In this document: positions 1 through 64,000 of the stretch, in pieces
Position numbering within the stretch: the stretch's first letter is position 1
Layout of the letters: each line of letters begins with the position of its first letter
DNA from: an uncultured Pelagibacteraceae bacterium
Lineage (GTDB): Bacteria > Pseudomonadota > Alphaproteobacteria > Pelagibacterales > AG-422-B15
Assembly (NCBI GenBank): GCA_902544525.1
Contig: CACCCN010000003.1
Span: forward strand, 113,818-177,817
Direction of reading: 5' to 3'
DNA: 64,000 bases
The notes under the pieces: model-generated
Told to the model about the DNA's origin: nothing
Database searches by the model: none
The model's input: the letters and a program-made list of their open reading frames with translations, nothing else
Position numbers and translations under genes: made by a program

Positions 1-2
1 AA

Positions 3-689
3 AAAATTCACAAATTAAAAAAAATAAAAATATTTAATACAATAAATAAATTTGAGATGAATATAAAAATCTCTATTGCAATACTAACCATTAAACCAAA
101 TCAATTAGATGATGTCTTTTCAGATGAATTAAATAATAAAATAAAAAATTCATTAATTATTTCTATTGTAGCGGGTAAAACACATTCTACATTAAAAAAA
201 CTTTCAAAAGGTAATAAAAATATAGCAAGAGCTATGACTAATACCCCAGCTGCTGTTGGATGGGGAACTTCTATTATATATTTCGCAAAGACTACAACAA
301 GTGCTAATAAAAAAAGGGCAATGCAATTAATGAGTCTTATTGGACAAGTAGAAGAAGTTAAATCAGAGAAATCAATTGATACTTTTACAGGACTTTTTGG
401 TAGTGGCCCTGCATATTTGTACTTGCTAATTGAAATATGGTCTAACTATGCAAAGAAAAATGGTTTTAAATATGCAGAACAAATGACAGTACAGACTATT
501 CTCGGCTCTATTTTATTATTACTAAATACACAAGAAAAACCTGAGTCATTAAGAAAAAGGGTTACCAGTAAAGGAGGTACTACTGAAGCTGCTCTGATGG
601 AATTAAATAACAATCAAAAATTTCAAAAACTTTTTGAAAAAGCTATCTCTAAGGCCATCAAAAAAGCTACTACTTTAAGCAAGAGTTAA
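3..689 (+). CDS. proC: Pyrroline-5-carboxylate reductase, 5'-truncated by window edge
   Basis: ORF stays open upstream of the listed ATG to the window edge; motifs VKP-like (TIKPNQL), GLFGSGPAYLY, TSKGGTTEAAL typical of P5C reductase. Confidence 0.85.
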   Translation, partial: KIHKLKKIKIFNTINKFEMNIKISIAILTIKPNQLDDVFSDELNNKIKNSLIISIVAGKTHSTLKKLSKGNKNIARAMTNTPAAVGWGTSIIYFAKTTTSANKKRAMQLMSLIGQVEEVKSEKSIDTFTGLFGSGPAYLYLLIEIWSNYAKKNGFKYAEQMTVQTILGSILLLLNTQEKPESLRKRVTSKGGTTEAALMELNNNQKFQKLFEKAISKAIKKATTLSKS

Positions 690-2029
690 TTTGGGATTTC
701 AATTCTAACCTTTAATCCACCTAAGATTTTACTTTCCCCTAACTCGATAGTCCCGTTTATAGAGTTTAGTAAATGTTTAGTGGTCGATAAGCCTAAACCA
801 GAGTTTGTTGAATTTTGATTTCTACTCTTATCTATTCGATAAAATGGCTTAAAAACATTGGCCCTCTCAGTCTCTAGAATGCCTTCGCCATCGTCATGAA
901 TTTCTACTTTTGTAAGTTCTGGCGATGTTTCAATAATTATTTTAACTTTTTGAGCATTTTCAAATGAGTTATTCAGTAAGTTGATAATAGATCTATTAAA
1001 TATATTGGCATTTAGTTCTATTTCGGCATCATTAATTATTTCTATATCAATATTTTTGTCATTAAAATGAATATCATTCTTTATTCTAATAATAGATTCA
1101 ATTGGATTTATTTTGATACTATCTTTGATATTTTCTTCTTTTGAAAAATTTAAATATTCTTCCAGCATTAAATTCATGTGTTTAATTTCATCTATTAAAA
1201 ATTCTTTACTTTTATCATCCTCAATTGTTTCTGCTTGTAATCGCATTCTAGTTAGGGGAGTTTTTAAATCATGACCAACTCCAGCAAGCATTAAAGATCT
1301 TTGCTCTACTTGCTTTATTATTCTATTTTTCATTTTTAAAAATTCTATAGCAGCTCTTCGAACATCGCTTGCACCAGATACTTTGAAATTAGATACATTA
1401 TTTCCTTTTCCAAATTCCTCAGCTGCCATCGCAAGTTGAGTTATTGGTTTAATTTGATTTCGCAAGAATAGAAAAGAAATAAAAATTAATATTGCAGAAG
1501 ATATAATTACCCAACCTAGAAAAATATGTACTCTAGCAGTAGACACTCTTTTTTTAGGAAAAGTAATTCGCAACATTTCTTCACCAATATTGACATATAC
1601 ATTGATATTATCATTTGCAGATTGAACCCAATGCGTTGAGTTTAAAGTACCTTGAAGCTCCCGCTTAAAACCAGAAGTTACAAAATCAAGAAATTTAATA
1701 TTATTAGCTGCATAGTTTTCTGATAGATCCTGTGAGCTTATAATTTTTATATTCATATCAGTGAAAGAGCCATAATCTCTGTTAGCTCGCAATATAGAAA
1801 TATCATTATTTTTTATTTGATTTACAGTTAAAGCAATTTCCATTGCAACAGAACGCGACATTCTTGCTATTACTCGTTCCCATAAGCTATCAAAAAAAAC
1901 AGTTACAATAATGAGTTGGAAAACAATCATTGGTAGTATAACAATTGAAATTGCTCGCACTAACAGACTTTTTGGTAAATACTTTTTAATCATGCTAGTT
2001 GTTAACCCACAATAAATAACCAGCCCCAC
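686..2029 (-). CDS. Sensor histidine kinase, EnvZ-like
   Basis: Two hydrophobic segments, HAMP-like region, H-box GVGHDLKTPLTRMRLQAE, N/G boxes (NLLNNSFENAQK, DDGEGI, GLGLSTTKHLL). Confidence 0.88.
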   Translation of the reverse strand: MGLVIYCGLTTSMIKKYLPKSLLVRAISIVILPMIVFQLIIVTVFFDSLWERVIARMSRSVAMEIALTVNQIKNNDISILRANRDYGSFTDMNIKIISSQDLSENYAANNIKFLDFVTSGFKRELQGTLNSTHWVQSANDNINVYVNIGEEMLRITFPKKRVSTARVHIFLGWVIISSAILIFISFLFLRNQIKPITQLAMAAEEFGKGNNVSNFKVSGASDVRRAAIEFLKMKNRIIKQVEQRSLMLAGVGHDLKTPLTRMRLQAETIEDDKSKEFLIDEIKHMNLMLEEYLNFSKEENIKDSIKINPIESIIRIKNDIHFNDKNIDIEIINDAEIELNANIFNRSIINLLNNSFENAQKVKIIIETSPELTKVEIHDDGEGILETERANVFKPFYRIDKSRNQNSTNSGLGLSTTKHLLNSINGTIELGESKILGGLKVRIEIPN

Positions 2030-2678
2030 GTTTAGTTTTGAGGTATTTAGGAAATTTTGGGTTTAATTCTATTTTTTTTCTGAGTCTGTTAATGCAAACA
2101 TCAAGAGTTCTTTCTTGCTCAAAGCCTAATATTTTACTTAATTCTTCGCGTGAGAAAGGCTTTCCAATTTCTTTTGACAATATTCTTAAAATTGATAACT
2201 CATTAGAATTCAAAGATTTGCTTGTTTTAGATCCTGATATTTCTCCTGTGACCAGATTTAGAACAAGATTATTAATCTGGATTTGATCTTTAAAAGTCTT
2301 AGTGCTGGTTTTCTTTAAAATATTTTTAATTCGTAGTAGTAATTCTTTTGGCTCAAAAGGCTTAGCTAAATAATCATCAGCACCTAATTCAAGACCTTGT
2401 ATCACATTTTCCGTATCACCCATTGCAGTAAGGTGTATAATTGGCACCAGTGATTTCGACCTTATTATTTTTGTAAGTTCATATCCGTCAATACCAGGCA
2501 TCATAATATCTAGTATCAATACGTCAAAACTAATCAAGTTTAGTTTTTGTAATGCATCATCTCCATGAATAGCTGTTGTAACCAAAAAATTATTTTTAAT
2601 TAGAAAATCTTTTAATAGATCCCGAATTTTATCATCGTCATCAACTACTAATATGTGATTGTTAACTTTACTCATCAT
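1995..2678 (-). CDS. OmpR/PetR-type winged-helix response regulator
   Basis: Receiver HILVVDDDDKIRDLL, VLILDIMMPGIDG, K in LAKPFEPKEL; C-terminal winged helix; overlaps the kinase ORF. Confidence 0.9.
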   Translation of the reverse strand: MMSKVNNHILVVDDDDKIRDLLKDFLIKNNFLVTTAIHGDDALQKLNLISFDVLILDIMMPGIDGYELTKIIRSKSLVPIIHLTAMGDTENVIQGLELGADDYLAKPFEPKELLLRIKNILKKTSTKTFKDQIQINNLVLNLVTGEISGSKTSKSLNSNELSILRILSKEIGKPFSREELSKILGFEQERTLDVCINRLRKKIELNPKFPKYLKTKRGAGYLLWVNN

Positions 2679-3184
2679 TTATTTTTTTCTGCTAAATTTA
2701 AAAATATCTGATTAAATCCATTAACTGCCTCTGAACCAGATTTTTGAAATGCATTACTTATCTCTTTTATTGTAGGTCCAATTAAATTATTGATTATTTT
2801 TTTTGACTCATCTGAAAGATATAAGTTTTTCATTCTTTTATCTTTTTCATTCGTTTCTTGAAAAACCATTTTTTTTTCTAATAGAATCTTTAATACTCTA
2901 TTGAGACTTTGCTTCGTAATACTCAATTTTATTAGAAGCTCATTAAAAGTTATACCTGGATAAAGTAATATTATTAAAATACATCTTATATCAGCGATAC
3001 CAAAGCCATTTACACTGGCATTATCTAAAATTTGATTTTCAAAAGTTTTATAGACTAAGAAGAAATTATTTAGAGTTTCTTTTAATTTATCCTCTCGTAA
3101 ATATAAAAGTGGAGAACCTTTGTGCAGATTATTATTTAAGTCAGACATTATGACATAATAATGATAAAAAGTTATATTAATCAA
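2675..3184 (-). CDS. MarR-family transcriptional regulator (PetP-like position)
   Basis: MarR-like winged helix with ITKQSLNRVLKILLEKKMV; overlaps OmpR-type regulator. Confidence 0.7.
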   Translation of the reverse strand: MINITFYHYYVIMSDLNNNLHKGSPLLYLREDKLKETLNNFFLVYKTFENQILDNASVNGFGIADIRCILIILLYPGITFNELLIKLSITKQSLNRVLKILLEKKMVFQETNEKDKRMKNLYLSDESKKIINNLIGPTIKEISNAFQKSGSEAVNGFNQIFLNLAEKNK

Positions 3185-3230
3185 CTAGATTTTCTGATAA
3201 CTAAGTAGTCTAATTTTTTACAGTAAAAAT

Positions 3231-4112
3231 ATGGAAATTTTACCTTTTGATAATAGGGACGGCCTAATTTGGATGAATGGTGAGTTTATCGCATGGAATG
3301 ATGCAAAGTGCCATGTAATTACTCAAGGCATGCACTATGCTAGCTCAGTTTTTGAGGGTGAAAGAGCCTATAAAGGAAAGATTTTTAAATCTGAAGAGCA
3401 TACAAAACGTCTATTTAAATCTGCAGCAACTTTAGGCATCGATATACCTTTTAGCGAGGATGAAATAAATGAAGCAAAGGATGAGCTTATTAAAAAAATG
3501 AACTTAGAGGACTGCTATGTTAGACCAATTGTTTGGAGAGGCAGTCAACAAATGGGATTATCTACATCGAAATCAGATGTAAACGTAGCAATAGCGGTAT
3601 GGGATGATTGGGCTTCTTACTTTAAAATTGAAGATAGGAAAGCAGGACTCAGATTAATAACTTCACCATGGAAGAGACCATCTCCCGATACAGCACCTTG
3701 TGAAGCAAAAGCATCTGGACCCTACGTTATATGTACGATGTCAAAATCATTTGCAGAAAATAAAGGATTTCATGACGCTCTAATGCTTGATTATAGGGGC
3801 TATGTTGCTGAAGGAACAGGAGCAAATATTTTTTTTATAAAAGACAATGAAATTCATACACCAATACCAGATTGTTTCTTAAATGGTATTACTCGCCAAA
3901 CTGTTATTGAGATGCTCTCAAATCAAGGGTTTGAGATAATTGAAAGGCATATTGAACCTAATGAAATAGCTAATTATGAAGAAGCTTTCTTAACTGGTAC
4001 AGCAGCAGAAATTACTCCTATTCAGTCAATTGATGATATTAAATTTAATACTGGCGACAGCACAAAGAATTTTAAATTCATGCAAGACTATCATAATCTT
4101 GTAAGATCTTAG
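3231..4112 (+). CDS. ilvE: Branched-chain amino acid aminotransferase
   Basis: Class IV aminotransferase: HYASSVFEGERAY, EAKASGPYV, AEGTGANIFFI, GITRQTVIE, FLTGTAAEITPI. Confidence 0.92.
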   Translation: MEILPFDNRDGLIWMNGEFIAWNDAKCHVITQGMHYASSVFEGERAYKGKIFKSEEHTKRLFKSAATLGIDIPFSEDEINEAKDELIKKMNLEDCYVRPIVWRGSQQMGLSTSKSDVNVAIAVWDDWASYFKIEDRKAGLRLITSPWKRPSPDTAPCEAKASGPYVICTMSKSFAENKGFHDALMLDYRGYVAEGTGANIFFIKDNEIHTPIPDCFLNGITRQTVIEMLSNQGFEIIERHIEPNEIANYEEAFLTGTAAEITPIQSIDDIKFNTGDSTKNFKFMQDYHNLVRS

Positions 4113-4657
4113 TTAAAAACACTTCGATAGTATTGATAACCACTTAAGACAGACAAGATACTTGCAATCCATAATAATAGTATTCCAGACACTTCAATAA
4201 AAATTAAGCTAGTTGAGATAATTGGGTTTAGTATTAATAAAATTAAAGCCATCATTTGAAAAGCTGTTTTATATTTACCTAAATTTGATACAGGTATAGT
4301 AATTTTTTTATTACCTTGAGCTAAAAATTCTCTTAGTCCAGATATAAAAACCTCTCTTGAAATTATGAGTAAGAGAGGTAGCAAATTAATTCCACTAATA
4401 TCTCCTCGGTAACACAGAATTATACCTACAAGTATGACTAAAAGCTTATCAGCTATCGGATCCAACATTGTACCAAAATCACTAGTAAGTGAATATTTCC
4501 TAGCCAAATAACCATCAAAAAAATCTGATAGTCCTGCAATTATAAAGCAAATTAAAGCGATTAAATTAGTCGTGTTTGTATTTAAATATATTAAATAGAC
4601 TATTATCGGAATTAAAAAAATTCTCAAAATGGTAAGTCTATTAGGTAAATTTAACAT
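4109..4657 (-). CDS. pgsA: CDP-diacylglycerol--glycerol-3-phosphate 3-phosphatidyltransferase
   Basis: CDP-alcohol phosphatidyltransferase motif SDFFDGYLARKYSLTSDFGTMLDPIADK. Confidence 0.92.
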   Translation of the reverse strand: MLNLPNRLTILRIFLIPIIVYLIYLNTNTTNLIALICFIIAGLSDFFDGYLARKYSLTSDFGTMLDPIADKLLVILVGIILCYRGDISGINLLPLLLIISREVFISGLREFLAQGNKKITIPVSNLGKYKTAFQMMALILLILNPIISTSLIFIEVSGILLLWIASILSVLSGYQYYRSVFN

Positions 4658-6483
4658 TAGTTATTAAAAAAATTATATATTTTTTCAGATAATGATTTGC
4701 TAATTCCATCGACTTTTTCAAGATCTAGAATTGAAGCACCTTTAATATCTTTAACAGATCCAAAATGATTTAAAAGAAGTTTACGTCTTTTATTTCCAAG
4801 GCCAGCTATTAACTCAAGTTCAGAATTCTCTATATCCTTTTTATTTTTATTTCTGTGCGCACCTATAGCAAATCTGTGTGATTCATCTCTGATACGTTGA
4901 AGTAAAAAATAAACTGGATCGTCATTTGATAAGAAATTTTTATTTTTTTCAAATATAATTTGATCTAGTTTATTTGATCTATTTAATCCCTTATAAATTG
5001 ATAGTATTTTTATTTGTTTTAATTTGAGTTTATTAAGGAGTTCTTGCACTGTTTCATAATGCCCTTTGCCACCATCTATTAATATTACTTCTGGCAGTGA
5101 AGAATATTTTTTGTTATCATTGCCAATATTTGAGAAGCGTCTAGTTAAAACCTGCCGCATCATACCATAGTCATCTCCTGGAGTAATTTTTGAGTTATCA
5201 ATATTAAATTTTCTATAATTCTTGTTTTCAAAACCTTCTTCGCCAAATACGACCATAGCTCCCACAGCATTTTTTCCAAATGCATGACTATTATCGTATC
5301 CCTCGATACGTTTAATTTTTTTATTTAGTTTAATTAGATTTTTTAATTTTTCTAAGCTCTTAATATTACTTGATGTATCAGAAATATGTCTATTAAGTGA
5401 AATATCAGAATTTCTTAATGCATATTTAATCAACTCAACTTTCTTTCCTTTATGAGGAATGCTAAATTTAGGTTTTGCTCTATAAATTGAATTTAAAGAT
5501 TCAATGATAAGATCAATATTTTCTACTTGATGACTTACTAAAACTTCTTTTGGAGGTCTATGCTTAGTATAAAAATCAATAACAAATCTCTCTAAAATAG
5601 CTTCATTAGGCTCATCTATATTATGCTTTGGAAAATAACTCTTGTTACCCCAATTTTGCCCTGATCTATAAATAAAAACTTGAATACAAGATTTATCACC
5701 TTGTCGCGATAAAGAAATTACATCAGAGTCGCTAATATCGTAAAGATTTATATTTTGTTGACTTTGTATCTGCGTTAAAGCTTTTATTTTATCTCGGTAA
5801 CTAGCAGCTTTTTCATAATTTTCATTTTTACTTTCCTCATTCATTTTAAATGAAAGGTTTCTTTGTAAACCACTATGCTTTCCTGATAAGAAATCTTCAG
5901 CATTTTTAACAGTCTCTTTATATTTTTTTTTATTGAGTGCATCAACACACGGTGCACTGCATCTCTCAATTTGATGCATTAAACAAGGTCTACTTCTATT
6001 TTCGAAGTAAGAGTCTTCGCAAGAACGTAATTGAAAAACTTTTTGCAGTATTTTCAAAGTGTAATTTAAAGAACCAACAGTTGCAAAAGGCCCAAAATAC
6101 TTACCCTTAAACTTCTGTTTACCTCTATGCTTAGATATAGAGGGGTATTCTTGTTCATGATTAATAAATATGTAAGGAAAAGATTTATCATCTCTCAATA
6201 GGATATTATATTGAGGCTTGATTTTTTTTATAAGATTTGCTTCTAATAATAAAGCTTCTTTCTCAGTCTCAGTTATTATCGTATCTATTTGTTTGGTAGA
6301 GCGCATTAGACGTCTAATGCGATTTGTTAAATTATTATCATTTAAATAATTTTTAAGCCTATTCTTGATATTCTTAGCTTTACCAACGTATAGAACGTTG
6401 TTATTTTGATCCAACATTTTGTAGATACCAGGCTTAGTAGGCGATTGATCCACTATTGACTTAATTCTATCAATATTGTGCAT
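4657..6483 (-). CDS. uvrC: Excinuclease ABC subunit C
   Basis: GIY-YIG N-terminus (PGIYKML..VLYVGKAKNIKNRLKNYL), UVR motif, C-terminal HhH. Confidence 0.95.
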   Translation of the reverse strand: MHNIDRIKSIVDQSPTKPGIYKMLDQNNNVLYVGKAKNIKNRLKNYLNDNNLTNRIRRLMRSTKQIDTIITETEKEALLLEANLIKKIKPQYNILLRDDKSFPYIFINHEQEYPSISKHRGKQKFKGKYFGPFATVGSLNYTLKILQKVFQLRSCEDSYFENRSRPCLMHQIERCSAPCVDALNKKKYKETVKNAEDFLSGKHSGLQRNLSFKMNEESKNENYEKAASYRDKIKALTQIQSQQNINLYDISDSDVISLSRQGDKSCIQVFIYRSGQNWGNKSYFPKHNIDEPNEAILERFVIDFYTKHRPPKEVLVSHQVENIDLIIESLNSIYRAKPKFSIPHKGKKVELIKYALRNSDISLNRHISDTSSNIKSLEKLKNLIKLNKKIKRIEGYDNSHAFGKNAVGAMVVFGEEGFENKNYRKFNIDNSKITPGDDYGMMRQVLTRRFSNIGNDNKKYSSLPEVILIDGGKGHYETVQELLNKLKLKQIKILSIYKGLNRSNKLDQIIFEKNKNFLSNDDPVYFLLQRIRDESHRFAIGAHRNKNKKDIENSELELIAGLGNKRRKLLLNHFGSVKDIKGASILDLEKVDGISKSLSEKIYNFFNN

Positions 6484-6485
6484 CT

Positions 6486-6908
6486 TTATTTTCGAGATCG
6501 CTCAATTTCTATGCCAGCACTTTCAGCATCATCAATTGCATCAAGCTTTTCAAGCCTTATTTTAATGGTTTCAATTCTTGAATTTTTAAAGCACTCCACT
6601 AAAATTTTTTCTGCTAAAGTCTCTAATAGAATAGTGTGACCTGAGCTTACAATTTTTTTTATAATAATTGAAATTTCGTTATAGCACACAACATTGTCAA
6701 TTTTTTCACCCGATGAATCGGGAATATCAATAATTTTTGCAATTACATTTACCCTTAATGGTTGTTGGATATTTTTTTCATGGGCGTATACTCCTAATTC
6801 TGCATCTAACATTAAGTCATTAACAAATATTAAATTATATCCAGAATTATGATCAATATTATCAATTTCTGAATTTAATATTTTTAAATTTATTTTATTT
6901 CTGCTCAT
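6486..6908 (-). CDS. folB: Dihydroneopterin aldolase family protein
   Basis: FVNDLMLDAELGVYAHEKNIQQPLRVNV, LLETLAEKI. Confidence 0.75.
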   Translation of the reverse strand: MSRNKINLKILNSEIDNIDHNSGYNLIFVNDLMLDAELGVYAHEKNIQQPLRVNVIAKIIDIPDSSGEKIDNVVCYNEISIIIKKIVSSGHTILLETLAEKILVECFKNSRIETIKIRLEKLDAIDDAESAGIEIERSRK

Positions 6909-7633
6909 GATAAATGTTCACCACCATCAACTACAATTAATTGCCCTGTTAAAGACTCTGTTGCTAATATATAGTTCAAAGTATTGCTTATGTCTGTAGG
7001 TTTTGAACCTTTTTTAAGCAACGTTGATTTTACTTGTTTTTTAAAATTTTTATCAGATTGATACTCATTTTTAATTGTTGGCCCTGGACCTATAGCATTT
7101 ACTCTAATATTTGGAGCGAGTGATTTTGCCAAAATAACTGTAGCAGAGTGAAGTGCTGCTTTGCTAATGTTATATGAAAAAAAAGCGATACTAGGATTAA
7201 TAACTCCTTGATCAAGAATATTAATAATATTTCCATTTTTTTCATTTTTATATTCCATTGCAAAATCTTTCGATAATTTGATTGGAGCATATAAATTAGT
7301 GTCTAAATGCTTATCCCAAGATTTAGAAGTAAAATTAAGAATTTTGTCATTTTCAAAAACAGAAGCATTGTTTATTAAGCAAGATATTTTACCAAGCAGT
7401 TTAGAGGCTTTTGAGTAGAATTTATCTACCTGACTTCGATCATTAAAATTACATTTAATAGTTTCACATCGAACCCCTAATGCAACAATTTCTCTTTTTA
7501 AAATATTTGCTGAAGTTTTAGATTTATTATAATGAATAATTATATCATATCCATTCTTAGCTAAATCCACACAAATTTGCTTACCAATTCTTTTTGAGCC
7601 TCCAGTTACCAGGGCAATAAGATTTTTTTTCAT
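6905..7633 (-). CDS. Short-chain dehydrogenase/reductase (pteridine reductase/FabG-like)
   Basis: TGGSKRIGKQI, NNASVFEND, SYNISKAAL, RVNAIGPGP; overlaps folB. Confidence 0.85.
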   Translation of the reverse strand: MKKNLIALVTGGSKRIGKQICVDLAKNGYDIIIHYNKSKTSANILKREIVALGVRCETIKCNFNDRSQVDKFYSKASKLLGKISCLINNASVFENDKILNFTSKSWDKHLDTNLYAPIKLSKDFAMEYKNEKNGNIINILDQGVINPSIAFFSYNISKAALHSATVILAKSLAPNIRVNAIGPGPTIKNEYQSDKNFKKQVKSTLLKKGSKPTDISNTLNYILATESLTGQLIVVDGGEHLS

Positions 7634-8574
7634 TAAAATAACCTATATATATAAATTAGGTAACTCAATACAAAAACTAGCGATAATATTATATTGAGAG
7701 ATCTGTTGATTAGTATCAAAATTATTATTATTGCAGTACTTAGTGCAAGCAACAATAAATCATTTGTTTCCACATTTAGAGAAGAGAAATTATACCCTCT
7801 GGCCTTAACTATTATAATAGATGGAAACAATACAAATAAAATATTCATTATATTGCTACCAATAATGTTACCAATACCCATTGCAGCTTTCTTTTTTAAT
7901 GCAGCTACAATTAGGGTTATAAGTTCAGGAAGAGATGTGCCAAGAGCTAAAATAGTAAGGCCTATTACAGTATGGGCCATTCCTAAATTTGAAAAGAAAA
8001 CCAAAGACTCTGAGAGAAATAATTTACCTCCAATAAAAAAACCTAAAAAACTTAATAACAACTTAATAATACTTACTTCAGTCTCAATACTATTTTCACT
8101 TTCCCCTTGTTCTGTAGAAAAATTTTTTAGATGATTAATAAAAAATAAAAGTATGACAAAAAAAATAAAAGTATGAAACCAAGTTAACTGCGAATAAATT
8201 GATAAAACTAAAATAAAATATGCGGTTACTATAAACAAATATAAATTCGTTTTTTGATCAATTCCTTGCAAATGTATTTTATGCATAAGCCCGGCAAAAC
8301 CTAGAACAAGTAGCAGATTTGCAATATTGCTTCCTATTACATTTCCTAAAATAGCATCAGATGCTGGTGGTGTTTCAAATAAAGCTGCCGACAGAGATAC
8401 CATGAGCTCTGGTGCTGAGGTGCCAAATGCCACTACGGTTAGTCCAACCAGAACTTGGGAAAAGTTAAATTTTTTAGCTATAGCATCTGCTTGTGAAACG
8501 AGTTGATCAGCACTCACTATTAGTATGAATAAACTTAAAATAATGAGACTTAATTGATAAATTGAAAAAATCAT
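7633..8574 (-). CDS. Calcium/sodium antiporter (CaCA family, YrbG-like)
   Basis: Two internally repeated motifs: VGLTVVAFGTSAPELMVS..GNVIGSNIANLLLVLG and IGLTILALGTSLPELITL..GNIIGSNIMNILFVL. Confidence 0.9.
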   Translation of the reverse strand: MIFSIYQLSLIILSLFILIVSADQLVSQADAIAKKFNFSQVLVGLTVVAFGTSAPELMVSLSAALFETPPASDAILGNVIGSNIANLLLVLGFAGLMHKIHLQGIDQKTNLYLFIVTAYFILVLSIYSQLTWFHTFIFFVILLFFINHLKNFSTEQGESENSIETEVSIIKLLLSFLGFFIGGKLFLSESLVFFSNLGMAHTVIGLTILALGTSLPELITLIVAALKKKAAMGIGNIIGSNIMNILFVLFPSIIIVKARGYNFSSLNVETNDLLLLALSTAIIIILILINRSLNIILSLVFVLSYLIYIYRLF

Positions 8575-8577
8575 ATT

Positions 8578-10614
8578 CTATGTAAAGTATCTATTTTTTT
8601 TCTGTTGAGGCTTTCTTATGTATTCTAATCCTAAGTCTTTTTTTTCTAATTTTTTTATTTCATCTCTAATATTTGCAGCTTCTTCAAAATTCAAATCCTC
8701 AGCATATTTTATCATTTTGTCTCTTAGAGACTTTAAATGTTTCTCAAGATTATTCCCAATCATTTTATATTCATTGTTAGTTTGTGCTATATCTTCCTCA
8801 TTTATATTAATATTTTCTAAAGTCTGATTGATTTCTCGTTTAATAGTTTGAGGGGTAATTCCGTTATTCTTGTTATGTTTCTCTTGTATATGTCGCCGAC
8901 GCTTTGTTTCATTCATTGCATACTGCATACTATTAGTAACCTTATCACCATATAGAATAACTTTACTATCTACATTTCTTGCCGCTCTTCCTATTGTCTG
9001 AACTAAAGAACGTTCTGATCTGAGGAAACCTTCTTTATCAGCATCTAAAATTGCAACTAGCGCACATTCAGGAATATCTAAGCCTTCACGAAGTAGATTT
9101 ATACCAACTAGAATATCAAAAACACCTCTTCTTAAATCTTGAATAATTTCAATTCTTTCCAAAGTATCAATATCTGAGTGCATGTATCTAACTTTTAGGC
9201 CATTCTCATGCATGTATTCTGTTAAATCTTCAGCCATTCTTTTTGTAAGAGTGGTTACAAGAATCCTATATCCATTATCTATAACTTTTTTTGCCTCAGA
9301 AATTAAATCTTCTATTTGCGTCTTAGCTGGTCTTACTTCAACTTCGGGGTCTATAAGCCCTGTTGGTCTAATAATTTGTTCTACAAATACTCCCTTTGTC
9401 TGTTCAAGCTCCCACGGACCAGGAGTTGCTGATATGAATAAAGTTTGAGGTCTCATTGTTTCCCATTCTTCAAACTTTAGTGGTCGATTGTCTAAGCAAG
9501 ATGGAAGTCTGAAACCATAATCAGATAATGTTGTTTTTCTGCTTCTGTCACCTTTAAACATACCTCCAAGCTGAGGTACCGTTACATGACTTTCATCAAC
9601 AAATAAAATTGCATCATCAGGTAAATATTCAAACAGAGTAGGAGGTGGCTCACCTTCTTTTCTTCCTGACAGGTATCTTGAGTAGTTTTCAATTCCATTG
9701 CAACTTCCTGTTGCCTCAATCATTTCAAGATCAAATTTTGTTCTTTCTTCAATCCTTTGCGCTTCTATCAGTTTATCTTGGGCCTTAAATTCAGGTATTC
9801 TTTTCTTTAATTCCTCTCTTATTAAAACCATAGCTTGTTGAAGAGTAGGTCTTGGAGTTACATAGTGGCTGTTGGCAAAGACTCTAATTTTTTCTAAGTC
9901 CTCATTTTTTTTTCCTGTGAGAGGATCAAACTCACATATTGTTTCCAGCTCATCTCCAAATAATGAAATTCTCCATGCTCTATCTTCGTAATGGGATGGG
10001 AATATCTCAATTAAGTCTCCTCTAACTCTGAATGTACCTCTATGGAAATCTGTATCATTTCTTTGGTATTGTAACTCAACGAGTTTTTGAATTAGTTCAT
10101 TGCGACCAATCTTTTGGTTAATTATTAACTCAATAATCATATCACCGTAGGTCTCAACTGAACCAATGCCATAAATACAAGAAACACTTGCAACAATTAC
10201 AACATCTTTTCTCTCTAAAAGAGCACGTGTTGCAGAGTGACGCATTCGATCAATTTGTTCATTGATCGATGACTCTTTTTCAATATAAGTATTTGACTTA
10301 GGTACATATGCCTCCGGCATGTAATAGTCATAATATGAAACAAAATATTCAACGGCGTTATCTGGAAAAAAAGATTTCATTTCACCATAAAGCTGTGCGG
10401 CTAGAGTTTTATTTGGTGCAAGTATTAAGGTAGGTCTTTGAACCGCTTCAATTGTTTTAGCCATAGTAAAAGTTTTACCAGAACCGGTTACACCTAAAAG
10501 CACCTGATCATTTTCTTTTTTATTTATATTAGAAACAATCTCTTTTATGGCTTCAGGCTGATCTCCAGCTGGCTTATATTCTGCAACAACTTTAAATTTT
10601 TGATTAGCGGACAT
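8578..10614 (-). CDS. uvrB: Excinuclease ABC subunit B
   Basis: [56 protein letters not shown]-terminal UVR motif. Confidence 0.97.
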
Positions 10615-10693
10615 TTTAATTATGTTATGATTATTAAATATAGCTTGAGAATTTAAAAAATCTAATATATTCCAATTTGTATAATTATTTTAA

Positions 10694-11899
<1,206 letters not shown>

Positions 11900-11906
11900 T
11901 AAAAAT

Positions 11907-12839
11907 TTACTCTAAGCTTGAGATATATTTTTCCGCCTCTAGTGCTGCCATACAGCCCATACCTGCGGCCGTCACTGCTTGTCGATAAATTTTATCTTTA
12001 ACATCCCCAGCAGCATAAACGCCTTCAATATTAGTAAGTGTTGAGTCAGGTTGAGTAATTATATAACCACTATCATCCATATCGACCTGACCTTTAAAAA
12101 TTTGTGTTGCTGGGTCATGACCAATTGCAATGAAAACACCATCCACCTTTAAATCAGATATTGTATCATCGATTGTACTTTTCAATTTAACTCCAGTTAC
12201 GTTCAATGGATTTTCCTCGCCAATGATTTCGTTTAATTCTGAATTCCAAATAACATTTATTTTTTCATTTTTAAATAATCGTTCCTGTAATATTTTTTCA
12301 GATCTTAGACTATCTCTTCTATGGACCAAATGAACTTTAGAAGCAAAGCTTGTCAAAAATAATGCCTCTTCTACGGCTGAATTGCCTCCACCAATCACAG
12401 CCACTTCCTTTTCTTTAAAGAAGAAACCATCACAAGTGGCACATGCTGAGACACCATAACCTTGGAATTTTTGTTCAGATGGCAAGCCCAACCATCTTGC
12501 CTGAGCCCCTGTTGAAATAATCACAGCATCTGCTGTATATTTTGTTCCACTCTCACTTTCGGCACTAAATGGTCTTTTGGAAAAATCTACTTTAGTAATC
12601 ATGTCATTAACAATATTGGTGCCTACACTTTTAGCTTGTTGCTCCATTTGTTCCATAAGCCATGGGCCTTGGATTACATCTCCAAATCCAGGAAAATTTT
12701 CAACATCAGTTGTTATTGTAAGTTGCCCACCGGGTTGCAAACCTTGAACAATTGTAGGTTGAAGCATAGCTCTTGCCGCATATATGGCAGCAGTATACCC
12801 CGCTGGTCCCGAACCAATTATAAGAACTTGTGAATGCAT
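11907..12839 (-). CDS. trxB: Thioredoxin reductase
   Basis: IIGSGPAGYTAAIYAARA, redox CATC (SACATCDGFFF), GGGNSAVEEALFL. Confidence 0.96.
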   Translation of the reverse strand: MHSQVLIIGSGPAGYTAAIYAARAMLQPTIVQGLQPGGQLTITTDVENFPGFGDVIQGPWLMEQMEQQAKSVGTNIVNDMITKVDFSKRPFSAESESGTKYTADAVIISTGAQARWLGLPSEQKFQGYGVSACATCDGFFFKEKEVAVIGGGNSAVEEALFLTSFASKVHLVHRRDSLRSEKILQERLFKNEKINVIWNSELNEIIGEENPLNVTGVKLKSTIDDTISDLKVDGVFIAIGHDPATQIFKGQVDMDDSGYIITQPDSTLTNIEGVYAAGDVKDKIYRQAVTAAGMGCMAALEAEKYISSLE

Positions 12840-12899
12840 TTAGGAATAATCCTTGTTAATATAAATAAATAAAAATTATAATACTTATATAATAATTCC

Positions 12900-13862
12900 A
12901 TGAAAGATTACAAGAAAGATAAAATAGCATGGTGCATAACTGATGGGGCTGCTGGAAACGTAAGCCAGGTTAAAGGTTTAGCAAGTGCCATGAAACTTGA
13001 TTTTCAATTAAAAATAGTAAAACTTCGTTTTCCATGGAAGTTTTTGCCTGTCGGTTATTTACCCTCATTTGGCTTGGCTATAAAGCATTTGGACACCTTG
13101 AGGGATGAAGCCATTCCTAGCTATATTATAACTGCGGGGCGAAAAAGTATCTATTCATCACTTTATCTTAAAAACAAATTTAAAAATAAAGTCAAAACAA
13201 TACATATTCAAGATCCAAAAATAAACTCAAAACTATTTGATTGTGTTATAGCTCCTGAGCATGACTCTATAAGTGGACAAAATGTAATAAAGTCTAAATT
13301 AGCTATAAATCATATAAATGATCAATTATTATTCTCAGAAGCAAAAAAATTTCAGGAAAAATTAAGTTTTTTAAAAAAACCAATTGTAACAGTTATTTTA
13401 GGAGGAAAAAATAAAAACTATCACTTTGATAAATCTCAATTGTCTGAACTGGAAAAAAAGATTGATTTAATAAATAATAATAATGCAATATCACTAGTAT
13501 TTTTGTTTTCAAGAAGAACTGATAACTTTATAAAAGACTTTATTATAAAAAAATATTCTCATAAACATACTGTATGGACAGATCAAAAAAATAACCCTTA
13601 TCTTGCACTTTTGCACTTATCTTCATGCATAGTATGTACAGGAGATTCAGTCTCCATGATCTCTGAAGCATTAAATTCAGGTAAATCAGTCTATGTATTT
13701 AGATTAAAAAGTAAGAAAAAGTATAACAGAATTGAAAAGTTTAATGATAAACTGCTAGAGCTTGGTTACATAAGGGAGCTAGACGAAACTCTAGTATTTG
13801 ATCAAATAAACTTAGAAAACGAAACAGAAATTATTGCAAAAAAAATTATTGAGAACTATTAG
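12900..13862 (+). CDS. Mitochondrial fission ELM1-like (DUF1022) protein
   Basis: TDGAAGNVSQVKGLA N-terminus; TAGRKS; TGDSVSMISEAL. Confidence 0.75.
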   Translation: MKDYKKDKIAWCITDGAAGNVSQVKGLASAMKLDFQLKIVKLRFPWKFLPVGYLPSFGLAIKHLDTLRDEAIPSYIITAGRKSIYSSLYLKNKFKNKVKTIHIQDPKINSKLFDCVIAPEHDSISGQNVIKSKLAINHINDQLLFSEAKKFQEKLSFLKKPIVTVILGGKNKNYHFDKSQLSELEKKIDLINNNNAISLVFLFSRRTDNFIKDFIIKKYSHKHTVWTDQKNNPYLALLHLSSCIVCTGDSVSMISEALNSGKSVYVFRLKSKKKYNRIEKFNDKLLELGYIRELDETLVFDQINLENETEIIAKKIIENY

Positions 13863-13873
13863 GTGTTAATAAA

Positions 13874-14344
13874 ATGAGTAAAAAAGACTTAGATACCACT
13901 GATAAAAAAATACTAAGAATATTGCAAGATGATGGAAGAATATCAAACCTAGATTTGTCAAAAAAAATTGGTATGTCTCCACCACCAACTCTAAGAAGAG
14001 TTAGAGATTTAGAGCAGAATGGCTATATAGATGGATTTAGGGCAAATTTAAATCATTCTAAATTAGGATTTGATTTAACAGCTTTTATTTTTATAGGTTT
14101 AAAGAATCAAAATGAAGAAGAACTAAATAAATTTGAAAAATTAGTGTGGGGATGGGAAGAGGTAAGAGAATGTTACATGTTGAATGGAGATGTAGATTTC
14201 ATTTTAAAATGTGTGGCTAAAAATATGAATTTATTTCAAGAATTTTTAACAAATAATGTCTCGTCGAATGATAATATAGCGAGTATCAAAACAGCGTTCG
14301 CTATTAAGCCAACAAAATCATTGGGTAATGTTCCTTTAGATTAA
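13874..14344 (+). CDS. Lrp/AsnC-family transcriptional regulator
   Basis: [50 protein letters not shown]. Confidence 0.92.
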
Positions 14345-17300
14345 TGATAATCTGAAATAGGGTGAACAGTTAACTCTTCTTTGCTTTTTAGCCTCTTTAT
14401 TGAATTTATAGCTGCTCTTGCGCCAGAAACAGTAAGAAAATAAGGAACATTTCTATTCAAGGCTGTTCTTCTCAAGCTAAATGAGTCATTGATTGATTTT
14501 CGCGTTTCTGTTGTATTAATAACTATGCTGATTTCATCACTATCTAATAAATCAACTATATGAGGACTACCTTCTGCAACCTTATTAACAAAAGAAACTT
14601 TAATAGAATTTTCTTTTAAAAATTCAGCAGTTCCTTGAGTAGCAAATATTTTAAAACTTTGTTTTTTAAATGATCTAACAATTGGTAAAACTTTTGCTTT
14701 ATCACTATCTTTGACGGAAACGAAAAGGTTGCCTTTTACTGGCAACGGGTTGGATGCAGCCATTTGACACTTTATAAATGCAGCTTCCATATCTTTATCT
14801 ATAGACATAACCTCTCCTGTGGACTTCATTTCTGGGCCTAATATTGTGTCTACATTTGGAAATCTTTTAAATGGGAATACTGGTTCTTTTATAGCAATTG
14901 ATGTCATCGACTTTTGAGTAATCTTTAGATTATCAATTTTCTTTCCAACTGAAATCTTACTTGCAAGTTGAACTATTTTTAAACCAGTTGATTTTGCTAC
15001 AAAAGGCACAGTTCTACTACTTCTTGGATTAACTTCTAATAAGAAAATATTATTATTCTGGATGGCAAACTGAATGTTTAAAAGTCCTTTAACTTTTAAT
15101 GCAATAGCAAGTTTTCTAGTTTGTTTCTTAATATCCTGAATTATTTTATCCGAAAGTGAATAGGGTGGCAGAGTGCAAGTTGAGTCGCCAGAGTGTATTC
15201 CAGCTTCTTCAATATGTTCCATTATCCCAGATATAATTACGTCTTTGCCATCTGAAATAGCATCAACATCAACTTCAATTGAGTCTTTTAAATAACTATC
15301 AATTAATACTGGGCTGTCTCCAGATACGACTACAGCCTCTTTAAAATATTTTTTTAATTCCTCAGTTTTGTGAACAATTTCCATAGCCCTTCCCCCTAGA
15401 ACATAAGAAGGTCTGATTACAGCTGGGAAACCAATTTTATTTATAATTTCAAAAGCTTGTTTTTCAGAGTAAGCAATGCCATTGACAGGTTGTAACAAAT
15501 TCAATTCATCAACAATTTTTTTAAACCTCTCTCTATCTTCTGCTAGATCAATGGAGTCAACAGATGTGCCTAGTATTGGTACATTCATATTATTTAGAAA
15601 CTCAGATAGTTTAAGCGGAGTTTGTCCACCAAACTGAACAATGACACCAATAAGCTGACCATTATTTTTTTCTCTTTTAATAATTTCATATACATCTTCC
15701 TCAGTTAAAGGCTCGAAATAAAGCCTATCACTTGTATCAGGATCTGTTGAAACTGTCTCGGGGTTACAATTAATCATAATTGTTTCGTAATTCATTTTTT
15801 TAAGAGCAAAAGAAGCGTGACAACAACAGTAGTCAAATTCTATTCCTTGACCAATCCTGTTAGGCCCACTACCTAAAATTACTATTTTATTTTTATTGCT
15901 TGGCTTAGATTCACAACCATTATTGTTAAGTTCATACTTGTGATATGTGGAGTACATATAAGGGGTTAAAGACTTAAATTCAGCGGCACAGGTATCTATT
16001 CTCTTAAAATTTGGAAAAACTTTTAAATTAGTTCTTTTTTTAGTAACTTGCTTAATATCAATATTAGTTAATTCTGAAATTTTTCTATCACTGAAGCCTA
16101 AAGATTTTATTTGCTGAAATTCCAAACCATTTTTAGGAATGCCTTTTTTAATGATATTATTTTCTGCCTCAACTATTAGGCTTATTTGTTCTATAAACCA
16201 TGGATCTATTTTACACGCTCGATAGATCTCTTTGATACTCTTTTTAAATCTCAACGCTTGAGCTATCTTTAGTATCCTGTCGGATGTAGGTTTTTTTAAT
16301 TCACTAAGAATATTGTCTTTGGTAAGAGCTTTTTTTTCATTAGTTACCTTGACTGTATCTAAGCCATTTAATCCAGTTTCAAGAGATCTAAGAGCTTTTT
16401 GAAGCGATTCAGGAAAGGATCTGCCGATTGCCATGGCTTCGCCTACTGACTTCATTGCACTCGTAAGCAATGGTTTAGTTAGTTGAAATTTTTCAAATGT
16501 AAATCTAGGAATTTTTGTCACTACATAATCAATTGTTGGTTCAAAAGATGCTGGGGTAACTTTAGTTATTTCATTCTGTAATTCATCTAAAGTATAACCC
16601 ACAGCTAATTTGGCTGCAATTTTTGCTATTGGAAATCCAGTTGCTTTAGATGCCAAAGCTGATGATCGAGATACTCTTGGATTCATTTCAATTATTACGA
16701 GACGACCATTTTTAGGATTCACGGCAAATTGTACATTTGATCCTCCAGTCTCTACTCCAATTTCTCTTAAACATGCAATCGAAGCATTCCTCATAGCTTG
16801 ATATTCTTTATCAGTTAGTGTTAGGGCGGGCGCAACTGTAATGGAGTCGCCAGTATGTATACCCATAGGATCTATATTTTCAATCGAACAAACAATTATA
16901 CAATTATCATTCTTATCTCTAACAACCTCCATTTCAAATTCTTTCCAACCAGCAACTGACTCTTCTATGAGAACCTCACTAATCGGAGAGCTGTGCAATC
17001 CTGACTTAGTAATTTCATCAAACTCTTTTTTTGTTTTTGCTATGCCACCACCCGTACCTCCTAAAGTAAATGAAGGACGAATGATAACTGGTAATCCAAG
17101 TTTCTTTAAAACTTTTTGGGCTTGATCAAATGTCCTAGCAATATGAGCTTCAGGTACATCAAGCCCAATTTTTTTCATCGCTTTATAAAAGCTCTCTCGT
17201 TCCTCAGCTTTTTTTATCGCTTTAAGATTTGCACCAATTAAATCAACATTATATTTTTTTAAAACACCATTTTTTGCTAATGAAATAGCGATATTAAGAG

Positions 17301-17583
17301 CTGTTTGACCGCCCATGGTGGGTAGCAAAACATCAGGCTTTTCTTTAATAATGATTTTTTCAACAATTTCAGGAGTAATAGGCTCAATATAAACTTTATC
17401 TGCTGTTTCGGGGTCAGTCATTATTGTTGCTGGATTAGAGTTAATTAATATTACTTTATAACCTTCTTCTCTTAATGCTTTACATGCCTGAGTTCCCGAA
17501 TAATCAAACTCACAACCTTGACCAATTATTATTGGACCCGCACCAACAATTAAAATTGATTTTATGTCATTTCTTTTAGGCAT
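14341..17583 (-). CDS. carB: Carbamoyl-phosphate synthase large subunit
   Basis: Duplicated ATP-grasp halves; [52 protein letters not shown]. Confidence 0.97.
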
Positions 17584-18728
17584 TAATTTTTATTTTTTAT
17601 CATCTCAAAAAATTCATTAAACAAATAGTGACTATCATGTGGTCCAGGACTTGACTCAGGATGGTATTGTACTGAAAAAACCTTTTTAGTTTTGTGTTTG
17701 ATTCCTTCAATACCTCCGTCAAAAAGAGAGGAGTGCGTAACCAAAACATGCTTAGGAATCGATTTTTTTGAAACCTCGAAACCATGGTTTTGAGATGTAA
17801 TTTCAACTAGTCCTGTTTTTAAATTTTTTACCGGATGATTTGCACCCCTATGTCCTAAAAACATTTTCTTTGTTTTTGCACCTAACGCTAAAGCAATTAG
17901 TTGGTGGCCAAGACAAATACCAAATAATGGAATATTATTTTTTATTAGTTTGTTTATCGTAGGAACTGCATATTTACCTGTAGCCTTAGGGTCTCCTGGG
18001 CCATTAGATAAAAAAACACCATCAGGCTTTATATTAATGATTTCTTGTGCATCTGTAGAAGCAGGCACCACAACTATTTCACAATTAAAGTTTGATAAAG
18101 AGTTTAGAATATTTAATTTAATCCCGTAATCTATTGCAACTATTTTATATTTTGCATTAGATTTTTTATTAAATTTATATGACTTAGAACACGTAACATC
18201 TTTTGCTAAATCAAGTCCGTTTAGTCCAGACCAATTCTGATTTTTTTTCTTTAAATCGGCAATTTTAACATTTTTTACTGTAGATAAGCTGCCTTTAGGG
18301 GCTCCTTTATCCCTTATGGTGTTAGTTATATCTCTAGTATCAACATTACATATTCCAGGAATATCATTTTTTCGAAGCCACTCATCAAAATGCTTAATGG
18401 ATCTATAATTTGAAGGGTTTGATATGTCGCAATTAATAATTACACCTTTGGCAAATGGTACTGAGGTCTCATTATCGTCAAAGTTAGTACCAACATTACC
18501 AATATGGGGAAACGTAAAATTAATAATTTGCCCAGCGTAAGAAGGATCACTAATTATTTCCTGGTATCCAGTCATTGATGTATTAAAGCAGACCTCACCA
18601 ACAACTGTTTTTTTTGCCCCAAGAGCTAAACCTTTAAAAATCTGATTTTTATTTAGAACTAAAGTCGCAGAAAGGGAGTCAGGTCTTTTAGTATTTTGAC
18701 CTTGCTTAGATACTTTTTTATTGATCAT
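17583..18728 (-). CDS. carA: Carbamoyl-phosphate synthase small subunit
   Basis: GATase class I motif [33 protein letters not shown]. Confidence 0.96.
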
Positions 18729-18879
18729 TAAATGTGATTCTAGATTTATAGGAATTTAATGCATTAATTTGTTGGTTGCAAGGCAAAGAATCTATTGAAT
18801 CCAGCCAATTATATTTATTATTCAGTTGTTGATGAGTTTATAAACTTAATATAGATTTCCACCGAAAATTAATTAAAAC

Positions 18880-19335
18880 ATGAAAAATATAATAACTGAT
18901 AAACTTGCTTTGGCTCAAAAAGAAGGAGACAAATCTCGAATACTTACTCTGCGACTCATAATTGCTGCAATTAAAGATAAGGAAATTGCAAGCAGATCTA
19001 ATGGTGAAAATGATGAAATTAGCGATGATACTGTCGTTGCTTTACTAAGAAAAATGATTAAGCAAAGACAAGACTCAATTGAAATGTTTACCACTGCCAA
19101 TAGGCAGGAGCTTGTAGACAAAGAGACAGAAGAAATAAACATAATAAATGAGTTTTTGCCATCACAAATGGACCATGATCAAACAAAAGAGGCTTGTGAA
19201 AAAGCTATTAAAGATCTTAAGGTAGATAGTATTAAAGCAATGGGTAAAGTCGTTAAATATTTAAAGGATCAACATGGGGGCAGCATTGATATGTCATTCG
19301 CAAGTAAAATAATCAAAGAAATCCTACAAAAATAA
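18880..19335 (+). CDS. GatB/YqeY domain protein
   Basis: YqeY-like sequence (RLIIAAIKDKEIA, LLRKMIKQRQDSIEMF, INEFLPSQM); yqeY-dnaG-rpoD order. Confidence 0.85.
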   Translation: MKNIITDKLALAQKEGDKSRILTLRLIIAAIKDKEIASRSNGENDEISDDTVVALLRKMIKQRQDSIEMFTTANRQELVDKETEEINIINEFLPSQMDHDQTKEACEKAIKDLKVDSIKAMGKVVKYLKDQHGGSIDMSFASKIIKEILQK

Positions 19336-19392
19336 ACTAATATGAAAAAATTATTTTATTTTTTATAATTAGAGATGTAGTACTCTAATTTG

Positions 19393-21213
19393 ATGCCTAG
19401 ATACTCAAAAGAATTCATATCAGAAATTAAACATAAATTAAAAGTTTCTGATGTAGTAAATAAATTTGTCAAACTAACAAGAAGAGGAAATGAATTTATA
19501 GGTTTAAGTCCATTTAAATCAGAAAAAACCCCTTCTTTCACTGTCAATGATGATAAAGAGTTTTATCACTGTTTTAGTACTTCAGAGCACGGTGACATGT
19601 TTTCGTTTATGATGAAACATAAAGGCTACACATATCCTGAGTCGATAGAATATTTAGCTAGACTTGCTGGCTTAGATCCAAGTATGGGAATTGTAAATAC
19701 GCCATATGACAATAACTTTACTGAAAATAACACTAACTTAAAAAATATTTTTAATGAGGCTAAAATATTCTTTCGTGAAAATTTGGCAAAATCTAAATTT
19801 GCTAATAATTATTTAGCTAAAAGAGAACTGTCTGCTCAAACAGTTAAAGTCTTCAATCTTGGCTATGCAAACTCGGAATCTAATTCTCTTTATCAATTAC
19901 TTTTGTCAAAAAAATTTGAAATAAAAGATATCTTAGAAAGTGGCTTAGTAAAAAAATCTAATAAAAATCAAAACGAATATTATGATTTTTTTCGTAATCG
20001 CCTAATATTTCCAATTAAAGATAACAGATCTAATATAATTGCCTTCGGTGGAAGGGCGCTAGATAATAGCAATATTAAATACATCAACTCCTCTGAGAAC
20101 AAATTTTTTAAAAAAGGTTACAACTTGTACAATCTCGATCTTGCCATAGAAAAAGATCATAGAATTGAAGATCTAATTATTGTTGAAGGGTACATGGATG
20201 TTATATCTCTTTATCAAAATAGTTTTGAAACCACAGTAGCCCCATTAGGTACAGCACTTACTAATCCTCAAATAGAAAAGGCATGGAGATATTGCAAGAA
20301 CCCAATTGTTTGTTTTGATGGCGATGAAGCTGGTGATAAAGCTACCTATCGAGTTGCAATAAATGTTTTACAGATCTTAAAACCTGATCATTCATTACGC
20401 ATATGTTCACTTGGTAACAACTTAGATCCTGATGATTTTATAAAATCTAAAGGTAAATCTAACTTCAAAAAAATTATATCAAACTCGAAAAATCTATCTG
20501 ATTTTATATGGGAAAAAGAATATTCCAAGATAAAGTCACTAAAACCAGAGGATTTAGCTGGTTTTGAGAACAGGATTAAGTCTCTTATAAATGAAATAAA
20601 AGATGAAACAGTTAAAAATTACTACAAAAAAAACTTTTTTCAACAATTACAGGATTTTAGATCGATAAAAAACTATTCAATAAACAATGCGAACACTTGG
20701 AAAAAAAGTAATTTAGTCAGAATATCTCAAGAAATTTTACAAAGTGAGCGAGGGATTAATTCAAATGATACCTCAAATATAAGAGAAAAAGTAATTCTTT
20801 TATGTGTTATAGAAAACCCAAGGCTAATAAATGATTTCTTTGAAGAACTTGGCCAGCTAAACTTTAATAAAACTGATTTTTTGCAGTTATGCTCATTTAT
20901 TGTTGAATATGCATCAAATGATGACAAAGAGCTTGAAAAAGAGGCATTAAAGTCATATCTAAATATTTCAGAATTCAGTAATATTGTTGGGGAAATTTAT
21001 AAAGACGAGTTATTAAGGACTTACAGGTTACTTCTAGATAGTGACTATGACACGCTTAAGTTTACTTTTTTAGAACTGCTAAATCTTCAAAATAAATTTA
21101 CTGCAAACACTCAACTAGAAGATGCCGAGGCTCTTCTTGTTGAAAATATGGATGACGTAAGTTTTGAAAAGTTTTTAAAATTAAAAAAAGATAGTCTTAC
21201 AAACGAAAGTTAA
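19393..21213 (+). CDS. dnaG: DNA primase with degenerate zinc-binding domain
   Basis: Toprim: LIIVEGYMDVISLYQ, CFDGDEAGDKA; RNA-polymerase-like core RLIFPIKDNRSNIIAFGGRAL; ATG at 19393 preferred over the listed TTG. Confidence 0.95.
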   Translation: MPRYSKEFISEIKHKLKVSDVVNKFVKLTRRGNEFIGLSPFKSEKTPSFTVNDDKEFYHCFSTSEHGDMFSFMMKHKGYTYPESIEYLARLAGLDPSMGIVNTPYDNNFTENNTNLKNIFNEAKIFFRENLAKSKFANNYLAKRELSAQTVKVFNLGYANSESNSLYQLLLSKKFEIKDILESGLVKKSNKNQNEYYDFFRNRLIFPIKDNRSNIIAFGGRALDNSNIKYINSSENKFFKKGYNLYNLDLAIEKDHRIEDLIIVEGYMDVISLYQNSFETTVAPLGTALTNPQIEKAWRYCKNPIVCFDGDEAGDKATYRVAINVLQILKPDHSLRICSLGNNLDPDDFIKSKGKSNFKKIISNSKNLSDFIWEKEYSKIKSLKPEDLAGFENRIKSLINEIKDETVKNYYKKNFFQQLQDFRSIKNYSINNANTWKKSNLVRISQEILQSERGINSNDTSNIREKVILLCVIENPRLINDFFEELGQLNFNKTDFLQLCSFIVEYASNDDKELEKEALKSYLNISEFSNIVGEIYKDELLRTYRLLLDSDYDTLKFTFLELLNLQNKFTANTQLEDAEALLVENMDDVSFEKFLKLKKDSLTNES

Positions 21214-23241
21214 ATGATAAAAAAAAGAGGAAGAAAAAAGAAATTACTTGCCAATCAAGCGGCAGTTGATGGCAAAAGCTCAGACGTTAGTGAAGAGCAA
21301 GACAGTCCTGTATTAGATTTAGAAAAATCTATTATTAAAAAGCTTATAAAAAAAGGAAAAGCTGATGGTCACTTAACACATGAGCTGATAAGAAAGTCTT
21401 TTCCGGAAGATAAATTTACTTCAGAGCAAGTGGAACAATATACCACAAAACTATCTGATGCAGGGTTTGATATAATTGACTCAGATGATGACGATGCTGA
21501 TGACGAAATTTTAGAAGGCGGTTCAGAGGAAAAGAAAACTAAGACAGCTGGTGATAAAACAGATGATCCAGTAAAGCTTTATCTCAGAGAAATGGGTACT
21601 GTTGATTTACTTTCAAGAGAAGGTGAAATTGCAATTGCCAAAAGGATAGAGGCTGGACAAGAAGCTATGATTTCTGGTTTATGTGAAAGTCCTTTAACAT
21701 TAAAAGCAATTTTACAATGGCAAGATGATATTACAGAGGGAAAAATTACTTTAAGAGAAGTTATTGACCTTGAGTCATTATATGAAGACTCACCTTACAA
21801 AAAAAACTTAAGTAAGAAAATTAAAGAAGCTAAAAAGAAAAAAGAACAAGAAGAAAAACTAGAGCTTAAAAGGAAAAAAGATTTACAAAAAAATGCATCA
21901 AGTTGGGAAAGTGAAGTTGAAGTAAAACAAACTACTGAGCCAGAAGAGCAGTATGAGGATGCAGATGATGAAATGAATGTGTCCATTGCAATCATGGAAG
22001 AGGAGTTAAAGCCAGAAATTTTACAAACCTTTACCAAGCTATCAAAGAACTTTAAAAAACTCCAAAAATTGCAAAAAAATAAAATTGCATTTCAGGAAAA
22101 AGGTAAGGAATTCCCTGTAAAATCTGAAAAACAATACCAAGTTGAAAAACAATCCATTGTCGAGTCAATTAAGGGTCTTCAAATTAACACAAATAAAATT
22201 GAAGAGCTTATAAATGAGCTTTATTTAATAAATAAAAAGATTGTTGGGTTTGAGGGTAAACTTTTACGATTAGCAACTAACTTTGGTATTAAAAGAGATG
22301 ATTTTTTAGATAAATACTTGGGTAATGAAAACAATCCTTATTGGCTAAGAAAGATTACACGTCTAACTGGATGGGAGAAGTTTGTTAAAGATGAAAAAAA
22401 TAATATCAAAGATTTAATGAATGATATTAGAGGTGCTGCTAGTGATATTGGATTAACTCTTCTAGAATTTAAAAGAATAGTTAGCCATGTACAAAAAGGT
22501 GAGCGAGAGTCAAGCATTGCTAAAAAAGAAATGATTGAGGCCAATTTAAGATTAGTAATTTCTATTGCAAAAAAATACACCAATAGAGGATTACAATTCT
22601 TAGATTTAATTCAAGAGGGAAATATTGGATTAATGAAGGCAGTGGATAAATTTGAGTATCGTAGGGGTTATAAATTTTCTACTTATGCAACTTGGTGGAT
22701 ACGTCAAGCAATTACTAGATCTATTGCTGACCAAGCGCGAACAATTAGAATTCCAGTTCATATGATTGAAACTATTAACAAAATTGTTCGTACTCAAAGA
22801 CAGTTATTGAGTGAAATAGGTAGAGAACCTACACCTGAAGAAATTTCGGTAAAATTAAATATGCCACTCGAAAAAGTTAGAAAAGTTTTAAAAATTGCAA
22901 AAGAACCAGTAAGCTTAGAGACACCTGTTGGTGATGAGGAAGATAGTCATTTAGGCGATTTCATTCAGGATGAAAACGCAGTCATTCCTATCGATGCTGC
23001 TATTCATTCAAATTTAAGACAAACTACTACTAAAATTTTATCTTCACTGACACCTCGAGAAGAAAGAGTGTTAAGAATGAGGTTTGGTATTGGAATGAAC
23101 TCTGATCATACATTAGAGGAAGTAGGTCAACAATTTTCAGTGACTCGTGAACGGATTCGTCAAATTGAAGCTAAAGCTCTGCGTAAACTCAAACATCCAA
23201 CTAGAGCAAAACAACTTAAGAGCTTTTTAGATAAAAATTAA
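21214..23241 (+). CDS. rpoD: RNA polymerase primary sigma factor (sigma-70)
   Basis: Region 2 [44 protein letters not shown]; region 4 [20 protein letters not shown]. Confidence 0.98.
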
Positions 23242-23299
23242 GCTGTCTATTGTTTATTCTTTAAAGTTTTTGTATTTAAAGTATAACTGTACACTTTCC

Positions 23300-23376
23300 G
23301 GGCCCATAGCTCAGTTGGTTAGAGCCCTCCGCTCATAACGGAGTTGTCCCAGGTTCGAGTCCTGGTGGGCCCACCA
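23300..23376 (+). tRNA. tRNA with CAU anticodon, probably tRNA-Ile2 (lysidine type); elongator Met not excluded
   Basis: Cloverleaf: acceptor GGGCCCA/TGGGCCC-ACCA, D-arm TAGCTCAGTTGGTTAGAGC, anticodon stem-loop CTCCG-CTCATAA-CGGAG, T-arm CCAGGTTCGAGTCCTGG. Confidence 0.95.
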
Positions 23377-23393
23377 AAAAATATCGTTTATTT

Positions 23394-23561
23394 TTATTCA
23401 ATGCTAAGTGTTAAGACCTGAAGTAAAATTATCAGACCATATAAACCAATGACCCATCTGGATAGGAATTTAGGCTTTGATGAGTACTCTTGATAGACGA
23501 GGTAAAGTAATCCAACAACGAATAAAATAATAATTATCCAAAGACTTGTTTCAAAAAACAT
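23394..23561 (-). CDS. Putative 55-aa small membrane protein
   Basis: Reverse-complement reading gives MFFETSLWIIIILFVVGLLYLVYQEYSSKPKFLSRWVIGLYGLIILLQVLTLSIE*, two hydrophobic segments; below the ORF-track length cutoff. Confidence 0.45.
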   Translation of the reverse strand: MFFETSLWIIIILFVVGLLYLVYQEYSSKPKFLSRWVIGLYGLIILLQVLTLSIE

Positions 23562-23676
23562 CTCATTTAATATAAAATAGATTTCTTTAGAGTCTATAGT
23601 TCAGACTGAGTAAATCTGAATAAAACTTAGAGTTTACACGTTTAAAATTATTACATAGCTTATTATTGGAGATTTT

Positions 23677-24459
23677 ATGAGTTTAACTGATGAGGGACAT
23701 TACGGACCTAAACAATTAAATATGTTAGAGGTTATTTGGGGCAAGGGTTATTTGTCTCCAGGAGGGTCTGACGAAATCGATCAAATTATTGGTGAGCTTG
23801 ATTTAAGTGGCAAGAGAGTATTAGACATTGGTTGTGGCAGTGGTGGTGCTGTATTTCATATCTTAGAAAAACATAACGCTGCAGAGGTAGTTGGGTTTGA
23901 TGTTGAACCTTTAGTTATTGAGCAAGCTAACACTTTCGCTTTAGAGAAAGGGCTATCCGAAAAAGCACTTTTTAAATGTATCTCACCAGGTCAACTTGAT
24001 GCAGAAAATAGTTCATTTGATGCAATCTTTAGCAAAGAGGCTTTCATACACATACCAAATAAAATTGAACTAATGACAGATATTCATCGTATTTTAAAAC
24101 CGTGTGGCTATCTAGCTGTTGGTGATTGGATGCGCAATGATGATAACCCTCCATCATTACAAATGCAGGAATATATAGCCGCTGAAGGCTTGGATTATTA
24201 TATGTGTTCATTAGATAAATATAGAGAAATTTTAGAAAACACTGGTTTTAAAATTATTTCAATGAACGATCGCAACGAATGGTATTTAAAAAAAGTAAAA
24301 AAAGAAGTTGCTGATATTGAAGGGCCTTTATGGAATCAAGTAGTTGAGGCAATTGGAATTGAGGAAGGTGAATATGCCCTTGATATTTGGAAAAAGCTTT
24401 TGGGTGTTGTTGAAAAAGGTGAACACCGACCAGGTAATTTTAGAGCATTAAAACAATAA
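23677..24459 (+). CDS. SAM-dependent methyltransferase (phosphoethanolamine/glycine N-methyltransferase-like)
   Basis: Class I motif VLDIGCGSGGAVFHI; AIFSKEAFIHIPNK; RILKPCGYLAVGDWMR. Confidence 0.8.
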   Translation: MSLTDEGHYGPKQLNMLEVIWGKGYLSPGGSDEIDQIIGELDLSGKRVLDIGCGSGGAVFHILEKHNAAEVVGFDVEPLVIEQANTFALEKGLSEKALFKCISPGQLDAENSSFDAIFSKEAFIHIPNKIELMTDIHRILKPCGYLAVGDWMRNDDNPPSLQMQEYIAAEGLDYYMCSLDKYREILENTGFKIISMNDRNEWYLKKVKKEVADIEGPLWNQVVEAIGIEEGEYALDIWKKLLGVVEKGEHRPGNFRALKQ

Positions 24460-24462
24460 TAT

Positions 24463-24999
24463 ATGCAAAGAATTAGCCTCACAATATTTCTAATTTTTTT
24501 AATGGTTTCTATCTCTCAAGCTGACCAAAATGATCCAAAACTAGAAATATTGTTTAATGACTTGTCGCAAACACAATCTGAAATGAAAGCACAACCAATT
24601 CTATTAGAAATTTGGTCAATTTGGTCAGTTGCTATAGATACAAAGACCCAAGAAAAATTTGATGCTGGGAATCAATTGATGAGTAAAAGACAATATGATG
24701 AGTCAATTCTAATGTTTTCTGATGCTATTAATTTACAGCCTACTTTTGCTGAAGCGTGGAACAAAAGAGCTACGGTAAATTATATTATTGGTAATTATGA
24801 AGAATCAATCAGAGATATTTTTTCAACGCTAGAATTAGAACCTAGACATTTTGGAGCTTTAGATGGACTAGCTCAAATCTATATGCTTCAAAATAAATAT
24901 TTTAAGGCGGCACAGGTTTATAGAAAAATTTTAGAAATATTGCCATACAACAAAAAAGCTATAATGCATCTTGAATACTTAGAACAAAGTTTCATTTAA
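24463..24999 (+). CDS. Secreted TPR-repeat protein
   Basis: N-terminal signal-like segment; TPR motifs (AEAWNKRATVNYIIGNYEESIRD; FGALDGLAQIYMLQNKYFKAAQ). Confidence 0.75.
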   Translation: MQRISLTIFLIFLMVSISQADQNDPKLEILFNDLSQTQSEMKAQPILLEIWSIWSVAIDTKTQEKFDAGNQLMSKRQYDESILMFSDAINLQPTFAEAWNKRATVNYIIGNYEESIRDIFSTLELEPRHFGALDGLAQIYMLQNKYFKAAQVYRKILEILPYNKKAIMHLEYLEQSFI

Positions 25000-25047
25000 C
25001 AAACTTAACATTTACATAATAAAAATTATTGCATAACCTCATAGCAT

Positions 25048-25896
25048 ATGAGTTTAGATGTTAAAATTTCAGATCAAGCCTGTGGTGCTGAAGTAACTGG
25101 AGTTGATCTAACTCAACCACTAAGTGACGCTGAGATTTTAGCAATACGCGAAGTTTGGCTTGAACATCATGTGCTCAGTTTTCCTAATCAAGCAATGAGT
25201 GATGATGATCTCGAGCAATTTACCCTATCTTTTGGTGGGTTTGGAGATGACCCATTTATTGCCCCAATTCCTGGAAGAAATAATATTGTAGCAGTAAAAA
25301 GAACAGCGGATGAAAAAGTGCCAGTATTTGCAGACAACTGGCATACAGATTGGAGTTTTCAAGAAAATCCTCCAGCAGGAACATGTCTTTTTGGAATAGA
25401 GATACCACCAGTGGGTGGGGATACCCTTTTTGCTAATCAACATAAAGCTCTTGATGATATGCCATCAGAGTTAAGACAGAAACTTGAGGGCAAAATGGCT
25501 ATACATTCCGCAGCACTTCCGTACGCGCCTTCAGGTGGTTATGGGGATAAAGATCGAGAGATGGGACGCAGTATGGATATTCGCGCCTCTGACGAAGCCC
25601 TAGCAAAACAACTTCACCCAATCATTAGAAAACATCCTGAAACAGGCAGAGAAGGAATTTTTGGAACTTTTGGTTACATCATTGGCATTGAAGGAATGGA
25701 GCAGCAAGAGGGCATGAAGTTGTTACTCGAGTTAGCTGGATGGCAAGGTCAAGAGCAATTTCAATATCAGCATAAATGGAAAAAAGATATGTTGGTGATG
25801 TGGGATAATCGAAGTGTTTTACACAAAGCTACAGGTGGCTATCAAGGTCATGACCGGCTTCTTCACAGAACGACGATTGCTGCTTATCAAGCTTAA
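25048..25896 (+). CDS. TauD/TfdA-family Fe(II)/2-oxoglutarate dioxygenase
   Basis: NWHTDWSFQENPPAGTCL (HxD), GDTLFANQHKALDDM, MWDNRSVLHKATGGYQGHDRLLHRTTI. Confidence 0.9.
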   Translation: MSLDVKISDQACGAEVTGVDLTQPLSDAEILAIREVWLEHHVLSFPNQAMSDDDLEQFTLSFGGFGDDPFIAPIPGRNNIVAVKRTADEKVPVFADNWHTDWSFQENPPAGTCLFGIEIPPVGGDTLFANQHKALDDMPSELRQKLEGKMAIHSAALPYAPSGGYGDKDREMGRSMDIRASDEALAKQLHPIIRKHPETGREGIFGTFGYIIGIEGMEQQEGMKLLLELAGWQGQEQFQYQHKWKKDMLVMWDNRSVLHKATGGYQGHDRLLHRTTIAAYQA

Positions 25897-25899
25897 GTA

Positions 25900-26526
25900 A
25901 TGATAAAAATTCATCACTTAAATAATTCACGCTCACATCGAGTATTGTGGTTACTTGAGGAGCTTGGTGTTAAATATCAATTAATAAAATATCAGAGAGA
26001 TAAAATTACTAACCTTGCACCTAAAGAACTTAAAGAAGTGCATAGCTTGGGAAAATCTCCAGTGCTTCAAAATAATGATGAGACAATTATAGAGTCTGGC
26101 GCAATAGTCACGTACATTATTGATCAATATGCAGATGAAACATTTTATCCAAAATTTACAGATGGTGATTATTATCAATATTTGCAGCTAATGCACTATG
26201 CGGAAGGATCTGCGATTGCGCCATTTATATTACAACTATACATGCGCTTTCTTGGTAATAATTCAGAACCATTGCAACCTAGAATTAAATCTGAAATAAA
26301 AAAACATTTAAGTTATTTAGCAAACACATTGGGTAGTAATGATTACTTTTTTAGAAATCAATTTTCTGGTGTTGATATTATGCTTTCATTTGTAATTGAA
26401 GCAGGGAAAATTTCTGGAACACTTATTCCTTTTCCAAATTTAGAGGCATTACTAAAGCGTTATCAAAATAGAGTTTCTTATAAAAAAGCCATTGAAGTTG
26501 GCGGAGACTATTTACTTGGAAAATAA
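25900..26526 (+). CDS. Glutathione S-transferase family protein
   Basis: Thioredoxin-like N-domain (LNNSRSHRVLWLLEELGV), GKSPVLQNNDETIIESGAIVTYI. Confidence 0.85.
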   Translation: MIKIHHLNNSRSHRVLWLLEELGVKYQLIKYQRDKITNLAPKELKEVHSLGKSPVLQNNDETIIESGAIVTYIIDQYADETFYPKFTDGDYYQYLQLMHYAEGSAIAPFILQLYMRFLGNNSEPLQPRIKSEIKKHLSYLANTLGSNDYFFRNQFSGVDIMLSFVIEAGKISGTLIPFPNLEALLKRYQNRVSYKKAIEVGGDYLLGK

Positions 26527-26570
26527 ATTAATCTTTAATACTAACAAATTTAGATTAGAATAGAAAATCG

Positions 26571-27428
26571 ATGGCTGAAATATTATCAGAAAATATTAAA
26601 ACGAAAGAAATTCTTGATTGGCAAGGCATTCATTTGTTACATTTTAGTGGTTCTTCCTGTTCACAAAAACTGAGAATTTTTTTAAATTATAAAGGAATAA
26701 AATGGCAGTCTCACAGCGTCAGCATTGCCACTGGGCAAAACTATTCAAATTGGTTCTTGGGCATAAATCCAAAAGGACTTGTGCCAATTTTAGTTGATGA
26801 CGGAAAAGTTATAGCTGAAAGCAATGATATTATTCAATATCTAGAGCAAAAATTTCCCGAACCCGCTCTTATTTCTAAAGAGCACGAAGACTCAATGGCC
26901 GATCATTTGAAAGATGAGGACGATCTCCATATTGATATAAGAAATATAGCATATAAATATATGTTTGGTGGTCTTGGTACAAAAAAACCCAATAATTTAG
27001 AAAGATTTGAAAAGTATGAAGCTAATACTGATGAAAAAACGCTAAAGCTAAAACAAGAAGAAGTAGATTTTTATAAAAATTATAAAAAATATGGAATAAC
27101 AAATGAGGCTATTCGAAAAACATTATCGAATTTTGAAAAAAGGTATCAAGATTTTAATCAAAAACTTCAAAATCAAAAATTTTTATTAGGAAATAATTTA
27201 TCAGTTTTAGATATAGCATGGTTTATTTACACATATCGTCTAACTATATCAGGATTTCCTTTTAAGCAAAAATATCCCAATGTTCATAGATGGTATAATT
27301 CTCTTTATAAAAGAAATATTTTTTATAAAGAAGTAAAACCTCCACTCATTTTTTATATAGTTAGAATGATTTCTTTGCTAAAAGCAAGATTATCAGGAAC
27401 GACAATATCCAGTTTTATTAAATATTAA
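26571..27428 (+). CDS. Glutathione S-transferase-like protein with extended C-terminal domain
   Basis: SGSSCSQKLRIFLNYKGIKWQ, NPKGLVPILVDDGKVIAESNDIIQYLEQKFPE. Confidence 0.8.
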   Translation: MAEILSENIKTKEILDWQGIHLLHFSGSSCSQKLRIFLNYKGIKWQSHSVSIATGQNYSNWFLGINPKGLVPILVDDGKVIAESNDIIQYLEQKFPEPALISKEHEDSMADHLKDEDDLHIDIRNIAYKYMFGGLGTKKPNNLERFEKYEANTDEKTLKLKQEEVDFYKNYKKYGITNEAIRKTLSNFEKRYQDFNQKLQNQKFLLGNNLSVLDIAWFIYTYRLTISGFPFKQKYPNVHRWYNSLYKRNIFYKEVKPPLIFYIVRMISLLKARLSGTTISSFIKY

Positions 27429-27429
27429 T

Positions 27430-27747
27430 TTAATTAAATATTTTAAAGCGCCAAAATAATAGTCTGGCAATAAGTGCATAAGCTATTTTAGAAAGTTGAT
27501 TGATTATTGGTAGACTAATTATTTTTGCTAACCACCTATACCCTTTAGTATTATTCCAAACATATATAAACGCCGCTACTCCAGCAAGCTCCTTACCATT
27601 TTCAAATTTGACATGAAGTGCTTTTAAGTATTTGTCACTCATCTCGCTACAATCAGTAAACTCTAGGTCAGAGCGTTTTTTGTAGTGTTGTATTTCAAAG
27701 TTGCAAACACTACACTTTTCATTAAATAAAACTTTGCCTTTAGTCAT
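27430..27747 (-). CDS. DCC-family (DUF393) thiol-disulfide oxidoreductase-like protein
   Basis: LFNEKCSVCNFEIQHYKKRS; GYRWLAKIISLPII. Confidence 0.7.
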   Translation of the reverse strand: MTKGKVLFNEKCSVCNFEIQHYKKRSDLEFTDCSEMSDKYLKALHVKFENGKELAGVAAFIYVWNNTKGYRWLAKIISLPIINQLSKIAYALIARLLFWRFKIFN

Positions 27748-27998
27748 TATTCATAAACCTTCAATAAGTTATAATGCAATTTTCCATCTTTTTTAGTTTT
27801 TTCAATTTTAGCACTCATACCGGTATCTTCGAGAGAAATCAGCTTTATCTTCTTATGAACTAGTTTGAACTGAGATATTTCAAGGGTATCAGTTAATTCA
27901 ATTAAATGATGTCCAGGTCCATTAGTATTTTTGGCAGCAAGAATGATATGTTTCCCGGTTTCTTTATCGATATGAATTTTTTTTACATACGCAACCAT
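27747..27998 (-). CDS. Hypothetical protein
   Basis: 83-aa ORF adjacent to and co-oriented with the DCC ORF. Confidence 0.5.
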   Translation of the reverse strand: MVAYVKKIHIDKETGKHIILAAKNTNGPGHHLIELTDTLEISQFKLVHKKIKLISLEDTGMSAKIEKTKKDGKLHYNLLKVYE

Positions 27999-28064
27999 GA
28001 TTTAATATACCTGTTTTATTTGAATCATGTTAATTTTTTAGCTCAGGTAGTTATTCTCTGTAAT

Positions 28065-28115
28065 GAATGTCCAGGTAAAGGTATTCCCTGCGATGAATGC
28101 CTCTGTTAAAGGAGG
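28065..28115 (+). promoter_or_regulatory. Candidate leader: two mutually exclusive hairpins upstream of SpeD-like gene, plus Shine-Dalgarno
   Basis: GAATGTCC (28065-28072), AGGTATTC (28079-28086), GAATGCCT (28095-28102): the middle arm can pair with either outer arm; SD AAAGGAGG at 28108-28115. Confidence 0.35.
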
Positions 28116-28121
28116 TTTTTA

Positions 28122-28502
28122 ATGACACAACAACACAAACACTTAATCGTAAGAGCAGATATTGGTTGGTGTCCTGAAGAAGTTGATTTAAATAAAATTT
28201 CAGACTGGATTCGAGGACTTATAAAAAAAATTGAAATGAAGCTACTTGCTGGTCCTTACACCACTTACGTTAATGATCCTGGCAATAAAGGCATGACTTC
28301 AGTTGCGATCATAGAAACAAGCCATATTGCACTTCATATTTGGGATGAAACTGAGCCAGGCTTGATGCAGCTTGACGTCTACTCGTGTGCAGATTTCAAC
28401 CCTAATGATATTTTTGATGAGGTTGATCGAGTTTTTAAAACAAAAAAAATGGAGTATAAATTTCTTGATCGCGAAAAAGAGCTATTAGAAGTGAGTGTCT
28501 AA
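28122..28502 (+). CDS. S-adenosylmethionine decarboxylase (SpeD)-like protein with ETSH in place of ESH
   Basis: IIETSHIALHIWDETEPGLMQLDVYSCADF resembles class 1B AdoMetDC ..ESHxxxHTxPE..DVFTCG. Confidence 0.75.
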   Translation: MTQQHKHLIVRADIGWCPEEVDLNKISDWIRGLIKKIEMKLLAGPYTTYVNDPGNKGMTSVAIIETSHIALHIWDETEPGLMQLDVYSCADFNPNDIFDEVDRVFKTKKMEYKFLDREKELLEVSV

Positions 28503-29102
28503 TTAGTTTTTGTTATTAATTGAATTTAGCTTATTAATCAGCGCATCTAAACTATTGTCATTATTTGCTAAGAATGACTGAAATTCTTCGCGTTGGGCAA
28601 TAATCAAACTTATGCCTTCGATGCTTAAGTCAATTATTTTAGTTTGACCATCTCTAGTTAAAAGTCGCCAGTCTAATTCTATTTTGAGCGTATCAGTTCC
28701 ATCTCTTACAATGTTGCTCTTTACAATAACAAATTTTTTTGCAGCATTTGAACTTACAATGATCACCTTTTCACCTGAGTATTGATCTAACTTATTTGCA
28801 TATGAAGAAATGAAATACTGCTTAAATGCTACCTGATATGCTTTCTTTTGATCATCAGTTGCAAGTTTCCAGTACTTTGATAGGACAAACTTAGATATTA
28901 AATTCATATCAATAGAAGACATAACCAATTCAGTGAACTGAATATTCTTTTGACTTGCATCTAGGCTGTCGTTACTCAAAATACTAATAGCATTATCCGC
29001 AAAGTTGGATACAAATTTTTCTTCAGCTTCAAAATTGGCAAGCGCAAATGAATTTATTGATGAGATGAATAAAGCTAGTATTAAAATCTTTTTAATTTGC
29101 AT
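28503..29102 (-). CDS. MlaC/Ttg2D-like phospholipid-binding transport protein
   Basis: Signal peptide; YWKLATDDQKKAYQVAFKQYFISSYANKLDQYSGEKV; next to MlaA-like lipoprotein. Confidence 0.8.
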   Translation of the reverse strand: MQIKKILILALFISSINSFALANFEAEEKFVSNFADNAISILSNDSLDASQKNIQFTELVMSSIDMNLISKFVLSKYWKLATDDQKKAYQVAFKQYFISSYANKLDQYSGEKVIIVSSNAAKKFVIVKSNIVRDGTDTLKIELDWRLLTRDGQTKIIDLSIEGISLIIAQREEFQSFLANNDNSLDALINKLNSINNKN

Positions 29103-29107
29103 ATTAT

Positions 29108-29959
29108 TTACTCAGGATAACTTATAGATACGTCTGGTCCTATATAATTATCATCTAAATCAAATTCTTCAAACTCATTAAACAAATTGTCTTGGTTTAT
29201 TGATGGGCTGACTTCAAGATTGTCCGAAACCTGACTATTTCTACTTTGATTATAAAAACTTCTAACGGCCGCATAATAGTCAATAGAATTATTTTGAAGA
29301 TCATCAAAGATTTCAATATTTTCAGATCTAAAGTTTACAACACCTACACCCATTCGATAAGAACGGAATAAATCTCTATTAGTAGAATTACCCACTTGGT
29401 AAGTAGGATCGATTAAGGATGTTGATAAAAGACCTGTGAAATCACGTGGTGTTGATGGGCCTAGAAATGGTAATACTATATATGGACCTGTGGGAACTCC
29501 CCAGACAGCAAGAGTTTGTCCAAAATCTTCATAATCAGCCTCAAGACCAAAATAAGAAGCCGGATCAAAGAAACCAAGAATTCCTATAGTGCTATTAATA
29601 ACAAATCTAGCAGTCGAAACACCTGCCTTACCAAATTCAAACTGTAAAATATTATTTATAGTGGTTACTGGCATACTTAAGTTGTCCAAAGAGTAGGCAA
29701 TTCGGTTTCTTACAAATTCAGGCAAAATACCCCTATATAAAATTGCAACTGGTCTTACAGCAACTTTATCGAAAACAGTATTAAATGAAAATACTGCTCT
29801 ATTTAGAGGTTCTATGGGGTCAGATACTTTTTGCGATACTATAGATTCAGCAACGACTTGGTCTTTAGTTGCCGAGGCGCAGCCAGATACCACGAAAGAT
29901 ACAAGTATTAAGAATAAGACTAATTTAGATTTCATTACATATGTGTTATAATTATACAA
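29108..29959 (-). CDS. mlaA: MlaA/VacJ-family lipoprotein
   Basis: Lipobox VSGCAS; DPIEPLNRAVFSFN; GFFDPASYFGLEADYEDFGQTLAVWGVPTGPYIVLPFLGPSTPRD. Confidence 0.92.
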   Translation of the reverse strand: MYNYNTYVMKSKLVLFLILVSFVVSGCASATKDQVVAESIVSQKVSDPIEPLNRAVFSFNTVFDKVAVRPVAILYRGILPEFVRNRIAYSLDNLSMPVTTINNILQFEFGKAGVSTARFVINSTIGILGFFDPASYFGLEADYEDFGQTLAVWGVPTGPYIVLPFLGPSTPRDFTGLLSTSLIDPTYQVGNSTNRDLFRSYRMGVGVVNFRSENIEIFDDLQNNSIDYYAAVRSFYNQSRNSQVSDNLEVSPSINQDNLFNEFEEFDLDDNYIGPDVSISYPE

Positions 29960-30016
29960 GTTTAAATTATAAAAATATTTTACACCATAATATTCTAATT
30001 AAAAATTGAGGTTTAT

Positions 30017-30913
30017 TTGCGAACAAAAGATGTCTTTTTAGTGTTGATTATGAACCTTGCTTTTGGTGCCAGTATTATATCTGCAAAAATTGGAGTTATT
30101 GAATTTCCTGCATTTCTATTTACAACTTTAAGGTTTCTAATTGTGGCAATTGTCTTAATTCCTTTTTTAAAAATTCATAAAGGACAGATGATCAATATTC
30201 TCATAATTTCTATTCTCGGGGGAGGGCTTCACTTTGGCTTTTTTTATCTAGCTCTTGATAATTCAAATTATGTTTCGTCAGTAGCAATCGTATTACAACT
30301 TGGAATACCAATTTCAACTATTCTATCGGCAATTTTTTTAAAAGAAATTATCCGTTGGCGCAGAATTCTTGGTATCATACTTTCTTTTGCAGGTGTAATT
30401 ACATTAATGTTTGAACCAACTATATTTAGTGATTTAGATGGGGTTTACTTCGCTTTGTTAGCTGCAACTGCAATTTCGATCTCAATGATCTTCATGAAAA
30501 AATTAGATGGAATTAAAGTTTTTGATTTACAAGCATGGCTGGCTTTAATTAGTGCACTCATGCTTGGTATTGTTTCGTTAACTATTGAAACCAATCATTA
30601 TGAAGTAATAATTAATGCTTCTTATCTTGCCTGGGGTGCAGTTATATTTACATCATTAATAGCGACGGGGATTGGTCATGCTACATTTTATTATTTGATA
30701 ACAAATTATGATGTATCTAAGATAACACCATTAACATTAATCGTTCCAATATTTGCTATTATTAATTCTCTGATTGTGACACATTTCGATTTATTTGATG
30801 GTTTTAATGAAAGTATTAGTATTAAAATTATAATTGGCGCAGCTATGACTCTTTTAGGAGTAGGTATTGTAATGATCAGAGAAAAAAATATTGATGTATC
30901 CCCACGACTATGA
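30017..30913 (+). CDS. EamA/DMT-family transporter
   Basis: About 10 hydrophobic segments, duplicated EamA organisation; TTG start. Confidence 0.8.
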   Translation: MRTKDVFLVLIMNLAFGASIISAKIGVIEFPAFLFTTLRFLIVAIVLIPFLKIHKGQMINILIISILGGGLHFGFFYLALDNSNYVSSVAIVLQLGIPISTILSAIFLKEIIRWRRILGIILSFAGVITLMFEPTIFSDLDGVYFALLAATAISISMIFMKKLDGIKVFDLQAWLALISALMLGIVSLTIETNHYEVIINASYLAWGAVIFTSLIATGIGHATFYYLITNYDVSKITPLTLIVPIFAIINSLIVTHFDLFDGFNESISIKIIIGAAMTLLGVGIVMIREKNIDVSPRL

Positions 30914-31629
30914 AGATTATTTCTAAACCGTCGCCTAATTTTGAATTAAAAGCAAAACGACGAATAAAATATATTATAATTCATTACACCAATTTGCCAT
31001 CAACTCAAGCTTCTTTAAAACATCTTCTCAATAAAAGAAATAAAGTGAGTGCACACTACTTGTTAGATCAAAAAGGAAAAATTTATTCTCTTGTAAATGA
31101 AAAAGATATTGCTTGGCATGCAGGTATATCCAGTTGGAAAGCAGATAAACTTTTAAATAAGAAATCAATTGGTATTGAATTACAAAATACAGGTACTGCT
31201 GGCAATTATGAAAAATTTCCTAATCAACAAATAAGTCAACTTGAAAAATTAATCTTAGAACTTCAAAATAAATACAATATATCAAATGCTAATATTCTAG
31301 GTCACTCTGATATTGCTCCTGACAGAAAGATAGATCCAGGACCAAAGTTTCCGTGGCAGCGATTATTTAAAAATGGTATTGGCCTGATGCCAAAAACATA
31401 TCCATCAAAAGTTAAAAAAAATACTACTAGTAAAGAAATTAAAAATTTACAAATTTTGTTAAAAAAATTTGGCTATAATTTAAAAGTTAACGGCTTTATG
31501 GATAAACATACATTACTTGTATTATATGCTTTTCAATCTCACTACTGTCCAAATGAACTGTCTGTACCAGGTAATAATCTTAATTTACCAAGATATTTGG
31601 AAGAATTAATTAAGCTACAATCGCAATGA
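30910..31629 (+). CDS. N-acetylmuramoyl-L-alanine amidase (AmpD/AmiD-like) with C-terminal peptidoglycan-binding domain
   Basis: IIHYTNLPS, VSAHYLLDQKGKIYSLV, AWHAGISSW, NILGHSDIAPDRKIDPGPKFPW. Confidence 0.9.
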   Translation: MKIISKPSPNFELKAKRRIKYIIIHYTNLPSTQASLKHLLNKRNKVSAHYLLDQKGKIYSLVNEKDIAWHAGISSWKADKLLNKKSIGIELQNTGTAGNYEKFPNQQISQLEKLILELQNKYNISNANILGHSDIAPDRKIDPGPKFPWQRLFKNGIGLMPKTYPSKVKKNTTSKEIKNLQILLKKFGYNLKVNGFMDKHTLLVLYAFQSHYCPNELSVPGNNLNLPRYLEELIKLQSQ

Positions 31630-31664
31630 TTGACAGCTAATTAGATTAATATTAAGTTGCGGGT

Positions 31665-32013
31665 GTGCCAGATGATTGGACGACTACTCGTGAAAACGAG
31701 AGGAAAGTCCGGGCTCCTCAAGAATGTGGTGCCGGGTAATTCCCGGCGAAGGTGACTTCAGGGAAAGTGCCACAGAAAATAAACCGCCTGAAAAGGTAAG
31801 GGTGAAAAGGTGAGGTAAGAGCTCACCGCATTTTTGGTAACAAAAATGGCAGGGTAAACCCCACCAGGAGCAAGATCTAATAGAGTTATAATAGTTTATT
31901 CTTGGCTATAACTGGGTTGATCGCATGATTTTGCTGGCAACAGCAAAACTAGATGAATGGTCGTCATTTTTAGCAATAAAAATACAGAACCCGGCTTATA
32001 AATCATCTGGTAC
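31665..32013 (+). ncRNA. rnpB: RNase P RNA
   Basis: GAGGAAAGTCCGGGCTCC, GTAAGGGTGAAAAGGTG, CAGGGTAAACCCC, terminal ACAGAACCCGGCTTATAA; P1 GTGCCAGATGAT pairs with ATCATCTGGTAC. Confidence 0.96.
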
Positions 32014-32113
32014 AATTATCTAATTATTTCATTAACTTATTTTACTCTCTTAAAGTAATTGTTTCATAAGTTACTGTTTTTACTAAAAAAATTATAAATA
32101 ATTATTTACTTTT

Positions 32114-32157
32114 CCCATAAAATTCCACATAATCCCATACAATCCCAAATTAACCCA
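32114..32157 (-). promoter_or_regulatory. Array of five MraZ-box-like TGGG repeats at exact 10-bp period upstream of mraZ
   Basis: CCCA at 32114, 32134, 32144, 32154 and TCCA at 32124 (+ strand). Confidence 0.8.
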
Positions 32158-32208
32158 AGTGAGGTAGTTTTGTTGATTGTTTTGATAGTTAAATTTTTTA
32201 GGAATGTA

Positions 32209-32658
32209 ATGATATTTTTATCGACCTATACAAATAAAATTGATGCCAAGGGTAGAGTTTCGGTTCCATCAAGTTTTAGAGGCGTTCTTGAAGAAAGTGG
32301 TTTCAAAGGATTGATTTGCTACCCATCACCTATTCTCAACTCCATTGAAGGCTGTGGATTTAATCGTATTAAAAAATTAAGTGATACTATCGATGCGTTG
32401 GGACCTTTTTCTGCTGAGCGTAGTGCATTTTCAACCTCATTATTAGCAGACAGTCATCAATTATCATTTGATACTGAGGGGAGAGTTATACTCCCAAACA
32501 ATCTTATTAAATTTGCAAGTATTACGGAAAAAGTTTCATTTGTTGGAATGGGTGAAACTTTTCAGATGTGGGATCCAGATAAATATAGCGAATTCCAAAA
32601 TAAGACATTTAAGCAATCGCAAGAAAGTCTAGCGAATCTTAAATGGAATAATGAATAA
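32209..32658 (+). CDS. mraZ: Transcriptional regulator MraZ
   Basis: STYTNKIDAKGRVSVPSSFR and second-domain SHQLSFDTEGRVILP; ATG at 32209 with upstream AGGA preferred over the listed TTG. Confidence 0.93.
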   Translation: MIFLSTYTNKIDAKGRVSVPSSFRGVLEESGFKGLICYPSPILNSIEGCGFNRIKKLSDTIDALGPFSAERSAFSTSLLADSHQLSFDTEGRVILPNNLIKFASITEKVSFVGMGETFQMWDPDKYSEFQNKTFKQSQESLANLKWNNE

Positions 32659-32683
32659 ATAATTTAAAAAGGAGATAAGTACC

Positions 32684-34504
32684 ATGGTTTTAAATTTAAG
32701 TGTTCCAGAATTAAAAGAATTAAAGCCCAAGATAACAGTCATAGGTGTTGGTGGTGCCGGAGGCAATGCTATCAATAATATGATTGATTCAGGATTAGCA
32801 GGTGTTGACTTTGTTGCAGCTAATACAGATGCACAAGCACTATCTAAATCTTGCAGTGATTGTAAAATACAGTTAGGAGTTCAAATCACAAAAGGACTTG
32901 GTGCCGGTTCACATCCAGATATTGGTAAATCTTCTGCCGACGAAACTAAGCATGAAATAATGGAGCATCTTGATGGTACTAATATGCTCTTCATTACAGC
33001 TGGTATGGGTGGCGGAACTGGAACTGGTGCAGCTCCAGTAATTGCCAGAGTTGCCAAAGAATTAGGTATCCTAACAGTTGCGGTAGTAACTAAGCCTTTT
33101 CAGTTTGAAGGTGCAGGAAGAATGCGAATAGCAGAACAAGGTCTTAAAGAATTGGAAGGTCTTGTGGATACAACAATTGTAATTCCAAACCAAAATCTAT
33201 TTAAAGTCGCTGATGAAAAAACTACGTTTAATGACGCTTTTGCAATGGCTGATGAAGTACTACATGCCGGGGTCAGAAGTATTACTGACTTAATGGTAGT
33301 TCCTGGACTTATAAATTTAGATTTTGCTGATGTAAGAACAATTATGAATAACATGGGTAGAGCAATGATGGGAACAGGAGAAGCAGAAGGCGAGAACAGA
33401 GCGGTTGACTGTGCTCAAGCAGCAATTGCAAACCCATTATTAGATGACTACTCTTTAGATGGAGCTAAAGGTCTTTTAATCAATATTACTGGTGGCACTG
33501 ACTTAACTCTATTTGAAGTAGATAAGGTAACTAATGCAATTAGAGCGGAAGTCCATCCTGATGCAGATGTGATCGTTGGCTCTATTTTTGATGAAAGAAT
33601 GGAAGGTAAGGTTAGAGTATCAGTTGTTGCTACGGGTTTAGGACCACAAATAACACCTGGCCGAAGAATTGTTGATCTATCTGTTTCAAATACGGTCAGT
33701 AATCAGGCCAACATTAACAATGGTGCATCCATGCCAAATGTAAGTATGGAGTCTGATGAAGAAGCGCGCATAAAAGCAGAAGCCGAAGAAGCTCGTTTAG
33801 CAGTAGAAGCCGAAGAAGCTCGTTTAGCAGCAGAAGCCGAAGAAGCTCGACTAGCAGCCGAAGCCGAAGAAGCTCGTTTAGAAGCCGAAGCCGAAGCCGA
33901 AGCCGAAGCCGAAGCTGAGGCAGCTAGACTTGCAGCCGAAGCTGAAAAAGTTCGTTTAGCTGCAGAAGCCGAAGAATCCAGACTAGCAGCCGAAGCCGAA
34001 GAAGCTAGACTAGCAGCAGAAGCTGAAGAAGCTCGTAGATTAGCTGAAGCAGAAGCCAATGCAGAAGCTGAAAGAGAACGCTTAGCGGCAGAAGCAGAAG
34101 AGGAAGGTCTATTAGCTGAAGCAGAGTTAATTGATCATGATGAGTCTGAGGATTTAGCGGAACAAGTAGAAATGCCATCTGTTATTGAAGATGAGCATGA
34201 AGAAGAAGTTGTTCAGGCAGAATCTGAAGATGATACTAGTCTTATTGACGAAATTACGCCGCAAGTAGCTAGTGAAGAGGAAATTGCTGGAGAGGATTAT
34301 TCAAGCATAATCGATCTAATATCAGACTCAAAAGATAACAATGAAATTGAGAGTGATGATGGACAGAGCGAATTACCTGATTTATTTTCAACTACAAGTG
34401 AAACTTTGAACAAAGATAAATCTGATAAAACTGAAAATCACTCGGATAATAATGATGATGATTATTTAGAAATTCCAGCATTCTTAAGACGTCAGAGTAA
34501 ATGA
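32684..34504 (+). CDS. ftsZ: Cell division protein FtsZ with long Glu/Ala/Arg repeat linker
   Basis: [18 protein letters not shown], tubulin signature [11 protein letters not shown]7-loop [12 protein letters not shown]-terminal peptide [10 protein letters not shown]. Confidence 0.98.
33758..34129 (+). repeat. In-frame 24-bp repeat tract in ftsZ (GAAGCCGAAGAAGCTCGTTTAGCA-like; EAEEARLA units)
   Basis: Repeated 8-residue units A-E-A-E-E-A-R-L visible in DNA and protein. Confidence 0.93.
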
Positions 34505-35487
34505 ATGGAGATACTTTAGAGCATACTCCAGTTTTACTAAATGAAGTTATTAGAACAATTAATCCGCAGTCAGGAAAATTGTATTTTGATGCAACATTTG
34601 GTTGGGGAGGGTATACCAAAAAACTTTTAGACTCATGCGCTTGTCAAGTAATTGCAATTGACCAAGATCCCAAAGTTAAATCTAGAGCAAAAGAATTTAA
34701 AAGAGAATATGGAACAAGATTTAATTTTATTGAAAGTAAATTTAGTGAAATATGTTCAGTTTTAAAAAAACTTAATACAAAAAAAGTAGATGGTTTTATG
34801 TTTGATATAGGTGTTTCATCTATGCAATTAGATAATCCCCAAAGAGGATTTTCATTTAATAAAGAAGGTCCTTTAGACATGAGGATGGGCAATAGTGAGT
34901 TGACTGCTGAAGAATTTATTAATTCAGTATCAGAAGATGAGTTAGCAGATATAATTTATAACTATGGTGACGAACGTAAATCTAGAAAGATTGCAAAATT
35001 AATAGTTGAGCATAGAAAGATTAATCCAATAAAAACTACACTTCACTTGGCAGACATTGTTTTAAAAGCAAATCCAAAAAAAAATAATCACAAAAAACAT
35101 CCAGCAACTAAAACATTTCAAGCAATAAGAATATACTTAAATGACGAATTTAATGAATTATTTGCCGGTTTAACTAATGCCGAACAAACACTTAGTGAAG
35201 ATGGAAAAATTTGTGTGGTAACATTTCATTCTTTAGAAGATAAAATAGTTAAAAATTATTTTTATAAGTCTTCTGGTAAGGATTACTCAAGTTATAAAAA
35301 TTTACCAGTGGAAACTAATGATAGCGAAGCTTCACTAATACCAGGAAAAAAAGCAATTAAACCATCAAAAGAAGAAATTGAAACCAACATAAGGGCTCGA
35401 TCAGCAAAACTTAGGTATGCCACAAGAACATCTTCTTTGCCAAATAATTTTACGCTTGATGATATTGGTTTTCGGGAGTTTTGTTAA
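34501..35487 (+). CDS. rsmH: 16S rRNA (cytosine(1402)-N4)-methyltransferase
   Basis: [56 protein letters not shown] overlap with ftsZ stop. Confidence 0.96.
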
Positions 35488-35826
35488 ATGATAAAAAATA
35501 TATTCAAGCTATTTCTAGTCTCATTTTTTATTTTTGGAATCATAGGAATATCAATTGTTAAAAATATCTCCGTTCAAAAAAAGAATTATATTTCTCAATT
35601 ACAACTTGAGCTACACAAACAACAAGAAGCTTATGATATTTATAGGATTGAGTGGGATCATTTAACTTCTCCAATTAATTTAGGTTCAAAAATTAATGGT
35701 TATACACTTGAAAGTTACAATAAAACATTTGTTATTATTAATGAAGAGTTATTGGTACCAAAGTATAAAAACGAGTTAGATGAGATGATGAATGTAAATA
35801 TTAATAATAAAAATTCTGGCAGATAA
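35488..35826 (+). CDS. ftsL: FtsL-like division protein
   Basis: Small single-TM protein between rsmH and ftsI; ...QEAYDIYRIEWDHLTSPINL. Confidence 0.7.
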   Translation: MIKNIFKLFLVSFFIFGIIGISIVKNISVQKKNYISQLQLELHKQQEAYDIYRIEWDHLTSPINLGSKINGYTLESYNKTFVIINEELLVPKYKNELDEMMNVNINNKNSGR

Positions 35827-35836
35827 GTAATCAATA

Positions 35837-37567
35837 ATGAAACGCTACAGCGGTAAAAAAAGAATTGATATAAACCAAAAGAGTTTTGCATTTACGCATA
35901 GATATGATGAAAATAAATTTTATACAGAAAAAAATTTAACGAAAGCTAATATCTTTTTAACAAAGATTAATAATAGGTTAATTTTAGCCTCGTTGTTTTT
36001 TACAGCAATATTTTTAGTCGTTGCTATTAAGATTATTGAGGTAAATCTATTTAATACCAACGAACAGGCTATATTTAATAAAAGTTATACTGATGCAAGA
36101 GGAAACATATTAGATCGAAATAATAACCCGCTTACTGCTAACTTAAGACTTGCTAACATTGGTGCTTATCCTGATAAAATTACTGATAAGAAAAAATTTA
36201 TAAACAATATTGTTTCTATATTTCCTGAAATTAATAGAGGACATCTTGAAAAAAAAGTAAATGGAGCAAATTATTTTTGGATTAAAAGAAATGTTACTAA
36301 TTTCTACCTACAACAAATTTATGATACAGGAGAAACAGGAATAGCAATAACGCCATCATATCTAAGAAAATATCCACATAATGAATTAGTTAGTCATGTT
36401 TTGGGTGATGTCGATATTGAAAATATTGGTATTAAAGGCATTGAAAAATCATTCAACAGTAAAATATCTAGAAATGAGTTTGTGTCTTCAATTGATATTC
36501 AGGTTCAATACGCAGTTAGAGATGAATTGCTAAAAGGGATCAAAAAATTTAAAGCACTTGGAGCGTCTGGAATTTTAATGGATGTTAATACTGGAGAAAT
36601 TATTTCAATGGTATCACTTCCAGATTTTAATCCAAATCATCCTGTAGAAGATTTACAAAATCAAAAATACTTTAACAAAAACACTCTTGGAATATATGAA
36701 TTCGGTTCAGTTATGAAGACATTTACAACAGCGATAGGGCTAGAAGAAGATATTTTTAGTCTTAATAGTTTTTATCCTATTCCAAAAAGAATTAAAGTTG
36801 GTAAGAATACTGTTGAAGATGTTCATGCACCATGTGAAGAAGCAAAATGTTCAGTTAAAGACATCTTCGTGCATTCTTCAAATGTTGGTACAATTCAGAT
36901 GGTGCGAGACATTGGAACAAACTTACAACAAATATATTTGGATAGATTAGGTTTATTAAGCAAGATAGAATTAAACTTACCAGAGCTTGCAAACCCACAA
37001 CAACCAGATCCTTGGAGGAAAGTGAACACCGACTCTATATCATATGGATATGGATTATCTATATCTCCCTTGCATTTAACTATGGCTACTGCCTCAGTAA
37101 TTAATGGAGGATATTTAATAAAGCCAACTTTAGAAAAAAAATTAAAAAGCAATAAAAAAGATTCAGAGCGAATATTTTCAAAAAAAACCAGCGATGAGAT
37201 GAAATATCTTTTTAACCAAGTAGTCTTAGAAGGTTCCGGCAAAGAGGCCTTTAAGAATAGCAGCAACAAATCGATTGTGGGTGGAAAAACGGGAACTGCT
37301 AGAATGATGAAAAATGGGACTTATAATAGAGATCATAAAATGACCTCATTCATCTCGGCTTTTCCAATTCATGATCCTAGGTACATCTTATTGACAGTAA
37401 TTGATAGACCAAGAGGTGTTGAAGAGGACTTTTATTGGACCAATGCTGGTTGGAATGCTGCCAAAGTCGGCAAACTTATTATTGATCGAATAAGTCCTAT
37501 TTTAGCCATAAATAACGAATATGAGTTAAATAATAATAATTTATTGATTAACACATCACTACAATAA
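35837..37567 (+). CDS. ftsI: Division-specific peptidoglycan transpeptidase FtsI (PBP3)
   Basis: EFGSVMKTFT (SxxK), SSN, GKTGTARM (KTG). Confidence 0.95.
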   Translation: MKRYSGKKRIDINQKSFAFTHRYDENKFYTEKNLTKANIFLTKINNRLILASLFFTAIFLVVAIKIIEVNLFNTNEQAIFNKSYTDARGNILDRNNNPLTANLRLANIGAYPDKITDKKKFINNIVSIFPEINRGHLEKKVNGANYFWIKRNVTNFYLQQIYDTGETGIAITPSYLRKYPHNELVSHVLGDVDIENIGIKGIEKSFNSKISRNEFVSSIDIQVQYAVRDELLKGIKKFKALGASGILMDVNTGEIISMVSLPDFNPNHPVEDLQNQKYFNKNTLGIYEFGSVMKTFTTAIGLEEDIFSLNSFYPIPKRIKVGKNTVEDVHAPCEEAKCSVKDIFVHSSNVGTIQMVRDIGTNLQQIYLDRLGLLSKIELNLPELANPQQPDPWRKVNTDSISYGYGLSISPLHLTMATASVINGGYLIKPTLEKKLKSNKKDSERIFSKKTSDEMKYLFNQVVLEGSGKEAFKNSSNKSIVGGKTGTARMMKNGTYNRDHKMTSFISAFPIHDPRYILLTVIDRPRGVEEDFYWTNAGWNAAKVGKLIIDRISPILAINNEYELNNNNLLINTSLQ

Positions 37568-38979
37568 TGGCACCAAACCTTTTATTAAGGATTCAAGCAA
37601 ACAATATTGCAATTGCTGGAATTGCCTGTGACAGCAGGAAGGTTAAAAAAAATTATTTATTCTTTGCAATAGAGGGCTCTAATACTGATGGCAACAAATT
37701 TATTAAAAAGGCAATAGAGAAGAAACCATCAGCAATAATCACTTCTAAAAAAAATGAAATTAAAACAAATATTCCAATAATCTTAGTTAAGAATGTTAGA
37801 AAAGAATATGCATCAATCATATATAAATTATCTCAAAGTAATATCGAGAAAAAAGTAGCAATAACTGGAACAAATGGAAAAACTTCTGTGGTCTATTACG
37901 TTCAATATTTGCTCAATTCATTAGGAAGTAAATGTGGAATTATTGGAACATTGGGTAATAACTCTAAATATATAAAATCAAACTTAACAACACCTGATCC
38001 ACTACAAATAAGTCAAATTATTCAGAGATTAGGAAAAGAAAAATATAAAACCATTGCAATGGAAGCATCAAGCCATGCTTTAGATCAAGGAAGATTATAT
38101 GGTTTAAATTTTGATATCTTAGCACTTACAAATATTTCACATGATCATTTAGATTATCATAAAACTATAAATAGTTACATAAATGCAAAATTAAAACTTT
38201 TTAAAGAAAATACAAAAAAAAATACAATTAATATTATTTCGAAAGACTTTAAGTATTATTCCCAAATCAGTAGAGAATTAAAGTCTAAAAAAATAAAATT
38301 TTTGACATTTGGTTTAAAAAATTCAGATTTTCAGATTTATGAGAAGTACAAGTCAAGAAGTAATATTACTATGCAACTCAATTATGACTCAAAAAATTAC
38401 TTATTTAAATTTGCCAACATGCCAAAGTTTCAAATTAATAACTTCCTATTAGCAGTAAGTATTGTTTCCAAGCTTGGATATAGATTACAAGATATGAAAT
38501 CATTATCATTAGAAGTACCAAGTGTTCCTGGAAGAATGGAATTAGCAGGTATTAAAAAGAATAAAGCAAAAATTTTTATAGATTTTGCGCACACACCTGA
38601 TGCCCTAGCCAATGTTTTGAAAGAAGCAAGGGAGATGTGTACGGGAAAACTTCACGTGGTTTTTGGCTGTGGCGGTGATAGGGATAAAGAAAAAAGACCA
38701 GTAATGGGAAAAATTGCAACTAAATACGCTGACAAAATAATAATAACTGATGACAATCCTAGAAATGAAGATCCTGATATAATTAGAAAGGAAATTATTG
38801 GTATATCAAAGAATATTCAAGAAATTGGCGACAGGAGAAGTGCTATTAAATATGCGGCAGACAGTTTAAGAAACCATGATATTTTAGTAATAGCTGGCAA
38901 GGGTCACGAAAAATATCAGATTATAAAGAATAAATCCTTACCCTTTGATGATGTTCAAATTTCTAAAAAATATTTGTAA
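37567..38979 (+). CDS. murE: UDP-MurNAc-tripeptide synthetase
   Basis: ITGTNGKTSVVYYVQYLL; DDNPRNEDP motif. Confidence 0.95.
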   Translation: MAPNLLLRIQANNIAIAGIACDSRKVKKNYLFFAIEGSNTDGNKFIKKAIEKKPSAIITSKKNEIKTNIPIILVKNVRKEYASIIYKLSQSNIEKKVAITGTNGKTSVVYYVQYLLNSLGSKCGIIGTLGNNSKYIKSNLTTPDPLQISQIIQRLGKEKYKTIAMEASSHALDQGRLYGLNFDILALTNISHDHLDYHKTINSYINAKLKLFKENTKKNTINIISKDFKYYSQISRELKSKKIKFLTFGLKNSDFQIYEKYKSRSNITMQLNYDSKNYLFKFANMPKFQINNFLLAVSIVSKLGYRLQDMKSLSLEVPSVPGRMELAGIKKNKAKIFIDFAHTPDALANVLKEAREMCTGKLHVVFGCGGDRDKEKRPVMGKIATKYADKIIITDDNPRNEDPDIIRKEIIGISKNIQEIGDRRSAIKYAADSLRNHDILVIAGKGHEKYQIIKNKSLPFDDVQISKKYL

Positions 38980-38982
38980 TTA

Positions 38983-40368
38983 ATGAAAAAGATAAGCTTA
39001 AATAGTGATGATATAAATAAAATCTTTAATTTAAATATTGAAAAACAATATTTTACGGGTTGCAATGTTGACTCGAGATTAATAAAAAAAGGAAATATTT
39101 TTTTTGCGATAAAGGGTAAATCAAATGATGGCAATAAGTATATTGCCGAAGCAAAAATTAATGGGGCAACACTCGCAATAGTTGAAAAAAAAGACCATAA
39201 AGTAAAAATACCACAAATTTTAGTTAACAAATCTCATTTAATATTAATTAAACTTGCTAAATTTATAAGAAATAATTCAAACTCAAAATTCATTGCAATT
39301 ACAGGCAGTGTTGGCAAAACAAGCACTAAAGATGCATTAGCACATATATTGAAAAATGAAAAAAATATTTTTTCTGCTCGTAAGTCCTATAATAATATTT
39401 TTGGTGTTCCATTAGAAATATTAAACATGCCTAGTAACACTAAAATAGGAATATTTGAAGTTGGAATGAATCATAAAAATGAAATCAAAAAATTAATTTC
39501 AATTTTAAAACCAAATATAGGAGTAATTTTAAATATAAATTATGTACATGGAGGTAATTTTAATAGTCTTAAAGATATTGCATTAGCTAAAGCAGAAATA
39601 ATTGATGAAAAATATCCTCTTGATACATTAATCGTTAATAAAGATACCACACACTTTAAATTAATTAATGCTAAAGCTAGGAAAATAAAAATAAAAAATA
39701 TTTTTACTTACTCGGCTAATAAAAATGCAAATATAATGCTTGATGATTTTAGAATAAATAAATCACAATTAAATATTGCTATTTGCATATATGAGGAAAA
39801 AAAAATTAAATATAAAATGAATTCAACCAATAGTTATTTAATAACTAACACCATGGCCTTAATTGCCTGTTTGAAGTCGATAAAATATGACCTTAATTTA
39901 ATTAAAAATTTGAAAGATTTAAGTATTACAAAGGGTCGAGGAAATATAACAAAACTAAAAAAAGACAATAAAATCATAAAGTTACACGATCATTCATACA
40001 ATTCAAGCCCCACATCTCTTTTTGCAAGTCTTAATTCATTTTTAAAGATAAGCAATCAAAAGAATCTAATTATAGTTGGCGATATGCATGAACTTGGTTC
40101 AAAATCAAACTATTATCATATTAAAGTTTTAAATTTTTTATCAAAAAATAGAAATAGTATTCATTTATTAGTTGGAAAAAATTTTTTTAAGAATAGAAAA
40201 AAGTATAGCTCTGCTAATATGCATTTTTTTAACAATGTTGAATATCTCAATAGTGAAATAGTAAATTTTGTTGAGCAAATTAACAAAATATTTATAAAAG
40301 GATCAAATTCGATAGGTTTATACAAAACCGTTAATTATTTAAATAATATAATGCAAATTAAAAAATGA
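38983..40368 (+). CDS. murF: UDP-MurNAc-tripeptide--D-Ala-D-Ala ligase
   Basis: [27 protein letters not shown]; position after murE. Confidence 0.93.
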
Positions 40369-41450
40369 TTTTATATATAATAGATTATCTCAGTCTAAAT
40401 AATTCAATACTTAACGTATTTAATTATATTACAATTAGATCTGGTTTGGCTTTAATGACTTCATTATTCGTTATTTTATTATTCGGGCCTTACTTAATTA
40501 AACTATTATCGAAACTTCAGGTTGACGGTCAACCTATTAGGCTAGATGGCCCTGAGAGCCACCTTGTTGCAAAAAAGGGAACACCTACAATGGGAGGATT
40601 TATTATTCTCTTATCTATTTTGATTTCAATTTTATTATGGAGTAATTACTCAAGCTTAATATTGTGGCCATGCGTGTTTATAATGCTCTCATTTGGAGCC
40701 ATTGGTTTTCTTGATGATTACACAAAACTTTCTAATAAATCTAGTGATGGGGTCAGTGGTAAAAATAAAATAATTCTTGAAATAATATGTAGTTTAATAT
40801 TTGTTTATTGGGCAACTACTCTTAACCTTGAGAATCAAGAGTTTTTATCCTTACCCTTTCTGAAAAATGTTTATATTAATTTGGGATACTTTTTTATACC
40901 TTTTGTTATTTTTGTAATAATCGGTTCAGCAAATGCCGTTAATTTAACTGATGGGCTAGATGGATTGGCTATTGTTCCAATTATGATTGTAGCCTTAACC
41001 TTTGCTCTAATCTGCTACTTAGTAGGTAATATAGTTTTTTCTGAATATCTTCTTATTAATTATGTCCCAGGAGCTGGAGAGTTAACTATTTTGTGTGGAG
41101 CATTAATTGGATCTGCTCTTGGTTTTTTATGGTATAACGCACCTCCAGCCATGGTGTTTATGGGAGATACTGGTTCACTTTCTTTAGGTGCAACTCTTGG
41201 AGCAATTGCAGTGATGATTAAGCACGAAATAGTTCTTGCAATTGTTGGAGGTTTATTTGTGGTTGAAGCTCTCTCGGTAATCATCCAAGTTGGATATTTT
41301 AAGCGCACAGGTAAAAGATTTTTTTTAATGGCGCCACTACATCATCATTTTGAAAAAAAAGGATGGCCAGAGTCACAAATTGTTATCCGATTTTGGATTA
41401 TTACTATTGTTTTAGCTATAATTGGACTAGCTACCTTGAAACTAAGATAA
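40365..41450 (+). CDS. mraY: Phospho-N-acetylmuramoyl-pentapeptide-transferase
   Basis: [60 protein letters not shown]. Confidence 0.97.
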
Positions 41451-41453
41451 TAA

Positions 41454-42806
41454 ATGATCTTTTCAAAAGTATTCCAAAATAAAAAAATCTTAATTTTGGG
41501 ATTAGGTATTACAGGTTTAAATTTATATAAAGCATTAAAAAAAAGCTCTGCAAATGTATATGTGTGGGACGACAATATTAAAATTAAAAATATTAAAAAT
41601 ATTAATTTAAATAAGTTTAAATTCAAAAACCTAGATTTCTGTGTACCTAGCCCCGGTATATCAACAAAAGGTAAAGAAGCACATCTAATAATAAAAATTT
41701 TAAAACAGAATAAGATCAAAATTATCAGTGAGTTAGATTTATTTCAGATATATTTAAACTCACAAAATAATTATAATAATGGAAACATAAAAATTATTGC
41801 AGTTACGGGTACAAATGGAAAATCTACTGTTGTATCAATTATCGATCACGTTCTTGATCGTTTGAAAATTAATAGAAGTCTAGTTGGCAATATTGGTAAA
41901 TCTATATTTGAATCAATTACGTTAAAAAATGGTTATTACATAATAGAAGTATCATCTTATCAATTAGAAACTACATCGTTGTTTAAGCCTAATTTTTCTA
42001 TATTAACAAATGTATCCAAAGATCATCTTGATAGGCATAAAACAATGCAAGAATATATAAGGCAAAAATTTAATATCTTTAAAAAACAATCTCTAAAAGA
42101 CACTGCAATAGTTTCTGTGGATTATAGTGGAACACAGAAATTCATAAAAAAATTATTAACTAAAGATAAATTGAATGTAATCAAAATCTCTGGAAAAAAT
42201 AAAAATTCAATTTACTATTACGATGATTATTCGATATACAAAAATAAAAAGATTCTTTTTAAGCCTTCAAACTATTCATTAAGAGGTAATCACAATTTTG
42301 AAAATATTACTCATGTTGTTGCACTGCTCGAATCGCAGGGAAATTTAAATACAACTAGTCTCAGAGCGATTAATGATTTTAGCGGTCTTTCTCATAGACA
42401 AGAAGTAGTTAGGAAAATTAAAAAAACACTATTTATTAATGACTCAAAAGCAACAAACATAGAATCTAGCGTTCCTGCCTTAAAATCATTTAAGAACATT
42501 TATTGGATTTGTGGAGGCATCACAAAATCAAAGGATATGAGAGTAGCGATTCCATATTTAAAAAATGTAAAAAAAATATTCATTATCGGATTAGAAAAGA
42601 AGATTTTTTTTGACGCTTTTGAAGATGTTGCTGAAATAGTTTATGTTAAAAATATGAACTCAGCAGTACAAATTTCATATTTAAATGCTAAGAAAGATAA
42701 TCAACATGCTTCTATTATTTTATCGCCAGCTGCAGCATCTTTTGATCAATATAAGAATTTCGAAACTAGAGGTAATGCATTTAAAAGAATTGTATCTAAT
42801 TTATAA
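41454..42806 (+). CDS. murD: UDP-N-acetylmuramoylalanine--D-glutamate ligase
   Basis: VTGTNGKSTVVSIID; SPAAASFDQYKNFETRGNAF. Confidence 0.95.
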   Translation: MIFSKVFQNKKILILGLGITGLNLYKALKKSSANVYVWDDNIKIKNIKNINLNKFKFKNLDFCVPSPGISTKGKEAHLIIKILKQNKIKIISELDLFQIYLNSQNNYNNGNIKIIAVTGTNGKSTVVSIIDHVLDRLKINRSLVGNIGKSIFESITLKNGYYIIEVSSYQLETTSLFKPNFSILTNVSKDHLDRHKTMQEYIRQKFNIFKKQSLKDTAIVSVDYSGTQKFIKKLLTKDKLNVIKISGKNKNSIYYYDDYSIYKNKKILFKPSNYSLRGNHNFENITHVVALLESQGNLNTTSLRAINDFSGLSHRQEVVRKIKKTLFINDSKATNIESSVPALKSFKNIYWICGGITKSKDMRVAIPYLKNVKKIFIIGLEKKIFFDAFEDVAEIVYVKNMNSAVQISYLNAKKDNQHASIILSPAAASFDQYKNFETRGNAFKRIVSNL

Positions 42807-42811
42807 AAAAT

Positions 42812-43930
42812 ATGAACAAACCTGATAATAAAAATGAGTTAACAATCATATCAAATTGGTGGTTCAATATCGATAAACAATTATTATTCTGCTTTTTAAT
42901 CTTATCTTTTTTTGGATTAGCAGTAAGTTTTACAATTAAACCAGGTGGATCATATGTAGATCAGGTAAGTTTAATTAATGCGTTTACAATTCAGTCTGTT
43001 TATTTATTTGCAGGGGTATTTATTTTTTTATTCCTATCTTTTCTTGATTTAAAAAAGTTAAGGAAATTAACTCCATTAATATTAATATTTTTATTAATAA
43101 TTTTTACATTGACTATTATCCCCGGGTTTGGAATTGAAAGAAAAGGTTCAACTCGATGGCTTGATTTAATACTGATAACTTTAATGCCAATAGAGTTAGT
43201 AAAGCCAGTATTTTGTGTTGGATTAGCACTGATACTTGAAAATAAAATCGATAACCAAAGCAATAACAAGTATTTGATTAGTTTTATAGTATATTTATTT
43301 ATAGCTTTAATTTTAGTCAGACAGCCCGATATTGGTCAGCTGGCAATTATATCTTCAATATTTGTGTCCAGTTTCTTTTTAAGTGGGTTTAGCTTTCCAG
43401 CATTAGTTGGGATCATATGTATAGGATTAGTGAGTTTCATAGGAATTTATTTTTTTAATTTTAATGTTCAAAATAGAATTAATGCTTTTTTTTCCCCAGA
43501 ACAATATGATGTTTCTCAAGTTAATAGATCAATTAATGCATTTAAAGAGGGCGGTTTTTTTGGAGTAGGACCTGGTGAAGGACAACTAAAGCATAATCTA
43601 CAAGAGTCTCACACAGATTATATATTTGCAGTAATTGGTGAGGAATATGGAGCAATAGGTTGCCTTGGTATACTTTTATTATTTTTTTATATAGCCTACA
43701 GAGTTTTTCAACGTGCTTATGATGAACAAGATCATTTCATTCAATTAAGTTTGTTTTCACTTACAGTATATCTAACATTTCAAACATTAGTGCATTCTGC
43801 AGTAAATTTAAATTTAATACCATCTACAGGAATGACATTGCCATTTATTAGCTATGGGGGTTCCTCAGTTTTAGGTATAGCATTAACATTGGGCCTAATT
43901 TTGCTACTCACAAAAAAAAGACACATTTAA
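42812..43930 (+). CDS. ftsW: SEDS glycosyltransferase FtsW
   Basis: Polytopic; RQPDIGQ, GPGEGQLKHNLQESHTDYIFAVIGEEYG, PFISYGGSSVL. Confidence 0.95.
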   Translation: MNKPDNKNELTIISNWWFNIDKQLLFCFLILSFFGLAVSFTIKPGGSYVDQVSLINAFTIQSVYLFAGVFIFLFLSFLDLKKLRKLTPLILIFLLIIFTLTIIPGFGIERKGSTRWLDLILITLMPIELVKPVFCVGLALILENKIDNQSNNKYLISFIVYLFIALILVRQPDIGQLAIISSIFVSSFFLSGFSFPALVGIICIGLVSFIGIYFFNFNVQNRINAFFSPEQYDVSQVNRSINAFKEGGFFGVGPGEGQLKHNLQESHTDYIFAVIGEEYGAIGCLGILLLFFYIAYRVFQRAYDEQDHFIQLSLFSLTVYLTFQTLVHSAVNLNLIPSTGMTLPFISYGGSSVLGIALTLGLILLLTKKRHI

Positions 43931-43946
43931 ATTTTAAGTTTTTTTT

Positions 43947-45011
43947 ATGAATAAATTTATTTTAGTAGGAGGTGGAACGGGTGGTCACTGTATTCCCATG
44001 CTTGCCGTATATCAAAAATTCATGGAGCTTAATATAAATTGCCAAATAATTACTGATAAGAGAGGTTCATTCTTTTTTAAAGAAATACAACAAAATGATA
44101 TTACTATTATTAAAACACCAACTAAAATGATTTCAAAGTTAGAACAGTTGATAAATTTTCCAATTATATTTTTACAAACAGTACGATTAATGATGAATAC
44201 CAAGTCAGTACATATTATTGGTTTTGGTGGTTACATGACACTCCCAGTTTTACTTGGTGCAAAGTTTACTAATAAAAAAATATCAATTCATGAGGCAAAT
44301 GCCATCATGGGTAAAGCAAATCGAGTCTTGTCAAATTATGCATCAAATATTTTTATAACTTTTAATAAAACAAAAATGATCAATGAAAGATTTAATTCTA
44401 AAGTTCATACTATTGGATTACCATTAAGAGATACGTTTAAGGAAATAGTTGTTGATGCTGAAAAAGAATTCATAATTACTATTATTGGTGGAAGTCAAGG
44501 CTCTAACAGTCTTTCACATAAGGTTTCTGAAGGTATAGTAAAGTTCTCAAAGAAAATTAACTCAAAAGTAAAAGTTTATCATCAATGTAGGCCAGAAGAT
44601 GTAGAAACAATCACTAATAAGTATCTTAATAATCACATTGAATGTGAAATTAGAAACTATTTTTTTGATATGCCAAAAAAAATTCTTGAATCAAATATAA
44701 TTATATCTAGATCAGGATCATCCACTATAAATGAAATTATTTATACAAATAAACCTTCAATCTTAATTCCCTTTCCATTTGCTGTTGATAATCATCAATT
44801 TCATAATGCTAATTTTTTAAAACAAAACTCTTGCGCTGAGATAATTAAGGACTCAGACTTAACTGCAGATTTAATTCTTCATGACTTACTAGGTTTTTAT
44901 AATAATCCAGATAAAGTTGACATGATCAAGAATAAACTAAAGGGTTTAACTCATAAAAATACTTCAGAACGAATGCTAAATTATATTCAGGTTTCAGATG
45001 TTACTCAATAA
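43947..45011 (+). CDS. murG: UDP-GlcNAc transferase MurG
   Basis: VGGGTGGHCIPMLAV, HEANAIMGKANRVL, GGSQGSNSLS, SRSGSSTINEII. Confidence 0.95.
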   Translation: MNKFILVGGGTGGHCIPMLAVYQKFMELNINCQIITDKRGSFFFKEIQQNDITIIKTPTKMISKLEQLINFPIIFLQTVRLMMNTKSVHIIGFGGYMTLPVLLGAKFTNKKISIHEANAIMGKANRVLSNYASNIFITFNKTKMINERFNSKVHTIGLPLRDTFKEIVVDAEKEFIITIIGGSQGSNSLSHKVSEGIVKFSKKINSKVKVYHQCRPEDVETITNKYLNNHIECEIRNYFFDMPKKILESNIIISRSGSSTINEIIYTNKPSILIPFPFAVDNHQFHNANFLKQNSCAEIIKDSDLTADLILHDLLGFYNNPDKVDMIKNKLKGLTHKNTSERMLNYIQVSDVTQ

Positions 45012-46392
45012 AACAGATATTATTCATATAATTGGCATCGGCGGTATTGGTATGAGTGGAATAGCCGAGATTATGTCAACAATGGGTTATAGAGTTCAAG
45101 GCAGTGATGCTAACAAAAGTAATAATACAAAAAGATTAGAAAAGAAAAATATTAAAGTATTTATTGGCCATAAAAAAAGCAATGTAAAAAGAGCCAATAT
45201 TGTTTTTTTTTCAACTGCTATAAAAAATAGTAATATCGAAATGATATCTGCAAGAGAAAACAACATTCCAACTTTACCAAGATTTAAAATTCTATCTCAC
45301 CTCATGAGACTAAAAAAAGGTATAGCAATTTCTGGTTCTCATGGAAAAACAACAACTACTACTATGGTCTCTAGTATATTTATGCATCAGAATCTTAAAC
45401 CAACGATTATCAATGGAGGCATTATTAATGAAATTGGCACAAACACAAAACTCGGTACTGGTGAATGGATGGTGGTTGAAGCCGATGAATCTGATGGCAC
45501 TTTTCTAAAATTACCTGCTACCATTTCTGCTATCACTAATATAGATAAAGAGCATCTAGATTACTATAAAAGCTTTTCAATATTAAAAAAAAGTTTCAAG
45601 AAGTTTATTACCCAAGTACCTTTCTATGGTTTTTCAGTTGTTTGTAATGATGATCCCTATCTAAAAAAACTGATCACGGACATCAAAAGTACTTCAATAA
45701 TCAAATATGGATTTTCTAAAAATTCAGATATAAGAGCATTAAACGTAAGAGTTAGAAATGATAGTGTAGTTTTTGATGTTGAAAATAATTTAGTAAAAAA
45801 TAATAAAAAAATAATAAAAAATTATCAACTCCCAATGTTGGGTTCCTATAATATTTTAAATGCACTTGTAGGTATTTCTATCTCATTAAAACTAAAACTA
45901 CCACAACAGAAGACTAAAAAAGCCTTAAAAAACTTTGATGGGGTAGCTAGAAGATTTACGAAGATAGATCGTATTAATAATAATCTCTTTATTGATGACT
46001 ATGCTCATCACCCAACTGAAATTGATAGCGTGCTTTCCGCAGCGAAACAGTCGCAATCGTCAAATAATATTATAGCTGTATTCCAACCGCATAGATATTC
46101 TCGAGTACAAACATTAAAAAAAGAATTTTCAAAATGTTTTAAGAAAGCTAATACAGTTTTAGTTTTAGATATTTATGCTGCAGGTGAAAAAAATTATACC
46201 TCTTTTAAAATTAAAACTTTAGTCAACTTAATAAAAAATAATTCAAAAACAGATACGCATTATATAAAATCAATTGATCTAGTATCTAAATTCTTGAATG
46301 CAGGAAAAAGAAATTTGGTTATATTTATGGGAGCTGGTGATATATCAAGTCAAGCTGTATCATTTGTAAATAGACAAAAAGTAAAATCGTAA
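44998..46392 (+). CDS. murC: UDP-N-acetylmuramate--L-alanine ligase
   Basis: IHIIGIGGIGMSGIAEIM; SGSHGKTTTTTMVSSIF; DDYAHHPTEI. Confidence 0.96.
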   Translation: MLLNKTDIIHIIGIGGIGMSGIAEIMSTMGYRVQGSDANKSNNTKRLEKKNIKVFIGHKKSNVKRANIVFFSTAIKNSNIEMISARENNIPTLPRFKILSHLMRLKKGIAISGSHGKTTTTTMVSSIFMHQNLKPTIINGGIINEIGTNTKLGTGEWMVVEADESDGTFLKLPATISAITNIDKEHLDYYKSFSILKKSFKKFITQVPFYGFSVVCNDDPYLKKLITDIKSTSIIKYGFSKNSDIRALNVRVRNDSVVFDVENNLVKNNKKIIKNYQLPMLGSYNILNALVGISISLKLKLPQQKTKKALKNFDGVARRFTKIDRINNNLFIDDYAHHPTEIDSVLSAAKQSQSSNNIIAVFQPHRYSRVQTLKKEFSKCFKKANTVLVLDIYAAGEKNYTSFKIKTLVNLIKNNSKTDTHYIKSIDLVSKFLNAGKRNLVIFMGAGDISSQAVSFVNRQKVKS

Positions 46393-47319
46393 ATGTCACA
46401 AATTATAAAATTTTTTGAAGATTATGAAGCATCTAAAAAAATAGAGGGAAAATTGCTATATAATCATAGTTTAGCAAAGTCTTCTTGGCTTGGTGTAGGT
46501 GGAGCAGCCGAAGTATTCTATTTATGTGAAAGTTCTAGCCAATTAAGTGATATTCTTAAAAAATGTCCAAAAAAATTCAGTAGAACAGTCATTGGCCAGG
46601 GATCGAATATATTAATTAGAGATGGAGGCATAAAAGGTTTGGTTATAAAGCTAGGTAAGAATTTTCAAAATATAAATCGATCTAAAGAAGGTATCATAGC
46701 TGGCGGTGCAACCCTTGATCGAGTAATTGCTAAATATTGCGAAAAAGAGTCATTAAGTGGATTAGAATTTTTGTCTGGCATACCCGGCAATATAGGTGGA
46801 GCATTTGCTATGAATGCAGGCTGCTATAATAATGACTTGGATCAAGTTTTTTATGCTGCTGAGGGTCTTGACTATAATGGCAATAAAATTAAATTAAAAA
46901 AATGCGATGTAACTCTTGATTATAGACATAATCCTATGTCATCTTCAACGATATTCACTCAAGTAAGCCTGTTGGCTTCTAAAGGTAACCAAAAAGATAT
47001 CAAAAATAAAATTGAAAAGATATTTAAAGATAGAATTTTAGCACAGCCTAGAGGCATTAAAACAGGTGGAAGTACATTTAAAAATCCTGATGAAAAAACT
47101 TCTTCTTTAAAAGCTTGGGAGTTAATTCAAAAATCAGATTGTCATAAAATTAAGCTTGATGGTGTCTCATTTTCAAAAAAACATTCAAATTTTATTGAAA
47201 ACAAACAAAACGTATCAGCAAATTTAATAGAGGATTTTTGCAGATTAGTTCAAAAAAATGTTTTTGAAAAGACAGGGGTAGAGTTGCTTATGGAAATTAA
47301 AATACTAGGTGAAAGATAA
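46393..47319 (+). CDS. murB: UDP-N-acetylenolpyruvoylglucosamine reductase
   Basis: SWLGVGGAAEVFY, GQGSNILIRDGGI, LSGIPGNIGGAFAMNAGCY, GGSTFKNP. Confidence 0.95.
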   Translation: MSQIIKFFEDYEASKKIEGKLLYNHSLAKSSWLGVGGAAEVFYLCESSSQLSDILKKCPKKFSRTVIGQGSNILIRDGGIKGLVIKLGKNFQNINRSKEGIIAGGATLDRVIAKYCEKESLSGLEFLSGIPGNIGGAFAMNAGCYNNDLDQVFYAAEGLDYNGNKIKLKKCDVTLDYRHNPMSSSTIFTQVSLLASKGNQKDIKNKIEKIFKDRILAQPRGIKTGGSTFKNPDEKTSSLKAWELIQKSDCHKIKLDGVSFSKKHSNFIENKQNVSANLIEDFCRLVQKNVFEKTGVELLMEIKILGER

Positions 47320-47321
47320 AT

Positions 47322-48254
47322 TTGATGCGTGGTCAAAGTGTGATGGTTATTTATGGGGGTATTTCTGCTGAAAGAGAAATAAGCATTATTTCATCAAAAG
47401 AAATTATAAAATCATTAAAAAGACTAGAATATAATGTAATTGAAATTGACGCTGATCCAAATCTTATGAAAGAAATAATTTATCATAAGCCAGATATTAT
47501 ATTTAATGCTCTACATGGAACGTGGGGAGAAGATGGTCAGGTCCAAGAAATTTTAGAAGCTTCTAAAATTTGCTATACTCATTCAGGTGTGAATGCATCA
47601 AGATTAGCAATGAACAAATTTGAGTCTGGACAGATTTTTCAAAAAAATAATTTTTTTCATCCGAAATCTCTTCTTTGTAATTTTAAAGATTTAATAGGAA
47701 GTGATCCTATGAATTTTCCATATGTAATTAAGCCAAATGACAATGGTTCAAGTGTTGGAGTAGCAATAATTAGTTCTGAAAGTGATAAAAACAAATATAT
47801 CAAGGAAATGGTTGCAAGCAGAACTTGCTCAGAAGAAAATGACAAACTACTAGTACAAGAATTTATTCACGGTCCTGAAATTCAAGTTGCTGTTTATGGA
47901 AATGATAAATCAGGATCAATAGAAATTGTTCCTAAAAATAAATTTTATGACTATGAGTCTAAATATTTCGACAATGGACAAACACAACACATAATCCCCC
48001 CAAGAATAACTAATAAGCAAATGGAAGAAGTTAATATCCTAGGATTAAAGGCGCACAAATTGTTAAAATGTAGAGGGATTACGCGTTCAGATTTTATTTT
48101 AGATAAAAAAACTGGCAATTTTTATATTTTAGAAACTAATACTCAACCAGGAATGACACCAACTTCTTTGGTACCTGAAATTGCAAAATATCATGGCTTT
48201 GACTTTGATAATTTAATAAACTGGATAGTCGAAGATGCTTCAATTAATAGGTAA
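47322..48254 (+). CDS. ddl: D-alanine--D-alanine ligase
   Basis: VMVIYGGISAEREISIIS; ALHGTWGEDGQVQ; FYILETNTQPGMTPTSLVPE. Confidence 0.96.
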   Translation: MMRGQSVMVIYGGISAEREISIISSKEIIKSLKRLEYNVIEIDADPNLMKEIIYHKPDIIFNALHGTWGEDGQVQEILEASKICYTHSGVNASRLAMNKFESGQIFQKNNFFHPKSLLCNFKDLIGSDPMNFPYVIKPNDNGSSVGVAIISSESDKNKYIKEMVASRTCSEENDKLLVQEFIHGPEIQVAVYGNDKSGSIEIVPKNKFYDYESKYFDNGQTQHIIPPRITNKQMEEVNILGLKAHKLLKCRGITRSDFILDKKTGNFYILETNTQPGMTPTSLVPEIAKYHGFDFDNLINWIVEDASINR

Positions 48255-48981
48255 ATACATAAACAACACATTAATAATAATTTCATTATTAATAGTGTTC
48301 ATATTTTTAATAATATTCTCTTTCTTTCCCTCATTATTAAATAGTTATGCAAACATTGAAAAGGTGAGCATCGTTGGAAATGACTTATCCAGTAGAGCAT
48401 CTATCATAAAAACAATAAATGAATACGGCAAAAAGAGTCTTTTTTATTTTCCCTTGGAGCAATATCAAACAAAAATTGAAACCTTAGATTGGGTTAAAAG
48501 AGCTCTAATTAAAAGAGAGTTTCCTAACACAATTGAGGTAACTATAATTGAAAATTTACCATTTGCTGTTTTTATAAATGGTATTAACCAATACTTAATT
48601 GATGAAGACGGCGATATAATCTCTCTCTATTTAGATTCTGAAGACTATAAAGACTTTTTGAAAGTAACTGGACAAGAAGCAAATTTAAATTTTTCCAAAT
48701 TAATTCGAGATATTAACGTAAGCTATCCAGAAATTATCAATAATATTATTGAAGTAGAATTTATTGAAGGAAGAAGATGGAATTTAATTTTAAAAGACAA
48801 GCTAAAAATTAAATTACCTGAAAAAGAAAGTTCCTATCAGTTAGAAAAGCTAAAGCAACTGCAACAAGATCAAAAAATCTTTAGCACAAATATTATTGAA
48901 ATTGATTTAAGAGAAAAAGGGCGTGCCACTATAAAAGTTCCAGGTGGAGAAGAGTTAAAAACTGGTTTAGATGAAGTGTAA
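48235..48981 (+). CDS. ftsQ: Cell division protein FtsQ
   Basis: N-terminal TM, POTRA-like region (IEKVSIVGNDLSSRASII), LDWVKRALIKREFPNTIEVTIIENLPFAV. Confidence 0.87.
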   Translation: MLQLIGKYINNTLIIISLLIVFIFLIIFSFFPSLLNSYANIEKVSIVGNDLSSRASIIKTINEYGKKSLFYFPLEQYQTKIETLDWVKRALIKREFPNTIEVTIIENLPFAVFINGINQYLIDEDGDIISLYLDSEDYKDFLKVTGQEANLNFSKLIRDINVSYPEIINNIIEVEFIEGRRWNLILKDKLKIKLPEKESSYQLEKLKQLQQDQKIFSTNIIEIDLREKGRATIKVPGGEELKTGLDEV

Positions 48982-48986
48982 TATAT

Positions 48987-50168
48987 ATGTCAAAAAACTT
49001 AATTAATGCTCTGCAGATTGATCACAATTCAGTAAAATTTATAACGGCACAAGAAATAGAGATAGCAAATCAGGGCTCTATTATTCAAGTTTTGGGTATG
49101 TCAGAGAAAGTAGGTCACTGGGATACAGAAAGTACCATTGATAAGGATTTGCTAGCTTCATACATAAAATCTTCACATTTAGAAAATGAGAGAATTGCTG
49201 GTCAGAAAATTACCAGCACATTGGTAAGTGTTAATTCTGGAATTACCAGCAGATATATAACCCATGAACTTTTTTTTAATAACATTGTAATTACTGAGGA
49301 GCATATAAAATCTTTTTATGAATCTAAAGATTTTACTCAACTCTATGAGAACCAAGATATTCCAATACACACTTTACCTATAAGCTATAAAATAGATGAG
49401 AAGAAAATTGTTTCTGATCCAATTGGTCATAAAGCTCAGATGTTGACAGTAAAATGGCATGTAATAAGTATTAGTAAGAACCAACTAAAAGACATACATG
49501 ATTTATTAGATGCTAGTGATTTGCAAATGAAGCAGTGTGTTTTAGCATCATATGCCAGTAGTCTTGCTGCGATTAATGAAATGGAGTCTAGTCTAGGTGT
49601 AATTTGTTTGGATATTAATTATTATAAAACAGAAGTTACAATTATTATTGATGATCAATTAGTTTTTTTTGATAGCTCTGACGTGGGATTAAAATATGTC
49701 AACAATGACTTACAGAGTATCTTAAATATACCTGATGAAGATTCTGATAAATTGCGCATAAAATGGTCAAACGATAATAGTTCAAAGAATTTGGATGAAT
49801 CTGACATAAGAATTAAACAAATTATATCGTCTCGCTTAGAAGAGATTATTGAACTTGCACTAAAAAAATTAAAAATAAGTAAGTATTATGATCTAGCAAA
49901 TAGTCATGTAGTTCTGACGGGAGAAGGTGCTAAACATGCAGATATAATAGATTTAGCGACTAATATTTTTAAAACTAAAAATATTAGAATTGGATCACCC
50001 CAGAAAATTCACGGTCTTAAAACAATTATTGAAAATCCAAGTAATAGTACGTGTTTAGGTATGTTAAATTATGCGCTAAGTACTGAGTTTCAGTTTAATG
50101 CAAAAGATGAAAGTGATAAAAAAAAATCAGTCTTATCAATGCTTTATAATTTCTTTAAAGCAATTTAA
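48987..50168 (+). CDS. ftsA: Cell division protein FtsA (divergent)
   Basis: Actin-like organisation with SHVVLTGEGAKHADIIDLA; C-terminal amphipathic-like LSMLYNFFKAI; between ftsQ and lpxC. Confidence 0.85.
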   Translation: MSKNLINALQIDHNSVKFITAQEIEIANQGSIIQVLGMSEKVGHWDTESTIDKDLLASYIKSSHLENERIAGQKITSTLVSVNSGITSRYITHELFFNNIVITEEHIKSFYESKDFTQLYENQDIPIHTLPISYKIDEKKIVSDPIGHKAQMLTVKWHVISISKNQLKDIHDLLDASDLQMKQCVLASYASSLAAINEMESSLGVICLDINYYKTEVTIIIDDQLVFFDSSDVGLKYVNNDLQSILNIPDEDSDKLRIKWSNDNSSKNLDESDIRIKQIISSRLEEIIELALKKLKISKYYDLANSHVVLTGEGAKHADIIDLATNIFKTKNIRIGSPQKIHGLKTIIENPSNSTCLGMLNYALSTEFQFNAKDESDKKKSVLSMLYNFFKAI

Positions 50169-50223
50169 TTTGAAATATTAAGTAACAAACATTGTGTTTT
50201 TTGGCTGAATTGAGCCATGTATA

Positions 50224-51171
50224 TTGCATATCATAATGAATAGTTATCAACAAATTACAATTAATAAGCCATGTTCATTTGAAGGTGTAACCCTACATTC
50301 AGGTGAATATTCTAAAATTACTCTGCACCCATCTCCAGCAAATACGGGTATCAAGTTTAAAAGGATTGATAGTAAGCTACCGAAGGGTCAAAATATAATA
50401 CCTGCTAACTTTAAAAATATTAGATCATCTCAACTGTGTACAACAATTGAAAATGATTACAATTTAAGTGTTAGCACTATTGAACATCTCATGGCGGCTC
50501 TGCATTCCTTTGGGATTGATAATTTATTAATTGATATAGACTCAAGTGAAATGCCGATTCTTGACGGTAGTTCAATTGAATTTACCAATGCGTTTTCTAA
50601 AATTGGGCTTAAAGAATTGAAAGCTAAAAAAAGATATTTGAAAATTTTAAAGAATGTTGAAGTAAAAAGGGATAATGCCTATGTAAGAATTAAACCAAGT
50701 GATGAATTGTCAATAAATTATACAATTGATTATCCAAATACAATTGTTGGTAAACAAAATATTTTTTTAGAAAATATTAATGCCGCTACTTTTAGTAATA
50801 ATTTAGCTGAGTGTAGAACTTTTACATTTGAATCTGAATTAGATAATTTAAGGTCCAATGGAATAATTAAAGGAGGTTCTCTTGACAATGCCCTTGTCTT
50901 CGGAAACAAAAAAACCCTAAATCAAGAAGGTTTGAGAACTATCAATGAGCCAGCAAAACATAAAGCTCTTGATGCGGTAGGAGATCTGTTTCTTGCTGGC
51001 AATTGTGTTATGGCACATATTGAGGCTTCTTGTGCTGGTCACAGCCTTATGCATGCAGCATTACATGAAATATTTTCAGATCCAAGCAACTGGAAAATAA
51101 TTACTCTTAGTGAAAAGACTGATTACACCATTCTTTCTGGTGAACTTTCTGTTAGTACTGCCAATCTTTAA
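50224..51171 (+). CDS. lpxC: UDP-3-O-acyl-N-acetylglucosamine deacetylase
   Basis: GVTLHSGEYSKITLHP, STIEHLMAALHSFGIDN, HKALDAVGDLFLAG. Confidence 0.96.
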   Translation: MHIIMNSYQQITINKPCSFEGVTLHSGEYSKITLHPSPANTGIKFKRIDSKLPKGQNIIPANFKNIRSSQLCTTIENDYNLSVSTIEHLMAALHSFGIDNLLIDIDSSEMPILDGSSIEFTNAFSKIGLKELKAKKRYLKILKNVEVKRDNAYVRIKPSDELSINYTIDYPNTIVGKQNIFLENINAATFSNNLAECRTFTFESELDNLRSNGIIKGGSLDNALVFGNKKTLNQEGLRTINEPAKHKALDAVGDLFLAGNCVMAHIEASCAGHSLMHAALHEIFSDPSNWKIITLSEKTDYTILSGELSVSTANL

Positions 51172-51228
51172 TTAAAAAGATAAGCCTTTTATCTTCCTTA
51201 ATAATCAATAAAATATGCTTTTGTACAT

Positions 51229-55761
<4,533 letters not shown>

Positions 55762-55768
<7 letters not shown>

Positions 55769-58002
55769 GGGCTTAGAAAGTCAGAAATTAGTTTTTTAAT
55801 TCCATGATTATCAAAATCAACATGAACTTTTGAACCATCGACATGTTTTATTGTCCCAAGCCCAAACTTTTCATGCTCAACTTTTTGTCCGATTTTCAAC
55901 ATTATATCTTCATTTATGTCACGAACATTTTCTTCAGCTTCAATATCCATCACTGTTTGATAATTAGCATCCTCATCATAATTATAACCTATTGATTTTG
56001 GTTTTTTTGCAGCAAAATCTGAATCTTGGTTATATTCATCTAATACATTGTTACTGAAAGGATTGGTGTGTTCTGAAACATGGCTGATATTTTTGATTAA
56101 ATCTGGATCTAGTTCATCTATAAATCTTGATTGTAATGATGGCATCCAATTGTTCTGAAACCGTCTTGTTAAAGAAGTCGAAATATTTAAATTTTTCTTC
56201 GCCCTCGTTATACCCACGTAAGCTAATCTTCGCTCTTCTTCTATTCCCTTATTTCCAGACTCATCAATAGTTTTTTGATGTGGAAAAAGTCCTTCTTCCC
56301 ATCCAGGAAGAAAAACAAATTCGTACTCAAGACCTTTGGCTGCGTGCAAAGTCATTAGACTAACCTTACTGTCATTTTCGGTTTCATCTACTGCAGATAT
56401 TAGTGCAATGTGTTCAAGGAATTCCTCAATGCTAGCATAATCTTCCATAGCGACAGTAAGTTCCTTTATATTTTCAATCTTACTTAAGGCATTTATATTT
56501 TTGTCATTCTTTAGCATTTCCATATAGCCAGACTCATCTAGCAAGATCTTTAAAATATCATTAAATTTCTTAGATGATGTCATTTCCGTGCAACGATCAA
56601 TTAAAGAGATGAAGTTGGTTAAGCTCGATGATGCTTTTTTAGGAATCTCATCTGAGCCAGCTAGCAGTTGTGATGCCTGATATAATGATAGGCTTTTGTC
56701 TTTCGCTAGAGAGATAATCTTACCAAAAGATTTATCACCAATACCTCTTTTGGGGACAAGTAGCGCTCTTTCAAAAGCTACATCATCTTGTTTTTCATAT
56801 ACAAGTCGCAAGTAAGATATGGCATCTTTAATTTCGGCACGCTCATAGAATCTTATGCCACCGACGATTCGATATGGAACAGAATATTTTATTAGAGACT
56901 CTTCAATCTCTCTAGTTTGAAATGTTGCTCTAACGAGAACTGCCATTTCGTCAAAATTTGGCTGTGTTTGCGAGTACTTTAATATTTCCTTTGCTATTAG
57001 TGACGCTTCATCACCACTTGAATTCGTAAGATGAATATTAATTTTACTACCATCTCCCTGTTCTGAGTATAGTTCTTTACCTAACCTAAGTTCATTGTAG
57101 CTAATAAGTGATGAAGCAGATTTTAATATATTGTTTGTTGATCGATAGTTTTGCTCAAGCTTAATTGTTTTTGTATTTTGATTTTCTTTTTCAAACTTAA
57201 GCATATTATCTGCTTGAGCACCTCGCCAACTATAAATTGATTGGTCATCATCGCCAACACAGCAAATATTATGATGAAGACTTGATAACATTTTTAGCCA
57301 AATGTATTGAGCTGTATTGGTATCTTGATACTCATCTACAAGTATGAATTTAAAATTGTTACTATATCTTTTTAGAATGTCTTCAATTTTGAATAAATTA
57401 ATACACTGAAGTAAAAGATCACCAAAATCTAAACAGTTAATGTTAAAAAGCCTATTCTGATAAATCTTATAAATATTAGCAACTTTATCATCGATAAAGC
57501 TATCTAGATGATCTGCAGTAATATCACTAGGGTTTAGAGCTTTATTTTTCCAATGATCAATTTTTGACTGTACATACTTGGGCGAAATTTGAGACTGATC
57601 TAAGCCTTCAGATTTTAGTATTTGTTTTATAAGTGCAACTTGGTCATCTTTATCTAATATGGTAAAGGAGTTTTTTAAACTAATCGCTTCAGCATGGTTT
57701 CGGATAATTTTAGCACCAAGGGAATGAAAAGTTCCCATCCAGGGCATGCGATCAAAACGATTTGGGATCAGTGCCTGCACCCTTTCAGCCATTTCCCTTG
57801 CGGCTTTATTGGTAAAAGTAACACATAAAATTTGTGAAGGCTGTGCTACATTTTGATCAAGAATATAAGCCACTCTAGTTGTAAGAACTCTAGTTTTACC
57901 AGTTCCTGCGCCAGCTAATACAAGATTAGGCCCTTCAATACTTTGTACGGCCTCAAGCTGCTTTGGGTTGAGTAAAGATAAATATTCGGGTGCTACAGAC
58001 AT
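55762..58002 (-). CDS. uvrD: UvrD/PcrA-family DNA helicase
   Basis: NLVLAGAGTGKTRVLTTRVAYIL, VDEYQDTNTAQY, LEQNYRST, LMTLHAAKGLEYEFVFLPG, RRLAYVGITRAKK. Confidence 0.96.
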
Positions 58003-58003
58003 A

Positions 58004-58207
58004 CTAATTATTCTTTAGATGATTCAATATATATAATCTAATTGCACTAGATAAATTTTGTGTTTTTTTATTTTTATCAATATTAGAAATAATTGCCGTC
58101 AAGGATTTAGCCTCTTTTTTAGAAATTAACTTTAATTCTTGCCAAAATTCTGTCTCAATGAACACACTGGTATTATGTCCATTGACTTTTACGGTATGCT
58201 TATTCAC
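58004..58207 (-). CDS. Small ribbon-helix-helix-like protein
   Basis: SVFIETEFWQELKLISKKEAKSLTAIISNIDKN..LSSAIRLYIL. Confidence 0.6.
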   Translation of the reverse strand: MNKHTVKVNGHNTSVFIETEFWQELKLISKKEAKSLTAIISNIDKNKKTQNLSSAIRLYILNHLKNN

Positions 58208-58217
58208 AAGATATAAC

Positions 58218-59609
58218 TTAGGAAGCGCTCACCATCTTGCTTGGATCAAGTAGAGACTTCATTTTTCGTGGTTCTATATATTTCAATATTGCATTAGCTT
58301 CCGTTAGTGAAATCCCCTTTTTATGAGCGAGTTTAGCCATTTCAGCGGCTTTAGCATAACCTATTTCAGGTGCTAGAGCTGTTACCAGCATAAGGGAGTT
58401 GTTTAATCCATTTTTAATATTTTTTAAGTTTGGCTTAATGCCTTTTAGACATTTGTCGTTAAAGTTATTTATACCAGTATATAATAATTGAATAGATTTG
58501 ATTATGTTTAGTCCAATTAGCGGCTTAAAGGCGTTGAGCTCAAAATGTCCCTGAGAGCAAGCTACAGTCATAGTATTGTGCATACCCATTACCTGTAAAC
58601 ATGCCATTGTCAGTGCCTCACTTTGGGTTGGATTAACCTTTCCTGGCATTATAGAAGAGCCTGGTTCGTTTTCAGGGAGACTAAGCTCTCCAAGTCCTGA
58701 GCGTGGCCCGGATGCAAGTAATCTAATATCATTGGCAATCTTAAATAGATCAGTAGCCAAAACATTTAATGCTCCAGATAATTCTAATATAGCATCATGT
58801 GCTGCTAATGCCTGAAATTTATTTGTTGCTGTTCTGAATTTTATTTTTGTCGCTTTACTAATTTCAATAGCAACTAACTTATCAAAATTTTTCTTAGTAT
58901 TTAATCCGGTACCAACAGCGGTTCCACCTTGAGCTAGGGATAAGACACCATCATTGGCAGTATTTATTCTTTTTATATTTGCGCTAATCTGTGCAGCATA
59001 TCCTGAAAATTCTTGCCCAAGTGAAAGAGGCGTTGCGTCTTGCAAGTGAGTCCTGCCAATTTTTATAATCTTACCCCATTTTTTGGCTTGTAATTTAAGC
59101 GTCGTTTCTATCTTTTTCAGCGCTGGCAGCATATTATTTTTAATTTGAATAGCTGTAGCAATATTTATAGCTGATGGAAATGAGTCATTTGTAGATTGAC
59201 ACATGTTAACATGGTCATTTGGATGCACAGGGCTATTAGAACCAAATGGTTTTCCTAATTTTTTATTGGCTAAATTTGCAATAACCTCATTAACATTCAT
59301 ATTTGTTTGTGTACCTGAGCCAGTTTGCCATACAGACAATGGGAATTGATCATCATACTTACCTGATAATACTGTATTTGCTGATTGGACAATTGCATTA
59401 GCAATTTTTGATGAAATATTTTTTTGCTTTAAATTGGCTTTTGCACATGAAAGTTTTATCACTGCCATAGCATGTATAATTTCAATTGGCATGATATCAT
59501 TGCCAATTTTAAAATTTTGCAGAGATCTTTGTGTTTGTGCTCCCCAAAGTTTGTCATTTGCAACAGCAACTTTTCCTAGGGTATCACTTTCTATTCTCTT
59601 TTTTACCAT
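58218..59609 (-). CDS. fumC: Class II fumarate hydratase
   Basis: GSGTQTNMNVNEVIAN, GRTHLQDATPLSLGQEFSGY, signature GSSIMPGKVNPTQ. Confidence 0.97.
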   Translation of the reverse strand: MVKKRIESDTLGKVAVANDKLWGAQTQRSLQNFKIGNDIMPIEIIHAMAVIKLSCAKANLKQKNISSKIANAIVQSANTVLSGKYDDQFPLSVWQTGSGTQTNMNVNEVIANLANKKLGKPFGSNSPVHPNDHVNMCQSTNDSFPSAINIATAIQIKNNMLPALKKIETTLKLQAKKWGKIIKIGRTHLQDATPLSLGQEFSGYAAQISANIKRINTANDGVLSLAQGGTAVGTGLNTKKNFDKLVAIEISKATKIKFRTATNKFQALAAHDAILELSGALNVLATDLFKIANDIRLLASGPRSGLGELSLPENEPGSSIMPGKVNPTQSEALTMACLQVMGMHNTMTVACSQGHFELNAFKPLIGLNIIKSIQLLYTGINNFNDKCLKGIKPNLKNIKNGLNNSLMLVTALAPEIGYAKAAEMAKLAHKKGISLTEANAILKYIEPRKMKSLLDPSKMVSAS

Positions 59610-59745
59610 GAATTATGAAATTAATAGATTCTCTTACTATATTATATGGTTACTATTCTTGAATATTCAAGGTTATTAGCCACATTCTAGTAAGAAAGCA
59701 TGTAAGAATTAGCGTAGTTTATATATATAATGTAAAAACATAATT

Positions 59746-59973
59746 ATGAAATTTCTAGTAACTTTTAAAGTTGAATGGGATAATGATTATGAGTTCGTTG
59801 ATTTTGAATTTGATTCTAAAGACCTGGAGTCACTGCATAAAAATATCAAGCTTGCTATTGCTGAAAACTATTTAGAACCAGAACGTGATATTAAAAAGAC
59901 AATAAAAGGCAAGATTCAAACAACATGCATTTTAGTAAAGGATAGTACAGGCAAAAAAGTTTATTCAATATAA
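59746..59973 (+). CDS. Hypothetical 75-aa protein ending 3 nt before repeat copy 1
   Basis: ORF MKFLVTFKVEWDNDYEFVDFEF..; stop at 59973, repeat starts 59977. Confidence 0.6.
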   Translation: MKFLVTFKVEWDNDYEFVDFEFDSKDLESLHKNIKLAIAENYLEPERDIKKTIKGKIQTTCILVKDSTGKKVYSI

Positions 59974-59976
59974 AGC

Positions 59977-59993
59977 GGGAGACTTCTGTTGCC
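59977..59993 (+). repeat. ssrA-3'-end direct repeat, copy 1 (putative attachment site)
   Basis: GGGAGACTTCTGTTGCC, identical to copies at 61604 and 62669. Confidence 0.9.
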
Positions 59994-60127
59994 CTTCTCC
60001 AAATATAAGTTATTCATATTATTCAATTAATTTCAAGGTTCGTAGTAAAGTTCGTAGTAATTGACTAGTAGTTTCGTTATTTCTCGTTATTTGATTTCTT
60101 TCGGGGTGTAATTGGGTATGATTTTAA

Positions 60128-60634
60128 ATGGTAAAAAATTTTTCCTCTAAGTTATCTGGACAGATAGGCGAGAATCTCGTGGTTGCTGAATTAGGAAGAA
60201 GAGGAATAATAGCGACCGCGTTCGCAGGAAATGTTCCAGAAATAGATATACTTGCCTACAAGGATGGACAATCTATTCCAATACAAGTTAAAGCATTAAA
60301 AGAAGGAAGTTTGAGAACGAGGGCAGATAACTATTTAAATATTGATTTTGATGGAAAAACACAGAAAGTTTTAGGAAAAAGAAAAGATATAAATCGTCAA
60401 CTCATCTTTATAATTGTTAAAATTAGTAAGCGAATTGGGGAAGATAAATTCTACATATGTGAACAAGGTGTATTACAAGACCTTGTATTCAAAGAACACA
60501 GTTCATTTCTTAAAAAACATAATGGAATTAGACCAAGGAATCCATCTTCATTTGATAGTTCTGTAAATTTAGAAGACTTAGAAGTTTTTATTAATAACTG
60601 GGATTTAATCCTAAAAAAAATAGATGAAATTTGA
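60128..60634 (+). CDS. PD-(D/E)XK nuclease-like protein
   Basis: GQIGENLVVAELGRRGIIATAFAGNVPEIDILAYKDGQSIPIQVKAL: E..EID..QVK arrangement. Confidence 0.6.
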   Translation: MVKNFSSKLSGQIGENLVVAELGRRGIIATAFAGNVPEIDILAYKDGQSIPIQVKALKEGSLRTRADNYLNIDFDGKTQKVLGKRKDINRQLIFIIVKISKRIGEDKFYICEQGVLQDLVFKEHSSFLKKHNGIRPRNPSSFDSSVNLEDLEVFINNWDLILKKIDEI

Positions 60635-60902
60635 TGATTATGAATCGATAAAAGTTTTTCTTAAAGAAAACCGTTTTGTTTGCCCATTACCAATTGAGTG
60701 GAACGAAATTTATCAATTAATTGATAAACCTCAAATTCGTCCTCCCTTGATTTTGAGTGCTTGGCATCACACAAGTAATAATGATAAAAAAATAAGATTC
60801 TTAGAACATGCCCTTCATGCATCAAGAGACAAAGAAGCAATGAAAAAATTATCAACCTATCTAGAAAAATTAAATAAAGAGAACTGGTTAAGGGAAAATT
60901 AG
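60624..60902 (+). CDS. Hypothetical 92-aa protein, overlapping the nuclease-like ORF
   Basis: ATG overlaps the preceding ORF by 11 nt, suggesting coupling. Confidence 0.6.
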   Translation: MKFDDYESIKVFLKENRFVCPLPIEWNEIYQLIDKPQIRPPLILSAWHHTSNNDKKIRFLEHALHASRDKEAMKKLSTYLEKLNKENWLREN

Positions 60903-60916
60903 ATAAGTCGTATAAA

Positions 60917-61600
60917 ATGAAAATTATCACTTGGAACTGTAATCTTAATTTAGTTAAAAAATTTGAACATATTAGTAAAGAATCCCCTGATATTGCAATT
61001 ATTCAAGAATGTGAAAAATTAGATGAGAATTATTTTCCAAATTCTAAATATTTTTGGTTGGGTAAAAATGAAAAAAAAGGATTAGGAATAATTGTTTTTA
61101 ATCATTCTGCAAAAGTAAGTGAGTCACTTAATGAAAAACTTATCTATTTCCTACCTATTCAAACTGATATTTTAGATATCATAGGAGTTTGGGCATACAA
61201 TTACAGAGCGGCACCAAAGTTTGGGGTTGGTTTTAGTGGCAATACTTCAGATGCATTAACTAATTATGAGGCACTATTATCATCTAATTCAAAAGTACTG
61301 TTTGCGGGGGACTTTAATAATTCAGTTATTTGGGATAAAGGAAATAAAGAAAATGATTTTCTAAATATTAATAATAAATTAAATAGTTTAGGTCTGAAAA
61401 GTTCTTATCACGAATATACAAATGAAAAATTTGGTGAAGAAAGTAAAGGAACTTTATTTCATATCAAAAAACAGAATAAACCCTACTTCATTGATTACAT
61501 TTTTTATAAAGAAATGAATTTAAGTAAAGTTTATGTTGGTCAATATGATGAGTGGATATCTTTAAGTGACCATATGCCAGTAACTGCTGAATTTCAATGA
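60917..61600 (+). CDS. Endonuclease/exonuclease/phosphatase (EEP) family protein
   Basis: MKIITWNCN, PDIAIIQECE, LFAGDFNNSVIWD, IDYIFY, LSDHMPVTAEF. Confidence 0.88.
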   Translation: MKIITWNCNLNLVKKFEHISKESPDIAIIQECEKLDENYFPNSKYFWLGKNEKKGLGIIVFNHSAKVSESLNEKLIYFLPIQTDILDIIGVWAYNYRAAPKFGVGFSGNTSDALTNYEALLSSNSKVLFAGDFNNSVIWDKGNKENDFLNINNKLNSLGLKSSYHEYTNEKFGEESKGTLFHIKKQNKPYFIDYIFYKEMNLSKVYVGQYDEWISLSDHMPVTAEFQ

Positions 61601-61603
61601 AGT

Positions 61604-61620
61604 GGGAGACTTCTGTTGCC
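61604..61620 (+). repeat. ssrA-3'-end direct repeat, copy 2 (putative attachment site)
   Basis: GGGAGACTTCTGTTGCC, 3 nt after stop of EEP ORF. Confidence 0.9.
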
Positions 61621-61758
61621 TGTCTCTAAGCGATATTTAATAGTATATCTTAAATTTTAGCAACCTTCGTAGTTGCCTTCTTAGTTTTGCGCACCCAGTT
61701 TCGTGATTGCTCGTTAGTCTTCTTTTGGAGTGTAATTTAGTTCATTTTCATTTAAATT

Positions 61759-62661
61759 ATGTTCATTATGGCAGTTCCCCCATTCACAAAATTTTTGTTT
61801 CCAGTTCTAAAAAATTCCTATTCTGAAATATCTGCAAAGGAACTGAGAGAGATTTGTGCAAAAGAGTTAAATTTATCAGAAGAAGATTTAAAAGAAAAAA
61901 CAAAGAAGCAAAATGCACTCAAATATGCTGATAGAACTTATTGGTCAATTGCATATCTAAATGCTGCAAAATTAATTGAGAAGATATCTAGAGGTGTAAT
62001 TAAAATTACTCAAAGGGGTAAGGATTTATTGGATACCAACATAGTTGAAATTACAGAAGAAGATTTAATGCAGTTTGAAGAGTTTAGAGTTTTTAAATCT
62101 GGGTCTTCGTCATCCAAAGGGAAGTCAAAACCGAAAGAGGAATTAACACCAGTTGAGAAAATACAAGAAACTATTGATGAAGTAGATGAATTAGTTAAAT
62201 CAGAATTATTATCTAGAATACTTGATCAAGATCCATATTTTTTTGAAAATGCAGTTATAGATTTACTAAAATCAATGGGGTATGCTGGGGCAGATAATTT
62301 TTCACAAGTTACAAAAAAATCTGGAGATGGAGGTATAGACGGATTACTTAATCAAGATAAACTTGGTCTTGACGTGGTTTATGTGCAAGCAAAACGATAT
62401 AAACTTGAAAACAAAATACAGGGCAAGGAAATGAGAGATTTTGTTGGGTCGTTAGATGTCAAAGGTGCCAATAAAGGTATTTTTATTACAACTTCAGATT
62501 TTGCCAATAACGCACTTGAAACAATTAGATCATCCACTAAAAAAATTATTACTATAAACGGCGAAGAACTTACCAATTTGATGTTAGACTATAATGTTGG
62601 CATTAAAGATGAAAAACTCTTTAAAATAAAAAAGATCGATGAAGATTATTTTCCAGAGTAA
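61759..62661 (+). CDS. Mrr-like restriction endonuclease (N-terminal winged-helix region plus Mrr catalytic domain)
   Basis: FENAVIDLLKSMGYAGADNFSQVTKKSGDGGIDGLLNQDKLGLDVVYVQAKRY; FVGSLDVKGANKGIFITTSDF. Confidence 0.9.
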   Translation: MFIMAVPPFTKFLFPVLKNSYSEISAKELREICAKELNLSEEDLKEKTKKQNALKYADRTYWSIAYLNAAKLIEKISRGVIKITQRGKDLLDTNIVEITEEDLMQFEEFRVFKSGSSSSKGKSKPKEELTPVEKIQETIDEVDELVKSELLSRILDQDPYFFENAVIDLLKSMGYAGADNFSQVTKKSGDGGIDGLLNQDKLGLDVVYVQAKRYKLENKIQGKEMRDFVGSLDVKGANKGIFITTSDFANNALETIRSSTKKIITINGEELTNLMLDYNVGIKDEKLFKIKKIDEDYFPE

Positions 62662-62665
62662 ATAA

Positions 62666-62930
62666 GGTGGGAGACTTCTGTTGCCCGGTGCCTCCCAAAC
62701 CGCGCTTGCCTAAGTAAACTTAAGCAGCGAGCGCTAAATCATCGTTAGCATTTATAAATTAGCCCGATAACGGTGGTACAATACCGAACGAAAGAATTTA
62801 CCTTTGGGCATCCGTCGATCCTATTTCACCCCCTTAAATTGGTGGAGGTGCCGGGTACCGCCCCCGGGTCCGTAATGGTTATTACGTAAATCGTTTATCG
62901 TCATAGTTGAGAATATCCCCAACAAAATCA
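62666..62930 (-). ncRNA. ssrA: Two-piece (circularly permuted) tmRNA; upstream boundary approximate
   Basis: Minus strand: acceptor piece ...CCGGG-GGCGGTA-CCCGG-CACCTCC-ACCA ending at 62840, 6-nt spacer ATTTAA, coding piece 5' GGGGGTGAAATAGGATCGACGG from 62833; CACCTCC pairs with GGGGGTG over 7 bp; tag GCTAACGATGATTTAGCGCTCGCTGCTTAA (62749-62720) = ANDDLALAA*. Confidence 0.92.
62669..62685 (+). repeat. ssrA-3'-end direct repeat, copy 3 (native, within ssrA terminal hairpin)
   Basis: GGGAGACTTCTGTTGCC; TGGGAG..CTCCCA hairpin at the end of the coding piece. Confidence 0.9.
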
Positions 62931-63004
62931 ATATAATTTATAAAACCCTCTTTTTAAAGAAGATAATAATTATATAGTTATAGCCTAATAAATGATTCCT
63001 TTTT

Positions 63005-63937
63005 ATGCCTTTAAGTAAAGAACAAAATGATGAAGTTAAACAACTCCGTGCGAGCACTAATACAACATTAAGAGCAACGGTTCCGTCTTTAGAAGAGATA
63101 TTATACAAACCACTGCCAGCTTTAGATCATGGCTTTGTACGTGTGGTCGATTACATGGGGGATGATACTGCGATTGTACAATCAGCGCGAGTATCTTATG
63201 GCAAAGGCACCAAGAAAATTTCAAATGATAGGGGTTTAATAAAATATCTCATGCGGCATTGGCACTCTACGCCATTTGAAATGTGTGAAATTAAATTACA
63301 CGTCAAATTACCTATTTTTATTGCGCGTCAATGGATTAGACATCGCACAGCCAATGTAAATGAATATTCTGCAAGGTACTCGATTTTAGATAAAGAGTTT
63401 TATATACCTTCAGTAGAAAACTTGGCTTCACAATCGCAAGTAAATAAACAAGGACGTGCAGAAAGTTTAAGTTCTGAGGAAGCTAATAAGGTTATTACGT
63501 TGCTAAAGAATGATGCGGAACAAACTTATCGTAACTATGAAGTCATGCTCAATGAAAATTCTGAAGGTGAAACCTTAGATGATGGTTCTATGGGTATCGC
63601 CAGAGAATTAGCGCGAATGAATTTAACCTTAAATACTTATACGCAATGGTACTGGAAAATTGATTTAAATAATCTTCTACATTTTTTAGCGTTACGAGCT
63701 GATGCGCATGCGCAATATGAAATACGAGTTTATGCCGATATTATTTTAGATATTGTTAAAAAATGGGTACCGGTAACCTATGAAGCATTTGAGGACTATC
63801 GTGTTGGCGGTACACAATTATCAGCGAAAGAAATTTTAATTTTAAAAAAAATTATTAAAGGTGAGACAGTTGACCCAGAAGCTGAGGGTATTTCCAAACG
63901 TGAATGGGGAGAACTTCAAAAGAAATTTGATTTGTAG
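63005..63937 (+). CDS. thyX: FAD-dependent thymidylate synthase
   Basis: ThyX motif [19 protein letters not shown]. Confidence 0.97.
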
Positions 63938-63953
63938 TTAATAAATGGATACT

Positions 63954-63979
63954 GAGTGGGTTGATTGCTCAACCCGCTC
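63954..63979 (+). terminator. Candidate intrinsic terminator after thyX
   Basis: GAGTGGGTTG-ATTGCT-CAACCCGCTC hairpin (one G-T wobble); following T-tract is weak. Confidence 0.5.
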
Positions 63980-64000
63980 ATTAATTAATCAGTCAAGCTC

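Follow-up and report, generated by a model that had tools for sequence, protein, structure and literature searches.

Candidate non-autonomous gene cassettes stacked in tandem at the ssrA end in SAR11 bacteria

The two modules that lie beside ssrA in the stretch of DNA analysed here (the window, 64,000 nucleotides in full, which forms the end of contig C3 in a 1.26-Mb assembly that is 87% complete) are quite probably non-autonomous site-specific integrative cassettes, on which an integrase of the P0001 family, encoded by larger islands, acts in trans. A wider reading, towards which we lean only slightly, is that SAR11 bacteria capture genes in an integron-like manner, with recombinase-free minimal cassettes being inserted singly at ssrA by island integrases and with leader classes that match integrase classes. 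How genes are acquired by SAR11 bacteria, a streamlined and very abundant group, is poorly understood; a compact cassette system would, if true, be a mechanism by which they gain genes. It would also make the pairing of integrase classes with leader classes testable and the catalogue of cargo, restriction genes included, readable by pattern, and the geometry of core and arm already provides a search pattern, with matches in 33 of the 397 Pelagibacterales genomes searched.

The host belongs to an AG-422-B15-type family of SAR11 (Pelagibacterales), in which relatives are mostly single-cell genomes, and two families were compared: f1, the window's own, and f2, the main Pelagibacter family. The permuted ssrA gene, specifying a two-piece tmRNA, is located on the minus strand at 62666..62962 (RF01849, E 1.2e-68; ARAGORN places the tmRNA at 62629-62935), between the conserved left anchor fumC (58218..59609, minus strand) and the conserved right anchor thyX (63005..63937, plus strand, PF02511), both recognised by comparison of relatives, and its 3' end is the putative integration target (attB). 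The 17-mer that closes this gene, GGGAGACTTCTGTTGCC, was found by exact search in three copies, all on the plus strand: copy 1 (59977..59993), the distal att site, preceded by AGC; copy 2 (61604..61620), the joint of both cassettes; and copy 3 (62669..62685), the intact ssrA 3' end within the RF01849 match. The original prediction, made from the letters of the window, had placed the two repeats of the ssrA end at exactly these positions. No further match exists in the window with up to three mismatches allowed, 0 of 100 shuffles contained one, and the whole genome holds only the three copies of the array (reversed control, 0), so that this sequence is not repeated throughout the genome. The core spacings of 1,627 bp and 1,065 bp define two modules, in agreement with the predicted sizes of about 1.63 and 1.07 kb, and the ORF stops abut the repeats as had been stated (TAA-AGC, TGA-AGT and, for the Mrr-like ORF, TAA plus 7 nt). 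On the fumC side, the array is bounded by a resident 75-aa ORF (59746..59973, plus strand) with homologues after fumC in two genomes of the same genus, L046 and L047. In these two genomes the flank adjoining ssrA is AGC, which in the window flanks core copy 1, and the window's ssrA-end copy is flanked by GGT; this is the arrangement predicted by site-specific insertion at the ssrA end. A displaced fragment of the target gene at the far end together with a regenerated ssrA satisfies one criterion of Islander-type elements (PMC4383910), and the other, that the element encodes its integrase, is not met by the window cassettes. Promoter and terminator scans performed no better than chance, and the other repeats of the array (D2-D10) are short, two-copy families, probably due to chance.

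Comparison of 40 fumC-ssrA intervals, all from the window's family and one of them (L045) ending at its contig edge, answers the question of whether the interval is invariant, which would have counted against the predicted cassettes. It is not: 12 of the 40 are empty, fumC and the core being 84-90 bp apart, and the others, spanning 252 bp to 10.5 kb, differ in the number and kind of modules, with at least one cassette with a leader of the window's design in 11 and other inserts in 17. Occupied and empty states can be paired almost base by base, as the stretch from fumC through the core is identical at 96 of 97 bases between occupied L037 and empty L059, and at 95 of 97 between occupied L034 and L069. 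The predicted layout of leader, ORFs and att site likewise recurs in relatives, as core, leader, one or more ORFs and core, with unrelated cargo. The relatives thus probably show packets gained and lost one at a time, a cassette-style swapping of genes in SAR11. In L044 (8415-11202), tandem modules carry two 84% identical, secreted-looking paralogues of 436-437 aa, as though one cassette had entered twice or had diverged after duplication. Boundaries of a second type, which keep both hairpin halves, lack the arm leader and are abutted by the stop of a minus-strand ORF, occur at L046 9805, L043 10961 and L238 5423.

Each core is followed directly by a leader, about 135-160 bp long. These leaders form classes, and unrelated cargo is found behind one and the same class. 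The cassette 1 leader (59994..60127, plus strand), a putative attP arm of the TTCGTAGT class, is assigned by its geometry and its similarity to the L045 leader (85.7% nt over 140 bp), and that of cassette 2 (61621..61758, plus strand), also a putative attP arm, by its similarity to the leaders of L044 (90% nt) and L048 (88%), which both precede unrelated cargo. With numbering that begins at the core's first G, 11 of the 12 leaders carry the repeat TTCGT at +63 and eight of these carry it at +75 as well, and 2,000 shuffles gave at most one leader with TTCGT at +63 and none with both; in the stretch between, representatives of the leader classes have 13-24 of 46 bases in common, being about as different as expected by chance. 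In the window, these paired arm-type repeats are at 60039..60055 (plus strand) in cassette 1, with TTCGT at both positions and an extra copy at 60073, and at 61666..61682 (plus strand) in cassette 2, where the repeat at +75 is TTCTT, one base off TTCGT, and an extra TTCGT is found at 61700. Another leader class carries GYGAAGT at +65 and +75. Lambda-type attP sites consist of a core and of P and P' arms with arm-type sites for the integrase. We read leader plus core as resembling this anatomy, an analogy in which the role of the repeats as integrase-binding sites is inferred. The integrase-less cassettes L071 and L053 possess both arms, with a second set of three repeats 55-78 bp beyond the core. 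Since the window cassettes have arm repeats on one side (the P arm) only, and since the second repeat of cassette 2 is changed, they may be decayed. As a separate observation, a TTTCTCGTCCC leader class stands ahead of large ORFs (>470 aa) in L212 and L225; judged by the start sequence alone, these resemble subunits of type I restriction systems.

Parts of the cassettes are far more similar between genera than the genes that anchor them. For instance, L044, which shares the cassette 2 leader, belongs to another genus with a fumC identity of 69.5%, and the 92-aa ORF of cassette 1 is 90.7% identical (nt) to its homologue in L045, from a third genus in which fumC reaches 72% and in which this ORF comes after a different EEP gene. 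The way in which cassettes pass from cell to cell is inferred. The design is also found more widely. A pattern made of only TTCTGT from the core and two CTTCGT repeats occurs in 38 places in the 33 genomes mentioned above (reversed control, five), and the gap from core to repeat is 48-51 bases in 33 of the 35 sites measured. Almost all inspected sites lie at the ssrA-end core, the exceptions being L206 and L208. Similar cassette stacks are present in Pelagibacteraceae, where the f2 core is GGGGCGTTCTGT and arrays reach six copies. Some Pelagibacteraceae arrays have no tmRNA gene, namely L238, L241 and L245 (thrC ... rnhA), L236 (fabI), L235 and L250; many boundaries of such arrays are the full 25-bp ssrA-end hairpin GGGGCGTTCTGTTGCCAGGTGCCCC, and some cassettes, such as one with a 170-aa MPFTP(Y/F)HIVAG ORF, occur both at these loci and at ssrA (L243). 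It is not claimed that the leader-less units in f2 arrays away from ssrA work in the same way.

No integrase ORF was found between the cores or elsewhere in the window, as the original prediction had noted, and its proposal to look for a tyrosine recombinase in the rest of the genome yields only genes of XerC/XerD size: within the limits of the 87% complete assembly, there are two PF00589 matches, both on other contigs, no PF00239 (resolvase-type) match and no P0001 homologue. Across the family, PF00239 is found in 2 of 53 genomes. A candidate helper exists at the same ssrA site in another member of the family, G029 (AG-904-D18), whose locus L066 carries a 10.5-kb insert encoding P0001, a divergent tyrosine recombinase of 415 aa. 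Its f2 relatives are encoded by islands at ssrA (L191; protein alignment E 1.4e-34) or at an ssrA-end core (L193). P0001 alone matches neither the phrog_1 nor the PF00589 integrase family, but members of its alignment do so (best 3.4e-20 and 9e-4, respectively), and R, K, R and Y are kept at the catalytic positions in five aligned proteins of the family. A single-sequence structure prediction of P0001 was unusable (pLDDT 38) and lends no structural support, and a PDB sequence search gave no match. The ssrA islands with a tyrosine integrase (9-10 kb) have the same core-plus-repeat layout as the integrase-less cassettes, and leaders are common to both: the L066 leader is 81% identical to that of the integrase-less L038 cassette over 113 bp, the L193 leader 90% and 89% to those of L213 and L214 over 130 bp, and the L191 leader 81% to that of L221 over 134 bp. 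Mobilisation of tandem cassettes in trans, as originally proposed, is supported largely by these common leaders and by this geometry; it remains an inference, as no transposition, circle or excision has been observed. Helper islands at this site are found only in other genomes (L066, L191, L193), with none adjacent in the window. Among the 53 genomes of the window's family, one P0001-type integrase was found, with a different arm class; that family yielded no helper with repeats of the window's class, and for TTCGTAG-type arms the closest island that encodes an integrase, L193, is from the other family.

In the proposed mechanism, each cassette would have three parts: a core that corresponds to the final bases of ssrA, a single attP arm in which arm-type integrase sites occupy fixed positions, and cargo genes, the last of which has its stop directly beside the following core. 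The tyrosine integrase of a larger ssrA-targeting island (P0001 family) would bind these sites and recombine the core of a circular cassette with the ssrA end. Because every new insertion would displace older cassettes outward and restore an intact ssrA, cassettes would stack, with an order of acquisition that is inferred. The junction of an excised circle of the Mrr cassette is predicted to read ...AAATAAGGT-GGGAGACTTCTGTTGCC-TGTCTCTAAGC...

It is nevertheless important to weigh this mechanism against other accounts of the same array. The modules could be the product of decayed, CIME-like accretion, having once been part of integrase-bearing ssrA islands that lost the integrase, and would then now be fixed without any working system. 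The one-armed window cassettes, the altered second repeat of cassette 2 and the absence of a helper of the window's class from its family all fit such a history, which is also how Dehalococcoides ssrA islands without integration modules are interpreted (PMC3146451). However, decay alone would not preserve a leader identity of 86-90% between genera that are about 70-73% identical (nt) in their anchor genes, nor exact arm positions, nor a design that both SAR11 families repeat with cargo of unrelated kinds, and we regard this account as unlikely, though not negligible. It is very improbable that the core is no att site but a hairpin or terminator scattered through intergenic regions of SAR11, beside which the modules are ordinary insertions. 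Although many Pelagibacteraceae cores carry the full GGGGCGTTCTGTTGCCAGGTGCCCC, at thrC-rnhA, fabI and elsewhere without ssrA, the window's genome has just its three copies, all in the array, copies 1 and 2 there lack the right hairpin half, the terminator scan was at chance, and the arm geometry and the empty and occupied junctions would be left unexplained. Finally, the modules might be moved by the host's own XerC and XerD, as in Xer-exploiting elements (IMEX), these being the only tyrosine recombinases found in the window's genome. This seems scarcely credible, as the core derives from ssrA and as islands at this site have dedicated integrases that employ these very arms. A core with paired arm sites at a distance of about 60 bp fits lambda-type integrases, not Xer. 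Integrative cassettes served by island integrases thus remain the preferred reading.

As for the cargo, the best-defined gene is the one of cassette 2 (61759..62661, plus strand), a 300-aa Mrr-like type IV restriction endonuclease with Mrr_N (PF14338) and Mrr_cat (PF04471) domains and a PADLOC mREase_IV match (E 1.4e-63), in which the GGID...QAK catalytic motif expected of Mrr-type enzymes can be read. Its product most likely restricts modified foreign DNA, cleavage and restriction being inferred from the sequence. Cassette 1 contains three ORFs on the plus strand: one of 168 aa (60128..60634; EIDIL...IQVKA) with only weak PD-(D/E)XK matches (best Pfam E 0.013; PADLOC PDC-S01, 2.4e-4), one of 92 aa (60624..60902), and one of 227 aa (60917..61600) of the endonuclease/exonuclease/phosphatase (EEP) family (PF03372, E 1.8e-7). 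Consequently, of the nuclease cargo originally proposed, the Mrr-like and EEP assignments stand and the PD-(D/E)XK assignment is only weakly supported, and the label of defence is well founded, by family, for the Mrr-like gene and not for the rest. The 92-aa ORF has no match in searches of Pfam-type families or PADLOC models, and its homologues are confined to 2 of 247 genomes, one of which is the window's own. It lies beside nuclease ORFs in two arrangements, those of the window and of L045, and is possibly an immunity or accessory protein.

When considered against known systems, the SAR11 cassettes are what we call integron-like in organisation and lambda-like in their sites, with precedents in other bacteria. 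A literature search found no description of such a cassette system, most subscription papers lying outside its reach, and a SAR11 ecogenomics paper leaves tmRNA unmentioned (PMC7318151). The term undescribed used in the original prediction is nonetheless too strong, since integrase-less tandem ssrA islands are known from Dehalococcoides: McMurdie et al. (2011; PMC3146451) describe, in the part of the paper accessible here, islands in tandem downstream of ssrA, bounded by direct repeats of its end and in several cases devoid of an integration module. Those islands differ in being larger, in carrying rdhA genes and in depending on a serine recombinase (DsiB/DsiA), and neither attP-arm leaders nor near-single-gene cassettes are reported in that part of the paper; the recombinase of the SAR11 ssrA islands is of the tyrosine type and not a CcrB-like serine recombinase. 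CIMEs and tandem accretion (ICESt1-related), as far as the same portion of PMC3146451 presents them, are similarly att-flanked, integrase-less and stacked at one site, and the window modules, which encode neither integration nor transfer functions, fit that definition. However, CIMEs are seen there as products of decay that move in cis together with a neighbouring element, whereas the SAR11 cassettes are small, occur in many genomes and keep an attP-arm leader that integrase islands also have. Another streamlined aquatic host, Ca. Methylopumilus, has an additive flexible island, fGI-2, in which 20-bp copies of a tRNA-Lys end recur and bound variable inserts of 330 bp to 42 kb whose genes are mostly unknown; the target is tRNA-Lys rather than ssrA, and the portion of PMC10872708 at hand contains no analysis of leaders, arm sites or integrases. 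Tycheposons, according to the same portion, are elements with cargo that sit at RNA genes in marine bacteria with streamlined genomes and use tyrosine recombinases, but they measure 4-200 kb and encode their own recombinase, in contrast to window cassettes of 1-1.6 kb that encode none; by analogy, the 9-10 kb SAR11 ssrA islands may be related to them in style. Integron cassettes and CALINs are likewise arranged in arrays, each unit holding one gene or a few between two recombination sites, and can be mobilised in trans (PMC11389934), yet they rely on IntI and folded attC sites, whereas the SAR11 cassettes have a linear core with arm-type sites and ssrA as attB. Read directly, the window boundaries are GTTGCC(C/T) and not the GTTRRRY of attC, and as regards IntI, only the two XerC/XerD-sized PF00589 matches are present, a statement made without an IntI-specific model. 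No integron attC sites turned up when a 2007 study examined the hypervariable regions of SAR11 for integron signatures (PMC2217521).

The islands L066 (1212-11077), L191 (1826-11111) and L193 contain tyrosine integrase and serine resolvase genes, with genes for sliding-clamp-like and clamp-loader-like proteins and for a DNA methylase in some of them, and look like phage satellites. We also considered, and did not retain, a phage or viral source for the att site: core matches in viral contigs were either ssrA genes of another lineage or lone matches, and the pattern of core plus arms gave no real att site among the matches listed there. Neither P0001 or its alignment, searched against viral contigs, nor the L193 integrase, searched against phages, had relatives in these sets. 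Ten IMG/VR contigs of 35% GC (L133-L135, L137, L139-L143 and L146) have a common AGTGGGAGACTTCTGTTG ssrA end, and their tmRNA tags read ANDNIAYEDFALAA / ANDNAYIGDYALAA.
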